DNA of 64,000 bases. Origin: Thiomicrorhabdus arctica DSM 13458. Its GTDB lineage: Bacteria > Pseudomonadota > Gammaproteobacteria > Thiomicrospirales > Thiomicrospiraceae. Each line of letters begins with the position of its first letter. Within the stretch, counting starts at the first letter, position 1. The notes beneath the pieces are model-generated. The model was given only the letters and a program-made list of their open reading frames with translations. It was not told where the DNA came from and did not search any database. The stretch spans positions 1,736,001-1,800,000 of the forward strand of contig NZ_KB905899.1 of assembly GCF_000381085.1 (NCBI RefSeq), written 5' to 3'. Both the position numbers and the translations under genes were made by a program. This document shows, piece after piece, positions 1 through 64,000 of the stretch.

Positions 1-2388
1 CTAATCACTTGTCTGTTTTTTGCCGGCAAAGATTATTTAAACCAATCTGAACTATTGTCAGAAGTGCACCAAAGTCAGATCCTCTTTGCGAACAGCATCG
101 AACTCACTAATGTAATCAATGACTTGCAGTTAGAAAGGACCTATACGGCTGGTTATGTGGGTTCTAAAGGTAAGTCCAATGTAAATGAATTACAGGCTCA
201 ACGACAAGTCACTGACATAACAATGCAAAAATACTTAGATTCATTGGGTGGACTGTCCAGTGAAATGGAGCCTACGTTAGCATCAAAGATTGAGGCTCAA
301 ACAGATAAAATCGTTAATGCCTATTCAGCAGTGCAAGATATTCGACCTAAAATTGATAACCTATCGACTAAAAAAGGGGGCAAACTCTTTTCAGAACTCA
401 ATATCACTATTTTGGATTTGTTAGTCATTTATGGTCAAGGCGCCTCTAGCCCCGCCCTCTCGTCGACCTTTAGCAGCTTATATTATTACATTTCTGCTAA
501 AACTCTCAACGGTGTCGAAAAAGCGGTTCTAAACAATGTATTTACGCGCGGTTCTTTCAACAAAACACTGGCCTTTAAATTTAACAAAGCCCTGTTTTCT
601 AAAAATGTCTATCTCAATAACTTCATGATGAATACGACACCAGTAAACGTTAAATACATTAACCAAATGCTCAACGATGATGCTTTTCAAGAGGTCAAAA
701 AATTCGAACAACTTGCTTTAGACAACCTGAATGGTTCGGCAATAGCCGTAGACTCAGACCAATGGCAAGCTCAAATGGATAATGCGCTGAATTTACTCGA
801 TCAGGGAGAAAAACACCTATTAACGCAAGGCGTTAATCTCACTGACACACTTTATCAATCTGCTAATAATGCAGTGTTAATAACCATAACGATTATCGCG
901 ATCAGTTTGATATTGGTATTCATTATGATGATTTCAATCATCAGAAGTATCCAAAATTCTGTTGCGGCATTATCGGATGCCATGAAAGCCGTCGAAACCG
1001 ATGGCGACTTCTCCGTACGAGCCACAATCAATGGTTCTGATGAGCTTGCCGTTCTTGCGAAAACATATAATCAGCTACTCAGCTGTTTAGATGAGTCCAT
1101 CCAAGATATTAACCGCGTATTGGGTGCGGTTAGCCAAGGAGATTTTTCTCAATCAACCGATGAGAATGCCAAGGGAAGTTTACTACTACTGCAGTCTGGC
1201 ACCAATACGGCCACCGGCTCTGTTTCCATGATGATGACCGAATTAAATAAGGTCATGAATGCGATCGCTGACGGTAATTTTGCGATCCGCTTAAGTGAAG
1301 AAGTGCCTGAGTCCTTTAGAAGTAAAGTTGATTTGGCGATGGAGACACTTGAACAGTCCTTTAGTGAAATCACCAAAAGCATTGCTGGATTAGCGAAAGG
1401 TGACTTCACTCAACAAATTCACCTCCCTACTGCAAAAGGCGATATTAAGTTACTAATCGATGATGTCAACTTGTCCATTTCTGAAATTCTTGCGACCTTT
1501 GATGAGATTAACAGCGTTATGGCCACTCAAGCAAAAGGTGATTTAACCTTTAGAATCAATGGCCAGTATGACGGTTCTTATGATGTTCTTAAAAATGCCA
1601 TTAATGTGAATTCAGAGCAAATGTCTTCTGTCATCAGACAAATTCAGGAGGTTTCGCAAACGGTCGATAAAAATGCATCAAACTTAAGTGCATCTAGCGA
1701 ATCGTTATCTGAAAGAGTTCAGCAACAAGCCGCCTCGCTAGAAGAGACTGCTTCTGCTCTAGAAGAAATCACCTCTACTGTGGAACATGCTACTAGCTTA
1801 ACTAATGAAGCCAACATTAAGACGAGTGAAGTAAAAAAACAAGCAGAACGAGGCGAACAAGTTTTAAATGAAACTGAACATGCGATGCAAAAAATTAAAC
1901 AGATGTCCAATAACATTGCCAGCATCGTAGAACTCATCGATTCCATTGCCTTTCAGACAAACCTACTGGCCTTGAATGCCGCCGTTGAAGCCGCAAGAGC
2001 AGGAGAACATGGCCGAGGGTTTGCCGTGGTAGCGAGTGAGGTTAGAAACCTGGCAGGACGATCTGCAGGCGCGGCTAAAGAAATTAAGGATTTGGTTGAT
2101 AAAACCAACCAAGAAGTGACTAATGGTGAAACGCTCATGCAATCATCGGTCAAAGAACTCCAGAAAATCAACCAAGGCGTTCATCTGGTCAGTCAAACCA
2201 TTCAAGATGTGAATAGTTCTGCCCAAGAACAAGCGATAGGGGTGAGTCAGATCAATTTGGCCGTAAATAGCCTTGATAAGGATACCCAAGAAAATGCGAC
2301 TATCGTCGAAGTGACCTCTGAAACGGCAAAAACATTAAAGCAAGAAGCTTCGCAATTGTCGGCTATTGTCTTAAAGTTCAAAGTGTAA
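1..2388 (+). CDS. Methyl-accepting chemotaxis protein with NIT-type sensor (5'-truncated by window edge)
   Basis: The reading frame is open to base 1 and begins with a hydrophobic run (LITCLFFAG), so the first membrane helix is cut by the window edge; the TTG at 55 is not the true start. The periplasmic part carries the signature of the nitrate/nitrite-sensing NIT family ([16 protein letters not shown]). A second membrane helix lies near residue 280, followed by several HAMP-like units recognisable by repeated GDF/GDL motifs. The signalling hairpin tip is [20 protein letters not shown]. It should relay a ligand signal to CheA/CheW at the inner membrane. No C-terminal CheR-docking pentapeptide is seen. 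NIT assignment is by motif only; the MCP call is secure. Confidence 0.93.
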
Positions 2389-2395
2389 TACGGAT

Positions 2396-2430
2396 GAGTT
2401 ATCTGCTAATGATCTGTTATCAGATAACTC
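2396..2430. terminator. Hairpin between convergent MCP and CDF pseudogene
   Basis: GAGTTATCTG and CAGATAACTC form a perfect 10-bp stem with a 15-base loop, just after the chemoreceptor stop codon. There is no T-run on either side, so it is terminator-like in place but not a classical intrinsic terminator. Confidence 0.4.
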
Positions 2431-2475
2431 GCTTCCACAACCCGTCATTAAATGGGCTTTCATAAGAATGCCCCT

Positions 2476-3149
2476 CTAACAAAAATTGCCCGCTATCAGC
2501 ACCACAACCGCCCCCTCTTTTAGCATCAACTGCGCCTTAATCAACATCTCTTTTATTGAATTCGTTCCGATTTGACTTTCCAAGCGCAAGGTTACATGCT
2601 GTATTTTGTGAACGTCTAATAAATACTGTTTAATCTCGGACAAGGTGACATTATTCACGTGATCTAAATCAATTTTTGCGTGCAAAGTTATCATCACTTG
2701 GTCTTCGTTAATTGCGCTCAGAAAATAGAAGTGCTTTTCTAAATTTTCTGCAATGTATTTAATTTCGTATCCTGCAGGCACACCTTCCAATAAAATATGC
2801 CCTGATTCTTTCGTGAGACGATAAGCTCCAACGCCAATAATGGCCGCCTTGAGTATCGACAATTAATAACCGTGTAAACCCATTGACAAACGCGGTCAGT
2901 ATTTGAAAACGGTGACAGCCAAACGACATCCGCTCAGTCACAGGTTTTTGGCTCAAGTAAAATCCCCACCAGGCCATTCCTAAGGCCAAAGCATCGGTCA
3001 TCATGTGCACCCCATCGGCCACCAGTGCGATCGAGTTGACCCACAATCTCCACAAACATATAACTGGCTGTAATCAGTGCGGCAATCAAGATTTTCTTTT
3101 GGTTGTGTTTATCAGGCTTAACAGTATGGCTATGATGATGTGAAAGCAC
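2476..3149 (-). pseudogene. Broken CDF-family cation efflux gene (CzcD-like)
   Basis: Three pieces in different frames read in order as one cation diffusion facilitator. The N-terminus (His-rich start, then KILIAALITASYMFVEIVG) lies at 2934-3149. After a frame change near 3045 come NSIALVADGVHMMTDALALG and the RMSFGCHRFQILTAF stretch, at about 2865-3045. Then a jump leads to the end of the last helix and the cytoplasmic domain (AYRLTKESGHILLEGVP), at 2476-2862. About 220 codons remain of a usual 300 or so: helices 4-6 are deleted at about 2860 and there is at least one frameshift. The family exports Zn/Co/Cd using the HxxxD-type sites. It lies 8 bases after the comF stop. A functional product is very unlikely. 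Confidence 0.85.
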
Positions 3150-3157
3150 TTACCCTT

Positions 3158-3835
3158 TCACTCCGTTTTAGCGACTGACCAGGCCTGGCAGGTTTTTATA
3201 GCTGTCTTTTGATGAATTAATTTGGCCACTTGTTGCATGGTGGCACCCGTGGTAATCACATCGTCCACTAATGCGATATGCGACATACCTTCTAAGCGTT
3301 CTGGATTGACTTGAAATGCATTTTTGAGGTTGTTTTTACGTTGACGAGCGGTCAAATGTGTTTGAGATGGCGTATTTGTTATGCGAATGACCGCCTGCTT
3401 GATGACTGGCCGTTGCAGTAGTTTACTCAGGGCTTCGGCTAACAATTCCGCCTGATTATACCCACGGATTCGCCGTCTTAATGGATGAGTGGGAATCGCG
3501 ACTAATGCCTCAACCTGGTCTAACTCTAATCGATCGACCATCAGGTCTGCAAACAACCGCGCATAACTGGCTTTACCATGGTATTTAAAATCATAAATAA
3601 GCCTATCCAATGGCTCTGCAAAATAAAAACCGACTTGAGTACGAGAAAAAGCCGGCGGGTTCGTTAAACACGCGCCGCATAAATCGGACTGTAAACTCGG
3701 TTCGCAGCAGACAGGGCAGACTTGCATCGGTTGTTTAAGGGCTTGAATAAGCGTTTCAGCCAAATCGGTTTCACCTCCAACCTCTCCGGTGAGGACACAA
3801 CGTGGGGGTATTAGCCATTTTTCTAAGTTATGCAT
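3158..3835 (-). CDS. comF: ComF-family phosphoribosyltransferase-like protein
   Basis: A 225-residue ComF/GntX-type protein. The N-terminal third holds a zinc-ribbon-like set of cysteines (CPVCC and CGAC). The C-terminal half is a phosphoribosyltransferase fold with the PRPP loop [12 protein letters not shown] near residue 190 and the family motif [10 protein letters not shown]. Family members are needed for natural transformation in several bacteria, probably acting on single-stranded DNA after uptake, though the reaction is not settled. It is divergent from bioB, a common gammaproteobacterial arrangement. Its last codons contain a near-perfect copy of the ACCAGGCCTGGT repeat. Length is normal for the family. 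Confidence 0.9.
3178..3189. repeat. ACCAGGCCTGGT-family repeat, 11/12 match, inside comF 3' end
   Basis: The sequence is ACCAGGCCTGGC, one base off the consensus. On the coding strand it reads as Cys-Gln-Ala-Trp, ten codons before the comF stop. Confidence 0.75.
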
Positions 3836-3910
3836 ACTGACTCCTTACTGTGGGGAGGTGTCTCAAGTCATCTCATAAGGGAATCTAATCGATATCCTTT
3901 AGATATCAGT

Positions 3911-3916
3911 TATAAT
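3911..3916 (+). promoter_or_regulatory. Candidate -10 box of the bioB promoter
   Basis: A perfect TATAAT lies 58 bases before the chosen bioB start. No good -35 box is visible. Two GATATC hexamers sit just upstream (3891-3907), which could be an operator. A transcript starting near 3923 would exclude the in-frame ATG at 3830. I do not see the proteobacterial BirA operator pattern. Confidence 0.45.
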
Positions 3917-3973
3917 ACGCCTTATTCAGTCAGTATTCATTTACTGAGATCATCACCGATAGTACACCGAACA

Positions 3974-5014
3974 ATGGATAAACAGCATATGAACATGGAA
4001 AACGTAGGCCAGGTAAGACACGATTGGACGCTTGCAGAGATTCGCGCCATTTTGGACCAACCTTTCAACGACCTTATGTTTCAGGCACAATTGGCGCATA
4101 GACAGCATTTCAATCCGAATACCGTGCAAACCAGTACACTGGTCAATATCAAATCGGGTGGTTGTGCTGAAGATTGTTCTTATTGTTCACAAAGTGCGCG
4201 TAACCATACCGGGCTAGAAAAAGAGAAGATGATGGAAGTACAAGAAGTCATCGAGCAAGCGTTGGTGGCTAAAGAACGTGGCGCAACTCGTTTGTGTATG
4301 GGTGCCGCTTGGCGTAACCCGGGTAAAAAAGATTTCCCACGTGTATTAGAGATGGTGCGTGTCGTTAAGGATCTCGGTCTAGAAACCTGCCTGACGTTAG
4401 GCATGTTATCGGACGAGCAGACTAATCAACTAAAAGAAGTCGGCTTGGATTATTACAACCATAACCTTGATACTTCAGAAGCGTTCTACCCACAAGTCAT
4501 TACCACCCGTAGCTTTCAAGATCGTTTAGACACCATTGATAAAGTACAAAAATCCGGTATTAAAGTCTGTTCTGGTGGCATTATCGGCATGGGTGAGCAG
4601 CAAAAAGATCGTGCCGAGTTATTGCGCACCTTCGCAAACATGCATGTTCATCCAAATTCTGTCCCAATTAACTTACTGGTGCCGATTGAAGGTACACCTT
4701 TAGCGCATATGAAAGGTAAAACCGACTCTTTCGAATTTATCCGGGTGATTGCCGCGGCACGTATTGTTATGCCACAAACGTATGTCCGTCTATCAGCAGG
4801 TCGTATGACCTTGACTGACGAAGCACAGTCTTTGTGTTTCTTAGCCGGTGCTAACTCGATTTTCTACGGCGATAAGTTACTGACCACCGAAAACCCAGAG
4901 TCCGATCATGACATTCAACTGTTTGCCAAATTAGGCATTACCATGCAGCACAATGTCAAAGCCGAAGCCGCCGCAAAAAAGATGGCTGAGCAAATCACCG
5001 AACTCTCAGCTTAG
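3974..5014 (+). CDS. bioB: Biotin synthase
   Basis: A radical-SAM enzyme that inserts sulfur into dethiobiotin to make biotin, the last step of the pathway. The cluster motif CAEDCSYC supplies Cys64, Cys68 and Cys71 for the [4Fe-4S] centre. Further family blocks follow, such as YYNHNLDTS and [12 protein letters not shown]. The frame runs back to 3830, but a TATAAT box at 3911 and the normal family N-terminus ([12 protein letters not shown]) favour ATG 3974 or 3989; neither has a strong ribosome-binding site. First gene of a bioB-bioF-bioH-bioC operon. bioA and bioD are not in the window. Confidence 0.97.
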
Positions 5015-5021
5015 AGAGATC

Positions 5022-5070
5022 TTACTCGGGTTAATCAACTTACGTCCTGTAAATCAACTAACCTGAGTAA
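5022..5070 (+). other. Intercistronic hairpin between bioB and bioF
   Basis: TTACTCGGGTTA and TAACCTGAGTAA can pair over 12 positions with one G-T wobble. The loop holds a smaller TTAC/GTAA stem and a direct repeat AATCAACT. There is no T-run, so mRNA processing or stability is more likely than termination. Confidence 0.5.
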
Positions 5071-5079
5071 CTTAATTCC

Positions 5080-6273
5080 ATGTCCATAAAAGACCGCTTC
5101 CAACCACTGTTAAACGAACGTCGTCAACAGCACCTCTATCGTAGTCGACCTTTGGTCACCTCTGCACAAACCGTCCGCATGCAAATCAATGGCTTACAGG
5201 TCATTAATTTTTCCTCCAATGATTATTTGGGTCTAGCCAATCACCCAAAAATTAAACAGTCCTTAAGTCAGGCCTTGCAAACGGATGAGATCAGTTATGG
5301 TTCTGGTGCCGCGCATTTGGTGACGGGGCATCACCTGCAACACCATATTGCCGAAGACGAACTTGCCGACTGGTTAGGCTGCGAGCGTGCCCTGTTATTT
5401 TCTACCGGTTATATGGCTAACCTCGCGGTGCAACAAGTATTAATGCAACCGGGTGATACAATCTTGGCGGACAAGTTAAATCATGCGTCCTTGATAGATG
5501 GTGCATTACAATCTGAAGCCACCTTGAAACGCTATCCACATTTAGATATGGTCGCCTTAGAACGTCGTTTGCAACAAGCCTCCTCTCAAGGTGGTCAAGT
5601 CATGATTGTCACCGATGGCGTTTTCAGTATGGATGGAGATTTAGCGCCACTGCAAGATATTCAAAGGCTCGCACAAACTTACCAGGCCTGGTTATTAGTG
5701 GATGATGCCCATGGTTTTGGTTGTTTGGGTGAACACGGCAAAGGCTGCTTTGAATACTTCGGTTTAGAACCCGATCAAAATACCATTCTAGTCGGCACCT
5801 TAGGCAAAGCCTTTGGTTGCTCAGGTGCATTTGTCGCGGGCAGTGCAATATTGATCGAAAGCCTTATTCAATTTGCACGACCTTACATCTATACGACCGC
5901 CATGCCACAACTCAATGCACTCGCGATTAGAGAAGCCTTAAAACTGGTACGCTTCGCTGAGGAGGGTGGCGCTTCACGTGAAACGCTTAAACAGCACATT
6001 AAACAATTCAGAACGGGCGCCAAAGCTATTGGCCTCACCTTATGGAATTCGCCCACGTCCATACAACCCATACTGTTGGGCAGCAGTGAAACAGCCTTGA
6101 TGTGGAGTGAAAAACTCAAACAAAAAGGCTTTTGGGTAAGCGCTATTCGCCCGCCCACGGTTCCGGCCGGACAAGCCCGTTTAAGAGTCACCCTCTCAGC
6201 GAGCCATAATAAAGCGCAGATTCAAGATTTGCTTAAAGCTTTAGAGCAAACTCAGTTAGAATTAACAGGCTAA
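5080..6273 (+). CDS. bioF: 8-amino-7-oxononanoate synthase
   Basis: A PLP-dependent enzyme that condenses pimeloyl-ACP with alanine in biotin ring assembly. The cofactor lysine is Lys243 in GTLGKAFGCSGAF, and the PLP-contacting DDAHGFG block lies near residue 209. SSNDYLGL near residue 45 is the family N-terminal block. At 397 residues it has the usual length. It starts 65 bases after bioB with a hairpin between. Codons 201-204 (Tyr-Gln-Ala-Trp) contain an exact copy of the dispersed 12-base palindrome. Confidence 0.97.
   Translation: MSIKDRFQPLLNERRQQHLYRSRPLVTSAQTVRMQINGLQVINFSSNDYLGLANHPKIKQSLSQALQTDEISYGSGAAHLVTGHHLQHHIAEDELADWLGCERALLFSTGYMANLAVQQVLMQPGDTILADKLNHASLIDGALQSEATLKRYPHLDMVALERRLQQASSQGGQVMIVTDGVFSMDGDLAPLQDIQRLAQTYQAWLLVDDAHGFGCLGEHGKGCFEYFGLEPDQNTILVGTLGKAFGCSGAFVAGSAILIESLIQFARPYIYTTAMPQLNALAIREALKLVRFAEEGGASRETLKQHIKQFRTGAKAIGLTLWNSPTSIQPILLGSSETALMWSEKLKQKGFWVSAIRPPTVPAGQARLRVTLSASHNKAQIQDLLKALEQTQLELTG
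5681..5692. repeat. ACCAGGCCTGGT repeat, exact, inside bioF
   Basis: An exact 12-base copy within coding sequence, encoding part of Tyr-Gln-Ala-Trp-Leu just before the PLP-binding DDAHG block. Flanking bases do not extend the palindrome. Confidence 0.85.
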
Positions 6274-6293
6274 TGTACAGCAATACAGAACAA

Positions 6294-6310
6294 CTTAAGA
6301 GAATCTTAAG
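6294..6310 (+). other. Intercistronic hairpin between bioF and bioH
   Basis: CTTAAGA and TCTTAAG form a perfect 7-bp stem with loop GAA. It is followed by mixed sequence rather than a T-run. Confidence 0.4.
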
Positions 6311-6334
6311 CTAAAGAAGAAAGATGATACAACG

Positions 6335-7141
6335 ATGCTAAACACAGACACCTTCGGTCAAGGTCCAAACCTGACACTGTTACATGGCTGGGCGGCACAA
6401 AACAGCGACTGGAAAAATTGGGCAGAAACCGAATTGGCACCATTTTTCACGGTCACTTTAATCGAATTACCTGGCTTTGGTAATAGCGATGCCCTACCCG
6501 ATTCCAAACATATCGAAGCGGATTGGATTGCCGCGATTACCGCCGAGCTCCCTGAAAAAACCCATCTACTGGGCTGGTCGTTGGGCGGACTGCTTGCACA
6601 AAAAATTGCTAAGCAGTCTCCCGAACGCATCCAAAGTCTAATTTGTTTAGCCAGCACACCGCGTTTTATCCAAGCCGATGATTGGAAGTGGGCTGTATCG
6701 CCGACTTTAATTGCTGATTTTATCCAAGCCATCGGCACAGACACCGCGGCGACCTTAAAACATTTCTGGAAATTACAGATTCAAGGTTCGGATGGCGCTC
6801 GCAAGCTCATCAAAGAGTTTATGAGCAAAATAAAAGACAGTCGCCTTCCCTCGATAAAAGGCCTTTTACAGGGTTTAGAACTGCTTAAATCCATCGATTG
6901 TCGCCCCTGTGCCCAAGATATTAAATGCCCGGTTCTCTGGCTACTTGGTGAAAATGATCCTTTGATCCCGGTGCATTTTATACAGGACTTTATGACAGAA
7001 TTCAGTACAATACAGCCCATTGCTAAAGTAGAAATCTTGTCTGGGGCAGCGCATATGCCTTTCATATCGCACCCAAGTGAGACGGCTGAACAGATCATCG
7101 TCTTTCTTCAAGATCAATCACCCCTTTTGCAAAGTACATAA
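6335..7141 (+). CDS. bioH: Pimeloyl-ACP methyl ester carboxylesterase
   Basis: An alpha/beta-hydrolase that removes the methyl group from pimeloyl-ACP methyl ester, ending the BioC-initiated pimelate route. The nucleophile is Ser82 in GWSLGG, with Asp208 (GENDPLIP) and His240 (AAHMPF) completing the triad. The oxyanion region LLHGWAAQNSDW is typical of BioH. Length (268) is normal. It sits between bioF and bioC, so both entry genes of the pimeloyl pathway are in the same operon. Confidence 0.93.
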   Translation: MLNTDTFGQGPNLTLLHGWAAQNSDWKNWAETELAPFFTVTLIELPGFGNSDALPDSKHIEADWIAAITAELPEKTHLLGWSLGGLLAQKIAKQSPERIQSLICLASTPRFIQADDWKWAVSPTLIADFIQAIGTDTAATLKHFWKLQIQGSDGARKLIKEFMSKIKDSRLPSIKGLLQGLELLKSIDCRPCAQDIKCPVLWLLGENDPLIPVHFIQDFMTEFSTIQPIAKVEILSGAAHMPFISHPSETAEQIIVFLQDQSPLLQST

Positions 7142-7159
7142 TCGCTTACTCCCTAGCGA
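7142..7159 (+). other. Short hairpin after bioH
   Basis: TCGCT and AGCGA form a 5-bp stem with an 8-base loop immediately after the bioH stop codon. It is weak, but is the third hairpin in successive gaps of this operon. Confidence 0.3.
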
Positions 7160-7183
7160 CTTAACAAACAAAGCGATCTTTGC

Positions 7184-8164
7184 ATGCATGAAACGTCTTC
7201 ATTACACTTAAACCGTGTTAACCGCCAGCACATTAAAGCCCATTTTAGTCATGCTGCTCCAAGCTATGAAGCCGCCGCAATTCTACAAAAAACGGTGGCC
7301 GAGCGAGTCGATGAACGCCTCGATCTCACCACCATTGAAGTCCAAACCGTTTTAGATATTGGTTCAGGTACAGGACTCTTAACTGAAAAAATCATTGCCC
7401 GCTATCCTGTCGCTCAATGTTTTGCGGTCGACTTATCAGAAAGCATGTTATTGCAATCTCAACCCCGCCTGCAAACGCCTCGTTTTCCGGTTCTTGGTTC
7501 TTTTATTAATCGGTTTTTGAGTGCCTGTTCTTTAACCAAAGGCGTTGCTAATAAAACGGCGGCGACCCGCATCAACGCCGATGTCTATCAGCTACCATTT
7601 GCTGACCACAGTGTCGATCTGATTGTCAGCAACTTAATGTTGCAATGGTGTGATGATTTGGATGCAGTATTTGCCGAATTAAGACGAGTACTACGTCCTG
7701 AAGGACTATTGATGTTCACCACCTTTGGCCCAGACACACTCAAAGAGCTGCGCCAAGCCTGGCGCGCCACCGATGCCAATTACGAGCATGTGAACCATTT
7801 TATTGACATGCACGATATTGGTGATGCTCTGATTCGAGCAGGTTTTGGCCAACCTGTGATGGATATGGAGCTGTTCACCCTCACCTATGACAAGCCGATG
7901 GGTGTATTGAAAGACCTCAAAGCCATTGGTGCCACCAATGCCAATCAGAACCGCAGTCAAGGATTGATGGGTAAAACTAAGTTTTACGCTATGCTAGAGG
8001 CTTATGACGCTTTAAGAAAAGACGGTAAAATCCCTGCTACCTATGAAGTGGTGCATGGCCACGCATGGGCCGCTCAAGAGGTGATGAAAGGTCCGAACCG
8101 TAATAAATCAGGACATATTGAGATTTCGCTTGAGCAGTTTGCTAAGCAAACTAAACAGCTCTGA
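7184..8164 (+). CDS. bioC: Malonyl-ACP O-methyltransferase
   Basis: A SAM-dependent methyltransferase that masks malonyl-ACP as its methyl ester so fatty-acid synthesis can build pimelate. SAM motif I is VLDIGSGTGLLTE near residue 60, with an acidic DLSESML strand after it. The later motifs ADVYQLPFADHSVDLIVSN and LMLQWCDDL are BioC-like. The start is preceded by VNRQHIKAHFSHAA-type sequence shortly after Met1, as in the family. At 326 residues it is longer than E. coli BioC (about 250), with an extra stretch near residues 95-125. Its stop codon touches a 36-base palindrome. Confidence 0.93.
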   Translation: MHETSSLHLNRVNRQHIKAHFSHAAPSYEAAAILQKTVAERVDERLDLTTIEVQTVLDIGSGTGLLTEKIIARYPVAQCFAVDLSESMLLQSQPRLQTPRFPVLGSFINRFLSACSLTKGVANKTAATRINADVYQLPFADHSVDLIVSNLMLQWCDDLDAVFAELRRVLRPEGLLMFTTFGPDTLKELRQAWRATDANYEHVNHFIDMHDIGDALIRAGFGQPVMDMELFTLTYDKPMGVLKDLKAIGATNANQNRSQGLMGKTKFYAMLEAYDALRKDGKIPATYEVVHGHAWAAQEVMKGPNRNKSGHIEISLEQFAKQTKQL

Positions 8165-8199
8165 TGAATAAAACAACCAGGCCTGGTTATTTTATTCAT
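8164..8199. repeat. 36-base near-perfect palindrome with ACCAGGCCTGGT core (bioC / GOGAT-like convergent gap)
   Basis: The exact core is at 8176-8187. Arms of 12 more bases each way pair with one mismatch. It begins at the last base of the bioC stop, is followed by TTTTT, and lies between convergent genes, so a bidirectional terminator role is plausible. Confidence 0.85.
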
Positions 8200-8217
8200 T
8201 TTTCGAATGTCATTCGT

Positions 8218-9810
8218 TTACCAGTCACTGGCGTGAGCGCGCGACCAGACTCTCTTCCAACTTTCTGGCACTGACGCTTCGTGCAGTAAGCAGCCTTTCT
8301 CTAAGCTTGGAAAAATGTCTTCATAGGTTTTTATCTCTGTCCCACTAACTCTTCGATTAAGATCCTTAGCCTGAATCTCTTTTGGACTTGAAAGCCCTAC
8401 CGCGGCTGTAATTTCCCTAAGGTTTGTCACCACCTTTTCTTGGTAACTGGCAACGCGTTTTCCCTTTATATCGATATTCAAAGCTTTATAACGACTTGGA
8501 TCTTGCGTCGCAATACCCGTAGGACATTTATTAGTATTACAACTTCTTGATTGAATACAGCCTAACGCGAACATCATACCTCGAGCCGAATTGATCGTAT
8601 CTGCGCCTAACGCTAACAACCTAAAAATATGAAATGCTGAAAATGCCTTACCCGAAGCGATTAAACGAATCTCTTCTTTCAAGCCAAAACCCACCAAAGC
8701 AGAATAAACGATATTGACGGCTTCTCTTAAAGGAGTGCCGATTGAATTGGTAAATTCAATCGGGGCTGCACCTGTCCCACCTTCTCCGCCATCCACCGTT
8801 ATAAAATCAGGTTTGATACCAGTTTCAACCATCGCTTTGCAGATGGCAAAAAACTCTTCAGTCTTGCCAACACTTAACTTAAAACCAACGGGTTTACCCC
8901 CTGATAAAGTGCGCAGTTGTTGCACAAATTGGAGTAACTCAATCGGTGTTGAAAATGCAGTATGCGCAGGAGGAGAGACAACATCTTCACCCATGTTAAC
9001 ATTGCGGATTTGAGCAATTTCTTCTGTTACTTTTGCAGCAGGTAATATTCCACCATGCCCTGGTTTTGCACCTTGAGAAAGTTTGATTTCAATCATCTTT
9101 ACATTAGGGTGACATGCATTTTTTGTAAACAACTCGGGATTAAAATCGCCCTCAGAGGTTCGACACGAAAAATACCCCGTGCCAATTTGCCAAACCAAGT
9201 CGCCGTTTTCTTGCAAATGGTAAGGTGATAAGCCACCCTCCCCGGTATTATGAGAAAATCCGCCGATCTGTGCTCCTCTGTTTAGCGCGATTATCGCATG
9301 CTTACTTAAAGCGCCAAAACTCATCGCTGAGATATTAAAGATGGCTGAATCATAAGGTTGCGAGCAGTCTTTCCCACCAAAGGTAATACGACAGGGTTCT
9401 TTCATCACTTTTTTAGGTGCAATTGAATGGTTAACCCACTCATAACCTTCACGGTAAACATCAAATTGAGTACCAAAAGGACGTGTGTCGCGCGCGCCTT
9501 TAGCGCGCTCATAAATCAAAGAACGGAACTCTCTGTTTACAGGTGTGCCATTAAGGTTGTCTTCCACAAAATATTGTTGAATCTCTGGTCGAATGGATTC
9601 AAACACATATCTTAAATGCCCAACCACCGGGTATAGACGCAAGAGAGTATGGTGCTTTTGGGTGACGTCGTATATTCCGAGCGCGATAAGTGGCACTATA
9701 AAAATATAAGCCCATGACGCTTCAGGCCAAACCAAAGAAATCAGATAGACAAAAAGTAGCGATATAACTGAAACAACTACAAATAAATGTTTTACGGTTG
9801 ACATATTCAC
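8218..9810 (-). CDS. Membrane-anchored FMN-binding glutamate-synthase-family protein
   Basis: Two N-terminal membrane helices (residues about 8-45) precede a glutamate synthase-type FMN barrel. Family marks are MSFGALSKHAI, GEGGLSPYH, TVDGGEGGTGAAP and the cysteine set CNTNKCPTGIA for a 3Fe-4S-type cluster. The 530 residues match the stand-alone FMN-binding domain family, which lacks the glutaminase domain of true GltB. Its substrate is therefore unknown, and glutamate synthesis should not be assumed. The start may be Met1 or Met3 (9804). It is convergent with bioC and divergent from a small membrane protein. Confidence 0.88.
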   Translation of the reverse strand: MNMSTVKHLFVVVSVISLLFVYLISLVWPEASWAYIFIVPLIALGIYDVTQKHHTLLRLYPVVGHLRYVFESIRPEIQQYFVEDNLNGTPVNREFRSLIYERAKGARDTRPFGTQFDVYREGYEWVNHSIAPKKVMKEPCRITFGGKDCSQPYDSAIFNISAMSFGALSKHAIIALNRGAQIGGFSHNTGEGGLSPYHLQENGDLVWQIGTGYFSCRTSEGDFNPELFTKNACHPNVKMIEIKLSQGAKPGHGGILPAAKVTEEIAQIRNVNMGEDVVSPPAHTAFSTPIELLQFVQQLRTLSGGKPVGFKLSVGKTEEFFAICKAMVETGIKPDFITVDGGEGGTGAAPIEFTNSIGTPLREAVNIVYSALVGFGLKEEIRLIASGKAFSAFHIFRLLALGADTINSARGMMFALGCIQSRSCNTNKCPTGIATQDPSRYKALNIDIKGKRVASYQEKVVTNLREITAAVGLSSPKEIQAKDLNRRVSGTEIKTYEDIFPSLEKGCLLHEASVPESWKRVWSRAHASDW

Positions 9811-9909
9811 CTCGACTTAACTTTTAAAACCTTTTTCGAGTATACAGAAACAGTCCACAAAAGTGAGCATGTTTTATTTGATAAGGACGTGAACCTTTGG
9901 AGAATTATC

Positions 9910-10080
9910 ATGAAGGTTGCAAGGCTAATGACAACAAATCTAATCACAGTTGTAGTTATGTCAGTTATTGCCATCATGGCATCCTTAATAGGCATGCCTC
10001 AAATGGATTTCAGAACAATGTTAAGAACCTATCACCCAAATGATGCCAATAATAGTCAATGGTTCTTAGGCAGGCAATGA
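9910..10080 (+). CDS. Small membrane protein, unknown function
   Basis: A 56-residue product with one strong hydrophobic segment (LITVVVMSVIAIMASLIG) and a polar tail rich in Asn, Asp and His. A GGAG ribosome site lies 8 bases before ATG 9910, which argues it is real and that upstream in-frame ATG 9889 is not the start. It is divergent from the FMN-binding membrane protein. I do not recognise a family. Confidence 0.6.
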   Translation: MKVARLMTTNLITVVVMSVIAIMASLIGMPQMDFRTMLRTYHPNDANNSQWFLGRQ

Positions 10081-10288
10081 TATTATGATCATTATGGATA
10101 ACCTGATTAACCCTATCGTTTGAGACCGTTTTAGGTATCACCTATTAAAGAACACGAATAGACGTATAATATAGCAAACCTTATTTATTATTTTGGTTGC
10201 GCCTCTCGAATAGGTAAGTCCTATGACATGGCCGGATCGAATATCGACTTAAGAAGAGCCTTTGTATACGCACTGGTTAGGAAACAAA

Positions 10289-12688
10289 ATGCTAGGAATA
10301 GAAATTCTAGGCGCTCATGGCAGTGCTGCACAAGCACACCATTGCACCTGTTTTAAACTGGGCGAAAATATTCTGCTTGATGCCGGTGATGCGATGGCCT
10401 CACTCGGTGAAAAAGTCGTTTATATCGAGCATATCCTGCTTACTCATTCGCATTTTGACCATATCAGAGATCTGCCTTTTATCATAGAAACATACTATGA
10501 AAAACGCCAAACGCCCCTGAAGATTTATGGATTGCCACGTACACTTGAAGCCCTTGAAAACCATCTATTCAATGGTGTAATCTGGCCACCATTCCACCAG
10601 ATAATCCACCCTAATTTTAAAAAAAACAGCATAGAGTTCATACCTATAACGTTCGACACGCCCTTTGAGTTAGGTGTTTTCCAATTTACTCCATTTCCTT
10701 CAAATCATACCGTTGATTGCTGTAGTTACCTCATTCGCCATGCCAACAGTGCCTGTATCATCTCATCGGACACCTACCTTACTCACCATCTTAATGAGGT
10801 GATCCATCAAAATCCAGATGTGACGAGTCTCTTCATTGAGTGCTCTTTTCCTTCTCGATTGGAGGCGTTGGCTAAACTCAGCAAACACCTGACACCTAAA
10901 CTTTTAAAAGAGCAACTGAGCGGTATTCATAGGCCTATACATACCTATCTTTATCATTTAAAACCTAATTTTGAAGCAGAAATCACCCAAGAGATTGCCC
11001 AAAACTTTAACTCTGAAAGCTTGCATCAAATTTCAGGGTTTTTAGAAAGCGGTCAGAGTATCGATCTCTTTTCAGAGAAACCCGTGGTGACTCGCATTCC
11101 CTCAAGTATTTATTGTGCAGGTCAGCAAAAGCAATTAACCGCGTTACTAAACATTTCCCAAATTCTCTCAAGCGAACACAATCTAGAGCATTTGTTAGAC
11201 ATGATTATTGATGAAGCCATGAAGTTTACCCAAGCGGATGCCGGCACACTTTACCGCTATAACAAAACTCAACAGCAGCTTGAGTTTACGGTTGTCAGAA
11301 ACAATACGTTAAATATTCATATGGGCGGTACGCAACAAGAGATTACTTGGCCAAACGTGTCACTGTATCAAGACGAAGTGCCTAATATCAGCATGGTAGC
11401 GGCCACTTGCGCGTTAGAAAAACGTCCTCTGAAAATTACCGATGTATACAGTGAGACGCATTTTGATTTTAGCGGCACACGAGCGTTTGATAAGCGCACG
11501 GGTTATCAGTCTAAATCGATGTTAGTGATCCCATTGCTCACCAAAGATAATGAATTATTAGGGGTCTTGCAACTGATCAACAAACATAATGAACACCAAG
11601 AAAGCATCGCTTTTTCTGAGCAAGATCAAACCAATACGATGGCATTGGCTTCTCAAGCCACCCTCTCACTCTCCAATGCCTTACTCGTCCATCAGATGGA
11701 AGATTTATTTGAGTCTTTTGCGACCGCCATTAACATCGCATTTGACGAAAAATGTAGTTTTACAGGCATTCATATTCGGCATGTCGCAAAACTGGCCGAA
11801 TTGATTTCCCATGCCATTCACCAAGATGACACGGTTTATGCCGACATCCATTACAGCCATGAAACCCTGCACAGTATCAAAATTGCTGCTTTGGTACATG
11901 ACATCGGTAAAATATCCACACCTGAATTTATTTTGCATAAAGCGACTAAGTTAGAAAAGAACATTGACCGAATCCATCTAGTGGCATTAAGAATTGAGTT
12001 AGCCAAACAAGCGATTTTAATTGAGGGGTTGAGCCAATATCTACCGCGTGGCTTAACTCTAGACAACTTGTTAGAAAAACATCATTCAGCGATGCAATTA
12101 TTAGAGGAGGATGGTGCGTTTTTACACAAAATGAACAGTGGTCGAGAATCTTTGGCGCCCGGATCTGCTGAGCGGATTCACCAAATAGCCCAACGCCAAT
12201 ACCCTTTTAAGGGTAAAAATAGACCACTCTTGGAAAGTGATGAAGTGCTTAATTTATGTATTCAACGCGGCACACTGAACGAGACCGAACGCCAAATTAT
12301 TATGAACCATGCACGCTTATCGTTAGAGATGCTTCAAACGCTACCTTTTCCAGAAAAATACGGTCAAATTGTCGACATCGCTTCCAACCATCATGAAAAA
12401 CTTAATGGTCAAGGTTATCCGCGTGGTTTAACCGCTCACGAGTTAACACTTGAGGATCAAATCATGGTGTTGGCAGACCTATATGAAGCGCTCTCATCTA
12501 AAGAACGTCCTTATAAAGCACCGATGGCCATTAACCAAGTCGTGGACATTTTGTGCGATATGGCGAATAAAGGTGAAATTGATAAAACCCTGTTACGCTT
12601 CTTCTTTGAGAAGGGTATATACAAACAATACAACACTTATCTTAATCCTGAGCAAATCACTGATTTTGAACTCAAATTTAACGAGTGA
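10289..12688 (+). CDS. Metallo-beta-lactamase / GAF / HD-GYP signalling protein
   Basis: Three modules in one chain of 799 residues. Residues 1-260 are an MBL fold like class II cyclic-nucleotide phosphodiesterases, with THSHFDH metal ligands, a later His in PSNHTVD and Asp in ISSDTY. About 275-440 is a GAF sensor. The C-terminus is HD-GYP: VHDIGKIS, then a spacer of about 110 residues, then NHHEKLNGQGYP. HD-GYP enzymes cleave cyclic-di-GMP or related dinucleotides. ATG 10289 follows AGGAAA at good spacing; the frame also allows TTG 10262. Its stop overlaps the start of the DUF3095 gene, so the two are translationally coupled. Cytoplasmic; substrates are inferred. Confidence 0.9.
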   Translation: MLGIEILGAHGSAAQAHHCTCFKLGENILLDAGDAMASLGEKVVYIEHILLTHSHFDHIRDLPFIIETYYEKRQTPLKIYGLPRTLEALENHLFNGVIWPPFHQIIHPNFKKNSIEFIPITFDTPFELGVFQFTPFPSNHTVDCCSYLIRHANSACIISSDTYLTHHLNEVIHQNPDVTSLFIECSFPSRLEALAKLSKHLTPKLLKEQLSGIHRPIHTYLYHLKPNFEAEITQEIAQNFNSESLHQISGFLESGQSIDLFSEKPVVTRIPSSIYCAGQQKQLTALLNISQILSSEHNLEHLLDMIIDEAMKFTQADAGTLYRYNKTQQQLEFTVVRNNTLNIHMGGTQQEITWPNVSLYQDEVPNISMVAATCALEKRPLKITDVYSETHFDFSGTRAFDKRTGYQSKSMLVIPLLTKDNELLGVLQLINKHNEHQESIAFSEQDQTNTMALASQATLSLSNALLVHQMEDLFESFATAINIAFDEKCSFTGIHIRHVAKLAELISHAIHQDDTVYADIHYSHETLHSIKIAALVHDIGKISTPEFILHKATKLEKNIDRIHLVALRIELAKQAILIEGLSQYLPRGLTLDNLLEKHHSAMQLLEEDGAFLHKMNSGRESLAPGSAERIHQIAQRQYPFKGKNRPLLESDEVLNLCIQRGTLNETERQIIMNHARLSLEMLQTLPFPEKYGQIVDIASNHHEKLNGQGYPRGLTAHELTLEDQIMVLADLYEALSSKERPYKAPMAINQVVDILCDMANKGEIDKTLLRFFFEKGIYKQYNTYLNPEQITDFELKFNE

Positions 12689-13869
12689 TCGACTGTATGC
12701 CATCCCAAAACAGCTATTTTGAAGAGTCTATTCCCTACCAAAACCTGTTTGCCAATGCCTTACATCAGACGGCTTATCTACCTCTGCCAAAAAATTGGTT
12801 TGTCGTGATTACTGATATCCAAAATTCCACTAAAGCAATTGATGCCGGCCAATACCGTGACATCAACTCCATTGGGGGAAGTTCGATAGCCGCAGTGGTT
12901 AACGCGACTAAACCTAGAGCCATTCCTTACGTATTTGGTGGCGATGGAGCTAGTTTTTGCGTCCCTCCGGAACTGCTCGAACCGGTTAAACAAGCCTTAC
13001 GAGGGTGTCAACAACTGGCGCTTGATTCAGCACAACTCGTATTAAGAGTCGGCATCATTCCCTGCCATGAATTAGACAAGCCCGTGTTTATCAGCCGATT
13101 TAAACGAACAGAAAACTTAAAACAATTTTTCTTTATGGGCGGCGGGCTGGAAGAAGCCGATGACAAAATAAAATGCAATGACCAGTATGAATTAGCGATT
13201 GATACACCTGTTAAGGTGGATTTTTCTGGATTTGAGTGTCGATGGAATGAAATTCCGAGTCCAAAAGAAGTCACCTTTAGTTTGATTGTAAAGTCTCGGT
13301 TGATGAACACTGAAAAGACATTAGCGTTATACCAACGACTAAGCCAACAAATTGTCCATGACCTTGGCTCGTTACAAGACAGTGCACCTTTGAGCCAAGA
13401 AGCCCTGACCTTGAGCTTCAATCGAGATTCGTTAAAAATAGAAACTGCGAGCAAAACGTTTCAACAAGGGATTTGGCATAATCGGCTCGAACTGTTACGC
13501 ATTCGCTTACAAAACATCGTTGGTATTTATTGGATGAAGATCTCAAAAATCTATAAAGGTTATAACTGGGGGAACTACAAAAAGGACCTTATTAAAAACA
13601 GTGACTTTGAGAAAGTGGATGATGCTTATCGTACCGTTTTATCAGCTGAACAAACACAGCTGGATGCGTTGTTAGCATGGTTAGACAAGGCCCATTATCA
13701 GGGATTGCTGTTCTATGGTTGTCATCAAACCCATTCTGCGATTATCACCTGTCTCATCACGGAAACAGGCCAGGACCATATTCACTTTGTCGACAGTGTC
13801 AATGGGGGTTATGCGGTGGCGGCTAAACAGTTGAAACAACAGATGGCAGCAGAGAAAAACGCCTTTTAG
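12685..13869 (+). CDS. DUF3095 family protein, class III cyclase-like N-terminus
   Basis: I assign this to the DUF3095 family. Its N-terminal third looks like a class III nucleotide cyclase: VVITDIQNSTKAID matches the first metal-binding Asp block (Asp44) and YVFGGDGASF the second (Asp87). The rest is not recognised. The start is GTG 12685, overlapping the upstream stop by 4 bases; ATG 12697 (MPSQNSYF) is the alternative. The tight coupling to a phosphodiesterase-like MBL/HD-GYP protein suggests that the pair makes and degrades a nucleotide signal. Cyclase activity is inference from the two Asp blocks only. Confidence 0.8.
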   Translation: MIDCMPSQNSYFEESIPYQNLFANALHQTAYLPLPKNWFVVITDIQNSTKAIDAGQYRDINSIGGSSIAAVVNATKPRAIPYVFGGDGASFCVPPELLEPVKQALRGCQQLALDSAQLVLRVGIIPCHELDKPVFISRFKRTENLKQFFFMGGGLEEADDKIKCNDQYELAIDTPVKVDFSGFECRWNEIPSPKEVTFSLIVKSRLMNTEKTLALYQRLSQQIVHDLGSLQDSAPLSQEALTLSFNRDSLKIETASKTFQQGIWHNRLELLRIRLQNIVGIYWMKISKIYKGYNWGNYKKDLIKNSDFEKVDDAYRTVLSAEQTQLDALLAWLDKAHYQGLLFYGCHQTHSAIITCLITETGQDHIHFVDSVNGGYAVAAKQLKQQMAAEKNAF

Positions 13870-13974
13870 AGTCTTTAAAGGAGTTGATTTTCATCTTGTA
13901 TAAGGTATTTTGAACCTTCTATTTATGCATTCAAATGCCCTATGAGGCTCCCTCGTTGCACTTATTTATATTCG

Positions 13975-13986
13975 ACCAGGCCTGGT
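13975..13986. repeat. ACCAGGCCTGGT repeat, exact, convergent gap
   Basis: An exact core between the convergent DUF3095 and DsrE-like genes. The flanks extend the palindrome poorly. The rest of the 210-base gap shows nothing else I can support. Confidence 0.85.
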
Positions 13987-14079
13987 TGTTTATTCCGAAC
14001 CCAATCCATTCTGTCCATTTTATGCAACTCCTCACCGCCAAGTCTTTGGAGCAGTTAGGGCACTACCTTTAAAACTATT

Positions 14080-14592
14080 TTAAAATTTAATATAACTATA
14101 ACCCTGCATTTGCAGATCGATCATTCTCGTATAAGCATCAAAGACCATCTTAACGCCGGGCAATAGATTGCTTGCAGTCCAGTGATGAGCTTTCATGGTG
14201 ACATGACACATCTCAACACTTACGCCATATCCTAAGAGCTCTGAAATGACCTTTTTATTGGGATTCTCATCAAAAGGATTGCCGGTAACGGCTTGATAAG
14301 TTTCATCATTTACTAGCCAATATCCAGCCGCGCCATGAAGCACAATACTGATATGGACTTGCTTTAAAGGAATTTTTTGGTTTTTGTACGCTTCAATTAA
14401 CCCGCGAACATAATAAAGCCCCTTACCAATCCCGGCTTCCATATCATTTTGATTAATATCATAAACGACTTTAATGTCATTCTTGTGTTGAACCGTCAAA
14501 ATTTCAGGTGTTGATGCGTAGGTAAGGGATGAAATGAGGGTTAAAAAAACCAAACTGAACAAAATTGAAAAACGTTTAAATTGCATAAACAT
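14080..14592 (-). CDS. Secreted DsrE-family-like protein
   Basis: 170 residues with a clear signal peptide (FSILFSLVFLTLISSLTYA, cleavage near residue 26). The mature part is a DsrE/DsrF-like fold: KVVYDINQNDMEAGIGKGLYYVRGL, then VHISIVLHGAAGYWL, and GYGVSVEMCHVTMK containing the single candidate Cys. DsrE-type proteins are often sulfur carriers or sulfur-metabolism accessories, which fits a sulfur oxidiser. An AGGAG lies 8 bases before ATG 14592. Its role is unproven; it stands alone. Confidence 0.78.
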   Translation of the reverse strand: MFMQFKRFSILFSLVFLTLISSLTYASTPEILTVQHKNDIKVVYDINQNDMEAGIGKGLYYVRGLIEAYKNQKIPLKQVHISIVLHGAAGYWLVNDETYQAVTGNPFDENPNKKVISELLGYGVSVEMCHVTMKAHHWTASNLLPGVKMVFDAYTRMIDLQMQGYSYIKF

Positions 14593-14737
14593 GGTGATTC
14601 TCCTGGAGGACAGTGGATATTTCAGTTTTATTGTAAAAGATTCAACGTCTTTAAAGCGTGTATAAAGGATGACGTTTTAAAGACCTCTTTTGCATATTAA
14701 ACATATTTGAAGCAAAAAACCAGGTCAGGTTAACCCC

Positions 14738-17431
14738 TTATTGCCAATGCGCTTTTGCTTTCTGATGTGTTTTGTACCACTCATGGTACAGAATCAAGAC
14801 AATAGGGAAAGGTATTAACAGCCAAAGATTTTCAAAGGGCACAGTGGCTGTATTAAATATGCTCTGTACCGCAGGGATATATAAAATGGCTAAAATCAAA
14901 ACAACCTCCATCATCACACCAAACCAGATCATTTTATTGGTTCGGGTTAACCGCCATAAAGAGTCCTCCCATGAACGCAAAGTAAAAACGTTTACCATCT
15001 GACAAGTGATTGCGCCCAATAGAGTCATCGTCATGGCTTGGCGATGAAATTCGTCATTAATGCTCAAATCTCCATATTGCCAACCATTGAGAAATAAGAA
15101 GCCTAAAAAAGCGAACATAGCGGCTATGCCTTCAATTAAACCTATCATAAAATAGCCACGCTTAAAGACTTCCCAATCGAGAATTTTTTCATTTTGACCA
15201 ACAGGAGGACGTCGCATAATATGTTTTTCGGGCTTTTCCGCCCCTAACCCCAAACCTGGAAGTTGATCCGTCCCCAAATCAATTAAAAGAATCTGTATGA
15301 CCGATAGTGGCATTGGAATTTTTAAAAAGAACTGCAAAACATAAGGCACTATTTCAGGGACATTAGAACTCAGAATATAGGTAGTAAGCTTCTTGATATT
15401 AAAATAGACTGTCCGTCCCTCTTCAACGGCAGCCACAATTGACTTAAAGTTATCGTCCAGTAAAATCATGTCGGCGGCTTCTTTGGCAACATCCGTCCCT
15501 GAGCCCATCGCAATACCAATGTTGGCCTGTTTTAATGCAGGAGCATCATTGACACCATCCCCCGTCATGGCGACCACTTCTCCATTGGCCTGCAATAATT
15601 GCGCGATACGCAGCTTTTGTGCCGAAGCCATTCTAGCAAAGAGGAGATGCTTGCTGCTTAACTTAGCCTGCAAATCGGTATTGGAAAAACCATCGAGTTC
15701 ATGCCCGGTAAGCACTTCATCTACTTTTAATCCGATTTTTTCTGCAATGGCTTTGGCTGTTATCGGGTTATCCCCCGTAATCATCATGACTTTTATGTGC
15801 GCTGAATAGCATTCTGAAATCGCTTGTTTGACATCCTTTCTCGGCGGATCGATCATGCCCACCAATCCTAAAAAGACGAGATTGTCTTCTCCATCGCCGG
15901 ATTTCATAGCAATGGCCAACACGCGGTAAGCCTGTTTAGCCAGCTGGAGGTTTTGTTGTTCTATTTGTGATTTATGCTCTCGTGTTAATGTCTGCTTTGA
16001 CGCTACTTGTATTAAAGTACATAAAGGTAAAACGGATTCCACTGCACCTTTCACAAATAACTGCGTTTTCTCACCTTGCGTGACCAAACTCGACATCATT
16101 TTGCGCTCACTAGAAAACGCATACTCTTTGACCTTTTGCCACTCGACTAAAGGTTCACTTTTACACTTTTGCGCGGCCACCACTAAAGCCGCTTCAGTTG
16201 GATCACCCATAACAAGGTGTTCTGCATGATTCACCGTTGCATGGGTATTCACTGCTGCGACGGTCAGTAACTGCTGTAAGTTCTCAATACCTTGCTTGCT
16301 TGATGGGGTTTTAAATTGACATTCACCTGGTTCAAAATAGCCATTACCCGTAAGCTCTACTTGACTGCCATCGGCTAAATAAATAAAGTGGGCGGTGATC
16401 TCATTTTGCGTGAGAGTACCGGTTTTATCAGTACAAATGACCGTTGCTGAACCCAATGTCTGTACTGAATTTAAGTTTTTAATGAGCGCCTGTCGTTTTG
16501 CCATGCGTTGTGATGCCAAAGATAAGGATAAGGTAATGGTCGGCAAAAGTCCTTCGGGGACATTGGCGACAATCAGAGATAAGGCAAATATAGCGGATAC
16601 GAGCAAACCTCTGTCTGAAAACCACCCTAAGAAAAAAAATACCAGACCCGCGGCTAACGCTAACAAGGTCAACACAGTTGTCATGTGCTTTATCTCTTTT
16701 TCAATAGGTGTTTCTAGAGTAATGACTTCAGAGGTCATACTTGCAATCTTACCAAATTCAGTCGTATCACCTGTAGTGGTGACAACCGCTAACCCATTGC
16801 CGTTAGTGATGACCGAGCCGGCAAAAACCATATTTTTGGCATCCAACTCTCTTTTCGCATCGCCTGCCAATAACTGACGAGAAGCGGGGCTTGATTCACC
16901 ATTTAATACTGATAAATTCAGGTAAAGATCATTTGCACTGAGCAAAATTGCATCCGCAGCAATCTTATCACCCTCCTCTAGTTGTAAAATATCCCCTGGC
17001 ACAATCTGCGTGGCATCCACTGTACATAAGATACCTTGGCGAATCACTTTAGCTTCCGACTTCACCAATTTCAGCAGCGCTTCCATTGCTTTATCGGCTT
17101 TAAACTTCTGCCAAAAAGTAAAACTGGCATTCAAGACAACGGCACCAAAAACGGCGTAGGCTAAAATATCGTTCCCTTCTCCCGGCTGGAAATAATCTGC
17201 AATGAGGGCTAATACCGCGGCGACTTCTAACAAGATAGGGAAAAAGGAGATGTACTCTTTCAAATACTCAATTCGATAATCTTTTTTGGCTTTTTGTTTC
17301 AGCTGATTAAGACCAAAGGCCTCTAAACGATGCACGACTTCTTGCTGTGATAGTCCAGATTCACTACTGTGCAGTGATTTTAATACCTGCTCAATGGGCT
17401 GTTGAAATAACATCTTAAGTGGCCTATTCAA
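14738..17431 (-). CDS. P-type cation ATPase, P2C (Na+/K+-ATPase)-like
   Basis: An 897-residue P2 ATPase. The phosphorylated residue is Asp335 in CTDKTGTLTQNE. MITGDNPIT and MTGDGVNDAPALK complete the catalytic core. M4 carries VPEGLLPT, M5 SSNVPEIVP and M6 LIDLGTDQLPG, which resemble animal Na+/K+-ATPase (PEGLL, SNIPE, IDLGTD) more than SERCA-type pumps (PEGLP). The actuator loop reads NGES instead of TGES. There are ten predicted helices. Its start overlaps the stop of the Usp-like gene by 4 bases, so the two are one operon. The transported ion cannot be fixed from sequence alone. Confidence 0.9.
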   Translation of the reverse strand: MNRPLKMLFQQPIEQVLKSLHSSESGLSQQEVVHRLEAFGLNQLKQKAKKDYRIEYLKEYISFFPILLEVAAVLALIADYFQPGEGNDILAYAVFGAVVLNASFTFWQKFKADKAMEALLKLVKSEAKVIRQGILCTVDATQIVPGDILQLEEGDKIAADAILLSANDLYLNLSVLNGESSPASRQLLAGDAKRELDAKNMVFAGSVITNGNGLAVVTTTGDTTEFGKIASMTSEVITLETPIEKEIKHMTTVLTLLALAAGLVFFFLGWFSDRGLLVSAIFALSLIVANVPEGLLPTITLSLSLASQRMAKRQALIKNLNSVQTLGSATVICTDKTGTLTQNEITAHFIYLADGSQVELTGNGYFEPGECQFKTPSSKQGIENLQQLLTVAAVNTHATVNHAEHLVMGDPTEAALVVAAQKCKSEPLVEWQKVKEYAFSSERKMMSSLVTQGEKTQLFVKGAVESVLPLCTLIQVASKQTLTREHKSQIEQQNLQLAKQAYRVLAIAMKSGDGEDNLVFLGLVGMIDPPRKDVKQAISECYSAHIKVMMITGDNPITAKAIAEKIGLKVDEVLTGHELDGFSNTDLQAKLSSKHLLFARMASAQKLRIAQLLQANGEVVAMTGDGVNDAPALKQANIGIAMGSGTDVAKEAADMILLDDNFKSIVAAVEEGRTVYFNIKKLTTYILSSNVPEIVPYVLQFFLKIPMPLSVIQILLIDLGTDQLPGLGLGAEKPEKHIMRRPPVGQNEKILDWEVFKRGYFMIGLIEGIAAMFAFLGFLFLNGWQYGDLSINDEFHRQAMTMTLLGAITCQMVNVFTLRSWEDSLWRLTRTNKMIWFGVMMEVVLILAILYIPAVQSIFNTATVPFENLWLLIPFPIVLILYHEWYKTHQKAKAHWQ

Positions 17432-18189
17432 ACTTTCCAGGAATAATATAAAATGCTGTTGATGGAGGATTCATCACTGACTTGATTTAATATCCGCTTT
17501 GAATACGCATGGGCATCATAGATCACCAAGTCTAAATTATTGGCAATCAGATAATTATTCATCGCTTCGGGATTGACCGGCTGTAAGGTATTGACGACCT
17601 CGACCGATTTGTGCAACATCTTGGCCATTTGTACAAACGGTTCGGCTTCATATTTCAACCCCGATGTTGTGGTGGTCTTAAAGGCTGACCGATTGTTTTG
17701 CAGATACAGTTTACCCAACGCTTCATTGTCTTTAAGCAACCCTAGCCAGAGCATGTAAGCATGAACATTGATTGAACTGCCTGCGGCAAACAATACCCGA
17801 TGATAGGAGCGTACATGCGAGACATTTTTGACCTTGACCACGGCAATGTCCATTTCGAGTCTCGCCGCTACAATTTTATCGCTAAATGAATGGCTTGAGG
17901 ACTGTTTGCGTGTCGCGCAGAATAAAGTGTCTATCGCATACAGTTGCGCAAAATGATGCAAGGTGTCGAGGATATCTCCCGCCAAGATGATGACTTCAAT
18001 GTCAACGTCTTGAGCTTTTGCAAGCTCTTTTAAAGAGAGTTCTGATAAACGAAAATGTTCTATCGATTCAAGGCCATTGTCAATGAACAAGAGCGTAAGT
18101 GGTAACTGCACAGATTTTGCATACGTAATCGCATATAAACTCGCCGCTTCTGAAAGCAGTGAGCCATTGACTAAAGATACAATACGCAT
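17428..18189 (-). CDS. Tandem Usp-like protein coupled to the P-type ATPase
   Basis: 253 residues that read as two weakly similar universal-stress-protein-like halves. The first starts MRIVSLVNGSLLSEAASLYA and the second near YHRVLFAAGSSINVHAYML. The usual ATP-binding G-x2-G-x9-G-S/T motif is not obvious, so it may bind no nucleotide. Its stop overlaps the ATPase start by 4 bases, implying coupled translation and a shared job, perhaps regulating ion transport. Family call by overall pattern, moderate confidence. Confidence 0.6.
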   Translation of the reverse strand: MRIVSLVNGSLLSEAASLYAITYAKSVQLPLTLLFIDNGLESIEHFRLSELSLKELAKAQDVDIEVIILAGDILDTLHHFAQLYAIDTLFCATRKQSSSHSFSDKIVAARLEMDIAVVKVKNVSHVRSYHRVLFAAGSSINVHAYMLWLGLLKDNEALGKLYLQNNRSAFKTTTTSGLKYEAEPFVQMAKMLHKSVEVVNTLQPVNPEAMNNYLIANNLDLVIYDAHAYSKRILNQVSDESSINSILYYSWKV

Positions 18190-18220
18190 GCGCTTTCTCC
18201 TTTTCCAACATGAGTTTTCT

Positions 18221-18244
18221 AAATTGACCAGGCCTGGTCAATTT
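18221..18244. repeat. 24-base perfect palindrome with ACCAGGCCTGGT core
   Basis: The exact core at 18227-18238 is extended by AAATTG/CAATTT arms to a perfect 24-base palindrome. It lies between the same-strand HdeD-like and Usp-like genes, so just downstream of the former. Confidence 0.9.
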
Positions 18245-18275
18245 ATGTCTGATTGATGCTCAATCATTCATGATT

Positions 18276-18821
18276 TTAACGCTCTACCTTGTTTAACACT
18301 CGACCCATTAAAAAGAACGAGAGGCCATCAAAGAGTAAACTTATGCCAATAAACAATCCTACTAGCCAACCTGCATTGAATGGCCATTGCCAAAGAAAAA
18401 TAATCCCCAAAGCCAGCGATAGAACGCCATTGGCTAACCAAACCTGCCAACCTCTATGGGGCCGAAGGTTGAAAGCTAATGAAAGTCCACTGAATCCATC
18501 CACAAAAAAGTAAATGGCAAAAATAAGGCCTAACGTAGCCACCCCTGGCAACGGATAAAAAATTAAAAACGCCCCCATAAAAAATAAAACAGCACTTTTT
18601 AACCATCCTAGCCAACTGCGGGGATTGAGTTTCCAGGTAAAAAAGCCAGACACCAAACCCGCTAACAACATAAGCCATGCAACTAGCATTACCACCACCA
18701 CAGACATCACCTGAGGGAAAATGATGCCTACTGCGCCTAATAACATTAAAACAATGCCCACTATTTTGGCGTGTTTACTGAATGCCTTAAATCCATCTTG
18801 TTCAAATGTATCACTCCACAC
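18276..18821 (-). CDS. HdeD-like membrane protein (DUF308)
   Basis: 181 residues with about six hydrophobic helices in three repeated pairs, as in HdeD acid-resistance membrane proteins (GIVLMLLGAVGIIFPQ, AVLFFMGAFLIFYPLPG, GVLSLALGIIFLWQWP). A short charged N-terminus precedes the first helix. It is the most upstream gene of the minus-strand group with the Usp-like protein and the P-type ATPase, though a repeat lies in between. An acid or envelope stress role is suggested by family only. Confidence 0.8.
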   Translation of the reverse strand: MWSDTFEQDGFKAFSKHAKIVGIVLMLLGAVGIIFPQVMSVVVVMLVAWLMLLAGLVSGFFTWKLNPRSWLGWLKSAVLFFMGAFLIFYPLPGVATLGLIFAIYFFVDGFSGLSLAFNLRPHRGWQVWLANGVLSLALGIIFLWQWPFNAGWLVGLFIGISLLFDGLSFFLMGRVLNKVER

Positions 18822-18940
18822 AACTTGCTCCTTGAATCATTACTGACTTATCTAGTCTTTCATGACTGTTATTTTATATTACTGAAAAAAAATGAAGTTT
18901 GACAATAACTTATGAAATTTTTATCTAAAGTTACTCTTAG

Positions 18941-19102
18941 ATAAACAACCGTCATGAGGTTAGATCTAACTCCACCGAAGTTCGCCTAACTTACTATGCA
19001 AATTACGTACTTCGTTGTAAAATCAATCGTACTTTTAACACTCTTCAACAAAATTGGCAAATCGTCATCCCCTCAAAAGACTATTCAACCCAAGAGCAGC
19101 AG
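18941..19102 (+). other. Start-less open stretch in frame with the permease gene
   Basis: From the TAG at 18938 to the permease ATG, the frame stays open for 54 codons with ordinary-looking composition (for example STEVRLTYYANYVLRCKINR) and no ATG, GTG or TTG. It could be the remnant of an older gene or chance. I recognise no family. Confidence 0.3.
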
Positions 19103-20479
19103 ATGATATTTCAAAATAACCAAAACAACACTATTCACAGAAAACGTAATAAGGCGTTGGGTGTTCCTGAATTAATTGCGATTGCCCTTGGAGGCATGGT
19201 GGGCGGCGGCATCTTTACCATTCTGGGAATTTCAGTCTCCATGATTGGTGCTTTTACCCCTTTAGCAATCATTATTGGCGGTGTGATTGCCACCATGGCG
19301 GCCTATTCATATATCAAACTGGGGGTGTACTACAAGGATGAAGGCGCAACCTATTCATTCTTTAAAAAGACTTTTTTTAACTCACCTTTTTCAGCTTCGC
19401 TCATCGGTTGGTTTGTTATATTTGGTTATATCAGCACACTCTCGCTCTATGCCTATACCTTTGCATCTTACGCCATCAGCAGCTTTTCGTTTGCAGATAA
19501 TGAATGGATCCGCAAGTTGGTCGCTGGCGCGGTGATTATGGTCTTCACTCTGATTAATCTTTGGAGTGTCAAAGGCATGGGAAAAATCGAAGACATTATG
19601 GTTTATACCAAACTGGTCATACTGGTGGTCATTTCATTTATCTTGATTAATCATACCCAGACAACCCTGCCAGTGTTGATACAGAATGAAGGGAATGTCA
19701 GCGTGTTATCTATATTGATTGTGGCCTCTCTTACCTTTGTGGCTTATGAAGGCTTTCAGCTGGTCATCAATGCTGTCAATGAAATGAAAGATCCCGACAA
19801 AAACATCCCGAGAGCCATCTACTCTGCAATATTTTTGGCAATTTTGATCTATGTGGTCATCTCAATTGGTGCGATACTCTCCATTCCTTTTGATGAAATC
19901 ATCCAAAACAAAGAGTATGCCTTAGCCTCTGGTGCCGATCGAATATTAGGCCATTGGGGGACAGATCTTGTTATTGCAGGTGCCCTACTGGCTACCAGCA
20001 GTGCCATAAGTGGGACACTCTTTGGTGCATCGAGGCAAATGGCCGTCATTGCCAAAGATGGCTACTTCCCGAAAGCACTTGCTAAACGCATTAATCACAT
20101 CCCTATCTTGGCGATTATCAGCATGTCTCTTATGGCCTTCTTACTGGTGTTATCGGGTAGCCTGCAGGTCATCCTTGAATTTGGCAGTGTGACTTTTCTA
20201 CTCGTCTCGTTATTGATGGCTTACGCCAACTTTAGAATCCGGCATCTAACCCACTCATCTTTGATGATTACTCTTTTCTCTATTATTGGACTTTTGGCAG
20301 GAACCCTACTGATTTTTTATTATGAGTTCCAAAACCAGCCTCAACAGCTGCTCTTTATTGGAGGAATTTACTTATTGTTAACAGCAGGTGCTTGGCTTTA
20401 TGCCAGAAAAAAAGCCAATAGTGGCGTCCCACATTATGAGTCAACTCCCTTTGCCAAAAAGGATAGTACAAATTTTTAA
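19103..20479 (+). CDS. APC-family amino acid permease
   Basis: 458 residues with about 12 membrane helices. The N-terminal helix carries the APC substrate motif IALGGMVGGGIFTILG. Other family marks are VAYEGFQLVINAVNEMKDPDKNIPRAI and the loop GASRQMAVIAKDGYFPK. It is expected to import an amino acid or amine at the inner membrane. The ribosome site before ATG 19103 is weak. The upstream neighbour is divergent. The substrate is not predictable here. Confidence 0.9.
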   Translation: MIFQNNQNNTIHRKRNKALGVPELIAIALGGMVGGGIFTILGISVSMIGAFTPLAIIIGGVIATMAAYSYIKLGVYYKDEGATYSFFKKTFFNSPFSASLIGWFVIFGYISTLSLYAYTFASYAISSFSFADNEWIRKLVAGAVIMVFTLINLWSVKGMGKIEDIMVYTKLVILVVISFILINHTQTTLPVLIQNEGNVSVLSILIVASLTFVAYEGFQLVINAVNEMKDPDKNIPRAIYSAIFLAILIYVVISIGAILSIPFDEIIQNKEYALASGADRILGHWGTDLVIAGALLATSSAISGTLFGASRQMAVIAKDGYFPKALAKRINHIPILAIISMSLMAFLLVLSGSLQVILEFGSVTFLLVSLLMAYANFRIRHLTHSSLMITLFSIIGLLAGTLLIFYYEFQNQPQQLLFIGGIYLLLTAGAWLYARKKANSGVPHYESTPFAKKDSTNF

Positions 20480-20586
20480 TGTCATTCAAAACGTAACGCT
20501 CATGCTGTAGTGGATAAAGTTCAATTGAGTGTCGGTAAAGGTGGCTACCAAAAGCAAATGGGTTGTAAATCAGACTCACCTGATGA

Positions 20587-21309
20587 TTAAGTCTTCTGAA
20601 TAAGTGACAAAACCAACGGTAAGATCAATGCCGAGACGGAGGCCGATAAGGCCATGGCCAGTCCAGCAAAGGCCCCCATTTGCGGACTGATCTGAAACGA
20701 CCTTGCCGTGCCCAAACCATGTGCAGTCACCCCCATTGCTACGCCTTTAACACTGTCATCTTCGATTCTAAAAACTTTAAATACCCAGCCACCGACCACC
20801 GCTCCAATCACACCTGTAATCACCACAAATACCGCAGTTAACGTCGGTAAGCCACCATTCTTTTCTGATATGCCCATCGCGACAGGTGCGGTCACTGACT
20901 TGGGAATCAGCGATAACATGGTCTGCTCGCTCGCGCCTAAAAACTGCGCAATATAGTAGGCACTGAAACCGGAAAAGCTGATGCCTAACACTAAAGCAAA
21001 CGACAATGGAATCCATACTTTTTTCAACTTACCTAACTGAAAATACAAGGGGATGGCTAAAGCGACCGTCGCGGGTCCCAGCAAGAAGTGAATGAACTGT
21101 GCGCCTGAAAAATAGGATTGATATGAGATATCAAACAGACTCAAGACCATGACAATCATCAAAACTGAGAGCGCAACGGGATTGAGCAACGGATTACCAT
21201 GACCTTTATGATAAATTTTTACAGCCAGTAAATAACAAATCAGCGTTAAAGCTAAGCCGAATAACGGACTGGCCGACAGATAGACCCAAATAGCCGATTG
21301 ATGAGTCAT
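20587..21309 (-). CDS. lrgB: LrgB/CidB-family membrane protein
   Basis: 240 residues with about seven helices and the LrgB signature: SLIPKSVTAPVAMGISE and GVTAHGLGTARSFQI. The family works with LrgA in controlling murein hydrolase export or metabolite (pyruvate/glycolate) transport. Its start overlaps the lrgA stop by 4 bases, confirming a pair. The symbol is by family; CidB is an equally valid name. Confidence 0.88.
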   Translation of the reverse strand: MTHQSAIWVYLSASPLFGLALTLICYLLAVKIYHKGHGNPLLNPVALSVLMIVMVLSLFDISYQSYFSGAQFIHFLLGPATVALAIPLYFQLGKLKKVWIPLSFALVLGISFSGFSAYYIAQFLGASEQTMLSLIPKSVTAPVAMGISEKNGGLPTLTAVFVVITGVIGAVVGGWVFKVFRIEDDSVKGVAMGVTAHGLGTARSFQISPQMGAFAGLAMALSASVSALILPLVLSLIQKT

Positions 21310-21704
21310 GATTGGGCCTTTTTCCAGTTAAGGAGTTTACAGATAGCCATCATGCTCCAAGCCGTGACCAGCAACCCTAAAACTGTACTGACAATCAGGG
21401 CAATACTGATGGCGAGCCACTCTTGCTGCAAGCGAACCAAATGCACCATAACACCCACGCCAGCAGGAATGAAGAGCAAAGACAGATGAGACAATAAAAA
21501 TCCTGTGGAAACTTCTAACTGAACCGCAAAAGGGTTTTTAATCATCAAACTTAATAAGAGTAATAACATACCTACAACAGGTCCAGGCACAGGTAAATCA
21601 AGGCTGAGTACAATCAACTCTCCCACTAACTGATAAACCAATAAAATTGTCATCATCGTTAAAAAAGGCATGTTGTATTCTCTATTTTTATCTATTAAGT
21701 TCAT
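21306..21704 (-). CDS. lrgA: LrgA/CidA-family holin-like protein
   Basis: 132 residues, four helices. LPVPGPVVGMLLLLLSLM and LLSHLSLLFIPAGVGVM are the family blocks. The chain begins at ATG 21704 with a polar leader (MNLIDKNREYN), and Met13 (MPFLTMM) is a possible later start. It is the first gene of the lrgAB pair. A 250-base gap separates it from a divergent chemoreceptor. Confidence 0.87.
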   Translation of the reverse strand: MNLIDKNREYNMPFLTMMTILLVYQLVGELIVLSLDLPVPGPVVGMLLLLLSLMIKNPFAVQLEVSTGFLLSHLSLLFIPAGVGVMVHLVRLQQEWLAISIALIVSTVLGLLVTAWSMMAICKLLNWKKAQS

Positions 21705-21955
21705 TGCGGATATCCCACCCTATTAAGACCATACCCAAGACTTTATCTAGGATACTTTCTCTTTAGGAATCATTAAAGTACCTTGCAAAATTTATCGTAG
21801 TTTCAACATTTGAATTCTAAACCCTCTACCGATACATCTATAGCAGTAATTTTATGTAAATTTAGACAGGGGTGTGATAAAAAATACTAGCAGGACTATT
21901 TTTCAACAGCCTGCTAATATTATACTTCGCCTACGATTACACACAGGAACGACCT

Positions 21956-24403
21956 TTGAAAAAGATCAGCACGAAAATCATAATAGGGTTCTTATTAGCG
22001 GGATTAATCCCTCTCATTGTATCGACCTTTGCCACTGAAAGTATTTCCAATAAGGCTGTAAAACACCTTGCTGAAGCTGAGTTTTCTGCCATTCGCGATA
22101 TTAAAAAAGGTCAAATTGAAGGTTATTTTTCAGAACGCATGGGCGACATAAATGTCTTGTCAGCCTTGGCCTCTGACCTTTATCAAAACGGATCAGGTAT
22201 CGAAGGTGCCATCAATCGGAAAGTGGTCGGTGATCAGAATTTTTTTGAATACTACATGGCAGAGTATGGTTATTACGACCTGTTTTTAATCGATCCTGAT
22301 GGTAATATTTTTTATACCGTTGCCAAGGAAGCCGATTATCAAACCAACCTATTGAACGGTGCTTACAAAGATTCGAATCTAGGAGAGTTGTTCCGCACAG
22401 TAACTCAGCAAGAAGCTCCAGCACTGGTTGACTTTACCCCTTATGCACCATCCAACGGTGATCCAGCCGCTTTTATTGCCAAACGTATCATGAATGGCAA
22501 TCAGCTGCTTGGCGTGATCGCTCTGCAAATACCACTGGATCCTATTAATGCCATTATGCAAACTCGCTCTGGCATGGGGGAAACCGGAGAGTCCTACCTA
22601 ATCGGATCGGATTATTTGATGCGTTCTGACTCCTATTTAGATCCAAAAAACCACAGCGTTTTAGCTTCATTTCAAAAACCTGAAACAGGCAAGGTGGAGA
22701 CCGAAGGTGCTAGACAAGCTTTGGCGGGTAAAACCGATGTAGAAATCATTACCGATTATAATGCCAACCCGGTCATATCAGCCTATTCACCTATTAATAT
22801 CCCCGGTCTAAACTGGGCCATATTAGCTGAGATTGATGTAGCAGAAGCCTTTGCTCCTATCTATCAGATTCAGAAAATGGCGCTACTGATTGGTATCATC
22901 ATGGCGCTCATTATTACCGTGTTTGCACTATTTTATGCACGTTTATTGAGCCGTCCTATTACACAATTAACCGATACCATGAAACAAGTAGGTCTAAATT
23001 TTGACTTCTCAAGCCATTGTAAAATCAATTCACAGGATGAAATTGGCCAGGCTACGGATGCCTTCAATAGTTTACTGCAAAAAACCTCTCAAGCATTTAC
23101 CGATGTAAACGCCACCATGACAGACATCGCCAATGGTAAATTCGACAGCCGCATCGTATCCGATCTCAAGGGAGACTTAGGCACCCTTAAAGATGGGGTG
23201 AATGCCTCGGCAAATAGTGTGGACTTCACTATGCAAGCATTGGGTACTGTTATGAACGCCATCAGCAGTGGTGATTTTAGCGTGCGCATGGACAAGAAAA
23301 TTCCTGGTGAATTCCGCACGACGGTAGACAATGCCATGCAAAGTATGGACACGGCCATCACCGAATTAGGTGCTGTCATTACTAAATTAAGCCAAGGTGA
23401 GTTTGATGGACGCATCGTCACCGAACTAAAAGGCGACATGGACGGTCTTAAGATCAATGTGAACCAATCAGTAGAACAACTTGAAACGGCAATGAGCGAA
23501 ATCATTGCGACAATTGTTGCTCAAAGTACAGGCGATTTAACGGCCCAAGTACAGGGTGAATACAAAGGGGAACTCAACCGTCTGAAAATAGCCTTTAATG
23601 AAGGTGGGTCTCAGTTAAATCAAGTGATGAATGGCGTAATGCAATCGGCCGATTTAGTGAGCCAAGCCAGCCAGGAAGTGGCCAGTGGGAGTATGGATTT
23701 AAATCAACGCACTCAAACTCAAGCGGCTTCTCTAGAAGAAACAGCAGCGGCGATGGAAGAACTCACTTCGACCATCAAACAGAACACCGATAATGCACTT
23801 AGCGCAGACCAACTTTCAATGAATGCCCGCAACCAAGCCCAAGAGGGCCAAACGGTTATGTTAGAAAGCATTGCTGCTATTCATGAAATCAGTGATTCAA
23901 GCGCTAAAATATCAGAGATAATCGGACTGATTGACAGTATCGCCTTTCAGACCAATTTACTGGCATTAAATGCGGCCGTTGAAGCCGCTCGTGCTGGAGA
24001 ACATGGACGTGGTTTTGCGGTTGTCGCAGCTGAAGTACGTAATCTGGCGGGTAAATCAGCTGATGCTGCCAAAGACATTAAAGGGTTGATTGAACGATCT
24101 GCTCACAGCATTAAAAATGGTTCGCAAAAAATTGAACAGACCAGCAATTCATTAAAAGAAATAAATGAATCCATCTTGCAGGTTAGCAGTATTGTCAGCG
24201 AAATCTCAGCGGCTTCTCAAGAACAGCAAATTGGTGTTGAGCAAGTCAATCAAGCCATTACTCAAATAGATGAAACCACTCAACAAAATGCGGCTTTAGT
24301 AGAAGAAACGACTTCAGCGGCAGAATCCATGAATCAAGAGAGTGAACGACTCAAAGCCGCCATATCAGGCTTTAAAACCAACGGAAATTTATTGCCGCGA
24401 TAA
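21956..24403 (+). CDS. Methyl-accepting chemotaxis protein with dCache-like sensor and poly-HAMP linker
   Basis: Starts at TTG 21956 with AGGA upstream and a typical [20 protein letters not shown] first helix. The periplasmic region (about 35-300) looks like a double Cache fold ([39 protein letters not shown]). A second helix lies near 305-325, then HAMP and at least three further HAMP-like units marked by GKF/GDF/GEF motifs. The signalling tip is [20 protein letters not shown]. Small organic acids or amino acids are common ligands for such sensors, but none can be assigned. It shares the poly-HAMP layout of the receptor at the window start. Confidence 0.95.
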
Positions 24404-24424
24404 AGTTCCTCTTATCGGAGTGAA

Positions 24425-24461
24425 GGCGGTCTTAGATAACTTACAGCTCTTTAAGACCGTC
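24425..24461 (+). terminator. Terminator-like hairpin after the chemoreceptor
   Basis: GGCGGTCTTA and TAAGACCGTC pair over 10 positions with one mismatch, 22 bases past the stop codon. No T-run follows, so termination is only probable. Confidence 0.4.
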
Positions 24462-24598
24462 TTAACAACAGATATCAACAAGCTTTGATTTAGCGTGTCA
24501 ATGATCGACTGTATTCCATTCAAGATATAAGATAGATGGATGCCATTCGCTCAATTCAATCCGCTAAACCTAATACACAACATCCTCCCTAATTTTAT

Positions 24599-24618
24599 AA
24601 TCACCAGACCTGGTGATT
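24599..24618. repeat. ACCAGGCCTGGT-family repeat with variant centre
   Basis: The core is ACCAGACCTGGT (24603-24614), one base off, with AATC/GATT arms. The outer 16 bases pair perfectly and only the centre is asymmetric. It lies between the chemoreceptor and the RMD1-family gene. Confidence 0.75.
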
Positions 24619-24687
24619 TTGCTATTCTTTACCTTATTTTTTACGTACAATTTCAAAAATTATTCCAACGGCTGAGAACTGGACAAA

Positions 24688-25482
24688 ATGACTTCTAAAA
24701 ACGAGCTATACGCTTTGTGCTATTGCGACAATTTCGATTTTGATGCACTGCAAAAATACCTTTTGGGCAACCTGGATGGTACGGCCTATCGTCAAGTTTT
24801 TAATATCGAATGGCAACAAGGCGAAGTATTTATTTTTGAATATGGCGTCGTGGTATTTTGGGGGATTGAAGCGATTGATCGTCTATCTTTTCTTCAAAAA
24901 CTCATGCCTTATGCGTTGGAGCCATTAACCCATGTCATTGAAGATGAATTTACGTTTACCACAACGGCAGATGACTTTGGCATCAAGAATGACCACATCT
25001 CCTTGCGTAACGGTGAAATCATGACGCGCTTGGCGATTTCTCATGGCCTGGCCCAATCAATCAAACTGGCTAAATTCGAATATCACATACAGCAAACCAT
25101 CAATGACACAGCCTACATTCCTAAAAACATTGCGGATACAGGTAGCTCAAAACTGTCGCGCACTGAACTCGCTAAACTGCGAGGGAAACTGTTTATAGCC
25201 CAAAGTAATATTATGCTTAATTATGACTTGCTAGACATTCCCGATTTTTTCTGGGAATACCCTGAATTAAGCTATCTTTATGAGCGAATCTCTGAATACC
25301 TTGAGATCAAACAGCGCATACAAGTACTCAGCAAAAAAATGGAAACCATCCATGAATTATTTGACATGATGGCGGAAGAGCAAAAACACAAGCATTCAGC
25401 CATACTTGAATGGATAGTTATCTGGCTAATTGCATTTGAAGTGGCCGCAACCCTCTTCCACGACTTATTAGGTATTATTTAG
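24688..25482 (+). CDS. RMD1/DUF155-family protein with C-terminal anchor
   Basis: 264 residues. The body resembles the RMD1/YunC (DUF155) family: FEYGVVVFWGI near residue 55, EDEFTF, then ISHGLAQSIKLAKFE. The C-terminus has one hydrophobic helix (WIVIWLIAFEVAATLF). In yeast the family is mitochondrial, and the bacterial function is unknown. It stands between two dispersed repeats and has no obvious operon partner. Confidence 0.8.
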   Translation: MTSKNELYALCYCDNFDFDALQKYLLGNLDGTAYRQVFNIEWQQGEVFIFEYGVVVFWGIEAIDRLSFLQKLMPYALEPLTHVIEDEFTFTTTADDFGIKNDHISLRNGEIMTRLAISHGLAQSIKLAKFEYHIQQTINDTAYIPKNIADTGSSKLSRTELAKLRGKLFIAQSNIMLNYDLLDIPDFFWEYPELSYLYERISEYLEIKQRIQVLSKKMETIHELFDMMAEEQKHKHSAILEWIVIWLIAFEVAATLFHDLLGII

Positions 25483-25530
25483 CGATTAATTTGGTCCTCA
25501 ATTGAATCCTTCTACAATTCATCCTAAGTT

Positions 25531-25542
25531 ACCAGGCCTGGT
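25531..25542. repeat. ACCAGGCCTGGT repeat, exact
   Basis: An exact core, 48 bases after the RMD1-family stop and 45 before the SMR gene. It is not extended by its flanks. Confidence 0.85.
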
Positions 25543-25586
25543 GTATTAAAATAGCCCATTATCGTCAACATTGAAGTGAGAACATA

Positions 25587-25916
25587 ATGGGTTACTGGTA
25601 CCTAGCCATCGCAACCATTGCAGAGGTCATCGCGACCAGTGCACTGAAATCCTCAGAAGAGTTCACTAAATTAGTGCCGAGCCTTATTGTTGTCGTCGGC
25701 TATATTGTGGCCTTTTATTTTTTGGCTCTCGTTTTAAAAACCGTGCCTATTGGCATAGCATATGCCATTTGGGCCGGCATGGGCATCGTGTTAGTCGCTA
25801 TTGTAGCCGCTGTCATCTATAAACAAATACCGGACTTGCCTGCGCTGATAGGCATGACGTTGATCATCACAGGCGTTGCGGTCATGAACATTTTTTCCAA
25901 AACCGTTAGCCACTAG
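25587..25916 (+). CDS. SMR-family multidrug efflux protein (EmrE-like)
   Basis: 109 residues, four helices. The proton/drug-binding Glu is in the first helix (IATIAEVIATSALK). GIAYAIWAGMGIV in helix 3 is the EmrE-type signature, rather than the SugE/Gdx type. As a dimer in the inner membrane it would exchange cationic drugs for protons. A GTGAG sequence precedes ATG 25587. Confidence 0.93.
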   Translation: MGYWYLAIATIAEVIATSALKSSEEFTKLVPSLIVVVGYIVAFYFLALVLKTVPIGIAYAIWAGMGIVLVAIVAAVIYKQIPDLPALIGMTLIITGVAVMNIFSKTVSH

Positions 25917-25987
25917 AATACCTCATGGCTAACGGAATCCATGGGTTCCCCTAGTCAATCACTCAATACCATCATTAAAGGCATCAC

Positions 25988-26095
25988 ATGAAACAACTTA
26001 TCACTTTAACCCTACTCACATTTATAGCGCTTATTTTTGCAGGCTGTTCATTGATTCCAGATCTTCCAGGGCCAATTGGTATTCCAGGTTTTTAG
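25988..26095 (+). CDS. Small lipoprotein (35 aa)
   Basis: A tiny gene missed by length cut-offs. Met-Lys start, hydrophobic core (LITLTLLTFIALIF), lipobox FAGC with Cys at residue 20, then a short Pro/Gly/Ile-rich tail (IPDLPGPIGIPGF). This is the layout of small entericidin-like or orphan lipoproteins. It sits between the SMR gene and another lipoprotein. Confidence 0.6.
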   Translation: MKQLITLTLLTFIALIFAGCSLIPDLPGPIGIPGF

Positions 26096-26194
26096 ATTTT
26101 ATGCGGTTTGACAGAATGGCCTTTCTTACCTAAAGCCTTTTTCTGGTAAAAGGCGTAGAATAATTCTATTACGAAGTAAATTAGGAGGTTCGTC

Positions 26195-26791
26195 ATGTTC
26201 ACTTTATCGCTTTTTAAGCCACAGCGTTCAGTTCCCAGTCTTTCTTTAGTCTTATTAGGGTTAGTAGTGGCCAGTTTGTCCGGGTGTAGCAGTATTCCCG
26301 TGTCACAAGATTATCAAGCGAAATCGGTTTTAAAAAATTACGCGACCTATCAATGGCTACCCGTTGAGATGCAGACAGCGCCCACCACAGCCAGCCTGAA
26401 AAAGGCCCATCCATTTATAACGCAACGTTTTGAAAAAGCCATTCAGGAGAATCTGCTTAATAGAGGAGCGATCTTTGTTCGCCAGGCGCCAGAGGCTTAT
26501 GTGACTTATCATTATTCGGTTACGCAAATCCAGACTGTCGCTCCATCCAGTACAATTGGATTTGGATGGCATACGCGATCCATAGGTTTAGGTACTCGTT
26601 TTCCGATGGACTACACCACCGAAGTTTATGAAGAAGCTAAATGGCGAATTGATATCCTTAATACCGTCGGAGAATTAATTTGGCGCGGTGAAAGCGTCAA
26701 ATCAGTAGACAACTACGCCTCGCCACAAGAGGCTGAAAAAAACACTCAAGCTGTTGTCGATGCTATTTTGAGCCAGTATCCACCGAAGTAA
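26195..26791 (+). CDS. DUF4136-type lipoprotein
   Basis: 198 residues. A lipoprotein signal ends at LSGC (Cys31). The mature protein begins with the DUF4136-like pattern VSQDYQAKSVLKNYATYQWLP, followed by AIQENLLNRG and AYVTYHYSV. AGGAGG precedes the ATG. It is probably outer-membrane-attached; function unknown. It is closed by a clear terminator. Confidence 0.8.
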   Translation: MFTLSLFKPQRSVPSLSLVLLGLVVASLSGCSSIPVSQDYQAKSVLKNYATYQWLPVEMQTAPTTASLKKAHPFITQRFEKAIQENLLNRGAIFVRQAPEAYVTYHYSVTQIQTVAPSSTIGFGWHTRSIGLGTRFPMDYTTEVYEEAKWRIDILNTVGELIWRGESVKSVDNYASPQEAEKNTQAVVDAILSQYPPK

Positions 26792-26800
26792 GGCCGTGAT

Positions 26801-26828
26801 GCCCCCCCTTATTAGGGGGTGTTTTTTC
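26801..26828 (+). terminator. Intrinsic terminator after the DUF4136 lipoprotein gene
   Basis: CCCCC/GGGGG stem with an AT-rich loop, followed by GTGTTTTTT. A classical shape, 9 bases after the stop codon. Confidence 0.85.
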
Positions 26829-26838
26829 CGAACTCGAT

Positions 26839-27279
26839 TTAAGGTAGTTTTTGAATAAAAGCGACATTATTTTTCAATTCTTCAACCAGAACCTCATCAC
26901 CTGCCTTAATTTCAAAGTCCCCCTTCTTTTTGAAGCCCCAGGTCGTGCCTTTATAATCAATTCTTAAGTGACCGTCATTTTCGACAATAATACCGGTGTC
27001 ACCAGCTTGCATGGTTTCTAAGGGTAGATTCTTCTGCTCCATGCTCTGCATAAAAAAGCCCCGTAAGGCAAAGGTCAAAATACCTCCTAACACCATGGCA
27101 AGTAACAATTGCACTTCCCCTGATGGCCAGTTCACAAAAAAACCGACGACACCTACTAGCAGAAATGCGATGCCAAAAAACAGCATCACAAAGGTCGCAC
27201 TTAATAGTTCTGCTGCAAGTAAGAGAGCCCCCAAAGTTAACATGATCCAAGCTGGAATAATCGGCAGTATATTTTCCAT
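26839..27279 (-). CDS. NfeD-family membrane protein
   Basis: 146 residues: membrane helices in the first 75, then a small OB-fold-like domain (MQAGDTGIIVENDGHLRIDYKG, KAGDEVLVEEL). This is the short NfeD form without a protease domain. It lies 42 bases after the SPFH gene, the standard pairing: NfeD is thought to assist the SPFH partner in membrane microdomains. Confidence 0.9.
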   Translation of the reverse strand: MENILPIIPAWIMLTLGALLLAAELLSATFVMLFFGIAFLLVGVVGFFVNWPSGEVQLLLAMVLGGILTFALRGFFMQSMEQKNLPLETMQAGDTGIIVENDGHLRIDYKGTTWGFKKKGDFEIKAGDEVLVEELKNNVAFIQKLP

Positions 27280-27320
27280 TTTATAACATCCCTTCGTTTT
27301 GGTTCACTTCCATTAAAGAC

Positions 27321-28232
27321 CTAAGAGCCTGAATTATTTTGGCCCAACAGCGCTGCAAACGCAGTTAAAGAACCCACCATTTCTGATGTTTCAATCGGCA
27401 CAATCACCTTGTTCGCCGAATCGCTGGCCGCAAGTCCTGCGAATGCGGCAATACGGTCTTTTGCTAATAAGAAACTGGCGGCATCTTTATTGTTCATCAT
27501 GGCATCGTTAATCAATTCCATGGCTTTTTGCTCACCCATTGCCAGTTGCTCTTTTTCATACTTCACAGCATCCGCCATACGCTCAACCGCTTCCGCTTGC
27601 TTGAAGGCTTGTTGACGCTCACCTTCCGCTTTCAAAATCAGCGCATTCTTATCCCCTTCGGCTTCGGTTTCAGTTGCACGACGACGACGTTCGGCTTCCA
27701 TTTGTAATTCCATCGCCGTTTGCACCGCTTGGGGAACAGAAATATCCGCCACTTCTACACGGGTCACTTTCGCCCCCCAAGTGCTGCTGGCGAGGTCTAG
27801 GGCAGTGAGTAATACTGCATTCAAATCAGCGCGTGAACTCAAGGTCTCATCTAACTCCATTCGCCCAATTTCGGCACGTAGGGTAGTTTGCGCTAACTGT
27901 GCTATGGCGACTTTCAAATCTTTTATTTCATAGGTTGCTTGCTTAGCATCGTTAATCCGGATAAACACGACGGCATCGATTTGAATACTGACGTTATCTT
28001 TTGTAATAACCGCTTGACGGGGCACATCAATAATCTGCTCTTGGGTATCAAACTGTGAGCGTTTTTGATCAATAAAAGGAATAATAAAATTAATCCCCGC
28101 CCCTAAAGTTCGGTGATATTTTCCTAAGCGTTCAATCACCCATAACTCAGCTTGAGACACTATTTTGACGGCTAAAAATAGATAGATCAAAATCAACAGT
28201 GAGACGGTTCCAACAAATCCTAAAAATTCCAT
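27321..28232 (-). CDS. qmcA: SPFH/stomatin-like membrane protein (QmcA-type)
   Basis: 303 residues. One N-terminal helix (FVGTVSLLILIYLFLAVKIV) precedes the SPFH domain (VIERLGKYHRTLGAGINFIIPF; QEQIIDVPRQAVITKDN) and a helical region (AERRRRATETEAEGDKNALI). Such proteins form ring-like assemblies at the inner membrane, and in E. coli QmcA interacts with FtsH control. AGGAG lies 6 bases before ATG 28232. The symbol is by family and pairing with NfeD. Confidence 0.88.
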   Translation of the reverse strand: MEFLGFVGTVSLLILIYLFLAVKIVSQAELWVIERLGKYHRTLGAGINFIIPFIDQKRSQFDTQEQIIDVPRQAVITKDNVSIQIDAVVFIRINDAKQATYEIKDLKVAIAQLAQTTLRAEIGRMELDETLSSRADLNAVLLTALDLASSTWGAKVTRVEVADISVPQAVQTAMELQMEAERRRRATETEAEGDKNALILKAEGERQQAFKQAEAVERMADAVKYEKEQLAMGEQKAMELINDAMMNNKDAASFLLAKDRIAAFAGLAASDSANKVIVPIETSEMVGSLTAFAALLGQNNSGS

Positions 28233-28247
28233 ATGATTCTCCTTTTA

Positions 28248-28272
28248 CATTTGAAGAAACGTGCTTCAAATG
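28248..28272 (-). promoter_or_regulatory. Inverted repeat in the SPFH gene leader
   Basis: CATTTGAAG and CTTCAAATG are perfect 9-base arms around a 7-base spacer, 16 bases upstream of the SPFH start. It could be an operator or an mRNA hairpin near the ribosome site. The remainder of this 330-base divergent gap shows no other element I can support. Confidence 0.4.
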
Positions 28273-28562
28273 ACTGAAATAGTGATGACAAAAATCTTAA
28301 AATCATCATACCTGACCCTTTCTCTGAAAAGTAGTGAAATAACGAAGCGACGCTGAGCTTGAATTCATTTAAGTGGTTACATGAGTTTTTAGTAAACGGA
28401 TTCGTAAAATTTATCGGACCTGTAATGAGTGCTTTTGCAGCTTAACGATGATGTATTTATATGGATATTTAGAAAAAAGTACAGCATATGTGAACCTTTT
28501 GTGAGGACTTTAAACATTCTATTATTCACAATGTCCTTGAAATAAACCAATAAGGAAATACC

Positions 28563-29108
28563 ATGAAAACTCATTTAATATTCGGCAGCTTACTCGCATT
28601 AATTCTGACGTCATTTAACGTGGCCGCCGCACAACCTGCGTCTGACCAACCATCATCGATCCCTGCGGATACGGCAAATGGAATTGCTTTTCCTGTCAAC
28701 TATCAAGATTGGGCAGTCGTTTCAGTTGCACATCGCGAAGATAATAAAACCCTTAGAGCGATTGTTGGCAATCCTGAAGCGATTCAAGCCATAAAAGATG
28801 GCAAAACCAATCCTTGGCCAGATGGTGCCATTCTAGGGAAAATGGTTTGGAAAGATCGTCAAGATGACCATTGGGCAGCTGCAACGGTTCCTGACAAATT
28901 TATTCATGCTGAATTCATGTTTAAAGATCATCAAAAATGGGCGGATACTGGAGGTTGGGGCTGGGCTCGTTGGGTAGGAACAGAACAAATTCCTTTTGGT
29001 AACGATACACTTTCTGCATCCGCTTCATGTGTTGCTTGCCACACGCCTGTTAAAAACCAAGACTGGGTTTTTCACAAACCAGCCATTATGCCAAAACGTA
29101 TCCGATAG
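28563..29108 (+). CDS. Cytochrome P460-family protein
   Basis: 181 residues with a signal peptide (residues 1-23). The C-terminus carries the haem attachment CVACH (156-160). The fold cues WARWVGTEQIPFG and the long beta-rich middle match the P460/cytochrome c'-beta family rather than class I cytochromes. P460 proteins oxidise hydroxylamine; c'-beta relatives bind NO. I cannot tell which applies, because the cross-linking Lys cannot be assigned with confidence. It is periplasmic, 66 bases upstream of a two-component system. Confidence 0.82.
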   Translation: MKTHLIFGSLLALILTSFNVAAAQPASDQPSSIPADTANGIAFPVNYQDWAVVSVAHREDNKTLRAIVGNPEAIQAIKDGKTNPWPDGAILGKMVWKDRQDDHWAAATVPDKFIHAEFMFKDHQKWADTGGWGWARWVGTEQIPFGNDTLSASASCVACHTPVKNQDWVFHKPAIMPKRIR

Positions 29109-29174
29109 TCTTCAATACGACACTTTTTATCGTTTAAAATAGAAAGTGTTGTTTCCCTCTCGAGTAGCCAATCT

Positions 29175-29894
29175 ATGCCAGAAAAATTTCATGCTTTAAT
29201 CATTGAAGATGACCCGGACATTGCACGATTGGTCGCTATTCAAATTGACTCCTTACAAGGTTCAAGCCATCATGTTGGTTATCTGGATAAAGCACAACGT
29301 TATTGCCAGTTGAATTCTGTGTCTATTTTAATTCTAGATTTGTCCTTACCGGATGGCGACGGTTTAGATTTCTGTCGAATGTTTCGTCAAACGAACACGA
29401 CCACACCGATTCTCATGTTGACCGCACGCTCAGATGAAATTGATCGGGTGTTAGGACTCGAGTTAGGCGCAGATGATTATTTAGGTAAACCTTTTGGGCT
29501 CGCCGAATTGAAAGCTCGCATCAAGGCGTTGCTCAGACGTTCACAGATCCAAAAACATCCCACAAAAAAAAATGAATTGATTCAGGTCGAAGGCCTAACA
29601 ATCAATTCCATAAAACATCAGGCGCATCTCCATACGATAAACCTTACCCTGACTTCTAAAGAGTTTGAGCTTTTAAAGCTGTTTGCAACCTATCCAAACC
29701 AAGTCTTTAGCAGAATGGATTTACTGGAAAAGGTTTGGGGCATCGATCATGATGGTTATGAACATACTGTAAACTCCCATCTTAATAGATTGCGTAAAAA
29801 ACTGGAAACGGATCCCGCTCACCCTAAAATATTGGAAACCGTTTGGGGCGTGGGCTACAAACTTAATTCAGAACAACTCAAAGAAAAAATATAA
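29175..29894 (+). CDS. OmpR-family response regulator
   Basis: 239 residues. The receiver has acidic residues EDD at 11-13, the phosphorylated Asp55 in LDLSLPDG and the conserved Lys in LGKPF. The C-terminal winged helix (about 140-235) has TSKEFELLKLF and TVNSHLNRLRKKL. Its stop overlaps the kinase start by 1 base. The regulated genes are unknown; the adjacent P460 gene is the nearest candidate. Confidence 0.95.
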   Translation: MPEKFHALIIEDDPDIARLVAIQIDSLQGSSHHVGYLDKAQRYCQLNSVSILILDLSLPDGDGLDFCRMFRQTNTTTPILMLTARSDEIDRVLGLELGADDYLGKPFGLAELKARIKALLRRSQIQKHPTKKNELIQVEGLTINSIKHQAHLHTINLTLTSKEFELLKLFATYPNQVFSRMDLLEKVWGIDHDGYEHTVNSHLNRLRKKLETDPAHPKILETVWGVGYKLNSEQLKEKI

Positions 29895-31363
29895 TGCGAC
29901 AAACCATGCCCTCTCATTTATTTAAACGCTATAGCCTATGGTTTATTTTGGTTTTTTTCATTATGGGAATCAGCTATTTATTTATCAGCTTATCCCTGTC
30001 CAATCATTATTTACAAGAAGTACAAACTCGCATCCATATTCACGTGGCCGATTCGATTATCCAAGATCATCAGTTCGTCAACCAAGAGCAAATGAGTCAA
30101 GCAGCAATTGCCTCTACTCTTAACCGTTACATGCAGTTAAACCCACATTTAGAAATATACCTAACAGACTTAAATGGCAACATTCTCCAGTATTCTGCAG
30201 ATGCTAAGAAGATTAAGCGACACAAAATTGATACTTTTCCTTTGCTTAAACAACTCAATACGGACTCTGTTGATAACTCTGAATTCCCCATGGGAGATGA
30301 CCCTAGAAGTTTCTCTGGACAAAAACCTTTTTCGGTCGCCTACCTACCCAATAAAGCACATCCCGAAGGCTTTCTTTATGTCATTATTCAAGACAGCATT
30401 GAACAAGAAGCCAACCGACAGTTACAAGAGAGTATTCTGCTAGAGCTCAGCGCATGGTCATTTTTATCAAGTTTAGTCATAGGGCTTTTATTAGGTGGCG
30501 TGCTGTTTTACCACTTAGCCAAACGCATCAGTAATTTATCACAAACAATTACTCAATTTAAAGAGCAACCAGAGCGGCCCATCCCCCCCCCTAAACAGAT
30601 TAAGGATGAGATCGATTTACTCGAAACCACGTTTATAGAAATGTCAGTACAGATTCAACAGCAGATGAGACAGCTTTCACAAACCGATCAACAACGACGT
30701 TTTATGATTTCCAGCTTATCGCACGATTTACGCACCCCTCTCACTAATATGATTGGTTATATGGAGCAACTTTTACAAACGCAGCCTAATGAATACCTGC
30801 ACATTGCCTATCAAAATGGTTTAAAACTCAAACACTACTTAGATCAACTCTTTGAATTTGCCAAATTAGATATGAACAGCTTTAAACTTCATCAACAAGA
30901 GCTCTCATTAAGCGAGTTCTGCTTTGATATATTTAAACAATACGAAACCACTTACCCAGGACAAAACTGGCACATTGAGATGCAGCAAAACATTATTTAT
31001 GAATTTGATGTGAATCAACTAGAACGTGCAATTCGTAATCTGGTAGACAATGCGATTAAACATGGTCAAGGTATCATTACATTAGGACTCAAGCAGAAAG
31101 AAGACTTTATCGAATTCAAGGTTTGTGATCAGGGTATGTTATTGAAACACAACGATGAACCTTTTGAATTTGATCTATTTAAACCCTCTGCGTTCGCTTT
31201 CAATAAAAATCAGAGCGGCCATTCAGGAGCGGGGTTAGGATTAGCCATCGTTAATTCCATTGCTGAAAAACATCACGGCCACCTGAGTTATTGTCGAGAT
31301 AACAACCAAAACTGCTTCAAAATTTCATTACCGTTAACCCTGGAGCAATCACCCCCAAAATAA
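29894..31363 (+). CDS. Sensor histidine kinase
   Basis: 489 residues. Helices near 13-35 and 190-208 bracket a periplasmic sensor of about 150 residues, then a HAMP-like linker. The phospho-acceptor is His277 in SSLSHDLRTPL. N-box RAIRNLVDNAIKHG and G2-box GAGLGLAIVNSIAEKH complete the ATPase domain. It is coupled to the response regulator. Its stop codon is part of a palindrome shared with priA. Confidence 0.94.
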   Translation: MRQTMPSHLFKRYSLWFILVFFIMGISYLFISLSLSNHYLQEVQTRIHIHVADSIIQDHQFVNQEQMSQAAIASTLNRYMQLNPHLEIYLTDLNGNILQYSADAKKIKRHKIDTFPLLKQLNTDSVDNSEFPMGDDPRSFSGQKPFSVAYLPNKAHPEGFLYVIIQDSIEQEANRQLQESILLELSAWSFLSSLVIGLLLGGVLFYHLAKRISNLSQTITQFKEQPERPIPPPKQIKDEIDLLETTFIEMSVQIQQQMRQLSQTDQQRRFMISSLSHDLRTPLTNMIGYMEQLLQTQPNEYLHIAYQNGLKLKHYLDQLFEFAKLDMNSFKLHQQELSLSEFCFDIFKQYETTYPGQNWHIEMQQNIIYEFDVNQLERAIRNLVDNAIKHGQGIITLGLKQKEDFIEFKVCDQGMLLKHNDEPFEFDLFKPSAFAFNKNQSGHSGAGLGLAIVNSIAEKHHGHLSYCRDNNQNCFKISLPLTLEQSPPK

Positions 31364-31376
31364 CCAGGTCTGGTTA
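31361..31376. repeat. ACCAGGCCTGGT-family palindrome containing both stop codons of convergent genes
   Basis: TAACCAGGTCTGGTTA: the left TAA is the kinase stop and the right TTA is the priA stop on the other strand. The core (31363-31374) has one substitution, C to T in the centre. Confidence 0.8.
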
Positions 31377-33650
31377 CATCATCTCCTGGGGATCAACATC
31401 AATGCTCCAACGCACTTTGCGTGCCAGAGGACTCTGATAGATATGCGGTTCTAATTCACGTAACACACGATGTACTTGACCACGCTCAGCTGATTGTAGC
31501 AGTAACTGAAAGCGATAACGTCCTTGACGACGTAACATCGGGGCGGCGACTGGCCCCCAAAACTCAACTTCTGAAACATTTCCTGACTCTTGTATGAACT
31601 GTTGTTGATTAAGTTCAAGGCCGGCTTTAAGCGATTGTAAGAATGCCATGACATCATTCGGATTCGAGGCTTCTGCCCGAATCAATATTTGATAGCGTGT
31701 TGGGGGTAATTTGGCATGAACCCGTTCCTCTAAAGCTTGCTGAGCAAAGGCATCATAACCTTCGCGAATCAGAGTAATCAGCAAGGGGTGGTCGGGGTGG
31801 TGCGTTTGAATGAGGACTTCGCCCTGTTTTTCCGCACGGCCAGCACGCCCAGCGACCTGTAGAATCAATTGTGCCATACGCTCCGGTGCGCGGTAATCCG
31901 CACTAAACAGACCTTGGTCAACATCGAGAATACCGACCAAGGTAACATTTGGAAAATGATGGCCTTTGGCCAGCATTTGCGTACCAATCAAAATATCGGC
32001 TTCACCGCGCTGTGCAATGCCGGTTAACTCCGCCATTTTGCCTTTTAATCGGGTGGTATCGCGGTCGATACGCAAGATGCTATTTTCTGGAAACCAATCC
32101 GTAATAGCTTCTTCTAGTCGTTCCGTACCTTGACCCAATTTCACAAATTCTTCGCCATCACAACTCGGGCACGATATAGGTGCGAGCTCTTGCTCACCGC
32201 AATGATGGCACTGTAGATAATCATGAATTTTGCCAGTATGTAAAGTCATATTAGCATCGCAACTTGGACAACTGGCTTGCCAACCACACTCGTGGCACAT
32301 TAAGACAGGGGCAAAACCGCGTCGATTCAAAAATAGCAGGACTTGGCCTCCTTGCTTCAAATGCGAGTCCATAGCCGTTTGTAACTTTCGAGAAACCCCT
32401 TCTTGAATTTTTTCACCGCGAATATCGAGTAGTTTTAAACTCGGTAATGTGGCATTACCAGCGCGTTGTTTTAACTTGAGATGGTAATAGCGTTTGCTTT
32501 TGACATTATGCAAACTCTCTAAGGAGGGTGTAGCCGATCCCATGACCACGGGCACTTTTTCTTGGAAAGCTCTGCGCACCAGCAAGTCTCTAGCGGAATA
32601 ACGGAAACCTTCTTGTTGCTTATAGGAGAGATCATGCTCTTCATCAATAATGCAGATACCTAACTCTTTAAATGGCGTGAACAGGGCCGAACGCGTTCCC
32701 AGAAGGACCTTAACTTGCCCAGTTCGTACCAAATGCCAAGCACAGTGACGTTCCGCATCATTTAAACCAGAGTGCAATGTGGCCACCCGAGTTTGCAGTT
32801 GAGCTTCAAAACGCGCCACCATTTGCGGCGTCAAGCCAATTTCAGGCACCAATACCAAGGCCTGCTTACCCAGCTTCAACACCGCCTCAATCATACCTAA
32901 ATAAACTTCGGTTTTACCGCTTCCCGTCACCCCCTGTACCAGAAAACTCGCAAATGGATTCTCTGTTTCTAACCATTTCGTCACGTTATTAACGGCATCT
33001 TGCTGCTCTTCATTCAGACGGTGATTGGGAGATGGCGGATAATCAGATTCCAATAAGCAAGGCCCTTTGGACTCTTCCACCCAGCCTGACTCGATAAACT
33101 TATTCAGTGCCGGCCGCCAATTGTCAGAGTCTTGTGACAAATGGGTTGAACTCAACAAAGGCTGTTGTGCATTCTGGAAACTTGCCAATACAGACTTCTG
33201 ACGCTTGGCGTTACCGGCAAGATCTGATTGTTGAATCGTTTTACCCATTTCCGTCAATTGCCAATGTGCCACACCTTGAATATGGCTCGGCTCACCTTGG
33301 CGTAGTCGTTTTGGCAGCGCCGCCGAAATAACCTCGCCAATCGGCTCGTGATAATACTGGCTCGCCCACTGGAACAGGCTGAGATCTTTAGCAGAAAACA
33401 GCGCGACTGAATCAATGGCTTCACTAATCGGTTTGATTTTAGCCAAATCAAAATCGGCACTCTCAGTGATCGCCATTACCAGACCGACAATTTTTTTATT
33501 TCGAAACGGCACCCAAACTCGTCCACCGACGACTGCCACTTGAGTGAACTCGCCCTCCGAGAGCAAATCTTGGGCAGGTTCAAGCAGATAGTCTAACGGA
33601 AATAAAAATGGGCCTGGAACGGCCACTTTGGCAATTTTTAAATTGGGCAT
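31374..33650 (-). CDS. priA: Primosomal protein N' (replication restart helicase)
   Basis: A superfamily 2 DNA helicase that reloads the replisome at stalled forks. An N-terminal DNA-binding domain is followed by Walker A VTGSGKTEVY, DEEH box, GSATPSLES, and a zinc-binding insert with paired cysteines (CHECGWQASCPSCD; CHHCG; CPSCDGEE). Motif VAGRAGRAEK comes later. The frame extends to 33716, but a TATAAT at 33718-33723 and the family N-terminus (KIAKVAVPGPFLFPLDYLL) favour ATG 33650. Length of about 758 is normal. Confidence 0.96.
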   Translation of the reverse strand: MPNLKIAKVAVPGPFLFPLDYLLEPAQDLLSEGEFTQVAVVGGRVWVPFRNKKIVGLVMAITESADFDLAKIKPISEAIDSVALFSAKDLSLFQWASQYYHEPIGEVISAALPKRLRQGEPSHIQGVAHWQLTEMGKTIQQSDLAGNAKRQKSVLASFQNAQQPLLSSTHLSQDSDNWRPALNKFIESGWVEESKGPCLLESDYPPSPNHRLNEEQQDAVNNVTKWLETENPFASFLVQGVTGSGKTEVYLGMIEAVLKLGKQALVLVPEIGLTPQMVARFEAQLQTRVATLHSGLNDAERHCAWHLVRTGQVKVLLGTRSALFTPFKELGICIIDEEHDLSYKQQEGFRYSARDLLVRRAFQEKVPVVMGSATPSLESLHNVKSKRYYHLKLKQRAGNATLPSLKLLDIRGEKIQEGVSRKLQTAMDSHLKQGGQVLLFLNRRGFAPVLMCHECGWQASCPSCDANMTLHTGKIHDYLQCHHCGEQELAPISCPSCDGEEFVKLGQGTERLEEAITDWFPENSILRIDRDTTRLKGKMAELTGIAQRGEADILIGTQMLAKGHHFPNVTLVGILDVDQGLFSADYRAPERMAQLILQVAGRAGRAEKQGEVLIQTHHPDHPLLITLIREGYDAFAQQALEERVHAKLPPTRYQILIRAEASNPNDVMAFLQSLKAGLELNQQQFIQESGNVSEVEFWGPVAAPMLRRQGRYRFQLLLQSAERGQVHRVLRELEPHIYQSPLARKVRWSIDVDPQEMM

Positions 33651-33717
33651 AAGGATAGACAACACAACACTCTTTAGAGGAGAAGCTTTTAAAAATAATG
33701 GTGCCATTCTACCCAAA

Positions 33718-33746
33718 ATTATAGTTGACGACTCAATTCAATGCCA
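33718..33746 (-). promoter_or_regulatory. Candidate priA promoter
   Basis: On the minus strand, TGGCAT and a perfect TATAAT are separated by 17 bases. Predicted transcription start is near 33711, leaving a leader of about 60 bases before ATG 33650. Confidence 0.5.
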
Positions 33747-33908
33747 CTGACTGATGATTACTAAGAGAGGGTGATCACTCCGCTGAAAATTAAAAGTCTG
33801 ACGATGGCTTCAGACTCAGGACAGAATCCTTCATAGGTTTATTCAATCTATTAACGATTCATCAGCGTAACCTAGACCCTGAGTAAAGTGATTCAAAAGG
33901 AATTCAGC

Positions 33909-34430
33909 ATGTTAAAAGTAATCTCAACCAGCGTTTTATTCGGTTTATTAGGCAGCACCTTACCGGTTTATGCCGAAGAGTCTCGACATATGTCATATAG
34001 AACAATGACGGACGATAGAAAGGGATTTACAAAACAGCACAACCGTCACCAGAACAGTAAGCACACCCATCAACATTCAAATACACCTGAACACGTGACT
34101 TTTATAGAGACCAACTCGTATCAACCTCACTATGCTCAAAATCGCGACCCTCATCATCCAATAACCACTTACCACCGACAGAGCCAATATATTCAATATG
34201 TCCACCCCCGAAAGAACAGACATTATCAGAGCTCGCATCAAGGTCAAGCACACCTTAAACGTCACCATATTTTACCAAAGCATCTCTCTTATGGTCGGGT
34301 GCCTAGGAAGGTAGAAGACAGGCTCGAGCACTTACCGGCTCATTTAATGCGGGTGCGTATTGGAGACGACATAGCCGTCATTTATATTAAAAACCGCATG
34401 ATTCATGAGATGATTCGCGGACTATTTTAG
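33909..34430 (+). CDS. His-rich secreted protein with CigR/RcnB-like C-terminus
   Basis: 173 residues from ATG 33909, which has AAAGGA at good spacing; an upstream in-frame start at 33888 lacks one. Signal peptide VISTSVLFGLLGSTLPVYA. The middle (about 25-115) is extremely rich in His, Gln, Asn and Arg and probably disordered or metal-binding. The last 45 residues (YGRVPRKVEDRLEHLPAHLM then VRIGDDIAVIYI) resemble the short C-terminal domain of CigR/RcnB-type periplasmic proteins. Metal binding is inferred. Confidence 0.65.
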   Translation: MLKVISTSVLFGLLGSTLPVYAEESRHMSYRTMTDDRKGFTKQHNRHQNSKHTHQHSNTPEHVTFIETNSYQPHYAQNRDPHHPITTYHRQSQYIQYVHPRKNRHYQSSHQGQAHLKRHHILPKHLSYGRVPRKVEDRLEHLPAHLMRVRIGDDIAVIYIKNRMIHEMIRGLF

Positions 34431-34710
34431 TAAAGGGTCTTACTCTAAATAGGTCACCACACCCTGTGCTTGGGATATTTAAATGTTTTGCTTTTAGTGA
34501 GACTAAGCGTCGTTGAATCAAAGGTAATTATGTTTAGAATCGCTCTTATGACAAATCAATATCACATTGTGATGGAAAAAGATATTCGCCTCACGACCGG
34601 CACCATCAAATATTGATTGATGACATACTTAATGGTCTTTTACCATACCTTTTTACAAAGTCGCTTACTGAGACCATCATCAGGCAATAGCTGTATTATG
34701 ACCGAGGGAG

Positions 34711-34869
34711 ATGTCTGATCGCCACGGTCATAAATGGTTGTTTTTTGAGATCATTTTTGAATTAGAACACCCTGCCAATACCATGCTCTATTGTAAATGT
34801 GCGCTCACATTATTATGGATTTGTATCAAGCCTGGTTGTTTAAAACCATTTCTTGAAATCCAGTTTTGA
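34711..34869 (+). pseudogene. Possible fragment of an ion-channel gene
   Basis: This 500-base gap holds no complete gene. A 52-codon frame from ATG 34711 begins like the N-terminus of six-helix voltage-gated-type potassium channels (KWLFFEIIFELEHPANTML, compare the family's YEIIFE-x-x-TPAG-x-LFD), then runs into a hydrophobic stretch and stops. No downstream remainder is visible. The resemblance is short and the call tentative. A half-copy of the dispersed repeat (AAGCCTGGTT) lies within it near 34829. Confidence 0.3.
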
Positions 34870-34941
34870 TAAACATGCCTTTCTCCTGCCAAAATCGTTA
34901 AAATGCTTACATTATCCTTAAGCACTTAAAAAAACATCAAT

Positions 34942-35517
34942 ATGTCACATACCAACTCTTTCGCCGCTTTTTTAGCCTCCTTTGTCCACCATCAAAACGC
35001 ACTCCAAAATCGTTTAGGCCAAGTCATTGCGTGGGGAAACCTCTCTTTGGTGTTCATCGCAGCATTGGTTGTCATCCTGCGTTACGGTTTTGACACTGGC
35101 TCGATCGCTCTTCAACAAAGCGTCATGTATAACCATGCCTTCTTATTTATGTTGGGCATTGCTTATACCTATCAACTTGATAAACATGTACGGGTAGATG
35201 TTTTTTATGCGGCCTATTCGGAGCAAAGAAAAGCTTGGGTCAATTTACTCGGCACACTACTGTTCACCCTACCGGCCATGGCTTTTATTATTTGGGCTGG
35301 TTGGGACTACGTGGCGATCAGTTGGCAAATTGAAGAAAGTTCGGCTGAAACAGGTGGGATCGCTTATCTCTACCTTTTAAAGAGCCTGATCATTATTATG
35401 GCTGTTTTAGTCATTTCTCAAGCTATTTCGGTTGCATGTCAATCAGCATTACAACTGTTTTCACCAAGCTATGCATTGTCACAAGATAACGCTGAAGATC
35501 TGGGAGGAAAACTCTAA
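34942..35517 (+). CDS. dctQ: TRAP transporter small permease (DctQ-type)
   Basis: 191 residues, four helices. Family blocks: WGNLSLVFIAALVVILRYGFD and YTYQLDKHVRVDVFYAAYS. It is the small membrane subunit of a Na+-driven TRAP importer. Its stop overlaps the DctM start by 1 base. The substrate-binding protein normally encoded beside it is absent here. The start has no strong ribosome site. Confidence 0.9.
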   Translation: MSHTNSFAAFLASFVHHQNALQNRLGQVIAWGNLSLVFIAALVVILRYGFDTGSIALQQSVMYNHAFLFMLGIAYTYQLDKHVRVDVFYAAYSEQRKAWVNLLGTLLFTLPAMAFIIWAGWDYVAISWQIEESSAETGGIAYLYLLKSLIIIMAVLVISQAISVACQSALQLFSPSYALSQDNAEDLGGKL

Positions 35518-36884
35518 TGGAATGGTTAGCACTTGTCTTATTTGCCGTTATTTTTATCTTCTTATTAGCGGGTTTTCCTGTCGCCTTTACCTTAGCCGGC
35601 GCTTCTTTGTTGTTTGCCTTAGTTGCCAATTTATTTGGTGCTTTCGACATGGCCTTTTTACAGAGCATTCCAAACCGTATCTTTGGCATTATGAGTAATC
35701 AAACCCTCATCGCCGTACCCCTGTTTGTCTTTATGGGTATTATGTTAGAACAGTCTAGAATCGCTGAAAACCTGCTACAAACGATGGACGAGGTTATGCG
35801 TGGCATTAAGGGTGGCTTAGGGATCGCCGTTATTTTGGTCGGTATGTTATTGGCCGCTAGCACCGGAATTGTTGGCGCAACAGTGGTCACGATGGGATTA
35901 CTCGCCTTACCAACCATGCTCAAGCAGGGCTACTGCCCTAAAATTGCCAGCGGCACGATTTGTGCATCGGGTACCTTAGGTCAGATCATACCGCCTTCCA
36001 TTGTGCTGATCCTACTAGGAGACGTTTTATCCTCCTCTTATCAGCAAGCACAGTTGAATCAAGGCATATTCTCGCCTGAAGCGCTTTCGGTTGGAGACCT
36101 GTTTATCGGAGCCTTACTCCCGGGTATGTTATTGGTTGTTTTATATATGTTATATGTTTTTTATAAAGCAATGACTCGTCCGGATCTCATTCCGAACAAT
36201 GTTGGGCAGCCCGTGGCACCCGGGCTGCTTCTACGCGTCATTAAAAGTATGATTCCACCACTGGCTTTGATTTTAGTGGTATTAGGTTCAATTTTGGGGG
36301 GCTTTGCCACCCCAACCGAAGCCGCCTCTCTTGGGGCTTTGGGTGCTTTAATCCTTGCCAGTCTCAATCGCCAGCTTTCCATGGGTAGACTGAACGTGGT
36401 AATGCGTAATACGCTGCAAGTCACTAGCATGATCTTCTTAATTTTTATCGGTGCGGCATTTTTCTCCTTGGTCTTTAGAGGCTTGGGCGGCGATGATTTG
36501 ATTACCGAACTGCTTACTGACTTGCCTGGTGGTGTTTTTACAGCGATGTTAATTGTGATGGCATTGATGTTTGTTTTAGGATTTTTTCTAGATTTTATAG
36601 AGATCACCTATGTTGTCGTTCCAGTGGTTGCACCTATTTTATTGATGATGGGTGTCGATCCAGTCTGGTTAGGCATAATGATTGCTATAAATCTACAAAC
36701 GGCTTTTTTAACCCCTCCGTTTGGTTTTGCGCTATTTTATCTTAAAGGCGTAGCGCCACCGGAACTCAAAACATCGGATGTATACAAAGGTGTGATACCT
36801 TTTATTATCATCCAATTAAGCGTGTTAATAATGATTGCTATTTGGCCAGGACTCGTTACTTGGTTACCCAGTCTTATTTACTAA
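35517..36884 (+). CDS. dctM: TRAP transporter large permease (DctM-type)
   Basis: 455 residues, about 12 helices. Motifs include MASNIQTLIAVPLF-like NQTLIAVPLFVFMGIMLE, GTICASGTLGQIIPPSIV and the late LTPPFGFALFYLKGVAPPE. It forms the transport channel with DctQ. The substrate (organic acids are common) cannot be inferred without the binding protein. Confidence 0.94.
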   Translation: MEWLALVLFAVIFIFLLAGFPVAFTLAGASLLFALVANLFGAFDMAFLQSIPNRIFGIMSNQTLIAVPLFVFMGIMLEQSRIAENLLQTMDEVMRGIKGGLGIAVILVGMLLAASTGIVGATVVTMGLLALPTMLKQGYCPKIASGTICASGTLGQIIPPSIVLILLGDVLSSSYQQAQLNQGIFSPEALSVGDLFIGALLPGMLLVVLYMLYVFYKAMTRPDLIPNNVGQPVAPGLLLRVIKSMIPPLALILVVLGSILGGFATPTEAASLGALGALILASLNRQLSMGRLNVVMRNTLQVTSMIFLIFIGAAFFSLVFRGLGGDDLITELLTDLPGGVFTAMLIVMALMFVLGFFLDFIEITYVVVPVVAPILLMMGVDPVWLGIMIAINLQTAFLTPPFGFALFYLKGVAPPELKTSDVYKGVIPFIIIQLSVLIMIAIWPGLVTWLPSLIY

Positions 36885-37088
36885 GATTTTTTAGAAGATG
36901 ATGCAAAAAATTACCCTTGCGTCCTATCTTACAATAGCCTAATATCGTTTAAAAATCGTTATGCAGCGATGGGCAGGGATGGGTAACTCTGCCAATAGAT
37001 ACACTCCTAAATTAAAGGGAGCACAAGATGCGTCAAATTTCGCTGATAATCCATTAATTCATTTTTAGATTAGGCATTTATTACTTCC

Positions 37089-39215
37089 ATGAGCTCAACC
37101 CCAGAGATCACTCAACTTGTAAAGAGTACCCGACACTTACGCGATGAACGTGAGAGTAAGCGGGAAATTATTAATGCTATCGAAAATGGCATCATTGTCC
37201 TCAAACCAGATCTAAAAATTCAATTTATTAATGACCAAGCAATCTACTTATTAGCCTGTAATACCCGCGAACAAGAATTTTTGGGCAGATTAACGCTTTT
37301 CAAAAACAAAAAGTGCACGATTCCTTTTAAGCTTGAAAGCTGGCTCAAATCCATCATAGAAACCCTTTCTGAAGAACCTCTAGAGCTGAATATCTGGTAT
37401 AGAGATCCAAACAGCTTAAAGTCTCACCCTCGGTGCTTGCAAGGCAAACTCATTTTCAGTCGAAAAGGCAAAATTAAAAGCCTCCTTTTAAGCATTTATG
37501 ATCGAAGTCTACGTGCGCGCGCTGATGAACAAAAACGTTTAATGCAAGCTGCTTTCAATAATTTTAACGGTCAGTTTATTGCGAATGAAAAGGGATACAT
37601 CATTCATCCCAACGACAGTTTCATCTCCATGAGCGGTCTGAGTGCTAGACATCTGAAAGAAATGACTCTCATGCATTGGCTTGAGCTGCAAGTAACCCTT
37701 AAAAGTGACACGACGGGTTTATTAAGAACTCTGCTCGAAACTAAATATTGGAGCGGAGAGGTAGAATTACACCCAAGTCCCGACTTAACCTTTCATGCAA
37801 TATTAACCATATCAATGATTGCTGATGATGACTTCAATATCGAACACTATATTGTCACGTTACAAAACATTACTGACATCAAAGAAGCGCAAGCCCAGCT
37901 TCAACAGATGGCTCTTTATGACACTCTGACGGGATTGGCAAATCGTAAGCTTGCTAAAGAATTGATTTCTAATTTTCTTAAAAGTCATCTGCGCTCTAAA
38001 AACTTTTCAGCCATTTTGTATATAAATTTAGAGCGTTTTAAAAGCATCAATAATGCATTTGGCCGAAAGACAGGGGATCAACTACTCGCTCAAACAGCCT
38101 CACTGCTCAAAAAAATACTTCGTAAAGGCGATGCTCTGGCACGTGTTGGTGGCGACGAATTTGCTGTGATTACCCAAGACAAAGCCACCGAGACAGAAGA
38201 AGCCACTCGCAGCGCCCTAAAATTGGCTCGTAAAATAACGAATAAACTCAATCAACACTACTTAGTAGGTGAGTTAACTCTGTATAGTTCAGTGCGCATA
38301 GGGATAATCGTCTATCCTTTTTCTGAAGACGATAATGCAGACAGCTTGCTAAACAGTGCGGATTTAGCGATGTCTGAAGCTAAAAACCTTAAAGCTAATG
38401 AAAAAATTTATATTTACGAACCAACCTTATCCGAAGATATTACCCATCGTCGCCAACTCGAAATTGACTTAAACTCGCCTGAGCTAGATACTCAATTACA
38501 ACTTTATTATCAAGCACAAATCGGCAAAGACGATGTTCTCCACGGCGCCGAAACACTTATCCGTTGGCAACACCCTACTCTTGGGCTAGTGCCTCCCAAT
38601 AAATTCATACCCATTGCTGAAGAGAGCAGACAAATTCTTAAAGTAGGTGCTTGGGTGCTTTATCATGCTTTTATGCAAGTTAAAAAATGGGCTGCGATCC
38701 ACCCTAACTTTAACCTCTCTATTAATATTAGTCCTGTTCAGTTCCATGAAACCGAGTTTGTAAAACACATTCGTGAATTACTCAACCACACAGGTGCTAA
38801 CCCGAGCAATATTACCCTTGAGCTGACAGAAGGTGTGCTCATTTCGGATACTGAGAGCGCGCTCGATAAGATAGAAAAGCTCGATCGACTGGGTTTTAAA
38901 ATATCCATTGATGATTTTGGAACAGGTTATTCCTCTTTAAGTTACTTACAAAGGCTGCCCATCCATGAACTCAAAATTGATAAAAGCTTCATTTTTCGGG
39001 TGCCGGACAGTAAAGAAGATGTTGCAATCGTTGAATCCATTATCCGCCTAGCACAAACTAAAAACCTAACCATCGTGGCTGAGGGCGTTGAGACTCAAGA
39101 ACAAGTTGATTTTCTGCGCAAACAGCCCGGTAACATCCTGATTCAGGGCTATTTCTATAGCCGCCCAGTTGAAACTGAAGTCTTTGAAAACGTTTTTCTA
39201 ACTCTAGATCCTTAA
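37089..39215 (+). CDS. PAS-GGDEF-EAL cyclic-di-GMP protein
   Basis: 708 residues. Sensor/PAS-like regions lie at 25-145 and 150-270, GGDEF at about 275-440 and EAL at about 450-700. The cyclase site is intact (ARVGGDEFAVI) with an RxxD inhibitory site (RKGD) just before it. The phosphodiesterase domain has ETLIRW in place of EALLRW, NISPVQFHE, ELTEG, DDFGTGYSSLSYL and KIDKSFI, so the catalytic acids look present. No membrane helices: cytoplasmic. Followed by a close paralogue. Confidence 0.93.
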   Translation: MSSTPEITQLVKSTRHLRDERESKREIINAIENGIIVLKPDLKIQFINDQAIYLLACNTREQEFLGRLTLFKNKKCTIPFKLESWLKSIIETLSEEPLELNIWYRDPNSLKSHPRCLQGKLIFSRKGKIKSLLLSIYDRSLRARADEQKRLMQAAFNNFNGQFIANEKGYIIHPNDSFISMSGLSARHLKEMTLMHWLELQVTLKSDTTGLLRTLLETKYWSGEVELHPSPDLTFHAILTISMIADDDFNIEHYIVTLQNITDIKEAQAQLQQMALYDTLTGLANRKLAKELISNFLKSHLRSKNFSAILYINLERFKSINNAFGRKTGDQLLAQTASLLKKILRKGDALARVGGDEFAVITQDKATETEEATRSALKLARKITNKLNQHYLVGELTLYSSVRIGIIVYPFSEDDNADSLLNSADLAMSEAKNLKANEKIYIYEPTLSEDITHRRQLEIDLNSPELDTQLQLYYQAQIGKDDVLHGAETLIRWQHPTLGLVPPNKFIPIAEESRQILKVGAWVLYHAFMQVKKWAAIHPNFNLSINISPVQFHETEFVKHIRELLNHTGANPSNITLELTEGVLISDTESALDKIEKLDRLGFKISIDDFGTGYSSLSYLQRLPIHELKIDKSFIFRVPDSKEDVAIVESIIRLAQTKNLTIVAEGVETQEQVDFLRKQPGNILIQGYFYSRPVETEVFENVFLTLDP

Positions 39216-39479
39216 AAATTCCTGCCAAATATCTCAGCTATCGGTCAAAATCGTTTTCTTTCGTCTATAAAACAACCTCGACACACTTTTTAAACACCTT
39301 AATCGATCATAAAATCAAAATTACCTATTAAAACTGGTAACATTACTTAGATAAAAGAAGTACACTCTAAGCTATTATTTGATAACCGTTCTTATTTAAG
39401 ATTTTGCGCTCTTTTATCAATGATTTTTTTGTGTATGATGAATAAATATTTTCAATAAACTAAGCATTATCAATTTCTT

Positions 39480-41615
39480 ATGCGAGAAGCACTCCCCAAG
39501 ACAGAAGCCACTGACCTGATTGACCAATTAAAACAGGCCCATCAGGTACAAAAGCAACAAATTGTAGACCAGTTCCACGATGGTCTATTTTTGCTGACCG
39601 CGCAATTAACCCCCCTACTCATTAATGAAACAGGAAAGTCTTTTCTTGAAGAAAACTGGTTCTCAGCTTGCCCCTTTTCGCAAATTCAAGCTTATGCACA
39701 AAAACAAAATCGCTTACGTTTTGATTTAAAGAGCTGGTGTCTACAACAGTTTGAGTCAGAGAGTGATGCAACGAGCCCTCTATTATGGTTACGAATTCCC
39801 GCGTTATCTAAAGATAAATGTACGTTAGTACCCGTACTAATTTCAGCGGTTGTGATTCAATCGTCCGAAGATGATGGACGCAATCTATTAATTCAAATTC
39901 AGGATCAGTCTTTACAAATTCAAGCAGAAGCACAAATTCGTTTAATGGAAGCCAGTCATGCTGGACAGTTCATTACCGATGCACACGGTTACATTACCCA
40001 GCCTAACTATGCCTTTTCTGCATACACGGGTTTAAATCCTGACTCGCTTAAAAAAATCACTTATATAGAATGGTTGCAAAACCAAGTTGTGTTTAGAGTA
40101 CCATTTGGCTCTGTCATGAAAGCCTTGTTAGAAAACGGCTGTTGGAATGGTGAAGTCCAACTAACCCCTTCCAGTAATGTTGAATATCATGCGGTGCTCA
40201 GTCTATCCATGTTGACGGATTACAATCGAAATATCGAACACTTTATTGCGGTATTACAAGACATTACCGATATTCGTCAAGCCAATAACGAAATTAAGCG
40301 TTTAGCTTATTATGACAACTTAACCGGTCTGGCGAATCGCACTCTGTTACACAATCAGATTGAAACCACTTTAGATCATTATCCTATCTCGCAAAGTTAT
40401 TCGGGGTTAATTTTATTGGATTTAGACAGTTTCAGAATGCTTAACGATACACTCGGCCTTGAGATTGGTGATCAATTATTGATTTTAGTTTCTCAAAAAC
40501 TGACGAAACTCGCGGGACCTGAAAACCTTGTTGCACGCCTTGAAGGTGACGAATTTGCGATACTGGTCAAAGAGATAAGTCAGAACCAAGAAGAAGCTCA
40601 CACCAAGCTCCTTAATCTCGCCTATAAAGCGCAAGAAGCGATTGATGATCGTTACACCATAAAAAACCGTTCGTTACACTGCACTGCCAGCATCGGCCTG
40701 CATCTTTACAATCAACCCGAAGTAAATGCCCATAGTGATGAATTAATTCGCTATACCAATATGGCGATGCACGAAGCCAAAAATCTTGGTGGCAATCAGG
40801 TTTATCAGTTTGAGGAACGCCTCTGCAAAATAGCACAACAACGTTTAGAAATGCTCCAGGCCTTAAACCATTCTGAACTCGACAACGAATTTGAGCTGTA
40901 CTTTCAACCCCAGGTAGATGCACAAGGTAATACCGTGTCTGCCGAAACATTGCTCCGCTGGTTCCACCCAGTACTTGGGCTTGTGCCACCCGCCCAATTT
41001 ATCCCCGTGGCCGAAGAGGGTCGACAAATTATTAAAATCGGCTTATGGGTCATGCACAAAGCCTTTATTCAGGCGAAGTATTGGAATGAAACTTACGGCC
41101 CGTTTCGGATATCAATCAATATTAGTCCGATTCAATTCCACGAGCAGAGTTTTGTTGAGTTAGTCATTGGTCTGATTAAGTTTACTCAAGTAAATCCAAA
41201 ACACATCACCTTAGAGTTGACCGAGGGGGTTTTGATTCGCAATACAAACTTGGCACTGCAAAAAATTCAGCATCTAGTGAGCTTAGGATTCCACATTTCA
41301 ATTGATGATTTTGGAACTGGATACTCTTCACTGAGTTACCTGCAAAAGCTACCCATTCACGAGCTCAAAATTGACCAGAGTTTTATTCGTCATATTCCGG
41401 ATAATGAAAATGATGTGGCGATAGTGGATTCTATTCTAAAATTAGCCCACAATAAAAATCTTACCGTGGTCGCCGAAGGCGTTGAGCTTGAGAGCCAAGC
41501 AGCATTCCTACGAGAAGCAGCACCTGAGGTACTGATCCAAGGCTACCTCTATAGCAAACCCATTCCCGCCGCAGAGTTTGAAACAAAATTCTTAGCCCAA
41601 CGGCCTAAGCTCTAA
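39480..41615 (+). CDS. PAS-GGDEF-EAL cyclic-di-GMP protein, degenerate cyclase domain
   Basis: 711 residues with the same domain order as the gene before it and long stretches of similarity, clearly a tandem duplication. The cyclase motif is EGDEF rather than GGDEF, and the RxxD inhibitory site is replaced (GPEN), so cyclase activity is doubtful. The EAL domain keeps ETLLRW, NISPIQFHE, ELTEG, DDFGTGYSSLSYL and KIDQSFI. It is probably a phosphodiesterase with a GTP-binding regulatory domain. Confidence 0.92.
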   Translation: MREALPKTEATDLIDQLKQAHQVQKQQIVDQFHDGLFLLTAQLTPLLINETGKSFLEENWFSACPFSQIQAYAQKQNRLRFDLKSWCLQQFESESDATSPLLWLRIPALSKDKCTLVPVLISAVVIQSSEDDGRNLLIQIQDQSLQIQAEAQIRLMEASHAGQFITDAHGYITQPNYAFSAYTGLNPDSLKKITYIEWLQNQVVFRVPFGSVMKALLENGCWNGEVQLTPSSNVEYHAVLSLSMLTDYNRNIEHFIAVLQDITDIRQANNEIKRLAYYDNLTGLANRTLLHNQIETTLDHYPISQSYSGLILLDLDSFRMLNDTLGLEIGDQLLILVSQKLTKLAGPENLVARLEGDEFAILVKEISQNQEEAHTKLLNLAYKAQEAIDDRYTIKNRSLHCTASIGLHLYNQPEVNAHSDELIRYTNMAMHEAKNLGGNQVYQFEERLCKIAQQRLEMLQALNHSELDNEFELYFQPQVDAQGNTVSAETLLRWFHPVLGLVPPAQFIPVAEEGRQIIKIGLWVMHKAFIQAKYWNETYGPFRISINISPIQFHEQSFVELVIGLIKFTQVNPKHITLELTEGVLIRNTNLALQKIQHLVSLGFHISIDDFGTGYSSLSYLQKLPIHELKIDQSFIRHIPDNENDVAIVDSILKLAHNKNLTVVAEGVELESQAAFLREAAPEVLIQGYLYSKPIPAAEFETKFLAQRPKL

Positions 41616-41730
41616 CAAATCTAATATACCTTGGATTCATTTTAGATTTCGACTCAAATATTTCAGGACAGATAACATCTTCCAACTCTTTACACTCTCT
41701 AATTAAAATCAACATCGATGAGACTCGCTC

Positions 41731-41742
41731 ACCAGGCCTGGT
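41731..41742. repeat. ACCAGGCCTGGT repeat, exact
   Basis: An exact core 116 bases after the second GGDEF-EAL gene and upstream of the helicase promoter. TTTTTT follows 8 bases later (41750-41755), consistent with a terminator role on the plus strand. Confidence 0.85.
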
Positions 41743-41785
41743 CAATCTGTTTTTTCGGTAAAATTCATTAAAAAAAGATGTAAGC

Positions 41786-41814
41786 TTGCAAAATCATTAA
41801 AGTTTTACTATAAT
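41786..41814 (+). promoter_or_regulatory. Promoter of the DEAD-box helicase gene
   Basis: TTGCAA and TATAAT separated by 17 bases, a near-consensus sigma-70 promoter. Predicted start near 41821 gives an untranslated leader of about 315 bases. Confidence 0.7.
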
Positions 41815-41818
41815 CCGG

Positions 41819-41894
41819 CTCTCGCAATGATTTGCACTTATTTATATATAAAATAAGCTTATGTCAAAGACGTAACAAATCATGCTTCGCAGAG
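41819..41894 (+). promoter_or_regulatory. Structured 5' leader hairpin of the helicase mRNA
   Basis: Arms at 41819-41834 and 41876-41894 pair along most of their length, including ATGATTTG with CAAATCAT. It is at the extreme 5' end of the predicted transcript. Long structured leaders are known for cold-shock genes such as E. coli csdA and cspA. Confidence 0.45.
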
Positions 41895-42136
41895 CCATTT
41901 GCCCAACGCTTATCTTAAATGATAACGCCATCTGATTATTCTGATGCAAAGGTGCTCTATTAGACGCAATTTGCCCCAGAATAACGACTCTATTCTTTCG
42001 TTAAACTTTATTTAAAATTGAGAGAACGCCACTCTTTTTGTTGTGCGTGTTTGCTTTGGTTTTCTATTCAGTCGAAAAGACGCTTATTTATTCACGGGCA
42101 TTTTTATTTCTCACAATGAGAAAAAGGACCTACCTG

Positions 42137-43963
42137 ATGACTGTTGAAGTAACCTTCAAAGATCTCAAACTTTCTGACGACGTATTAAAAGCCATAACTG
42201 ATATCGGCTATGAAACTCCGTCTCCAATCCAAGCCCAAGCGATTCCTGCCCTTTTAGAAGGTAATGATATCCTAGGTATGGCACAAACGGGTACTGGTAA
42301 AACAGCCGCGTTTGCATTACCTGCCTTATCTAATGCAGACTTCAAACAAAAAGACCCTCAAGTATTGGTATTAGCACCGACGCGCGAACTGGCGATTCAG
42401 GTGGCTGAAGCATTCCAAGGTTTTGCTAAGCACATGAAAGGTTTCCATGTATTGCCTATTTATGGCGGTGCCGATTACGGTACGCAAATTCGTGCTTTAA
42501 CACGCGGCGTTCACGTCGTTGTTGGAACACCTGGTCGTGTTATGGATCACATTCGTAAAGGTACTTTAAAGCTTGGCGGCTTAAAGACTATGGTTTTAGA
42601 TGAAGCCGATGAGATGCTTCGTATGGGATTCATCGACGATGTTGAGTGGATTCTTGAGCAAACGCCTAAGACACGTCAAATCGCTCTTTTCTCAGCCACT
42701 ATGCCGAAAGAAGTTCACCGTATTGCGACCCGTTATTTGAATAATCCAACAGAAGTGATTATCAAAGCGACAACGGCAACCGCCATCACAATTGACCAGA
42801 AATACCTTATGGTTAGCGGTGGTCACAAGCTAGATGCGTTAACGCGTATCCTAGAAGCGGAAGAGAAGCTAGATGGTTCTATCATCTTCGTGCGCACTAA
42901 AACAGCCACTGTTGATTTAGCCGAAAGACTAGAGGCACGTGGTTATGCAGCGGCAGCCCTAAATGGTGATATTGCGCAGAACCAACGTGAGCGCATTGTC
43001 GATAATATCAAAAAAGGCAAGATTGATATCTTAGTCGCGACTGACGTCGTTGCTCGTGGTTTAGATGTACCGCGTATCAGTCACGTATTTAACTACGACA
43101 TTCCACAAGATAACGAATCTTATGTTCACCGTATTGGTCGTACAGGTCGTGCCGGTCGCTCTGGTACTGCTATTCTTTTCGTTACACCACGTGAGAAGCG
43201 TTTATTAAGCTCTATCGAAAGAACGACTAAGAGCAAGATTCCTGAAATGCACTTGCCTTCGACACAAGACATCAACGACAGTCGTGTTGATCGTTTCAAG
43301 GCACGTATTGTTGAAGCGACTAAGCAAGACGATACTGCGTTCTATCAGCAGATGATTGAGCAGCTTGAGACTGAACAAAATATGCCTGCCGTTGAGATTG
43401 CAGCTGGTTTAGCGCGTCTATTACAAGGTGATATTCCTTTCTTCATGTCTGACAAACCACAACGTGAAGAACGTTCAGAGCGTAATGCCGGTGATGCTGG
43501 TGGTCGTGGTGACAGAAATGAGCGTGGTGGCCGTGGTGATCGCCCTGAACGTGGTGGTCGTGGAGAGCGTTCTGAGCGTAAACCACGCCGTGATCGCTCT
43601 GCAACGCCTGATGAAGGCATGACTCGCTTCCGTATCGAAGTAGGTAATCAGCACGGTGTACGTCCTGGGAATATTGTCGGCTGTATTGCTAACGAAGCCG
43701 GTTTAGACAGCGAATTCATTCGCCAGTTAAACATTGAGGACACATTCAGTACTGTTGACCTTCCTTCAGATATGCCAAAAGCAGCTAAGGAAGATTTAGG
43801 TAAAGCTTGGGTATGTGGTCAACAGTTGAAACTGAGTGAAGCGACTGGCGGATCTGCAGGCGGCAGTGCTGAACCTCGCAAGCGTCTTTCTCGTAACAAA
43901 CCAGCTGGCGCTGACAAGGATAAAGGTAAGCCACGTCGCACACCTTCTCCACGTCGTAGCTAA
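42137..43963 (+). CDS. deaD: DEAD-box RNA helicase, CsdA/DeaD type
   Basis: 608 residues from ATG 42137, preceded by AAAGGA; the frame also runs back to 42038. All core motifs are present: AQTGTGKT, PTRELAIQ, TPGRVMDH, LDEADEMLRMGF, SAT and HRIGRTGRAGRSG. A basic RGD/ERGGRG-repeat linker (about 460-500) leads to a DbpA-like RNA-binding domain (FRIEVGNQHGVRPGNIVGCI) and a basic tail. It unwinds RNA in ribosome assembly and mRNA decay, especially in the cold. Leader structure suggests temperature control. Confidence 0.95.
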   Translation: MTVEVTFKDLKLSDDVLKAITDIGYETPSPIQAQAIPALLEGNDILGMAQTGTGKTAAFALPALSNADFKQKDPQVLVLAPTRELAIQVAEAFQGFAKHMKGFHVLPIYGGADYGTQIRALTRGVHVVVGTPGRVMDHIRKGTLKLGGLKTMVLDEADEMLRMGFIDDVEWILEQTPKTRQIALFSATMPKEVHRIATRYLNNPTEVIIKATTATAITIDQKYLMVSGGHKLDALTRILEAEEKLDGSIIFVRTKTATVDLAERLEARGYAAAALNGDIAQNQRERIVDNIKKGKIDILVATDVVARGLDVPRISHVFNYDIPQDNESYVHRIGRTGRAGRSGTAILFVTPREKRLLSSIERTTKSKIPEMHLPSTQDINDSRVDRFKARIVEATKQDDTAFYQQMIEQLETEQNMPAVEIAAGLARLLQGDIPFFMSDKPQREERSERNAGDAGGRGDRNERGGRGDRPERGGRGERSERKPRRDRSATPDEGMTRFRIEVGNQHGVRPGNIVGCIANEAGLDSEFIRQLNIEDTFSTVDLPSDMPKAAKEDLGKAWVCGQQLKLSEATGGSAGGSAEPRKRLSRNKPAGADKDKGKPRRTPSPRRS

Positions 43964-44010
43964 TGATTTGGAATGAAATACTCATTCCAATCCTAAACAA
44001 TCCCTTAATA

Positions 44011-44047
44011 CCCCTGAATATCAGGCTCAGTATTAGGGGATTTTTTT
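44011..44047 (+). terminator. Intrinsic terminator of the helicase gene
   Basis: CCCCT/AGGGG stem with an inner AATA/TATT pair, followed by seven T bases, 48 bases after the stop codon. Confidence 0.85.
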
Positions 44048-44081
44048 ATGCTTGAAAAATGACCCTCCTCAAAACTTATTT

Positions 44082-44106
44082 AAAAAAATAGCGCCTTTCG
44101 GCGCCA
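44082..44106 (-). terminator. Intrinsic terminator of the GlcG-like gene
   Basis: On the minus strand GCGCC-GAAA-GGCGC is followed by TATTTTTTT. A GNRA-type tetraloop hairpin, a strong terminator. Confidence 0.9.
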
Positions 44107-44144
44107 TTTCAAAACGATTAAACATGTTGATTAATCAATAGAAG

Positions 44145-44663
44145 TTACTGCATTTCTAAATCTTCTAACACCGATGCAACACCTGCAATTGCACATTTTT
44201 CATCATCCTTACCATCGGGTGCACCACTCACACCAACCGCACCATACGTTTTACCGCCTGCTTGAATAGGTGTAGAACCCGCCATAAAGGCTAAACCTGC
44301 CCCAATAGATTGCAATGGGCTATTAGCTCGGCCTTCAAGCTGAGAGCCTTTGACGTTAAACATAGCTGCGGTATAGGCTTTATTCTGACTAATGCCTAAT
44401 GAAACGGGCGGAGCGATTGTATCTCTTAATTGTGCTTGAGTAATTCCATTACGATCCACCACCGTCACACTGATTGGAATACCTTTCTCACGACAAGCGG
44501 CCACCGCGTTCAACGCAATTTTATTCGCTACATCCATGGTAATTCTGGAGACATTAACCGTCATGGGTTCTTCTGCTTGTACCAGGCCACTGTTTAAACT
44601 CACCAGCCCCAATGCTAAAATAGACAGACTTTTTAATTTTGGTAGGATTCTTTGAGGCATCAC
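44145..44663 (-). CDS. Secreted GlcG/HbpS-family protein
   Basis: 172 residues with a signal peptide (LSILALGLVSLNSGLVQA). The mature domain is GlcG/HbpS-like: ANKIALNAVAACREKGIPIS, VTVVDRNG, then KAYTAAMF and YGAVGVSGAPDGKDDEKCA. Relatives bind haem or cobalamin, or serve glycolate use; the role here is open. It has its own terminator and no operon partner. Confidence 0.85.
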   Translation of the reverse strand: MMPQRILPKLKSLSILALGLVSLNSGLVQAEEPMTVNVSRITMDVANKIALNAVAACREKGIPISVTVVDRNGITQAQLRDTIAPPVSLGISQNKAYTAAMFNVKGSQLEGRANSPLQSIGAGLAFMAGSTPIQAGGKTYGAVGVSGAPDGKDDEKCAIAGVASVLEDLEMQ

Positions 44664-44860
44664 TTCTCTCCAAGTAGTTTAAAACTAAATTTCATCATAT
44701 TCCAAAAACAACATATTTCAAGCTTTTATGTACTCTACCCATAAATATTGGTCCAACCATTTATGAAAAATTCAATATTTTTAACAGTTGTGCTTGAGTC
44801 ATAATAGGTATTGTTGATGACTATTTACAGAGTTATTTAGATGGATGTTATCCGCTTAGA

Positions 44861-44914
44861 CGTTATTAAACGTTATTAAACGTTATTAAACGTTATTAAA
44901 CGTTATTAAACGTT
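44861..44914. repeat. Five tandem copies of a 10-base unit (CGTTATTAAA)
   Basis: Five identical units run from 44861 to 44910, with CGTT starting a sixth. The unit is about one DNA helix turn, and each junction creates AACGTT. The stop codon of the GIY-YIG gene lies in the last unit. Copy number is likely variable by slippage. Confidence 0.95.
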
Positions 44915-45226
44915 CCCGAATGACCCTCTGCACTGCGTTTGAGTAGAGCTACTTTGAATCAAACACTCTTTAGCCATTTTGGTCAGTAACTTAATCGCGT
45001 ACTCTTTTTGAGTTGCGTGACTCCTATTGTCTGCGGGCTCTGAATAGACTAACTCGCAAGGTTGGCGTATTTTGGTATATTTTGCACCTCCTACTAATTC
45101 ACCGTTGTGCTGTCTGAGGCGTCTTTGGAGGTTGGTTGTGATACCACAATACAATGTATTGTCGGCACAGCGTAAAAGGTAAACTGACCAGGCCTGGTCA
45201 GTTTGATTTTTGAGCGTTTCAGTCAT
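44906..45226 (-). CDS. GIY-YIG nuclease-family protein (YhbQ-like)
   Basis: 106 residues. The GIY-YIG core appears as VYLLRCADNTLYCGITTNL, with RRLRQHN and AKYTKIRQPCELVYSE after it, as in the YhbQ/URI family. Such small proteins have been linked to DNA cleavage and repair. The first ten codons are unusual because they include a perfect 24-base copy of the dispersed palindrome (encoding Gln-Thr-Asp-Gln-Ala-Trp). The 3' end runs into a tandem repeat. Confidence 0.85.
   Translation of the reverse strand: MTETLKNQTDQAWSVYLLRCADNTLYCGITTNLQRRLRQHNGELVGGAKYTKIRQPCELVYSEPADNRSHATQKEYAIKLLTKMAKECLIQSSSTQTQCRGSFGNV
45181..45204. repeat. 24-base perfect palindrome with ACCAGGCCTGGT core
   Basis: The exact core at 45187-45198 is extended by AAACTG/CAGTTT. 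It lies 53 bases after the moaC stop on the minus strand and inside the first codons of the GIY-YIG gene. Confidence 0.9.
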
Positions 45227-45256
45227 CTTAGAAGCATAGTCATAAACAAGGTATTT

Positions 45257-45754
45257 TTATACCTCATCGCCTTTACGTATCCAATACCCTGATTTACCGC
45301 CTTTTTTCTCAAGCAACTGTACTTGGTCGATAATCATGCCTTTATCAACCGCTTTACACATATCATAAAGGGTTAAAGCGGCGGCTGATGCGGCCATTAA
45401 TGCTTCCATTTCAACGCCGGTTTGTCCGACTAATTTGCATCGTGCCGTAATGTCAACCGAACTGTTTTCCAGATTAGGCATTAGCTCAACCTTGACGGAG
45501 GTCAACATTAGTGGGTGGCACATAGGGATAATATCAGGCGTGCGTTTAGCAGCCATGATACCCGCAATACGGGCCGTAGCCATGACATCACCTTTCTTAT
45601 GTTTACCTTCGACAATCAGCTGTAATGTTTCAGGCAACATACGAATCACGGCCATTGCACGCGCTTCGCGTACAGTATGCTCTTTGGCACTGACATCAAC
45701 CATACGAGCTTGGCCCTTTGAGTCTAGGTGTGTTAAAGGATTCTCAGTTGTCAT
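45257..45754 (-). CDS. moaC: Cyclic pyranopterin monophosphate synthase
   Basis: Converts the MoaA product to cyclic pyranopterin monophosphate, the first stable Moco precursor. 165 residues with [55 protein letters not shown] and the catalytic-region KKGGKSGYW. It starts 3 bases after moeA, so the two are co-transcribed. Confidence 0.97.
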
Positions 45755-45757
45755 AAG

Positions 45758-46963
45758 TTACTCATTGATTGGGTGAAATGGATAAAATGCGACCTTGTCG
45801 CCGTGGCTGATTTTGGTGTCTTCTGGAATCACGACAAAACCTTCAGCCCATACTGCGGAAGTTAAAACACCAGAACCTTGGTTATGATAGATATCAACAT
45901 AGGTTTTTTGATTTTTATTAATCAATTTTGCCCGAGCGAACTCGCGTCTAAAACCGATTTTTGTCCATTCGAAATCGGCTTCTAACCATAAAGGCTTCGC
46001 TTTGATTGCGGTAGCGCCCTGCATCTTCAGCAGAAAAGGGCGTGCAAATAAGTTAAAGGTCGCAAAAGCCGAGACTGGGTTGCCTGGCAAACCTATAAAT
46101 GGCGTGTCGTGAATGTCGCCAAATGCGAGTGGCTTACCGGGTTTCATTTTGACTTTCCACATATCAAGAGAACCTAACTGTTCTATCGCCGGCTTAATAT
46201 GATCTTCTTCACCGACAGAAACACCACCGGTAGTAATCACAACATCTGCAACGCTTGCGGCTTCTTTCATCGCTTTGACAGTCGCTTCAAGCGTATCTTG
46301 TACGCGACCCAAGTCAATCAATTCAAATCCCAAGCTAGGAATCATTCCTGCTAATACATAGCGGTTTGCATTATATATTTTGCCCATCTCAGCTTTTTGT
46401 CCAGGCTCTATCAGCTCATCACCCGTTGTGAAGGTGGCAATTTTCAACGGCAGGTAAACCTCAACTTCTGCAATACCAATTGAGGCTATCAAACCCAAAT
46501 CCTGACCCCGTAACTTATGACCTACCTTTAGAATTTCATCACTTATAGCAATATCTTCACCTACTAAACGGATATTCTGTCCTTTGAGGTGACCGGCTGG
46601 TTTTATATTAATCTGATGATCACCGACTGACTCAGTCTCTTCTTGCATCACCACCAGATTAGCCCCTTCAGGTATGACAGCACCGGTAAAGATTCGAGCA
46701 ACGGTACCTGCTTTTAGGGGAGTGGGCATACAACCGGCGGGAATGCGCTGACTTAAAGTCAAAGCACCACTATGCTCCAGATCATAGCTGTGTAAGGCAT
46801 AGCCATCCATCATGCTATTGTTATGAGGAGGGACATTGACATCAGAGATAATGGGTTCGGCTAAAATACGTCCATACGCTTGATGAATGGCTATAACCTC
46901 TGTCTTATTCGTTGGCTTAACTTGGCTGAGTAGGTAATGTAAAGCTTCATCAAATGTTTTCAT
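45758..46963 (-). CDS. moeA: Molybdopterin molybdenumtransferase
   Basis: Inserts molybdate into adenylated molybdopterin. 401 residues, with the MoeA blocks PPHNNSMMDGYAL, AGTVARIFTGAVIPEGAN, VITTGGVSVGEEDHIK and FIGLPGNPVSAFATF. The start at 46963 is separated from moaE by a strong terminator-like hairpin. It supplies the cofactor used by SoxC nearby. Confidence 0.97.
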   Translation of the reverse strand: MKTFDEALHYLLSQVKPTNKTEVIAIHQAYGRILAEPIISDVNVPPHNNSMMDGYALHSYDLEHSGALTLSQRIPAGCMPTPLKAGTVARIFTGAVIPEGANLVVMQEETESVGDHQINIKPAGHLKGQNIRLVGEDIAISDEILKVGHKLRGQDLGLIASIGIAEVEVYLPLKIATFTTGDELIEPGQKAEMGKIYNANRYVLAGMIPSLGFELIDLGRVQDTLEATVKAMKEAASVADVVITTGGVSVGEEDHIKPAIEQLGSLDMWKVKMKPGKPLAFGDIHDTPFIGLPGNPVSAFATFNLFARPFLLKMQGATAIKAKPLWLEADFEWTKIGFRREFARAKLINKNQKTYVDIYHNQGSGVLTSAVWAEGFVVIPEDTKISHGDKVAFYPFHPINE

Positions 46964-46973
46964 ATGCTCTCTT

Positions 46974-46998
46974 AAAAAAATACCCGCAAATGCGGGTA
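46974..46998 (-). terminator. Intrinsic terminator between moaE and moeA
   Basis: On the minus strand TACCCGCA-TT-TGCGGGTA-type stem is followed directly by seven T bases. It lies just 11 bases before the moeA start, so moeA-moaC must rely on read-through or a promoter inside or before moaE. Confidence 0.85.
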
Positions 46999-47021
46999 GA
47001 TACTATAAATCGGACCTTTCA

Positions 47022-47501
47022 CTATACGGCCCAACGGGCTTCTGCTTCTTTATCACTTACGCGCGAATCAACCCAACGAACGTCACCATCGGGTAATGTT
47101 TCCTTTTTCCAGAAAGGGGCATTCGTTTTTAGATAATCCATAATAAAATGCGCGGCATGAAAAGCATTTTCACGGTGACGGCTTGCAACAGCCACCAGCA
47201 CGATTTGATCGGCTGGATACATTTTACCAATTCTATGAATAATTAAACTCGCTTCCAGTGACCAACGATCATGCGCTTCTAAGCGAATTTTTTCAAGCGC
47301 TTTTTCAGTCATTCCAGGATAATGCTCCAACTCTAAAATTGCAACTTCATCGCCCTCGTTGATATCACGCACAGTACCCACAAATGAAACCACCGCGCCA
47401 ATATCTTTATGGCCAGTACGAAGCTTTGCATTTTCAACGGTAAGATCAAAATCAGCTTGCTGAATTTTAATATATGGATACATCTCTTCTGCATTTTTCA
47501 C
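47022..47501 (-). CDS. moaE: Molybdopterin synthase catalytic subunit
   Basis: Uses MoaD thiocarboxylate to add the two sulfurs of molybdopterin. 159 residues with GAVVSFVGTVRDINEGDEV, LELEHYPGMTEKAL, HRIGKMYPADQIVLVAVASRHRENAF split across the centre, and the catalytic-lysine region WKKE. It lies 5 bases after moaD. Confidence 0.96.
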   Translation of the reverse strand: MKNAEEMYPYIKIQQADFDLTVENAKLRTGHKDIGAVVSFVGTVRDINEGDEVAILELEHYPGMTEKALEKIRLEAHDRWSLEASLIIHRIGKMYPADQIVLVAVASRHRENAFHAAHFIMDYLKTNAPFWKKETLPDGDVRWVDSRVSDKEAEARWAV

Positions 47502-47506
47502 CGTCT

Positions 47507-47755
47507 TTACCCACCTGTAACCGGAGGAAAAAAGGCCACCTCATCACCTGCTTTGATTGCCGTTTCACGTGAAGCAACATCGTGATTCACTGCGATCTGT
47601 AAATTAGTATTTTCAAGTAAAGCCTGCTTCCAAAGATCACCACGCTGCGCTAACTCAGAAATCAACGCGCCAACAGTAGAATGTTGTGCAGGCATCTGCT
47701 CATCTGCTTGCCCCAGCATTTCTCTAAAACTTGCAAAATATAAGATATTAACCAT
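47507..47755 (-). CDS. moaD: Molybdopterin synthase sulfur carrier subunit
   Basis: 82 residues, ubiquitin-like fold ending in the required Gly-Gly (FFPPVTGG), which is adenylated and thiocarboxylated. Directly followed by its partner moaE and preceded by moaA. Confidence 0.95.
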   Translation of the reverse strand: MVNILYFASFREMLGQADEQMPAQHSTVGALISELAQRGDLWKQALLENTNLQIAVNHDVASRETAIKAGDEVAFFPPVTGG

Positions 47756-47821
47756 CTAATTGTCCCTTCACCAAATCTTTTTGAACTAAATAAAACATCA
47801 GTTAATTAAATCAATAGGCTT

Positions 47822-48823
47822 TTAGCCCCCTAATTCAACCATCTGTCTGAACTCTATATTATGAACATTCTCATTAAAGAAGTGTTTTTCTGGTTTTTTA
47901 AGAAGCGCATCTACAATCAACTGTTGCAGCCCTTCATCTGTTATCCCTTCACGTAATGGAGTTCGTAAATCCACTGAATCTTCCTGGCCTAAACAGAGTG
48001 CTAAAACACCTTTAGCCGTCAAACGTACCCTATTACAGGTTTCACAGAAGTGATCAGAAACGGCAGAGATAACCCCAATACGCGTCTCTGAATTCCCAAT
48101 AACGAAGTTTCGAGCGGGCCCATCATGGCTTTTGCCTGAGGAAGGGATCAAATTCTTGCCAACATGCTTTTTGATGCGCGCTAGAATCTTATCGGCAGGA
48201 TAGTGTTGATTCATCATACTCACCCCTGCAGGGCCAATCGGCATGGTTTCGATAAAACGTACTTCAACGCCTTTGGCCAATCCGAAATCAACCATGGCTT
48301 CAATTTCGTCGTCGTTAGTGCCTTTCATAACAACCATATTGAATTTGACTGGCTTCATGCCTATCTCTAATGCTTTATCAACACCCGCTAATACTTTCTC
48401 TAAATCCCCTCCACGGGTGATATGGTTAAAACGTTTTGGCTTTAATGAATCAATAGAAACATTAATACGGCTCACCCCCGCCTTATGTAAAGCTTCAGCT
48501 TCACGCGCTAAGTGATGTGCATTGGTTGAAAGTGCAATGTCTTCAAGACCTTCATAAGCACTTATTTTCTCCACAAGGGAGGATAGATTTTTGCGCACTA
48601 ATGGCTCACCCCCCGTCAAACGTACCTTAGCAATCCCTAGATCAACAAATGCTTTAATAATGCGCGCAAGCTCATCATAAGAAAGGTATTCAGTATGTCG
48701 ACCTTCAGGATGCACGCCTTGCTCAGGCATACAGTAATCACACCGATAATTACATTTATCCGTTACAGAAACTCGAAGGTAGTTTATTTTTCGCATAAAG
48801 GGGTCAATTAATTCATTTCGCAT
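47822..48823 (-). CDS. moaA: GTP 3',8-cyclase
   Basis: A radical-SAM enzyme that starts Moco synthesis from GTP. N-terminal cluster CNYRCDYC and C-terminal cluster CETCNRVRLTAKGVLALC are both present, and the chain ends in the functional Gly-Gly. ATG 48823 (MRNELIDPFMRKINYLRVS) is preferred over a TTG nine codons earlier. It is the first gene of moaA-moaD-moaE. No Moco riboswitch is evident upstream. Confidence 0.96.
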   Translation of the reverse strand: MRNELIDPFMRKINYLRVSVTDKCNYRCDYCMPEQGVHPEGRHTEYLSYDELARIIKAFVDLGIAKVRLTGGEPLVRKNLSSLVEKISAYEGLEDIALSTNAHHLAREAEALHKAGVSRINVSIDSLKPKRFNHITRGGDLEKVLAGVDKALEIGMKPVKFNMVVMKGTNDDEIEAMVDFGLAKGVEVRFIETMPIGPAGVSMMNQHYPADKILARIKKHVGKNLIPSSGKSHDGPARNFVIGNSETRIGVISAVSDHFCETCNRVRLTAKGVLALCLGQEDSVDLRTPLREGITDEGLQQLIVDALLKKPEKHFFNENVHNIEFRQMVELGG

Positions 48824-48877
48824 AAGGCAACCATTATTGAGTTTTGCCAAGCGTTATATCCTGGCGGGAATAACGAT

Positions 48878-48907
48878 ATTCTACCGCATTTAAATATTGG
48901 AATTCAA
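48878..48907 (-). promoter_or_regulatory. Candidate moaA promoter
   Basis: On the minus strand TTGAAT and TAGAAT are separated by 18 bases, 55 bases before ATG 48823. Moderate match to sigma-70. Confidence 0.45.
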
Positions 48908-48972
48908 TTATTTATTGCCTTATTAAGGGCATTAACCCTAGGATTTAAAAGGAGATATGCTAAATTTCAAAC

Positions 48973-49008
48973 ATAAAAAAACCCCATTATGAAAATCATA
49001 ATAGGGCT
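48973..49008 (-). terminator. Intrinsic terminator of soxCD
   Basis: On the minus strand CCCTATTATG and CATAATGGGG pair (one G-T) around a TTTT-type loop, followed by seven T bases. It separates soxD from moaA. Confidence 0.88.
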
Positions 49009-49067
49009 TTAAGACCTGATAGTTTGTATGTTGAACAACAGCTAAGCCATCGTTCAAACACTATAAA

Positions 49068-50141
49068 CTACATTCCAGAGTGACCAACACCAGGCGGATC
49101 TTCGTGCATACGCTGAGGAACGTTGTACTGAGGTGTTCCATCAGGTAATTTACGTGCTTCTCTATAGTCAGTAGCATCACCTTTACCGTTACCACCAACT
49201 TGCGCATCTGGACAGTTCGTCATACAACGTTCATTATGAATAACTGGACGGTGATCGCAGAAGAAGTTACCTTGGTTAGGCATATACTTGTTCATCTTCA
49301 TCAGCATTTCAGAGTTGAAGAAAGTTTCATCATCTAACTCATTGCCTTCATCATCAATCTTGATGTAGTTCGACTGAAGAATATAACCAGTCATCCCTAG
49401 GTAACCAGCATCACCGATAAACGATGCGTTTGGCGTCCAGAAAGGCATAGTACGACGGATATAATCAAAGATTGTTGTAGCATAAGGCCAGTAGTTACCA
49501 ACAGCCTTCATAGGTGCTGGATCTGTGAAGCTAGACGTTACAAGGTTTTGATCAACGGCTAGAGCTAGATAACCCTTAGCGCCTTCACCAAAATCACCGT
49601 GACACATACCACAGAACTGAACGTATACCTTACCACCTTCTTCAATGGTCATCCCTACGTCAGCTGATGGTAAACCTTTACCATCACCATCCACAGTGAT
49701 ATTCCACTTAGATAAAGCGGCTTCAGCGATAGGTGTACCAAAACCATTTGCCACGAATGAAGAATCATCATGATAGTGCTTTGCAGCACTCTCGTGAACC
49801 TCGGTGAACGCAGCAGGAATCTTACACTGCGCGTTACCATGGTTACCACCATCAATGCTATCATCTACTTCGAAAGAGTATGGGTTTGCAGGATCTAACT
49901 TGCCAACCAATCCATTACGACCATGAGTTTCATCAGAACCCAAGATTGCTTCGATAACTGCTTTATCTAGGTACTTACCATCTGCTTTTTTGATAATTTC
50001 TGCATAGTTTGCTGCATATTTACCATCAATTTTATCACCAGCTTTGCTGTCTGAATTTCCAGACATAGCAAGTGCTGAACCAGAGAATAGTATTGCAACA
50101 GAAGCTGCAACTAATGTTTGTTTAGTATTGAACATTTTCAA
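49068..50141 (-). CDS. soxD: SoxD, cytochrome c subunit of sulfane/sulfite dehydrogenase
   Basis: 357 residues with a signal peptide (VAASVAILFSGSALA). One haem site, CGMCH, at 177-181. The region PFWTPNASFIGDAGYLG and the later RPVIHNERCMTNCPD match SoxD. The chain ends soon after that block, so the second cytochrome domain of diheme SoxD (as in Paracoccus) is missing. Electrons from SoxC pass to this subunit in the periplasm. Its start overlaps the soxC end by 20 bases; TTG 50141 follows GGAGG, and ATG 50135 is the alternative. Confidence 0.92.
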   Translation of the reverse strand: MKMFNTKQTLVAASVAILFSGSALAMSGNSDSKAGDKIDGKYAANYAEIIKKADGKYLDKAVIEAILGSDETHGRNGLVGKLDPANPYSFEVDDSIDGGNHGNAQCKIPAAFTEVHESAAKHYHDDSSFVANGFGTPIAEAALSKWNITVDGDGKGLPSADVGMTIEEGGKVYVQFCGMCHGDFGEGAKGYLALAVDQNLVTSSFTDPAPMKAVGNYWPYATTIFDYIRRTMPFWTPNASFIGDAGYLGMTGYILQSNYIKIDDEGNELDDETFFNSEMLMKMNKYMPNQGNFFCDHRPVIHNERCMTNCPDAQVGGNGKGDATDYREARKLPDGTPQYNVPQRMHEDPPGVGHSGM

Positions 50142-51483
50142 TCATGCCTCCGTTTTTACCTTGATCCCAACCGTGTACTCTCCACGTTACCATCGCTGTG
50201 CGGTGGTAAACGTTGTTAGTACCTTCCAAGTTACGCATTTGCGGCATTGGAGGCTGAACATAACCCGTTTCATCTGTAACACGACTCATCAAGAAAGCTT
50301 CTGAACCATCCCATTCCCATTCCATTTCGAAACGAGTCCAAGCTTTATCCAATACAACTGACGTGAAGTGAGCTTCTTTCCAATTCTTACCACCGTCAAT
50401 TGAAATATCAACGTTAGCGACTTTACCACGACCAGACCAAGCTAAACCACGGATGTAGTATTTACCAGGACCTTGCATTTTGAAGTCAGGTGATGGGTAA
50501 GTAATGACTGAGTTTGCTTCCATATACCATGAGAAACGTTGTGCTGTTCCATCAGGCATAAGCTCTGTGTACTTAGATGTCTCTTCACGGTGCTGAATTG
50601 GCACATCATGGACCATAATACGACGCAGGTATTTAACCCACATGTTAGCTTCACAACCAGGAACAACCAAACGAATTGGATACCCTTGCTCACGACGAAG
50701 CGCTTCACCGTTCTGAGCGTATGCAACGAAACAATCGTCCATCGCTAGTTCAACGGGTACTGAACGTGACATTCCAGATGCATCAGCACCTTCAGGAATA
50801 ATCCACTTACCTTCAGGTTTAATACCCGCTTCTTTCAATAGGTCAGATAGACGTACACCTGTGTATTCAACACAAGACATCATACCGTGAGTCCACTGAA
50901 CAGAGTTCAACTGAACCCCTTTCCATTCAAGTGCACCGTTAGCAGGACATTCAATGAAGTGAATGCGAGAAATCGAAGGGAAACGCTTAAGATCATCCAT
51001 AGTGAAAATCAAAGGACGTTCAACTAAACCGTGAATAACTAAACGGTGATCATCAGGATTGATTGTTGGAACACCACCATGGTAACGCTCAAAATGAAGA
51101 CCATTAGGAGTGATAATACCATTCAACTGATGGATTGGAGACATCGTGATAGATGCCATTGAATCTGGAGTTAACCATTCAAGCGTACGACGCTGAACTT
51201 CTTTCTCAAAAGGAGAAGGCATTCCGTAAGGGTACTTACGAACACCAAAACCTAGAGACTTACGCGCTGCGCCGTCTTGTAATACGTCAGTTATTTCTGC
51301 TTTACCAGCATAAGGTGCTACTGCTTTCTTAGGATCGAAGCCAGCGCCTCCTGCTGCGTTAGCTGCTGAAGTGAACATCACTCCACCAGCTACGGCCGCG
51401 CTACCTTTTAAAAAGGCGCGTCGACCTTGGTTGCGACTGTCTTCAGTCTGTACTGCAACCTTGTCTACGATGTTATCTGTCAT
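50122..51483 (-). CDS. soxC: SoxC, molybdenum subunit of sulfane/sulfite dehydrogenase
   Basis: A sulfite-oxidase-family molybdoenzyme that oxidises the SoxY-bound sulfane sulfur in the Sox pathway. A Tat signal (RRAFLKGSAAVAGG) directs folded export. The Mo-ligating cysteine is in HFIECPANG (about residue 179). Later blocks include GCEANMWVKYLRRI and the C-terminal dimerisation domain (YYIRGLAWSGRGKVANVDIS). ATG 51483 has AAGGAG upstream; the frame extends 16 codons further without support. Next to the moa/moe genes whose product it needs. Confidence 0.95.
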   Translation of the reverse strand: MTDNIVDKVAVQTEDSRNQGRRAFLKGSAAVAGGVMFTSAANAAGGAGFDPKKAVAPYAGKAEITDVLQDGAARKSLGFGVRKYPYGMPSPFEKEVQRRTLEWLTPDSMASITMSPIHQLNGIITPNGLHFERYHGGVPTINPDDHRLVIHGLVERPLIFTMDDLKRFPSISRIHFIECPANGALEWKGVQLNSVQWTHGMMSCVEYTGVRLSDLLKEAGIKPEGKWIIPEGADASGMSRSVPVELAMDDCFVAYAQNGEALRREQGYPIRLVVPGCEANMWVKYLRRIMVHDVPIQHREETSKYTELMPDGTAQRFSWYMEANSVITYPSPDFKMQGPGKYYIRGLAWSGRGKVANVDISIDGGKNWKEAHFTSVVLDKAWTRFEMEWEWDGSEAFLMSRVTDETGYVQPPMPQMRNLEGTNNVYHRTAMVTWRVHGWDQGKNGGMIENVQY

Positions 51484-53290
<1,807 letters not shown>

Positions 53291-53297
53291 TTTTTTC

Positions 53298-54140
53298 ATG
53301 ACAGATTTATATGCTGTGATTGGCGATCCTATCGCCCATTCAAAGTCTCCCTTGATTCATCGACTATTTGCCGAGCAGACCTGCCAAGATATGGCTTATG
53401 AAGCCATTCGTGTTGATACAGATGACACTACTTTTGCATGGGCGATTGCCGACTTAAAAAACCGCGGATACAAAGGTATTAATATTACAGTGCCTTTTAA
53501 ATTAGATGCGTTTGAGTCTGCCGACCAACTCTCGCAAAGAGCACAAACTGCACACGCAGTGAACACCTTTGTTTTTAACGATGATGGTAAAACTAGCGGC
53601 GATAATACCGATGGTATTGGGTTGGTAAATGACATCGAACTGAATGGCTTACGCCCTTTTAAAGACCAGAAAGTGCTTATTTTAGGCGCAGGTGGAGCCG
53701 TGCAAGGCATTTTGGACCCGTTGCTGGAAAAACAACCAGGCCTGGTACATATTGCGAACCGCACCGCCCAACGCGCGATCGCTTTAGGTGAACGCTTTAC
53801 AACATCCACCCCTATCACAGGCAGTGGCTGGGACGATATTCCTGAAATAGCCTATGACATTATCATTAATGGCACATCCGCCAGCTTAGAGGGCAAACTT
53901 CCACCTATTTCAGACAAGTTGATTGCTGAAAACTCGCTGGTTTACGACATGATGTACGGTGACAAACCGACTGTTTTTATGGATTGGGCAAAACAAGCGC
54001 AGCCAAATTGTCAGACAATGGATGGCTTAGGCATGCTCGTAGGCCAAGCGGCCGAAGCGTTTTATTTATGGCGCGGAGTGCGCCCTGAGACCGCTTCGGT
54101 GGCTGCCGACGTGCGGGCCTTGATGACAACGCACTCTTAA
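53298..54140 (+). CDS. aroE: Shikimate dehydrogenase
   Basis: NADP-dependent reduction of 3-dehydroshikimate in aromatic amino acid synthesis. 280 residues. VIGDPIAHSKSPLIH and NITVPFKLDAF (catalytic Lys) in the substrate domain; ILGAGGAVQGILDPLL and NRTAQRA in the NADP domain. An exact copy of the dispersed palindrome lies inside (Gln-Pro-Gly-Leu-Val), and a 42-base palindrome covers the stop codon. Confidence 0.96.
   Translation: MTDLYAVIGDPIAHSKSPLIHRLFAEQTCQDMAYEAIRVDTDDTTFAWAIADLKNRGYKGINITVPFKLDAFESADQLSQRAQTAHAVNTFVFNDDGKTSGDNTDGIGLVNDIELNGLRPFKDQKVLILGAGGAVQGILDPLLEKQPGLVHIANRTAQRAIALGERFTTSTPITGSGWDDIPEIAYDIIINGTSASLEGKLPPISDKLIAENSLVYDMMYGDKPTVFMDWAKQAQPNCQTMDGLGMLVGQAAEAFYLWRGVRPETASVAADVRALMTTHS
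53735..53746. repeat. ACCAGGCCTGGT repeat, exact, inside aroE
   Basis: An exact 12-base copy in coding sequence, read as Pro-Gly-Leu in a different frame from the bioF and comF copies. Not extended by flanks. Confidence 0.85.
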
Positions 54141-54174
54141 TTTTATTACCAGGCCTGGTAATAAAATTAAGAGT
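54133..54174. repeat. 42-base perfect palindrome with ACCAGGCCTGGT core
   Basis: The core is at 54148-54159. Each 21-base half is the exact complement of the other. The left arm contains the aroE stop codon. It sits between convergent aroE and the carbonic anhydrase gene. The AT-rich arms would give T-rich tails to a transcript from either side. Confidence 0.93.
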
Positions 54175-54206
54175 AGATAAAACAAATTAAAACGTAAAGC
54201 CATGCA

Positions 54207-54740
54207 TTAAAGCTCTTCCGCCTGATATTCATTTTTCAGCTTCACATAGTGCGCGGCTGAATACTTAAAGAAGGCGATCTCTTTTTCAGAGAGAGGACGA
54301 GCTTGCTTCACTGGCGAGCCCATATACAAATAACCACTTTCCAACACCTTACCCGGTGGTACTAAACTGTTTGCCGCGACTAAAACATGCTTCTGTACGA
54401 CGGCATTATCCAAAACCACCGCCCCCATACCAATGAGACACTCATCCTCAAGAACACAACCATGTAAGACAGCATTATGCCCCACCGTCACATCTTCACC
54501 CACGATACATTTAGAACCCGCTGACACATCACTTTGATGTGTGGTGTGCACGACTGCACCATCTTGAATATTAGAACGAGCCCCGATGTGAATATCGTTA
54601 ACGTCCCCTCTAAGAGTGGCATTTGGCCAAACACTTGCATCCGCTCCTAACACGCATCTACCAATGACCACAGCACTTGCATCCACCCATGCCGAATCAC
54701 CTAATTGTGGGGAAAATTCTTTATATTTTCGTATTGTCAT
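54207..54740 (-). CDS. Gamma-class carbonic anhydrase-like protein (YrdA)
   Basis: 177 residues of left-handed beta-helix hexapeptide repeats. Metal-binding His residues appear in DGAVVHTTHQ and VTVGHNAVLHGC. Family mark RGDVNDIHIGARSNIQDG. Catalysis of CO2 hydration is not shown for many YrdA-like members. Divergent from the first PilZ gene. Confidence 0.88.
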   Translation of the reverse strand: MTIRKYKEFSPQLGDSAWVDASAVVIGRCVLGADASVWPNATLRGDVNDIHIGARSNIQDGAVVHTTHQSDVSAGSKCIVGEDVTVGHNAVLHGCVLEDECLIGMGAVVLDNAVVQKHVLVAANSLVPPGKVLESGYLYMGSPVKQARPLSEKEIAFFKYSAAHYVKLKNEYQAEEL

Positions 54741-54940
54741 CTTTTAAATCTCCTTAAACTGTCTAATAATCGGGTAATTTTATTCAATTACAACCGGCAT
54801 GAATTCCTCTATTGACCATCTTACCCAAACCCTATAGCTTTTGTTTATACCTACCAAAAATCGTTGATAAAATAACTTCGTTGCATAACGCTATAATAGT
54901 CATAGTATTGTATAGACATGGTTTTATTTAAAGGATAAAA

Positions 54941-55282
54941 ATGATTCAAGTGACTGGTTCTGAAAAGCGCAAGAATATCCGCATCCCTTCAAACCGTCCG
55001 GTACTGTTCATTATTAACAGTCAAAGCATATATGCAACGATGACCGACTTTTCAAAGCATGGCATCGGTTTTATCTCGAATTTTTCGGCTAAAGAGCATG
55101 ATCGTGTTGAAGTTCATTTTGACATCCCGACTAGCTACTCAGGAAAAGAAATCAAAGCCTTTCAATTCAAAGCGGAAGTGAGACATTGTCTTAATTTGAC
55201 TGACAAAAGCCACATTGGTGTTCGGCTCGACTTTCCGACTAAAGACTACTTACAAATATTCGATGAACTCACACCCACTTAA
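54941..55282 (+). CDS. Single-domain PilZ protein (first of two)
   Basis: 113 residues. The c-di-GMP site is present: basic RKNIR (RxxxR) near residue 6 and DFSKHGIGF (D/N-x-S-x-x-G) near residue 43. A stand-alone cytosolic c-di-GMP receptor, output unknown. AAAGGA precedes the ATG. Confidence 0.85.
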   Translation: MIQVTGSEKRKNIRIPSNRPVLFIINSQSIYATMTDFSKHGIGFISNFSAKEHDRVEVHFDIPTSYSGKEIKAFQFKAEVRHCLNLTDKSHIGVRLDFPTKDYLQIFDELTPT

Positions 55283-55458
55283 AAGTGTTGAACTCTACTT
55301 TGTGCAAGGTTAATATGAACAGGGGTTGGTAAAATATTCACTATTTTTTAAAGCTGACAGGGAGTTGCTTCAAAGTGATGTAGCAGACAATTTATATTGA
55401 CTCTCTTCTTATGCCCCTTTGATTTAAGCCATATAAAGAAATTAGGTAACAGAGAAAA

Positions 55459-55821
55459 ATGGATAAAATCACTCCCCTTATCGAAAACAGTGCCTTTTCG
55501 AATCGTCGTAGAGAAAATAGACTGCCTTCACATATACCTTCACTGCTCATTCAACACGACAAAGCGATCTACACGACAGTGGTAAATCTCTCTTCAACCG
55601 GCATCGGGTTTTTATCAGCGGTTAAAGTCCCTTCCGATGAAGAAGTCATGATTACCTTTGAACGTTTGGAAGCCGACGTAATGGTGCCTGTAAAGCTAAA
55701 GGTACATGTCCGCTCTTGTCATGAAGTTGATGATGAATATTATATTGGCGGCAGTCTTGTATCAAATTCCTTGAATTACACCAAGTTCTTTAAACTCATC
55801 GAGCCTCACATTGAACCTTAA
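55459..55821 (+). CDS. Single-domain PilZ protein (second of two)
   Basis: 120 residues. The c-di-GMP site is RRRENR (RxxxR) near residue 15 and NLSSTGIGF near residue 50. Similar in layout to the gene 176 bases upstream, suggesting duplication. Closed by a strong terminator. Confidence 0.85.
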   Translation: MDKITPLIENSAFSNRRRENRLPSHIPSLLIQHDKAIYTTVVNLSSTGIGFLSAVKVPSDEEVMITFERLEADVMVPVKLKVHVRSCHEVDDEYYIGGSLVSNSLNYTKFFKLIEPHIEP

Positions 55822-55898
55822 CGATTCGTTGTTATCCAAACTAAGGAGAGTAACTTACGCATTTACAGCCCCTAAAGATCGAACCTTCAAGTTATTAA

Positions 55899-55936
55899 AA
55901 CCAAAAAGCCGCTCAAATTGAACGGCTTTTTTGGTT
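55899..55936. terminator. Bidirectional terminator between PilZ and gor genes
   Basis: AACCAAAAAGCCG and CGGCTTTTTTGGTT flank a TCAAATTGA-type loop. T-runs on both strands serve the two convergent genes. Confidence 0.9.
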
Positions 55937-55959
55937 CTGAATGATCACACTCTAAAGAC

Positions 55960-57315
55960 TTAACGCATAGTGACTAACTCTTCTGAACTAGAAGGGTGAA
56001 TGGCAATCGTTGCATCTAAATCGGCTTTAGTGGCTCCCATCTGCACGGCAACGGCGAATCCTTGCAACATCTCATCCGCCCCATCACCGACGATATGAAT
56101 ACCAACAACTTTCTCATCTTCACCCATTACGACGAGCTTTAACGCAGTTTTGATTTGGTGCTCTGTGAAAGCATAACGCATTGGGGTAAACACTGAGGTG
56201 TAAACCTTTACATTATCACTACCATACTGCTTACGCGCATCATGCTCAGCTAACCCTATAGTACCGACAGGAGGGTGTGAAAAAATCACAGTTGGCACTG
56301 CACTTAAATCTAATTTAAGATCTGGTTTATTGTTATATAAGCGTTCCGCCAAGAAACGTCCCGCGCGAATCGCCACAGGGGTAAGTTGGGGTTGACCTGT
56401 CACATCGCCTATCGCATAGATATTATCGACCGCTGTTTTATGACAATCATCGACTTCAATAAAACCGTTACTATTTGCAGTCAATCCAACCTTATCTAAA
56501 GCTAACGGCTCTACCAAAGTTTGGCGACCTACCGCCCACACGACTTGATCAAAACCTGAAATGCTTTGTCCATCAGTACTGTAGAGGGTCAAAGTGCCAT
56601 CGGCTTGACGTTCAAGTTTTTTAACCGAAAAGTGATACTCTTTTTTGCAGCCACTTTCTAACATTGCATTGGTTAGGTTTTCACGGATCATGTCATCGAA
56701 ACCACGCAACACTAAATCTTTACGACTGATTAAGGTGGTATCCGTCCCCAAAGCTTGAAACACCCCTGCCAGTTCGACAGCAATATAACCACTGCCAATC
56801 ACCGCAACTTTTTTAGGTTGTTCAGTCAGCTCAAAGAAGCCGTCAGAAGAAAGTCCTAATTCGGCATTTTCTGTTTCTAGAGGAATAAGCGGTATACCGC
56901 CTGGTGCAATCACGATGGTTTCTGCCGTGTAGGTTTTGCCATCGACGGAAACCGTATGCTGGTCTACAAAACTGCCCCATCCCTCCAAAACATCAACGCC
57001 TTTGTCTCGCATATACCCCTCATACCAGGTCGTGATATTACTGATATATTGCTCACGATTCTTAACAAGCTTAGCCCAATCAAAGCCTTTCTGCTCGACG
57101 TCAAAACCAAAGCTAGAAGCGTCGCGAATGGCTTCGGCGATATGAGCACCAAACCACATGACTTTCTTCGGCACACAGCCAATATTGACACAGGTGCCAC
57201 CCAACTTTTTAGCTTCGACGACTGCACACTTCTTACCGTACTCTGCTGCACGCTCTACTACTGATAAACCACCACTTCCAGCACCAATCGCAATGACATC
57301 GTAATCGTATTTCAT
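55960..57315 (-). CDS. gor: Glutathione-disulfide reductase
   Basis: A flavoenzyme that reduces GSSG with NADPH. 451 residues from ATG 57315, which has GAGGAG upstream. FAD motif [12 protein letters not shown], redox disulfide [18 protein letters not shown] site [17 protein letters not shown] and the catalytic His-Glu in IHPSSSEE. The frame runs on to 57411, but that extension translates a terminator hairpin and is not real. Downstream of the Prx-Grx fusion, which uses the glutathione it regenerates. Confidence 0.96.
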
Positions 57316-57350
57316 CTTATTTTTCTCCTCTATTGAGCGATCAAGCAAAA

Positions 57351-57382
57351 CCAAAAAAGGGGCTAATATGGCCCCTTTTTGG
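57351..57382 (-). terminator. Intrinsic terminator after the Prx-Grx gene
   Basis: CCAAAAAGGGGCC and GCCCCTTTTTTGG arms around ATATTA. On the minus strand it ends in six T bases. It separates prx-grx from gor. Confidence 0.85.
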
Positions 57383-57429
57383 AATAGAGTAGTTGTGACT
57401 ACTCTTTTCAAAAGATTCTAGCGAAAAGC

Positions 57430-57443
57430 CACCAGGCCTGGTG
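57430..57443. repeat. ACCAGGCCTGGT repeat, exact, in the prx-grx to gor gap
   Basis: The core at 57431-57442 is extended by one C/G pair. It lies 14 bases after the Prx-Grx stop on the minus strand, ahead of a conventional terminator. Confidence 0.85.
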
Positions 57444-57456
57444 ACTTCAGACTAGA

Positions 57457-58206
57457 TTATTTTGCTAAAAATGCTTCTAAACTTTCAGAACCACCAATAA
57501 GCTCACCTTCAATGAATACTTGAGGGACTGTATCAGCATTAGCAACCGCACGTAAAGTACGTGAAGAGATGCCGCTGTTTGAAATATTAATCTCTTCATA
57601 GCTGATGCCATTATCTTCTAACATTGCCTTGGCTTTTGCGCAGAAAGGGCAACCTACTTTAGTGAAGATTGTCGCTACTTTAGCTGGCTTTGCTTGTGGG
57701 TTGATGTAATTCAACATAGTATCTGCATCAGATACTTCAAATGGGTCACCTGGAACTTCTGGCTCGATAAACATTTTTTCAATTATGCCATCTTTAACCA
57801 ACATTGAATAGCGCCATGAACGCATGCCAAATCCAAGATCTTCTTTATTGACGAGCAGGCCCATACCCTCTGAAAACTCACCATTACCGTCTGGAATTAA
57901 GCGCACATTATCAGACTCTTGATCTTTAGCCCATTCGTTCATTACAAATGTATCGTTAACGGACATACACACGATTTCATCAACGCCGTTTTCAGCAAAA
58001 ACAGGGGCTAATTCATTATAGCGTGGTAAATGCGCTGAAGAACATGTTGGTGTAAAAGCACCTGGTAAAGAGAAAACCACGACGGTTTTACCCTTAAAAA
58101 GATCTTCACTGGTCACGTTAACCCACTCATCATTCTGACGAGTACGGAATGTAACATTTGGAACAGCTTGACCTTCGTGATTTGGTAGATTATTGCTTGA
58201 TGCCAT
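57457..58206 (-). CDS. Peroxiredoxin-glutaredoxin fusion protein
   Basis: 249 residues. Residues 1-165 are a Prx5-type peroxiredoxin with [14 protein letters not shown] (peroxidatic Cys). Residues about 175-249 are a glutaredoxin with CPFC. The hybrid reduces peroxides directly with glutathione, as described for Haemophilus and Chromatium homologues. Adjacent to gor, giving a complete GSH peroxidase cycle. Confidence 0.95.
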
Positions 58207-58350
58207 AGTGGATCTCCTAATTGACTATCTAAGTATAAGTGTCATCTCTGACGTGCAAGTTAGTGTATAGAACGACTAATCATTAGTAAAATTGATTCTT
58301 TTAACCATAACGATAGATTTTAACTATCAAAGTAGCCATTTCTAAGAGAA

Positions 58351-58800
58351 TTATTGCAACGTTGACCCTTGCAAGCTGCGCATAAAGGGCTCTAGCTCAT
58401 CTTTCTCTTGGGCATATTTCATTAACAGTCCCAATATTGCCTGGCTTTCATGTTGTGAAGCAATACGCGCTGCCAACTGAAATTCTTTGCCTGTTACTGC
58501 ACCCTTAAATCCGCCTAATTCTAACAAAGCAGCGACCACACCAGCATTTTCAAGCAGACATGCCGCTTGCAAAGCTTTAACTGGCTCACCCGCTGCATCT
58601 TTCGCCACTTCTTGTTGAGCGGACACAAAATACTCTTGCACCAAGACCATGGTCATCCAGTAGTTCATCTCTGGATCGGCTTCACTCTCTATAGCATGTA
58701 AAAACATTTCACTTGGCTGAGTTTGATGCTTTTGTACCAGCGTTTTTACAACGCTAGAAAATGAGTCTCGATTTTCAGGCTTTAGGTTTAATAAATTCAT
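58351..58800 (-). CDS. Conserved-looking hypothetical helical protein
   Basis: 149 residues, predicted almost wholly alpha-helical and acidic, no signal or membrane segment. Repeating Ala/Leu-rich helices (VKALQAACLLENAGVVAALLELGG) hint at an ankyrin- or HEAT-like fold. I do not recognise a family. Independent gene between prx-grx and a flavoprotein. Confidence 0.65.
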   Translation of the reverse strand: MNLLNLKPENRDSFSSVVKTLVQKHQTQPSEMFLHAIESEADPEMNYWMTMVLVQEYFVSAQQEVAKDAAGEPVKALQAACLLENAGVVAALLELGGFKGAVTGKEFQLAARIASQHESQAILGLLMKYAQEKDELEPFMRSLQGSTLQ

Positions 58801-58899
58801 TCAATGTCTCTTTACTTCTGTATACAGCCTTTTCCCAAGGGGAAAGGCTGATCTGTTTCTCACGCTTGTACATTCGTCGCGTTTACTTTATATCCTCTA

Positions 58900-60072
58900 T
58901 TATACGGATAGTCCGCAAGCGACACCAGATGCCCATGCCCACTGAAAGTTAAATCCTCCCAAATGACCCGTTACATCTAACACTTCACCAATAAAATACA
59001 GGCCTGGTTGCTTGCTGGTTTCAAAGGTTTTCGAAGAGACTTCATCAGTATCAACCCCCCCTAAAGTGACTTCAGCTTTAGAGTAACCAGCCGTATTAGA
59101 CGGATAAAGCTTCCAATGCGTCAGCTGATATGCATAATTTTCAATGGTTTCATCGGTCACATTCGATAAGGTGGTCTCCATAGGGAATGCCTCTAACCAA
59201 ACCTGGGTAAAACGCTTTGGCCAAAACTGGTTCAACCACTTAGGCAAACTCTGCCCGGATTGTTTGAGTTTTTTCAAAACATCCAGAACCGATTCGGTTG
59301 GCAACAGATTCACTTCTATGGCCTCTCCTAATTGCCAATAGTTAGAGGCCTGTAAAATTCCTGGCCCACTTAATCCCTTATGGGTAAACAGTATCGCTTC
59401 TTGAAAAGCATGACCATTGGCGGTAACCTTCACATCCATCGACAAGCCACTTAATTCTGAGAAACGTGCCTGCCACTTACCCTCAAAGCTCAAAGGTACC
59501 AGGCCGGGTGAAGTGTTAAGAACATTCAAACCAAACTGCTTAGCAATTCTATAACCGATTCCACTCGCCTTGAGTTTTGGAAAAGATAACGCCCCGGTCG
59601 CGACGACTAATTTAGTGGCGGTCACAAAACCTTGCGAGGTTTTCAAACGATACCCCCCATTTTCAAAGGCAACTGATTCAATCTCGGTATTCAGTCGAAA
59701 CTCAACCCCCGCCCAATCACATTCGGTACGTAAGATTTGAATCAAATCGGAGGCGCGCTCTGCACAGAACAGCTTACCTAATTCGCGGGTTTCGTAAGCC
59801 AAACCATGACGTTCAACCAGTTCGATAAACGCCGAGGAGGGATAACGCGACAGTGCGCTTTTAACAAAATGGACATTTTGGCAGATAAAATTGGCAGGGC
59901 TCACATCCAGATTAGTGAAATTGCATTTACCTCCACCAGAAATCCGGATTTTTGCAGCCGCTTTAGGGGCATGGTCTATGACTAAAACGGACTTACCTTG
60001 ATAAGCTGCTGTTGCAGAGCACATTAACCCCGAGGCACCGGCACCGAGCACAATTACATCCCAATGAGACAT
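58900..60072 (-). CDS. BaiN/HI0933-family flavoprotein
   Basis: 390 residues. FAD-binding VIVLGAGASGLMCSATAAYQG, then KIRISGGGKCNFTNLDVSP (family hallmark) and the C-terminal YFIGEVLDVTGHLGGFNFQWAWASG. Relatives reduce unsaturated bile acid intermediates or are of unknown use; substrate unknown here. Two degenerate copies of the dispersed repeat lie inside (59498-59509 and near 58999). Confidence 0.93.
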   Translation of the reverse strand: MSHWDVIVLGAGASGLMCSATAAYQGKSVLVIDHAPKAAAKIRISGGGKCNFTNLDVSPANFICQNVHFVKSALSRYPSSAFIELVERHGLAYETRELGKLFCAERASDLIQILRTECDWAGVEFRLNTEIESVAFENGGYRLKTSQGFVTATKLVVATGALSFPKLKASGIGYRIAKQFGLNVLNTSPGLVPLSFEGKWQARFSELSGLSMDVKVTANGHAFQEAILFTHKGLSGPGILQASNYWQLGEAIEVNLLPTESVLDVLKKLKQSGQSLPKWLNQFWPKRFTQVWLEAFPMETTLSNVTDETIENYAYQLTHWKLYPSNTAGYSKAEVTLGGVDTDEVSSKTFETSKQPGLYFIGEVLDVTGHLGGFNFQWAWASGVACGLSV

Positions 60073-60140
60073 GGTTACAACCTAATTTTTTAAAAACGTG
60101 AAGATCAGTATGATTCAAACAAGAAGGGCGTAGACTAACC

Positions 60141-61841
60141 TTAATGAGTCATTTCATCAAAAAACTTAAAGCCTTTTCGACCGTTTATTTTAACATCATA
60201 CAAAGCCATATCGGCATATCTTACCAGCGTTTTACGATCCCTTGCATCCTGGGGATAAACTGAGACTCCGATACTCAACGAAACCCCTACGGTACCCGCA
60301 TCGGTTTCAACAGGCTCATCAAAAGCCAGCATGATTTTATCCAAAACGGTGGTCAATCCCTTCTTATCTGCTATCCCTTCTATGATCAGAGTAAACTCAT
60401 CCCCCCCTAATCGAGCAATCGTATCAGATGCTCGCAAACACACTCCCAAACGATCTGATACGGCGATTAAGACCTCATCACCGGCCTGATGACCCAAGGT
60501 GTCATTAATGCTTTTAAATTTATCAATATCAATAAAAACGACCGCCATTTGTGCCGATAAGCGTTCATTACGTTTAATGGACTCATCTAAACGATCATAA
60601 AAAAGTCGGCGATTCGGCAGGCCAGTAACACTATCGTGGCTGGCTTGATAGCTCATTTTTTCAGCTTGCTCTCGTAATTGATCTTGCAATTGAATAAGTG
60701 AAGTGATGTTATGTGCCGACTCCACCACCGAAGAGATCTCTCCTTGCTCATCAAACATGGGCTTTACGACTAAATTCACATAGTGATCGACCCCATCATG
60801 ACTATCACTATGATTGTGAATAACAGTCACTTCCTGTTTCGTCTTTAAGACCTCTTTTAACGGGCAGGGATGGTCAACACCGTCACAAGGCGTGGAACGG
60901 TGGTGCGACACCTCGTAACATTTTGGATTCTCTGAATCGGCGATCCATTCACTCTGCATTTGTAAACGGGTAGCTTGATTCATCCACTCTAGAGAGTAAT
61001 CGGGACGAATGACCATAACCTCATTAGACAGGCCATCTAACATTCTTTGAACATAGGCATGCTGCTGTTCTCGTTCATATTGCAGTGCTTTTATATCAGA
61101 AATATCTCGTACCACAGAAACGTACTGTAACTGACCATCTATCTCTAATAACTTAACACTGATATCAGCAGGATAGAAAGAACCATCGGCCCGCTTCTGG
61201 AGTGTTTCAAAACAGACTCGATTCACGGGTGAACTCTTCCGGCTTAAAGGTGCAATCAACTGTTCAAATTCTGCCAGACTCATCTCTGGCTTGACATCTA
61301 AAGGCGTAAGCGTGAGTGCGGTTTGCATCGTAATGCCACAGCTCTCCAAAGCGATTGCATTTAAGTAGGTAAACTTGAGACTAATACGGTCAAAAACATA
61401 AATTTCAGCACTGCTTTGACTCACGACACTGCCCAACAACGTATTGTAATGTTCAGCGGCTTTTAACTCGGTTATATCAATAATCGTACCTAGATAATAT
61501 TCTGCCGCACCATTCTTGTTCCGCTCAATCGTCGTTCGATCATCAATCCAACGCACCGCACCTTGTCCATCAAAGATCCGATACACTTGACGAAAATCAC
61601 TCATGCCTCTTTGGGTATAGTTCACGACCTCATCCATAACCCGTTCAACGTCGTCAGGATGAATAATGTCGACATATCGCACTCGTCCGCTAGTGAAATC
61701 AGTATAACAATAGCCAAACCTATCGATATTTTTTGAGACAAACTCGACCGGCCAGCCCTCTTTAGCTTGCCAATAAAAAATAACCGCTTGACTGTTATTA
61801 ATGATTTTTTCAATTCGTTCGTTCATAAGCACTTTTGTCAA
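60141..61841 (-). CDS. PAS-PAS-PAS-GGDEF diguanylate cyclase
   Basis: 566 residues, cytoplasmic. Three PAS-like domains (about 5-130, 135-255, 265-390), then GGDEF (about 400-560). Active site ARLGGDEFTLI is intact, with RxxD inhibitory site (RASD) five residues before it. No EAL domain. The third PAS holds several Cys (CYEVSHHRSTPCDGVDHPC), which might bind a metal or sense redox. Confidence 0.94.
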   Translation of the reverse strand: MTKVLMNERIEKIINNSQAVIFYWQAKEGWPVEFVSKNIDRFGYCYTDFTSGRVRYVDIIHPDDVERVMDEVVNYTQRGMSDFRQVYRIFDGQGAVRWIDDRTTIERNKNGAAEYYLGTIIDITELKAAEHYNTLLGSVVSQSSAEIYVFDRISLKFTYLNAIALESCGITMQTALTLTPLDVKPEMSLAEFEQLIAPLSRKSSPVNRVCFETLQKRADGSFYPADISVKLLEIDGQLQYVSVVRDISDIKALQYEREQQHAYVQRMLDGLSNEVMVIRPDYSLEWMNQATRLQMQSEWIADSENPKCYEVSHHRSTPCDGVDHPCPLKEVLKTKQEVTVIHNHSDSHDGVDHYVNLVVKPMFDEQGEISSVVESAHNITSLIQLQDQLREQAEKMSYQASHDSVTGLPNRRLFYDRLDESIKRNERLSAQMAVVFIDIDKFKSINDTLGHQAGDEVLIAVSDRLGVCLRASDTIARLGGDEFTLIIEGIADKKGLTTVLDKIMLAFDEPVETDAGTVGVSLSIGVSVYPQDARDRKTLVRYADMALYDVKINGRKGFKFFDEMTH

Positions 61842-62077
61842 ATTTGAGGATAACTAACTGAAGCTAGAGATTTTTACATGAGCAAGACTTTACATAAAGC
61901 ACACCAGAACCCATAAAGGATCGCGTAATATACCCTTTATTGTCTATAAAATTCAATAAGTTATTTTGTAAATGGACAAAGCTTCCTTCTTTATGTCGCT
62001 ATCAAGCCTGAAGTTTAAAATCCTTAACATAATGACTTTTAGCCACAAAAATAGAAATGAATACCCCTATGCTCCTT

Positions 62078-62836
62078 TTATAAAACTGGCAACCATTCAC
62101 TTTTCCGCCTTTGGGCTTCGGCAACCAAAGCCTCGTAACCTTTTAAAACGTCTGACTCATTGCCTTCTACCCCTAGCTCAATCGTACGTTTATCCTCTTC
62201 ACTAATGCTTGGTAAACTAAACAAGCGTAAGTTTGGAAAGGTCAATTCAAATTGTTGCATAAAATCGACCCACTCTGACTCCTGGCCATTCATGAGGCGA
62301 ATGGCTTTTTCAATCGTAGGGGGTTGCTGGTAATCGACATAGTAATGATCTAATACCCACTCCATCATCGGCTTAGCCATCATAGGAAAGCCGGGCATAA
62401 AATGGTGATTTTGAATAGAGAATCCAGGCACACGGTTATAAAAATTAGGGATGATAACTGCGCCTTTTGGATATTCCGCCATGTGAATCCTTTGCGGATA
62501 AGCATCTTCTCCAAACTGTGCTTCAATTTCAGCGACAGCCTGGGAGTGTCGTTCAATCGGTAAGCCTAGCGCTAAAGCAGCACTCTGCCGAGTTCGATCG
62601 TCAGGAGTGGCGCCAATTCCTCCAAAACAAAACACCACTCCTTCCTGTGCAAAACTCTCTCGCAGGGTTTGGGTTAGGAACTCAGGTTCATCTCCCAAAA
62701 GCCTCACCCAATTTAATTGCAAACCGCGCGGATGCAATAAAGCATTGGCCTGAACCAGATGCTTATCTTGGCGCTTACCAGAGATGATTTCATCGCCAAT
62801 AATAATCAAGCCTATTTTAGGTTGCTTTTTCATCAT
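62078..62836 (-). CDS. CinA N-terminal/MoaB-like molybdopterin-binding domain protein
   Basis: 252 residues. MoCF-type fold: IGLIIIGDEIISGKRQD, FCFGGIGATPDDRTRQSAALALG. It resembles the N-terminal half of CinA without the nicotinamide-amidase half. Family name aside, cofactor work is unproven. It does not clearly replace MogA/MoaB, which are absent from the moa cluster. Confidence 0.88.
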   Translation of the reverse strand: MMKKQPKIGLIIIGDEIISGKRQDKHLVQANALLHPRGLQLNWVRLLGDEPEFLTQTLRESFAQEGVVFCFGGIGATPDDRTRQSAALALGLPIERHSQAVAEIEAQFGEDAYPQRIHMAEYPKGAVIIPNFYNRVPGFSIQNHHFMPGFPMMAKPMMEWVLDHYYVDYQQPPTIEKAIRLMNGQESEWVDFMQQFELTFPNLRLFSLPSISEEDKRTIELGVEGNESDVLKGYEALVAEAQRRKSEWLPVL

Positions 62837-62965
62837 CTCTTTGCTCTTATCATGCTATTTTAGAAAGCTTTATATTGGCAACTATTCGGTAAAAATAGGT
62901 CACCCTATTTATCAGTTTATGCGCTTTTTTCTGAATAATCAAAAGATAAGCAGTATCATGACATC

Positions 62966-63850
62966 ATGAAAAAATCACCTGTTCAAGCCTTACCAACCAT
63001 ACTCAGCATTGCCGGATCCGATAGTTCGGCGGGCGCTGGACTGCAAGCCGATTTAAAGACCATTCATGCCTTGGGAGGTTATGCGCTGACGGTGCCTACT
63101 GCCATTACGGCACAAAATAGCTTAGGTGTTGCAGCTGTTTATCCACTCGCCCCTGAGATAGTACGCCTTCAATTAGAAACCCTGCTTGCTGACTATCATA
63201 TTCAAGCCATTAAAATTGGCATGTTAGCCAACTTAGCCATTTTAAAAGTGGTGATTGAATGTTTGCTACAACACTCCAAAATACCGGTGGTATTAGACCC
63301 TGTACTGATCAGTAGCAGTGGTCGTGCATTATTGGAAACGCAAGCTTTACCGCTGTTTATAACTCAACTGCTGCCTTTAGCCACCGTTGTGACACCTAAT
63401 ATTCCTGAGATTAATACCCTGATTCAGGCGGCGATCCCTTCTCAACCACACCATGCTTTTATGGGTAAAGCGGTTGAAGTACCAGCAATAGCGCAGTGTT
63501 TATTTGCTTTAGGAGTGCAAAGTATGGTGATTAAAGGTGGGCATAGCGTTGAAACGGAAGCGATTGATTACTTGGTGGTTCCGAATGAAAAAACGCCGGA
63601 TCACCCCACAATCCAACGCTATTCAAGCATACGATTAGAAACATCCAATACACACGGTACAGGATGTACGTACTCATCTGCGATTGCGACAGAACTGGCA
63701 AAAGGCCAGACTTTACAACAAGCCGTAAAAGAGGCCAAGAGCTATCTGTTTAAGACGCTTGAAAACGCCCGAATAGCTCAACCGAATCAATTGAAAGAGA
63801 AATCAAGCGCTGAGCCTGAGAGAAAAGGGGTGTTGAATCACTTTGCTTAG
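62966..63850 (+). CDS. thiD: Hydroxymethylpyrimidine/phosphomethylpyrimidine kinase
   Basis: Phosphorylates HMP and HMP-P for thiamine synthesis. 294 residues. SIAGSDSSAGAGLQADLKTI substrate block, AITAQNSLGV, VVLDPVLISSSG and the anion-hole NTHGTGCTYSSAIA with the catalytic base region. The C-terminal tail after residue 270 is longer than usual and polar. Divergent from the CinA-like gene; no TPP riboswitch is seen. Confidence 0.95.
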   Translation: MKKSPVQALPTILSIAGSDSSAGAGLQADLKTIHALGGYALTVPTAITAQNSLGVAAVYPLAPEIVRLQLETLLADYHIQAIKIGMLANLAILKVVIECLLQHSKIPVVLDPVLISSSGRALLETQALPLFITQLLPLATVVTPNIPEINTLIQAAIPSQPHHAFMGKAVEVPAIAQCLFALGVQSMVIKGGHSVETEAIDYLVVPNEKTPDHPTIQRYSSIRLETSNTHGTGCTYSSAIATELAKGQTLQQAVKEAKSYLFKTLENARIAQPNQLKEKSSAEPERKGVLNHFA

Positions 63851-63928
63851 TACGAAAAGTAGACCGTCAATGCCATTGATGGCCTAACGAAACAAGTAGC
63901 GATATGGTGTTGTCCAGCTTATAGTGAT

Positions 63929-64000
63929 TTACTCCACCTTCTCACGCACAACCTCTTTAGCTTCCGTTAAGGTCTCATTATCTTCACTGACCACATCAAT
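63929..64000 (-). CDS. C-terminal tail of a gene running off the window
   Basis: The minus-strand frame stays open from the window edge to a TAA at 63929. The 23 residues are acidic and helical (VVSEDNETLTEAKEVVREKV), looking like a coding C-terminus. Too short to name. Confidence 0.45.
   Translation of the reverse strand: MDVVSEDNETLTEAKEVVREKVE

Follow-up and report, generated by a model that had tools for sequence, protein, structure and literature searches.

A fused phosphodiesterase gene and a DUF3095 gene on the forward strand of the window (the 64,000-nucleotide stretch of Thiomicrorhabdus arctica DSM 13458 analyzed here) probably form a nucleotide-signal module in which the DUF3095 protein takes the role filled in sister modules by class III adenylyl cyclases, often CHASE2-type ones, a reading to which we assign a probability of roughly 55%. 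It builds on observed domains, intact metal sites, the predicted fold, a recurrent gene association and co-occurrence in the family, from which we infer every catalytic and regulatory step as well as the nucleotides. The make-and-break interpretation of these genes in the initial annotation is supported as a candidate module with predicted activities.

Results

The fused gene (10289 to 12688, + strand), delimited by its open reading frame, domains and relatives, lies in an ORF at 10262-12688 (+) that encodes 808 aa from a TTG, the ATG at 10289 being the start used before. It is followed by the DUF3095 gene (12685 to 13869, + strand), which is open throughout, encodes 394 aa and is recognized as a predicted tandem cyclase-homology protein by PF11294, an AF2 model and fold matches. 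The 4-base overlap previously described between the two genes holds if the GTG at 12685 is the DUF3095 start and gives way to a short gap if the ATG at 12697 is used instead. A gene for a DsrE-like protein comes next, and promoter and terminator scans at the locus gave no excess over the shuffled expectation.

As proposed earlier, one chain combines metallo-beta-lactamase (MBL), GAF and HD-GYP domains: the Pfam domains score above their curated cut-offs, and the MBL and core HD-GYP ligands are kept. The class II phosphodiesterase-like MBL domain (10367 to 10921, +) is matched by PF02112 and PF12706 (PDEase_II 3.2e-11, Lactamase_B_2 8.1e-12; both above the curated cut-off), and yeast PDE1 (4ojv, 1.6e-15) is the closest solved relative of MBL profile A3. 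The domain shows the features of class II and atypical class II phosphodiesterases, a [T/S]HxHxDH motif (THSHFDH, 10442-10462, +) and a full two-metal site, whose ligands H62, H64, D66, H67, H149, D170 and H232 are kept in 29/29 fused proteins gathered from the window and its relatives. We rejected a tRNase Z identity, as the window protein scored 45 bits against cut-offs of 252 and 293 for the best two NCBIfam RNase Z models; yeast PDE1 as best solved relative also opposes it.

The GAF domain (11180 to 11668, +; Pfam 6.4e-14, above the curated cut-off) matches the cNMP-binding GAFs of PDE5 and CyaB2 (1ykd) and carries an NK..F...D motif resembling NKFDE, the motif of cNMP-binding GAFs (PMC4411481). 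The last E is Q in the window; across the 29 fused proteins the five positions are kept in 29 (N), 24 (K), 27 (F), 27 (D) and 15 (E) cases.

The HD-GYP domain (11696 to 12676, +) matches Pfam HD_5 (2.9e-30, above the curated cut-off) and the solved proteins PmGH (4mcw) and V-cGAP3 (5z7c), with which it shares the HD and HHE..GYP motifs and, for 4mcw, the GAF-HD-GYP order. It differs from both by the additional MBL domain and by an insert of about 100 residues that separates HDIGK (11897-11911, +) from HHEKLNGQGYP (12389-12421, +), and the Glu before the first His in 4mcw is replaced by Phe or Tyr in the fused proteins. H504, H546, D547 and H683 are kept in 29/29 fused proteins, and H710, H711, E712, GYP and D739 in 28/28 rows with letters there, the 29th protein (L304, from G019) being uncounted in this region because its frame breaks before it. 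Glu is the third-metal ligand of trinuclear enzymes; at this position the 29 fused proteins have Tyr (14), Phe (12) or His (3) and never Glu, which bears only on the trinuclear subtype and not on HD-GYP family membership.

The DUF3095 protein matches PF11294 at 3.1e-107 over 371 residues, above the curated cut-off, and its AF2 model (pLDDT 96.1) has the cyclase fold, the absence of which had been named beforehand as refuting. A Foldseek search with this model returned 14 matches at E <= 0.001, every one an adenylyl cyclase. The model aligns with AC8 across both of its halves (264 residues within 13-390; Z 13.2, rmsd 4.0) and with 6yii over 278 residues (Z 12.3), and its N half, a C1-like cyclase domain (12775 to 13209, +) also marked by Asp conservation, aligns with Rv1900c (1ybu; Z 10.0, residues 31-175). 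The C half, assigned as a C2-like domain (13252 to 13866, +), was modeled on its own by AF2 with pLDDT 94.8 and gave only moderate fold matches (Z 7-8.5); Foldseek with this half alone found nothing at E <= 0.001. The confident model of the whole protein matches adenylyl cyclases in the manner of a C1 and a C2 domain in tandem. Mammalian transmembrane and soluble adenylyl cyclases have the same pseudo-heterodimeric C1-C2 fold with both Asp in the first half, but identity with them is about 10% and the Asn of their N-R pair seems absent from DUF3095.

At the sequence level, Pfam gave no PF00211 match to DUF3095, hhalign found no significant profile-profile match of its halves to 56 class III cyclase domains (probability 0.2%) and no support for sequence homology of the two halves to each other, and neither phmmer nor a profile search of the PDB returned a solved relative. 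Because there is no sequence-profile match, we do not class DUF3095 as a PF00211 member, only as a protein that would work like one.

Both Asp blocks pointed out earlier (TDIQNST and GGDGAS) are present, and their metal-binding residues in the N half, D44 (12814-12816, +) and D87 (12943-12945, +), are invariant in 57/57 aligned DUF3095 rows, so that the loss of these residues in homologues, likewise named in advance as refuting, was looked for and not found. (The rows are the window and 56 sequences from 80 named loci, near duplicates and uncertain starts having been left out.) In class III cyclases a canonical Lys and Asp/Thr pair selects the base; putative counterparts in the C half, placed by strand order, are K310 (13612-13614, +; 56/57) and D370 (13792-13794, +; 57/57). 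Placement by strand order also puts the transition-state Asn at position 377, which is Ala in 49 of the 57 rows and never Asn, and the transition-state Arg at position 381 (Lys in 21 and Arg in 16 of 57); the Asn thus seems lost.

A conserved DUF3095-phosphodiesterase gene pair, as the initial annotation would have it, proved rare: among 142 relatives searched, the genes are adjacent in only 5 of the 23 DUF3095-bearing genomes, and we dropped the idea of a generally conserved pair. The recurring unit is instead MBL plus GAF-HD-GYP plus a class III cyclase, which is often of the CHASE2 type. Nor is the chain with two hydrolases, which had been called unusual, a one-off, with 20 full-length and 2 split copies among the 142 relatives and more among relatives of a Sulfurovum MAG. 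These 22 family copies adjoin a class III cyclase (8), DUF3095 (5) or neither (9), and all 9 genomes of the last group carry DUF3095 elsewhere. The make-and-break reading as a candidate module is strengthened by loci elsewhere at which MBL and GAF-HD-GYP proteins adjoin class III cyclases, including in the window genome itself, whose second MBL-GAF-HD-GYP copy (L297) adjoins a class III cyclase of the CHASE2 type. MBL adjoins a class III cyclase in 7/10 same-class loci (10 of 11 genomes covered; G383 had no locus), and such a cyclase is the next gene in 17/28 MBL genomes among 100 relatives of the Sulfurovum MAG. MBL also occurs without cyclases, in 9 of these 28 genomes and at L172, where it lies between accD-like and trpA-like genes. 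All 7 linked class III cyclase sequences inspected keep D, K, D, T, N and R. The CHASE2 cyclases (PF05226 plus PF00211) resemble DUF3095 in adjoining the same MBL and GAF-HD-GYP partners and in having two metal Asp; they are membrane sensors with one catalytic domain that needs dimerization, whereas DUF3095 has neither CHASE2 nor a PF00211 match and unites two cyclase-like halves in a single chain.

In the Sulfurovum MAG itself, DUF3095 occupies the cyclase's position beside unfused partners, with gene order and strands as in L237 (MBL 50-53% and GAF-HD-GYP 64-65% identical to L236/L237). The five phosphodiesterases adjoining DUF3095 form one clade (support 94/89, slightly short of the starred level), and the DUF3095 proteins next to them form one weakly resolved group in a tree of 36 chosen rows with long branches and open forks. 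In these counts L049 (the G004 contig) and L050 (the G027 contig) were each counted once, and adjacency in G058 was taken from coordinates rather than from the larger locus.

Across 62 family genomes, MBL was present in 22/22 DUF3095 genomes, and DUF3095 or a PF00211 cyclase in 33/33 MBL genomes; 12 of these 33 have no PF00211 cyclase, and 12/12 have DUF3095 (G021, whose fused gene is broken but whose MBL is above threshold, was counted as MBL-positive). Mk simulations on an rpoB tree of 54 tips, from which G032 (partial gene) and the 7/62 genomes without an rpoB match were left out, matched either pattern in 0 of 40,000 runs, and a Cas1 control gave p = 1. DUF3095 and PF00211 are independent over all 62 genomes (p = 1) and complementary within MBL genomes (p 0.0021), the source being the genus (p 0.0037): MBL genomes in the rest of the family have both (9), DUF3095 only (2) or PF00211 only (7; p 0.5). 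A phylum-wide link was rejected, as DUF3095 occurred in 53/398 phylum-sample genomes and MBL in 15 and not in 38 of these 53 (p 0.059). Of the 142 relatives, G076 is the sole DUF3095 carrier from outside the family, and it lacks MBL; none of 30 phylum-sample loci examined had MBL within 1.5 kb of DUF3095.

Discussion

In the module that we propose, the C1-like half of the single DUF3095 chain would bear the two metal Asp and the C2-like half would close the active site, converting ATP to cAMP or another cyclic mononucleotide; the product is most likely a cyclic mononucleotide and probably cAMP. The MBL domain of the fused partner would remove this messenger, the GAF domain, putatively of the cyclic-nucleotide-binding type, would read it and gate the HD-GYP domain, and the latter would break c-di-GMP, so that loss of c-di-GMP may be tied to a cAMP-type signal. 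Weighing against this proposal are the missing profile match of DUF3095 to class III cyclases, the apparent loss of the transition-state Asn, the moderate matches of the C half alone, the lack of MBL in most DUF3095 genomes beyond the family, the independence of DUF3095 and PF00211 over the 62 genomes and the occurrence of MBL without cyclases. More tentatively, DUF3095 might represent an unrecognized, widespread class of single-chain bacterial nucleotidyl cyclases that has displaced class III adenylyl cyclases in a recurring module, with a partner that destroys the product (MBL) and exerts GAF-controlled c-di-GMP hydrolysis (HD-GYP) as a dedicated cAMP-c-di-GMP junction.

DUF3095 could instead be a nucleotide-binding regulator that has the cyclase fold but no cyclase activity and controls its partner in response to ATP or a cyclic nucleotide. 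The Ala that mostly stands in place of the putative transition-state Asn, the absence of a sequence-profile match to active cyclases and the good fold match to 6yii, whose PDB title names an ATP-binding class III cyclase-like protein, speak for such a binder; it is nonetheless improbable, since neither metal Asp varies and the K310/D370 pair hardly does, and since every MBL family genome without PF00211 carries DUF3095, which suits a synthase more than a mere binder. We also consider it unlikely that DUF3095 is a nucleotidyl cyclase with a different product (cUMP, cCMP or cGMP), in the manner of clade A Pycsar and its tandem pyrimidine cyclases. The cyclases whose place DUF3095 takes have K and T residues of the adenylyl type, and K310 and D370 would suit adenine. 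PaPycC (6yii), described as a clade A PycC in which two cyclase domains follow one another (PMC11224242), is bacterial like DUF3095 and of similar aligned length, and MBL phosphodiesterases can be broad, as exemplified by Rv1339 (PMC9293780), but the window locus has another gene context, with no effector-like neighbor of DUF3095 and no PADLOC match at E <= 1. That the pair is merely a chance neighborhood inherited in one lineage, with DUF3095 unrelated to the phosphodiesterase, is the least probable explanation: adjacency is infrequent, no association extends phylum-wide, and a single origin suffices because the five phosphodiesterases form one clade and their partners one weakly resolved group, yet a second, unfused association stands at the cyclase's position in the Sulfurovum MAG and the phylogeny-aware co-occurrence, which the Cas1 control does not show, extends to family genomes without adjacency.

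Among known systems, the atypical class II MBL phosphodiesterases Rv1339, YhfI and CpdA of C. glutamicum (PMC9293780), together with yeast PDE1 (4ojv), share the [T/S]HxHxDH motif, two-metal site and PF02112/PF12706 matches of the window MBL, which differs in its fusion to GAF-HD-GYP, an arrangement not mentioned in the available descriptions of these four proteins. The nearest precedent that we found for a link of the proposed kind is the cAMP-sensing c-di-GMP phosphodiesterase Bd1971 of Bdellovibrio (PMC6717892), which shares with the proposed module the idea that cAMP gates c-di-GMP hydrolysis in one chain. It differs in its EAL domain and its sensor of the cNMP/CRP family, and no cAMP-degrading domain is named in the available text of that source. 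A literature search covering few subscription papers found no mention of DUF3095 or PF11294, and the same, mostly non-subscription literature yielded no HD-GYP, metallo-beta-lactamase and GAF architecture; no title or abstract opening from literature on HD-GYP/adenylate cyclase/MBL, CHASE2 and cyclase homology domains describes the module.

If the proposed module is correct, DUF3095, a family of unknown function, would gain a testable enzymatic role, bacterial cAMP metabolism would include a class of cyclases invisible to PF00211 searches, and the fused partner would hard-wire the turnover of cyclic mononucleotides to that of c-di-GMP.

Architecture of the fused phosphodiesterase

The fused MBL-GAF-HD-GYP gene (10289-12688, + strand, open from TTG 10262; 808 aa) encodes an MBL domain at residues 36-220, a GAF domain at residues 307-469 and an HD-GYP domain at residues about 479-805. 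It is followed by a complete DUF3095 gene (12685-13869, + strand; PF11294, 3.1e-107), and the pair is flanked by two genes of the opposite strand, for a glutamate-synthase-like and a DsrE-like protein. The 4-base overlap reported in the initial annotation stands, as GTGA, given GTG 12685 as the DUF3095 start, and does not stand with the alternative start, ATG 12697.

The annotated union of three domains in one protein was borne out. All MBL ligands are retained in 29/29 fused proteins; so are the core HD-GYP ligands wherever the alignment has a residue at the position, in 29 rows, or in 28 past the point where the copy in relative G019 breaks frame. The residue matching the Glu ahead of the first HD-GYP His in PmGH (4mcw), which we take to be a third-metal ligand, is Tyr, Phe or His in the fused proteins. 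The nearest solved relative of the MBL alone was yeast PDE1 (1.6e-15), with RNase Z behind (4.2e-11), and the window motif THSHFDH agrees with [T/S]HXHXDH, given in PMC9293780 as the signature of atypical class II phosphodiesterases. Among the profile matches of the GAF are PDE5 and CyaB2, a cyclase. The NKFDE motif, present in most characterised cyclic-nucleotide-binding GAFs according to PMC4411481, is kept to differing degrees among the 29 fused proteins (N 29, K 24, F 27, D 27, E 15), the last residue being Gln in the window GAF.

DUF3095 is predicted to adopt a cyclase fold

Sequence methods (Pfam, PDB searches and profile-profile comparison) gave no detectable link between DUF3095 and class III cyclases. 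An AlphaFold2 model computed from an alignment of 57 rows (window plus related loci) reached pLDDT 96.1 and pTM 0.93, and Foldseek returned 14 matches at E <= 0.001, every one an adenylyl cyclase. VIA matched the two halves jointly to the C1-C2 pair of AC8 over 264 residues (Z 13.2, rmsd 4.0), and likewise to 6yii over 278 residues (Z 12.3, rmsd 4.4). The C half modelled alone (pLDDT 94.8) had no Foldseek match at E <= 0.001, its top rows being mostly cyclases; in VIA it scored Z 7-8.5 against both Cas10/Csm1 chains and cyclases, among the latter the human soluble cyclase C2 region (290-424).

D44 and D87 are invariant in 57/57 DUF3095 rows. Judged by strand order, and using what we take to be the canonical C2 positions, K310 (kept in 56/57) and D370 (57/57) would occupy the places of the base-selecting Lys and Asp. 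By the same placement, Ala would stand at the Asn position in 49/57 rows, and Lys or Arg at that of the Arg in 37/57. A cyclase fold is well supported by the model, and the predicted cyclase activity is plausible. The make-and-break pair proposed in the initial annotation survived both the fold check and the Asp check, and gene context adds independent support. DUF3095 genes in two ORFs occur at L046 (G019) and L116, and L216:1480-3303 (- strand) is a 608-aa ORF in which ~230 residues without a Pfam match precede the domain, so that its true start may lie later.

DUF3095 and class III cyclases share the same partner in the family

DUF3095 is present in 23/142 relatives and adjoins the fused phosphodiesterase in only 5 genomes (the window genome, G003, G004, G020 and G027). 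The 22 family copies of the fused protein comprise 20 full-length and two frame-split ones, the latter lying in two ORFs each (L138:1507-3980 in G019 and L311:5016-7425 in G030). Five of the 22 adjoin DUF3095, eight adjoin a class III cyclase (the second copy of the window genome G000, G009, G022, G036, G039, G043, G046 and G058), and nine adjoin neither, DUF3095 lying elsewhere in all nine genomes; it is also present in G000, G036, G039 and G046. The cyclase beside the second window-genome copy is CHASE2 + PF00211 by Pfam. The phosphodiesterases of the five DUF3095-linked pairs fall into one clade (support 94/89, just below the starred level); the DUF3095 genes beside them group, at weak resolution, with those of G053, G055 and G057; the adjacency probably arose once in the family. 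Upstream of the class III cyclase in canonical modules lie a FecR gene (L297) and TPR/SlipAM-type genes (L297, L294), at L297:1263-2747 and 3-1256 and L294:1465-2766, a hint of an envelope signal that is missing from the DUF3095 version.

Across 62 family genomes, DUF3095 is associated with MBL ([[22,0],[11,29]], Fisher 9.8e-9), as is DUF3095-or-PF00211 ([[33,7],[0,22]], 4.5e-11), and for DUF3095 versus MBL the 51 genomes of 90% or higher completeness gave [[22,0],[7,22]]. The sole control, the unrelated and patchily distributed gene Cas1, had no MBL association (16/31, p = 1). Family MBL genomes carry both DUF3095 and PF00211 in 10 cases, DUF3095 only in 12, PF00211 only in 11 and neither in 0 (p 0.0021). 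The genus accounts for this complementarity (1, 10, 4 and 0, respectively; p 0.0037), which is not apparent among the remaining MBL genomes of the family (9, 2, 7 and 0; p 0.5), and over all 62 family genomes the two genes are independent (p = 1). DUF3095 underwent at least 15 state changes on a 54-tip rpoB tree; with one gene tree (rpoB), a simple model and an unbalanced genome set as their basis, 0/40,000 simulations of similar carrier number kept DUF3095 within the MBL set and 0/40,000 covered all 12 MBL genomes without PF00211.

Neighbourhoods outside the family

MBL lies beside a class III cyclase in 7/10 same-class loci outside the family, with CHASE2 + PF00211 in all three that were scanned with Pfam. 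The 100 relatives of a Sulfurovum MAG include 28 that carry MBL. Its immediate neighbour is a class III cyclase in 17 of them and DUF3095 in 1, the MAG itself; in 1 more a class III cyclase lies some 3 kb away or less, and 9 showed neither, two of these on very short or interrupted stretches. Both fusion orders are seen, MBL-GAF-HD-GYP and the reversed GAF-HD-GYP-MBL. The MAG layout (L064), DUF3095(+) MBL(-) GAF-HD-GYP(-), matches cyclase(+) MBL(-) GAF-HD-GYP(-) at L237, with 50-53% identity to L236/L237 in MBL and 64-65% in GAF-HD-GYP; its DUF3095 is nearest, among the loci compared, to a Chromatiales MAG copy (51%). This looks like an in-place swap of the cyclase by DUF3095, in a single MAG where a binning error is conceivable, though the three genes share one contig. 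Two tandem MBL genes stand behind a GAF-HD-GYP gene at L285:4992-6535 (G607).

Of the 53 DUF3095 genomes in the 398-genome phylum sample, only 15 have MBL (p 0.059), and G076, the lone non-family DUF3095 genome among the 142 relatives, is without it. No MBL lay within 1.5 kb at the phylum-sample DUF3095 loci returned (0/30), and only 3/80 named DUF3095 loci had it, in flanks of 6 kb or as far as a shorter contig reached, two of these being the same contigs as G004 and G027 and the third the MAG. Because MBL is mostly absent near or with DUF3095 outside the family, DUF3095 must have other partners elsewhere. MBL is also found beside GAF-MshEN-T2SSE genes (L159, L165). The same MBL occurs in 59 phylum-sample genomes of one family (f115), as a separate gene in the loci read (L172, similar among L166-L186); at L172:1489-2271 it sits between accD-like and trpA-like genes in a cyclase-free setting (by Pfam, one such locus scanned).

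A candidate cAMP-dependent module

D, K, D, T, N and R are all retained in 7/7 listed rows of linked cyclases, a combination that we take to be the class IIIb adenylyl cyclase pattern; the T is found in 51/56 collected cyclase domains, linked or not. This sequence pattern points to cAMP as the likely messenger, and with 4 cNMP-binding-domain loci the window genome may also possess receptors for it. DUF3095 would synthesise the messenger, the GAF would read it, the HD-GYP would act on c-di-GMP and the MBL would reset the cycle. A cAMP-gated c-di-GMP phosphodiesterase is already known in Bd1971, which, as described in PMC6717892, differs from the fused protein in having a cNMP/CRP-family sensor and an EAL domain. 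We conclude that DUF3095 is a predicted cyclase-fold family without assigned function that seems to substitute for class III cyclases beside a predicted dual phosphodiesterase.
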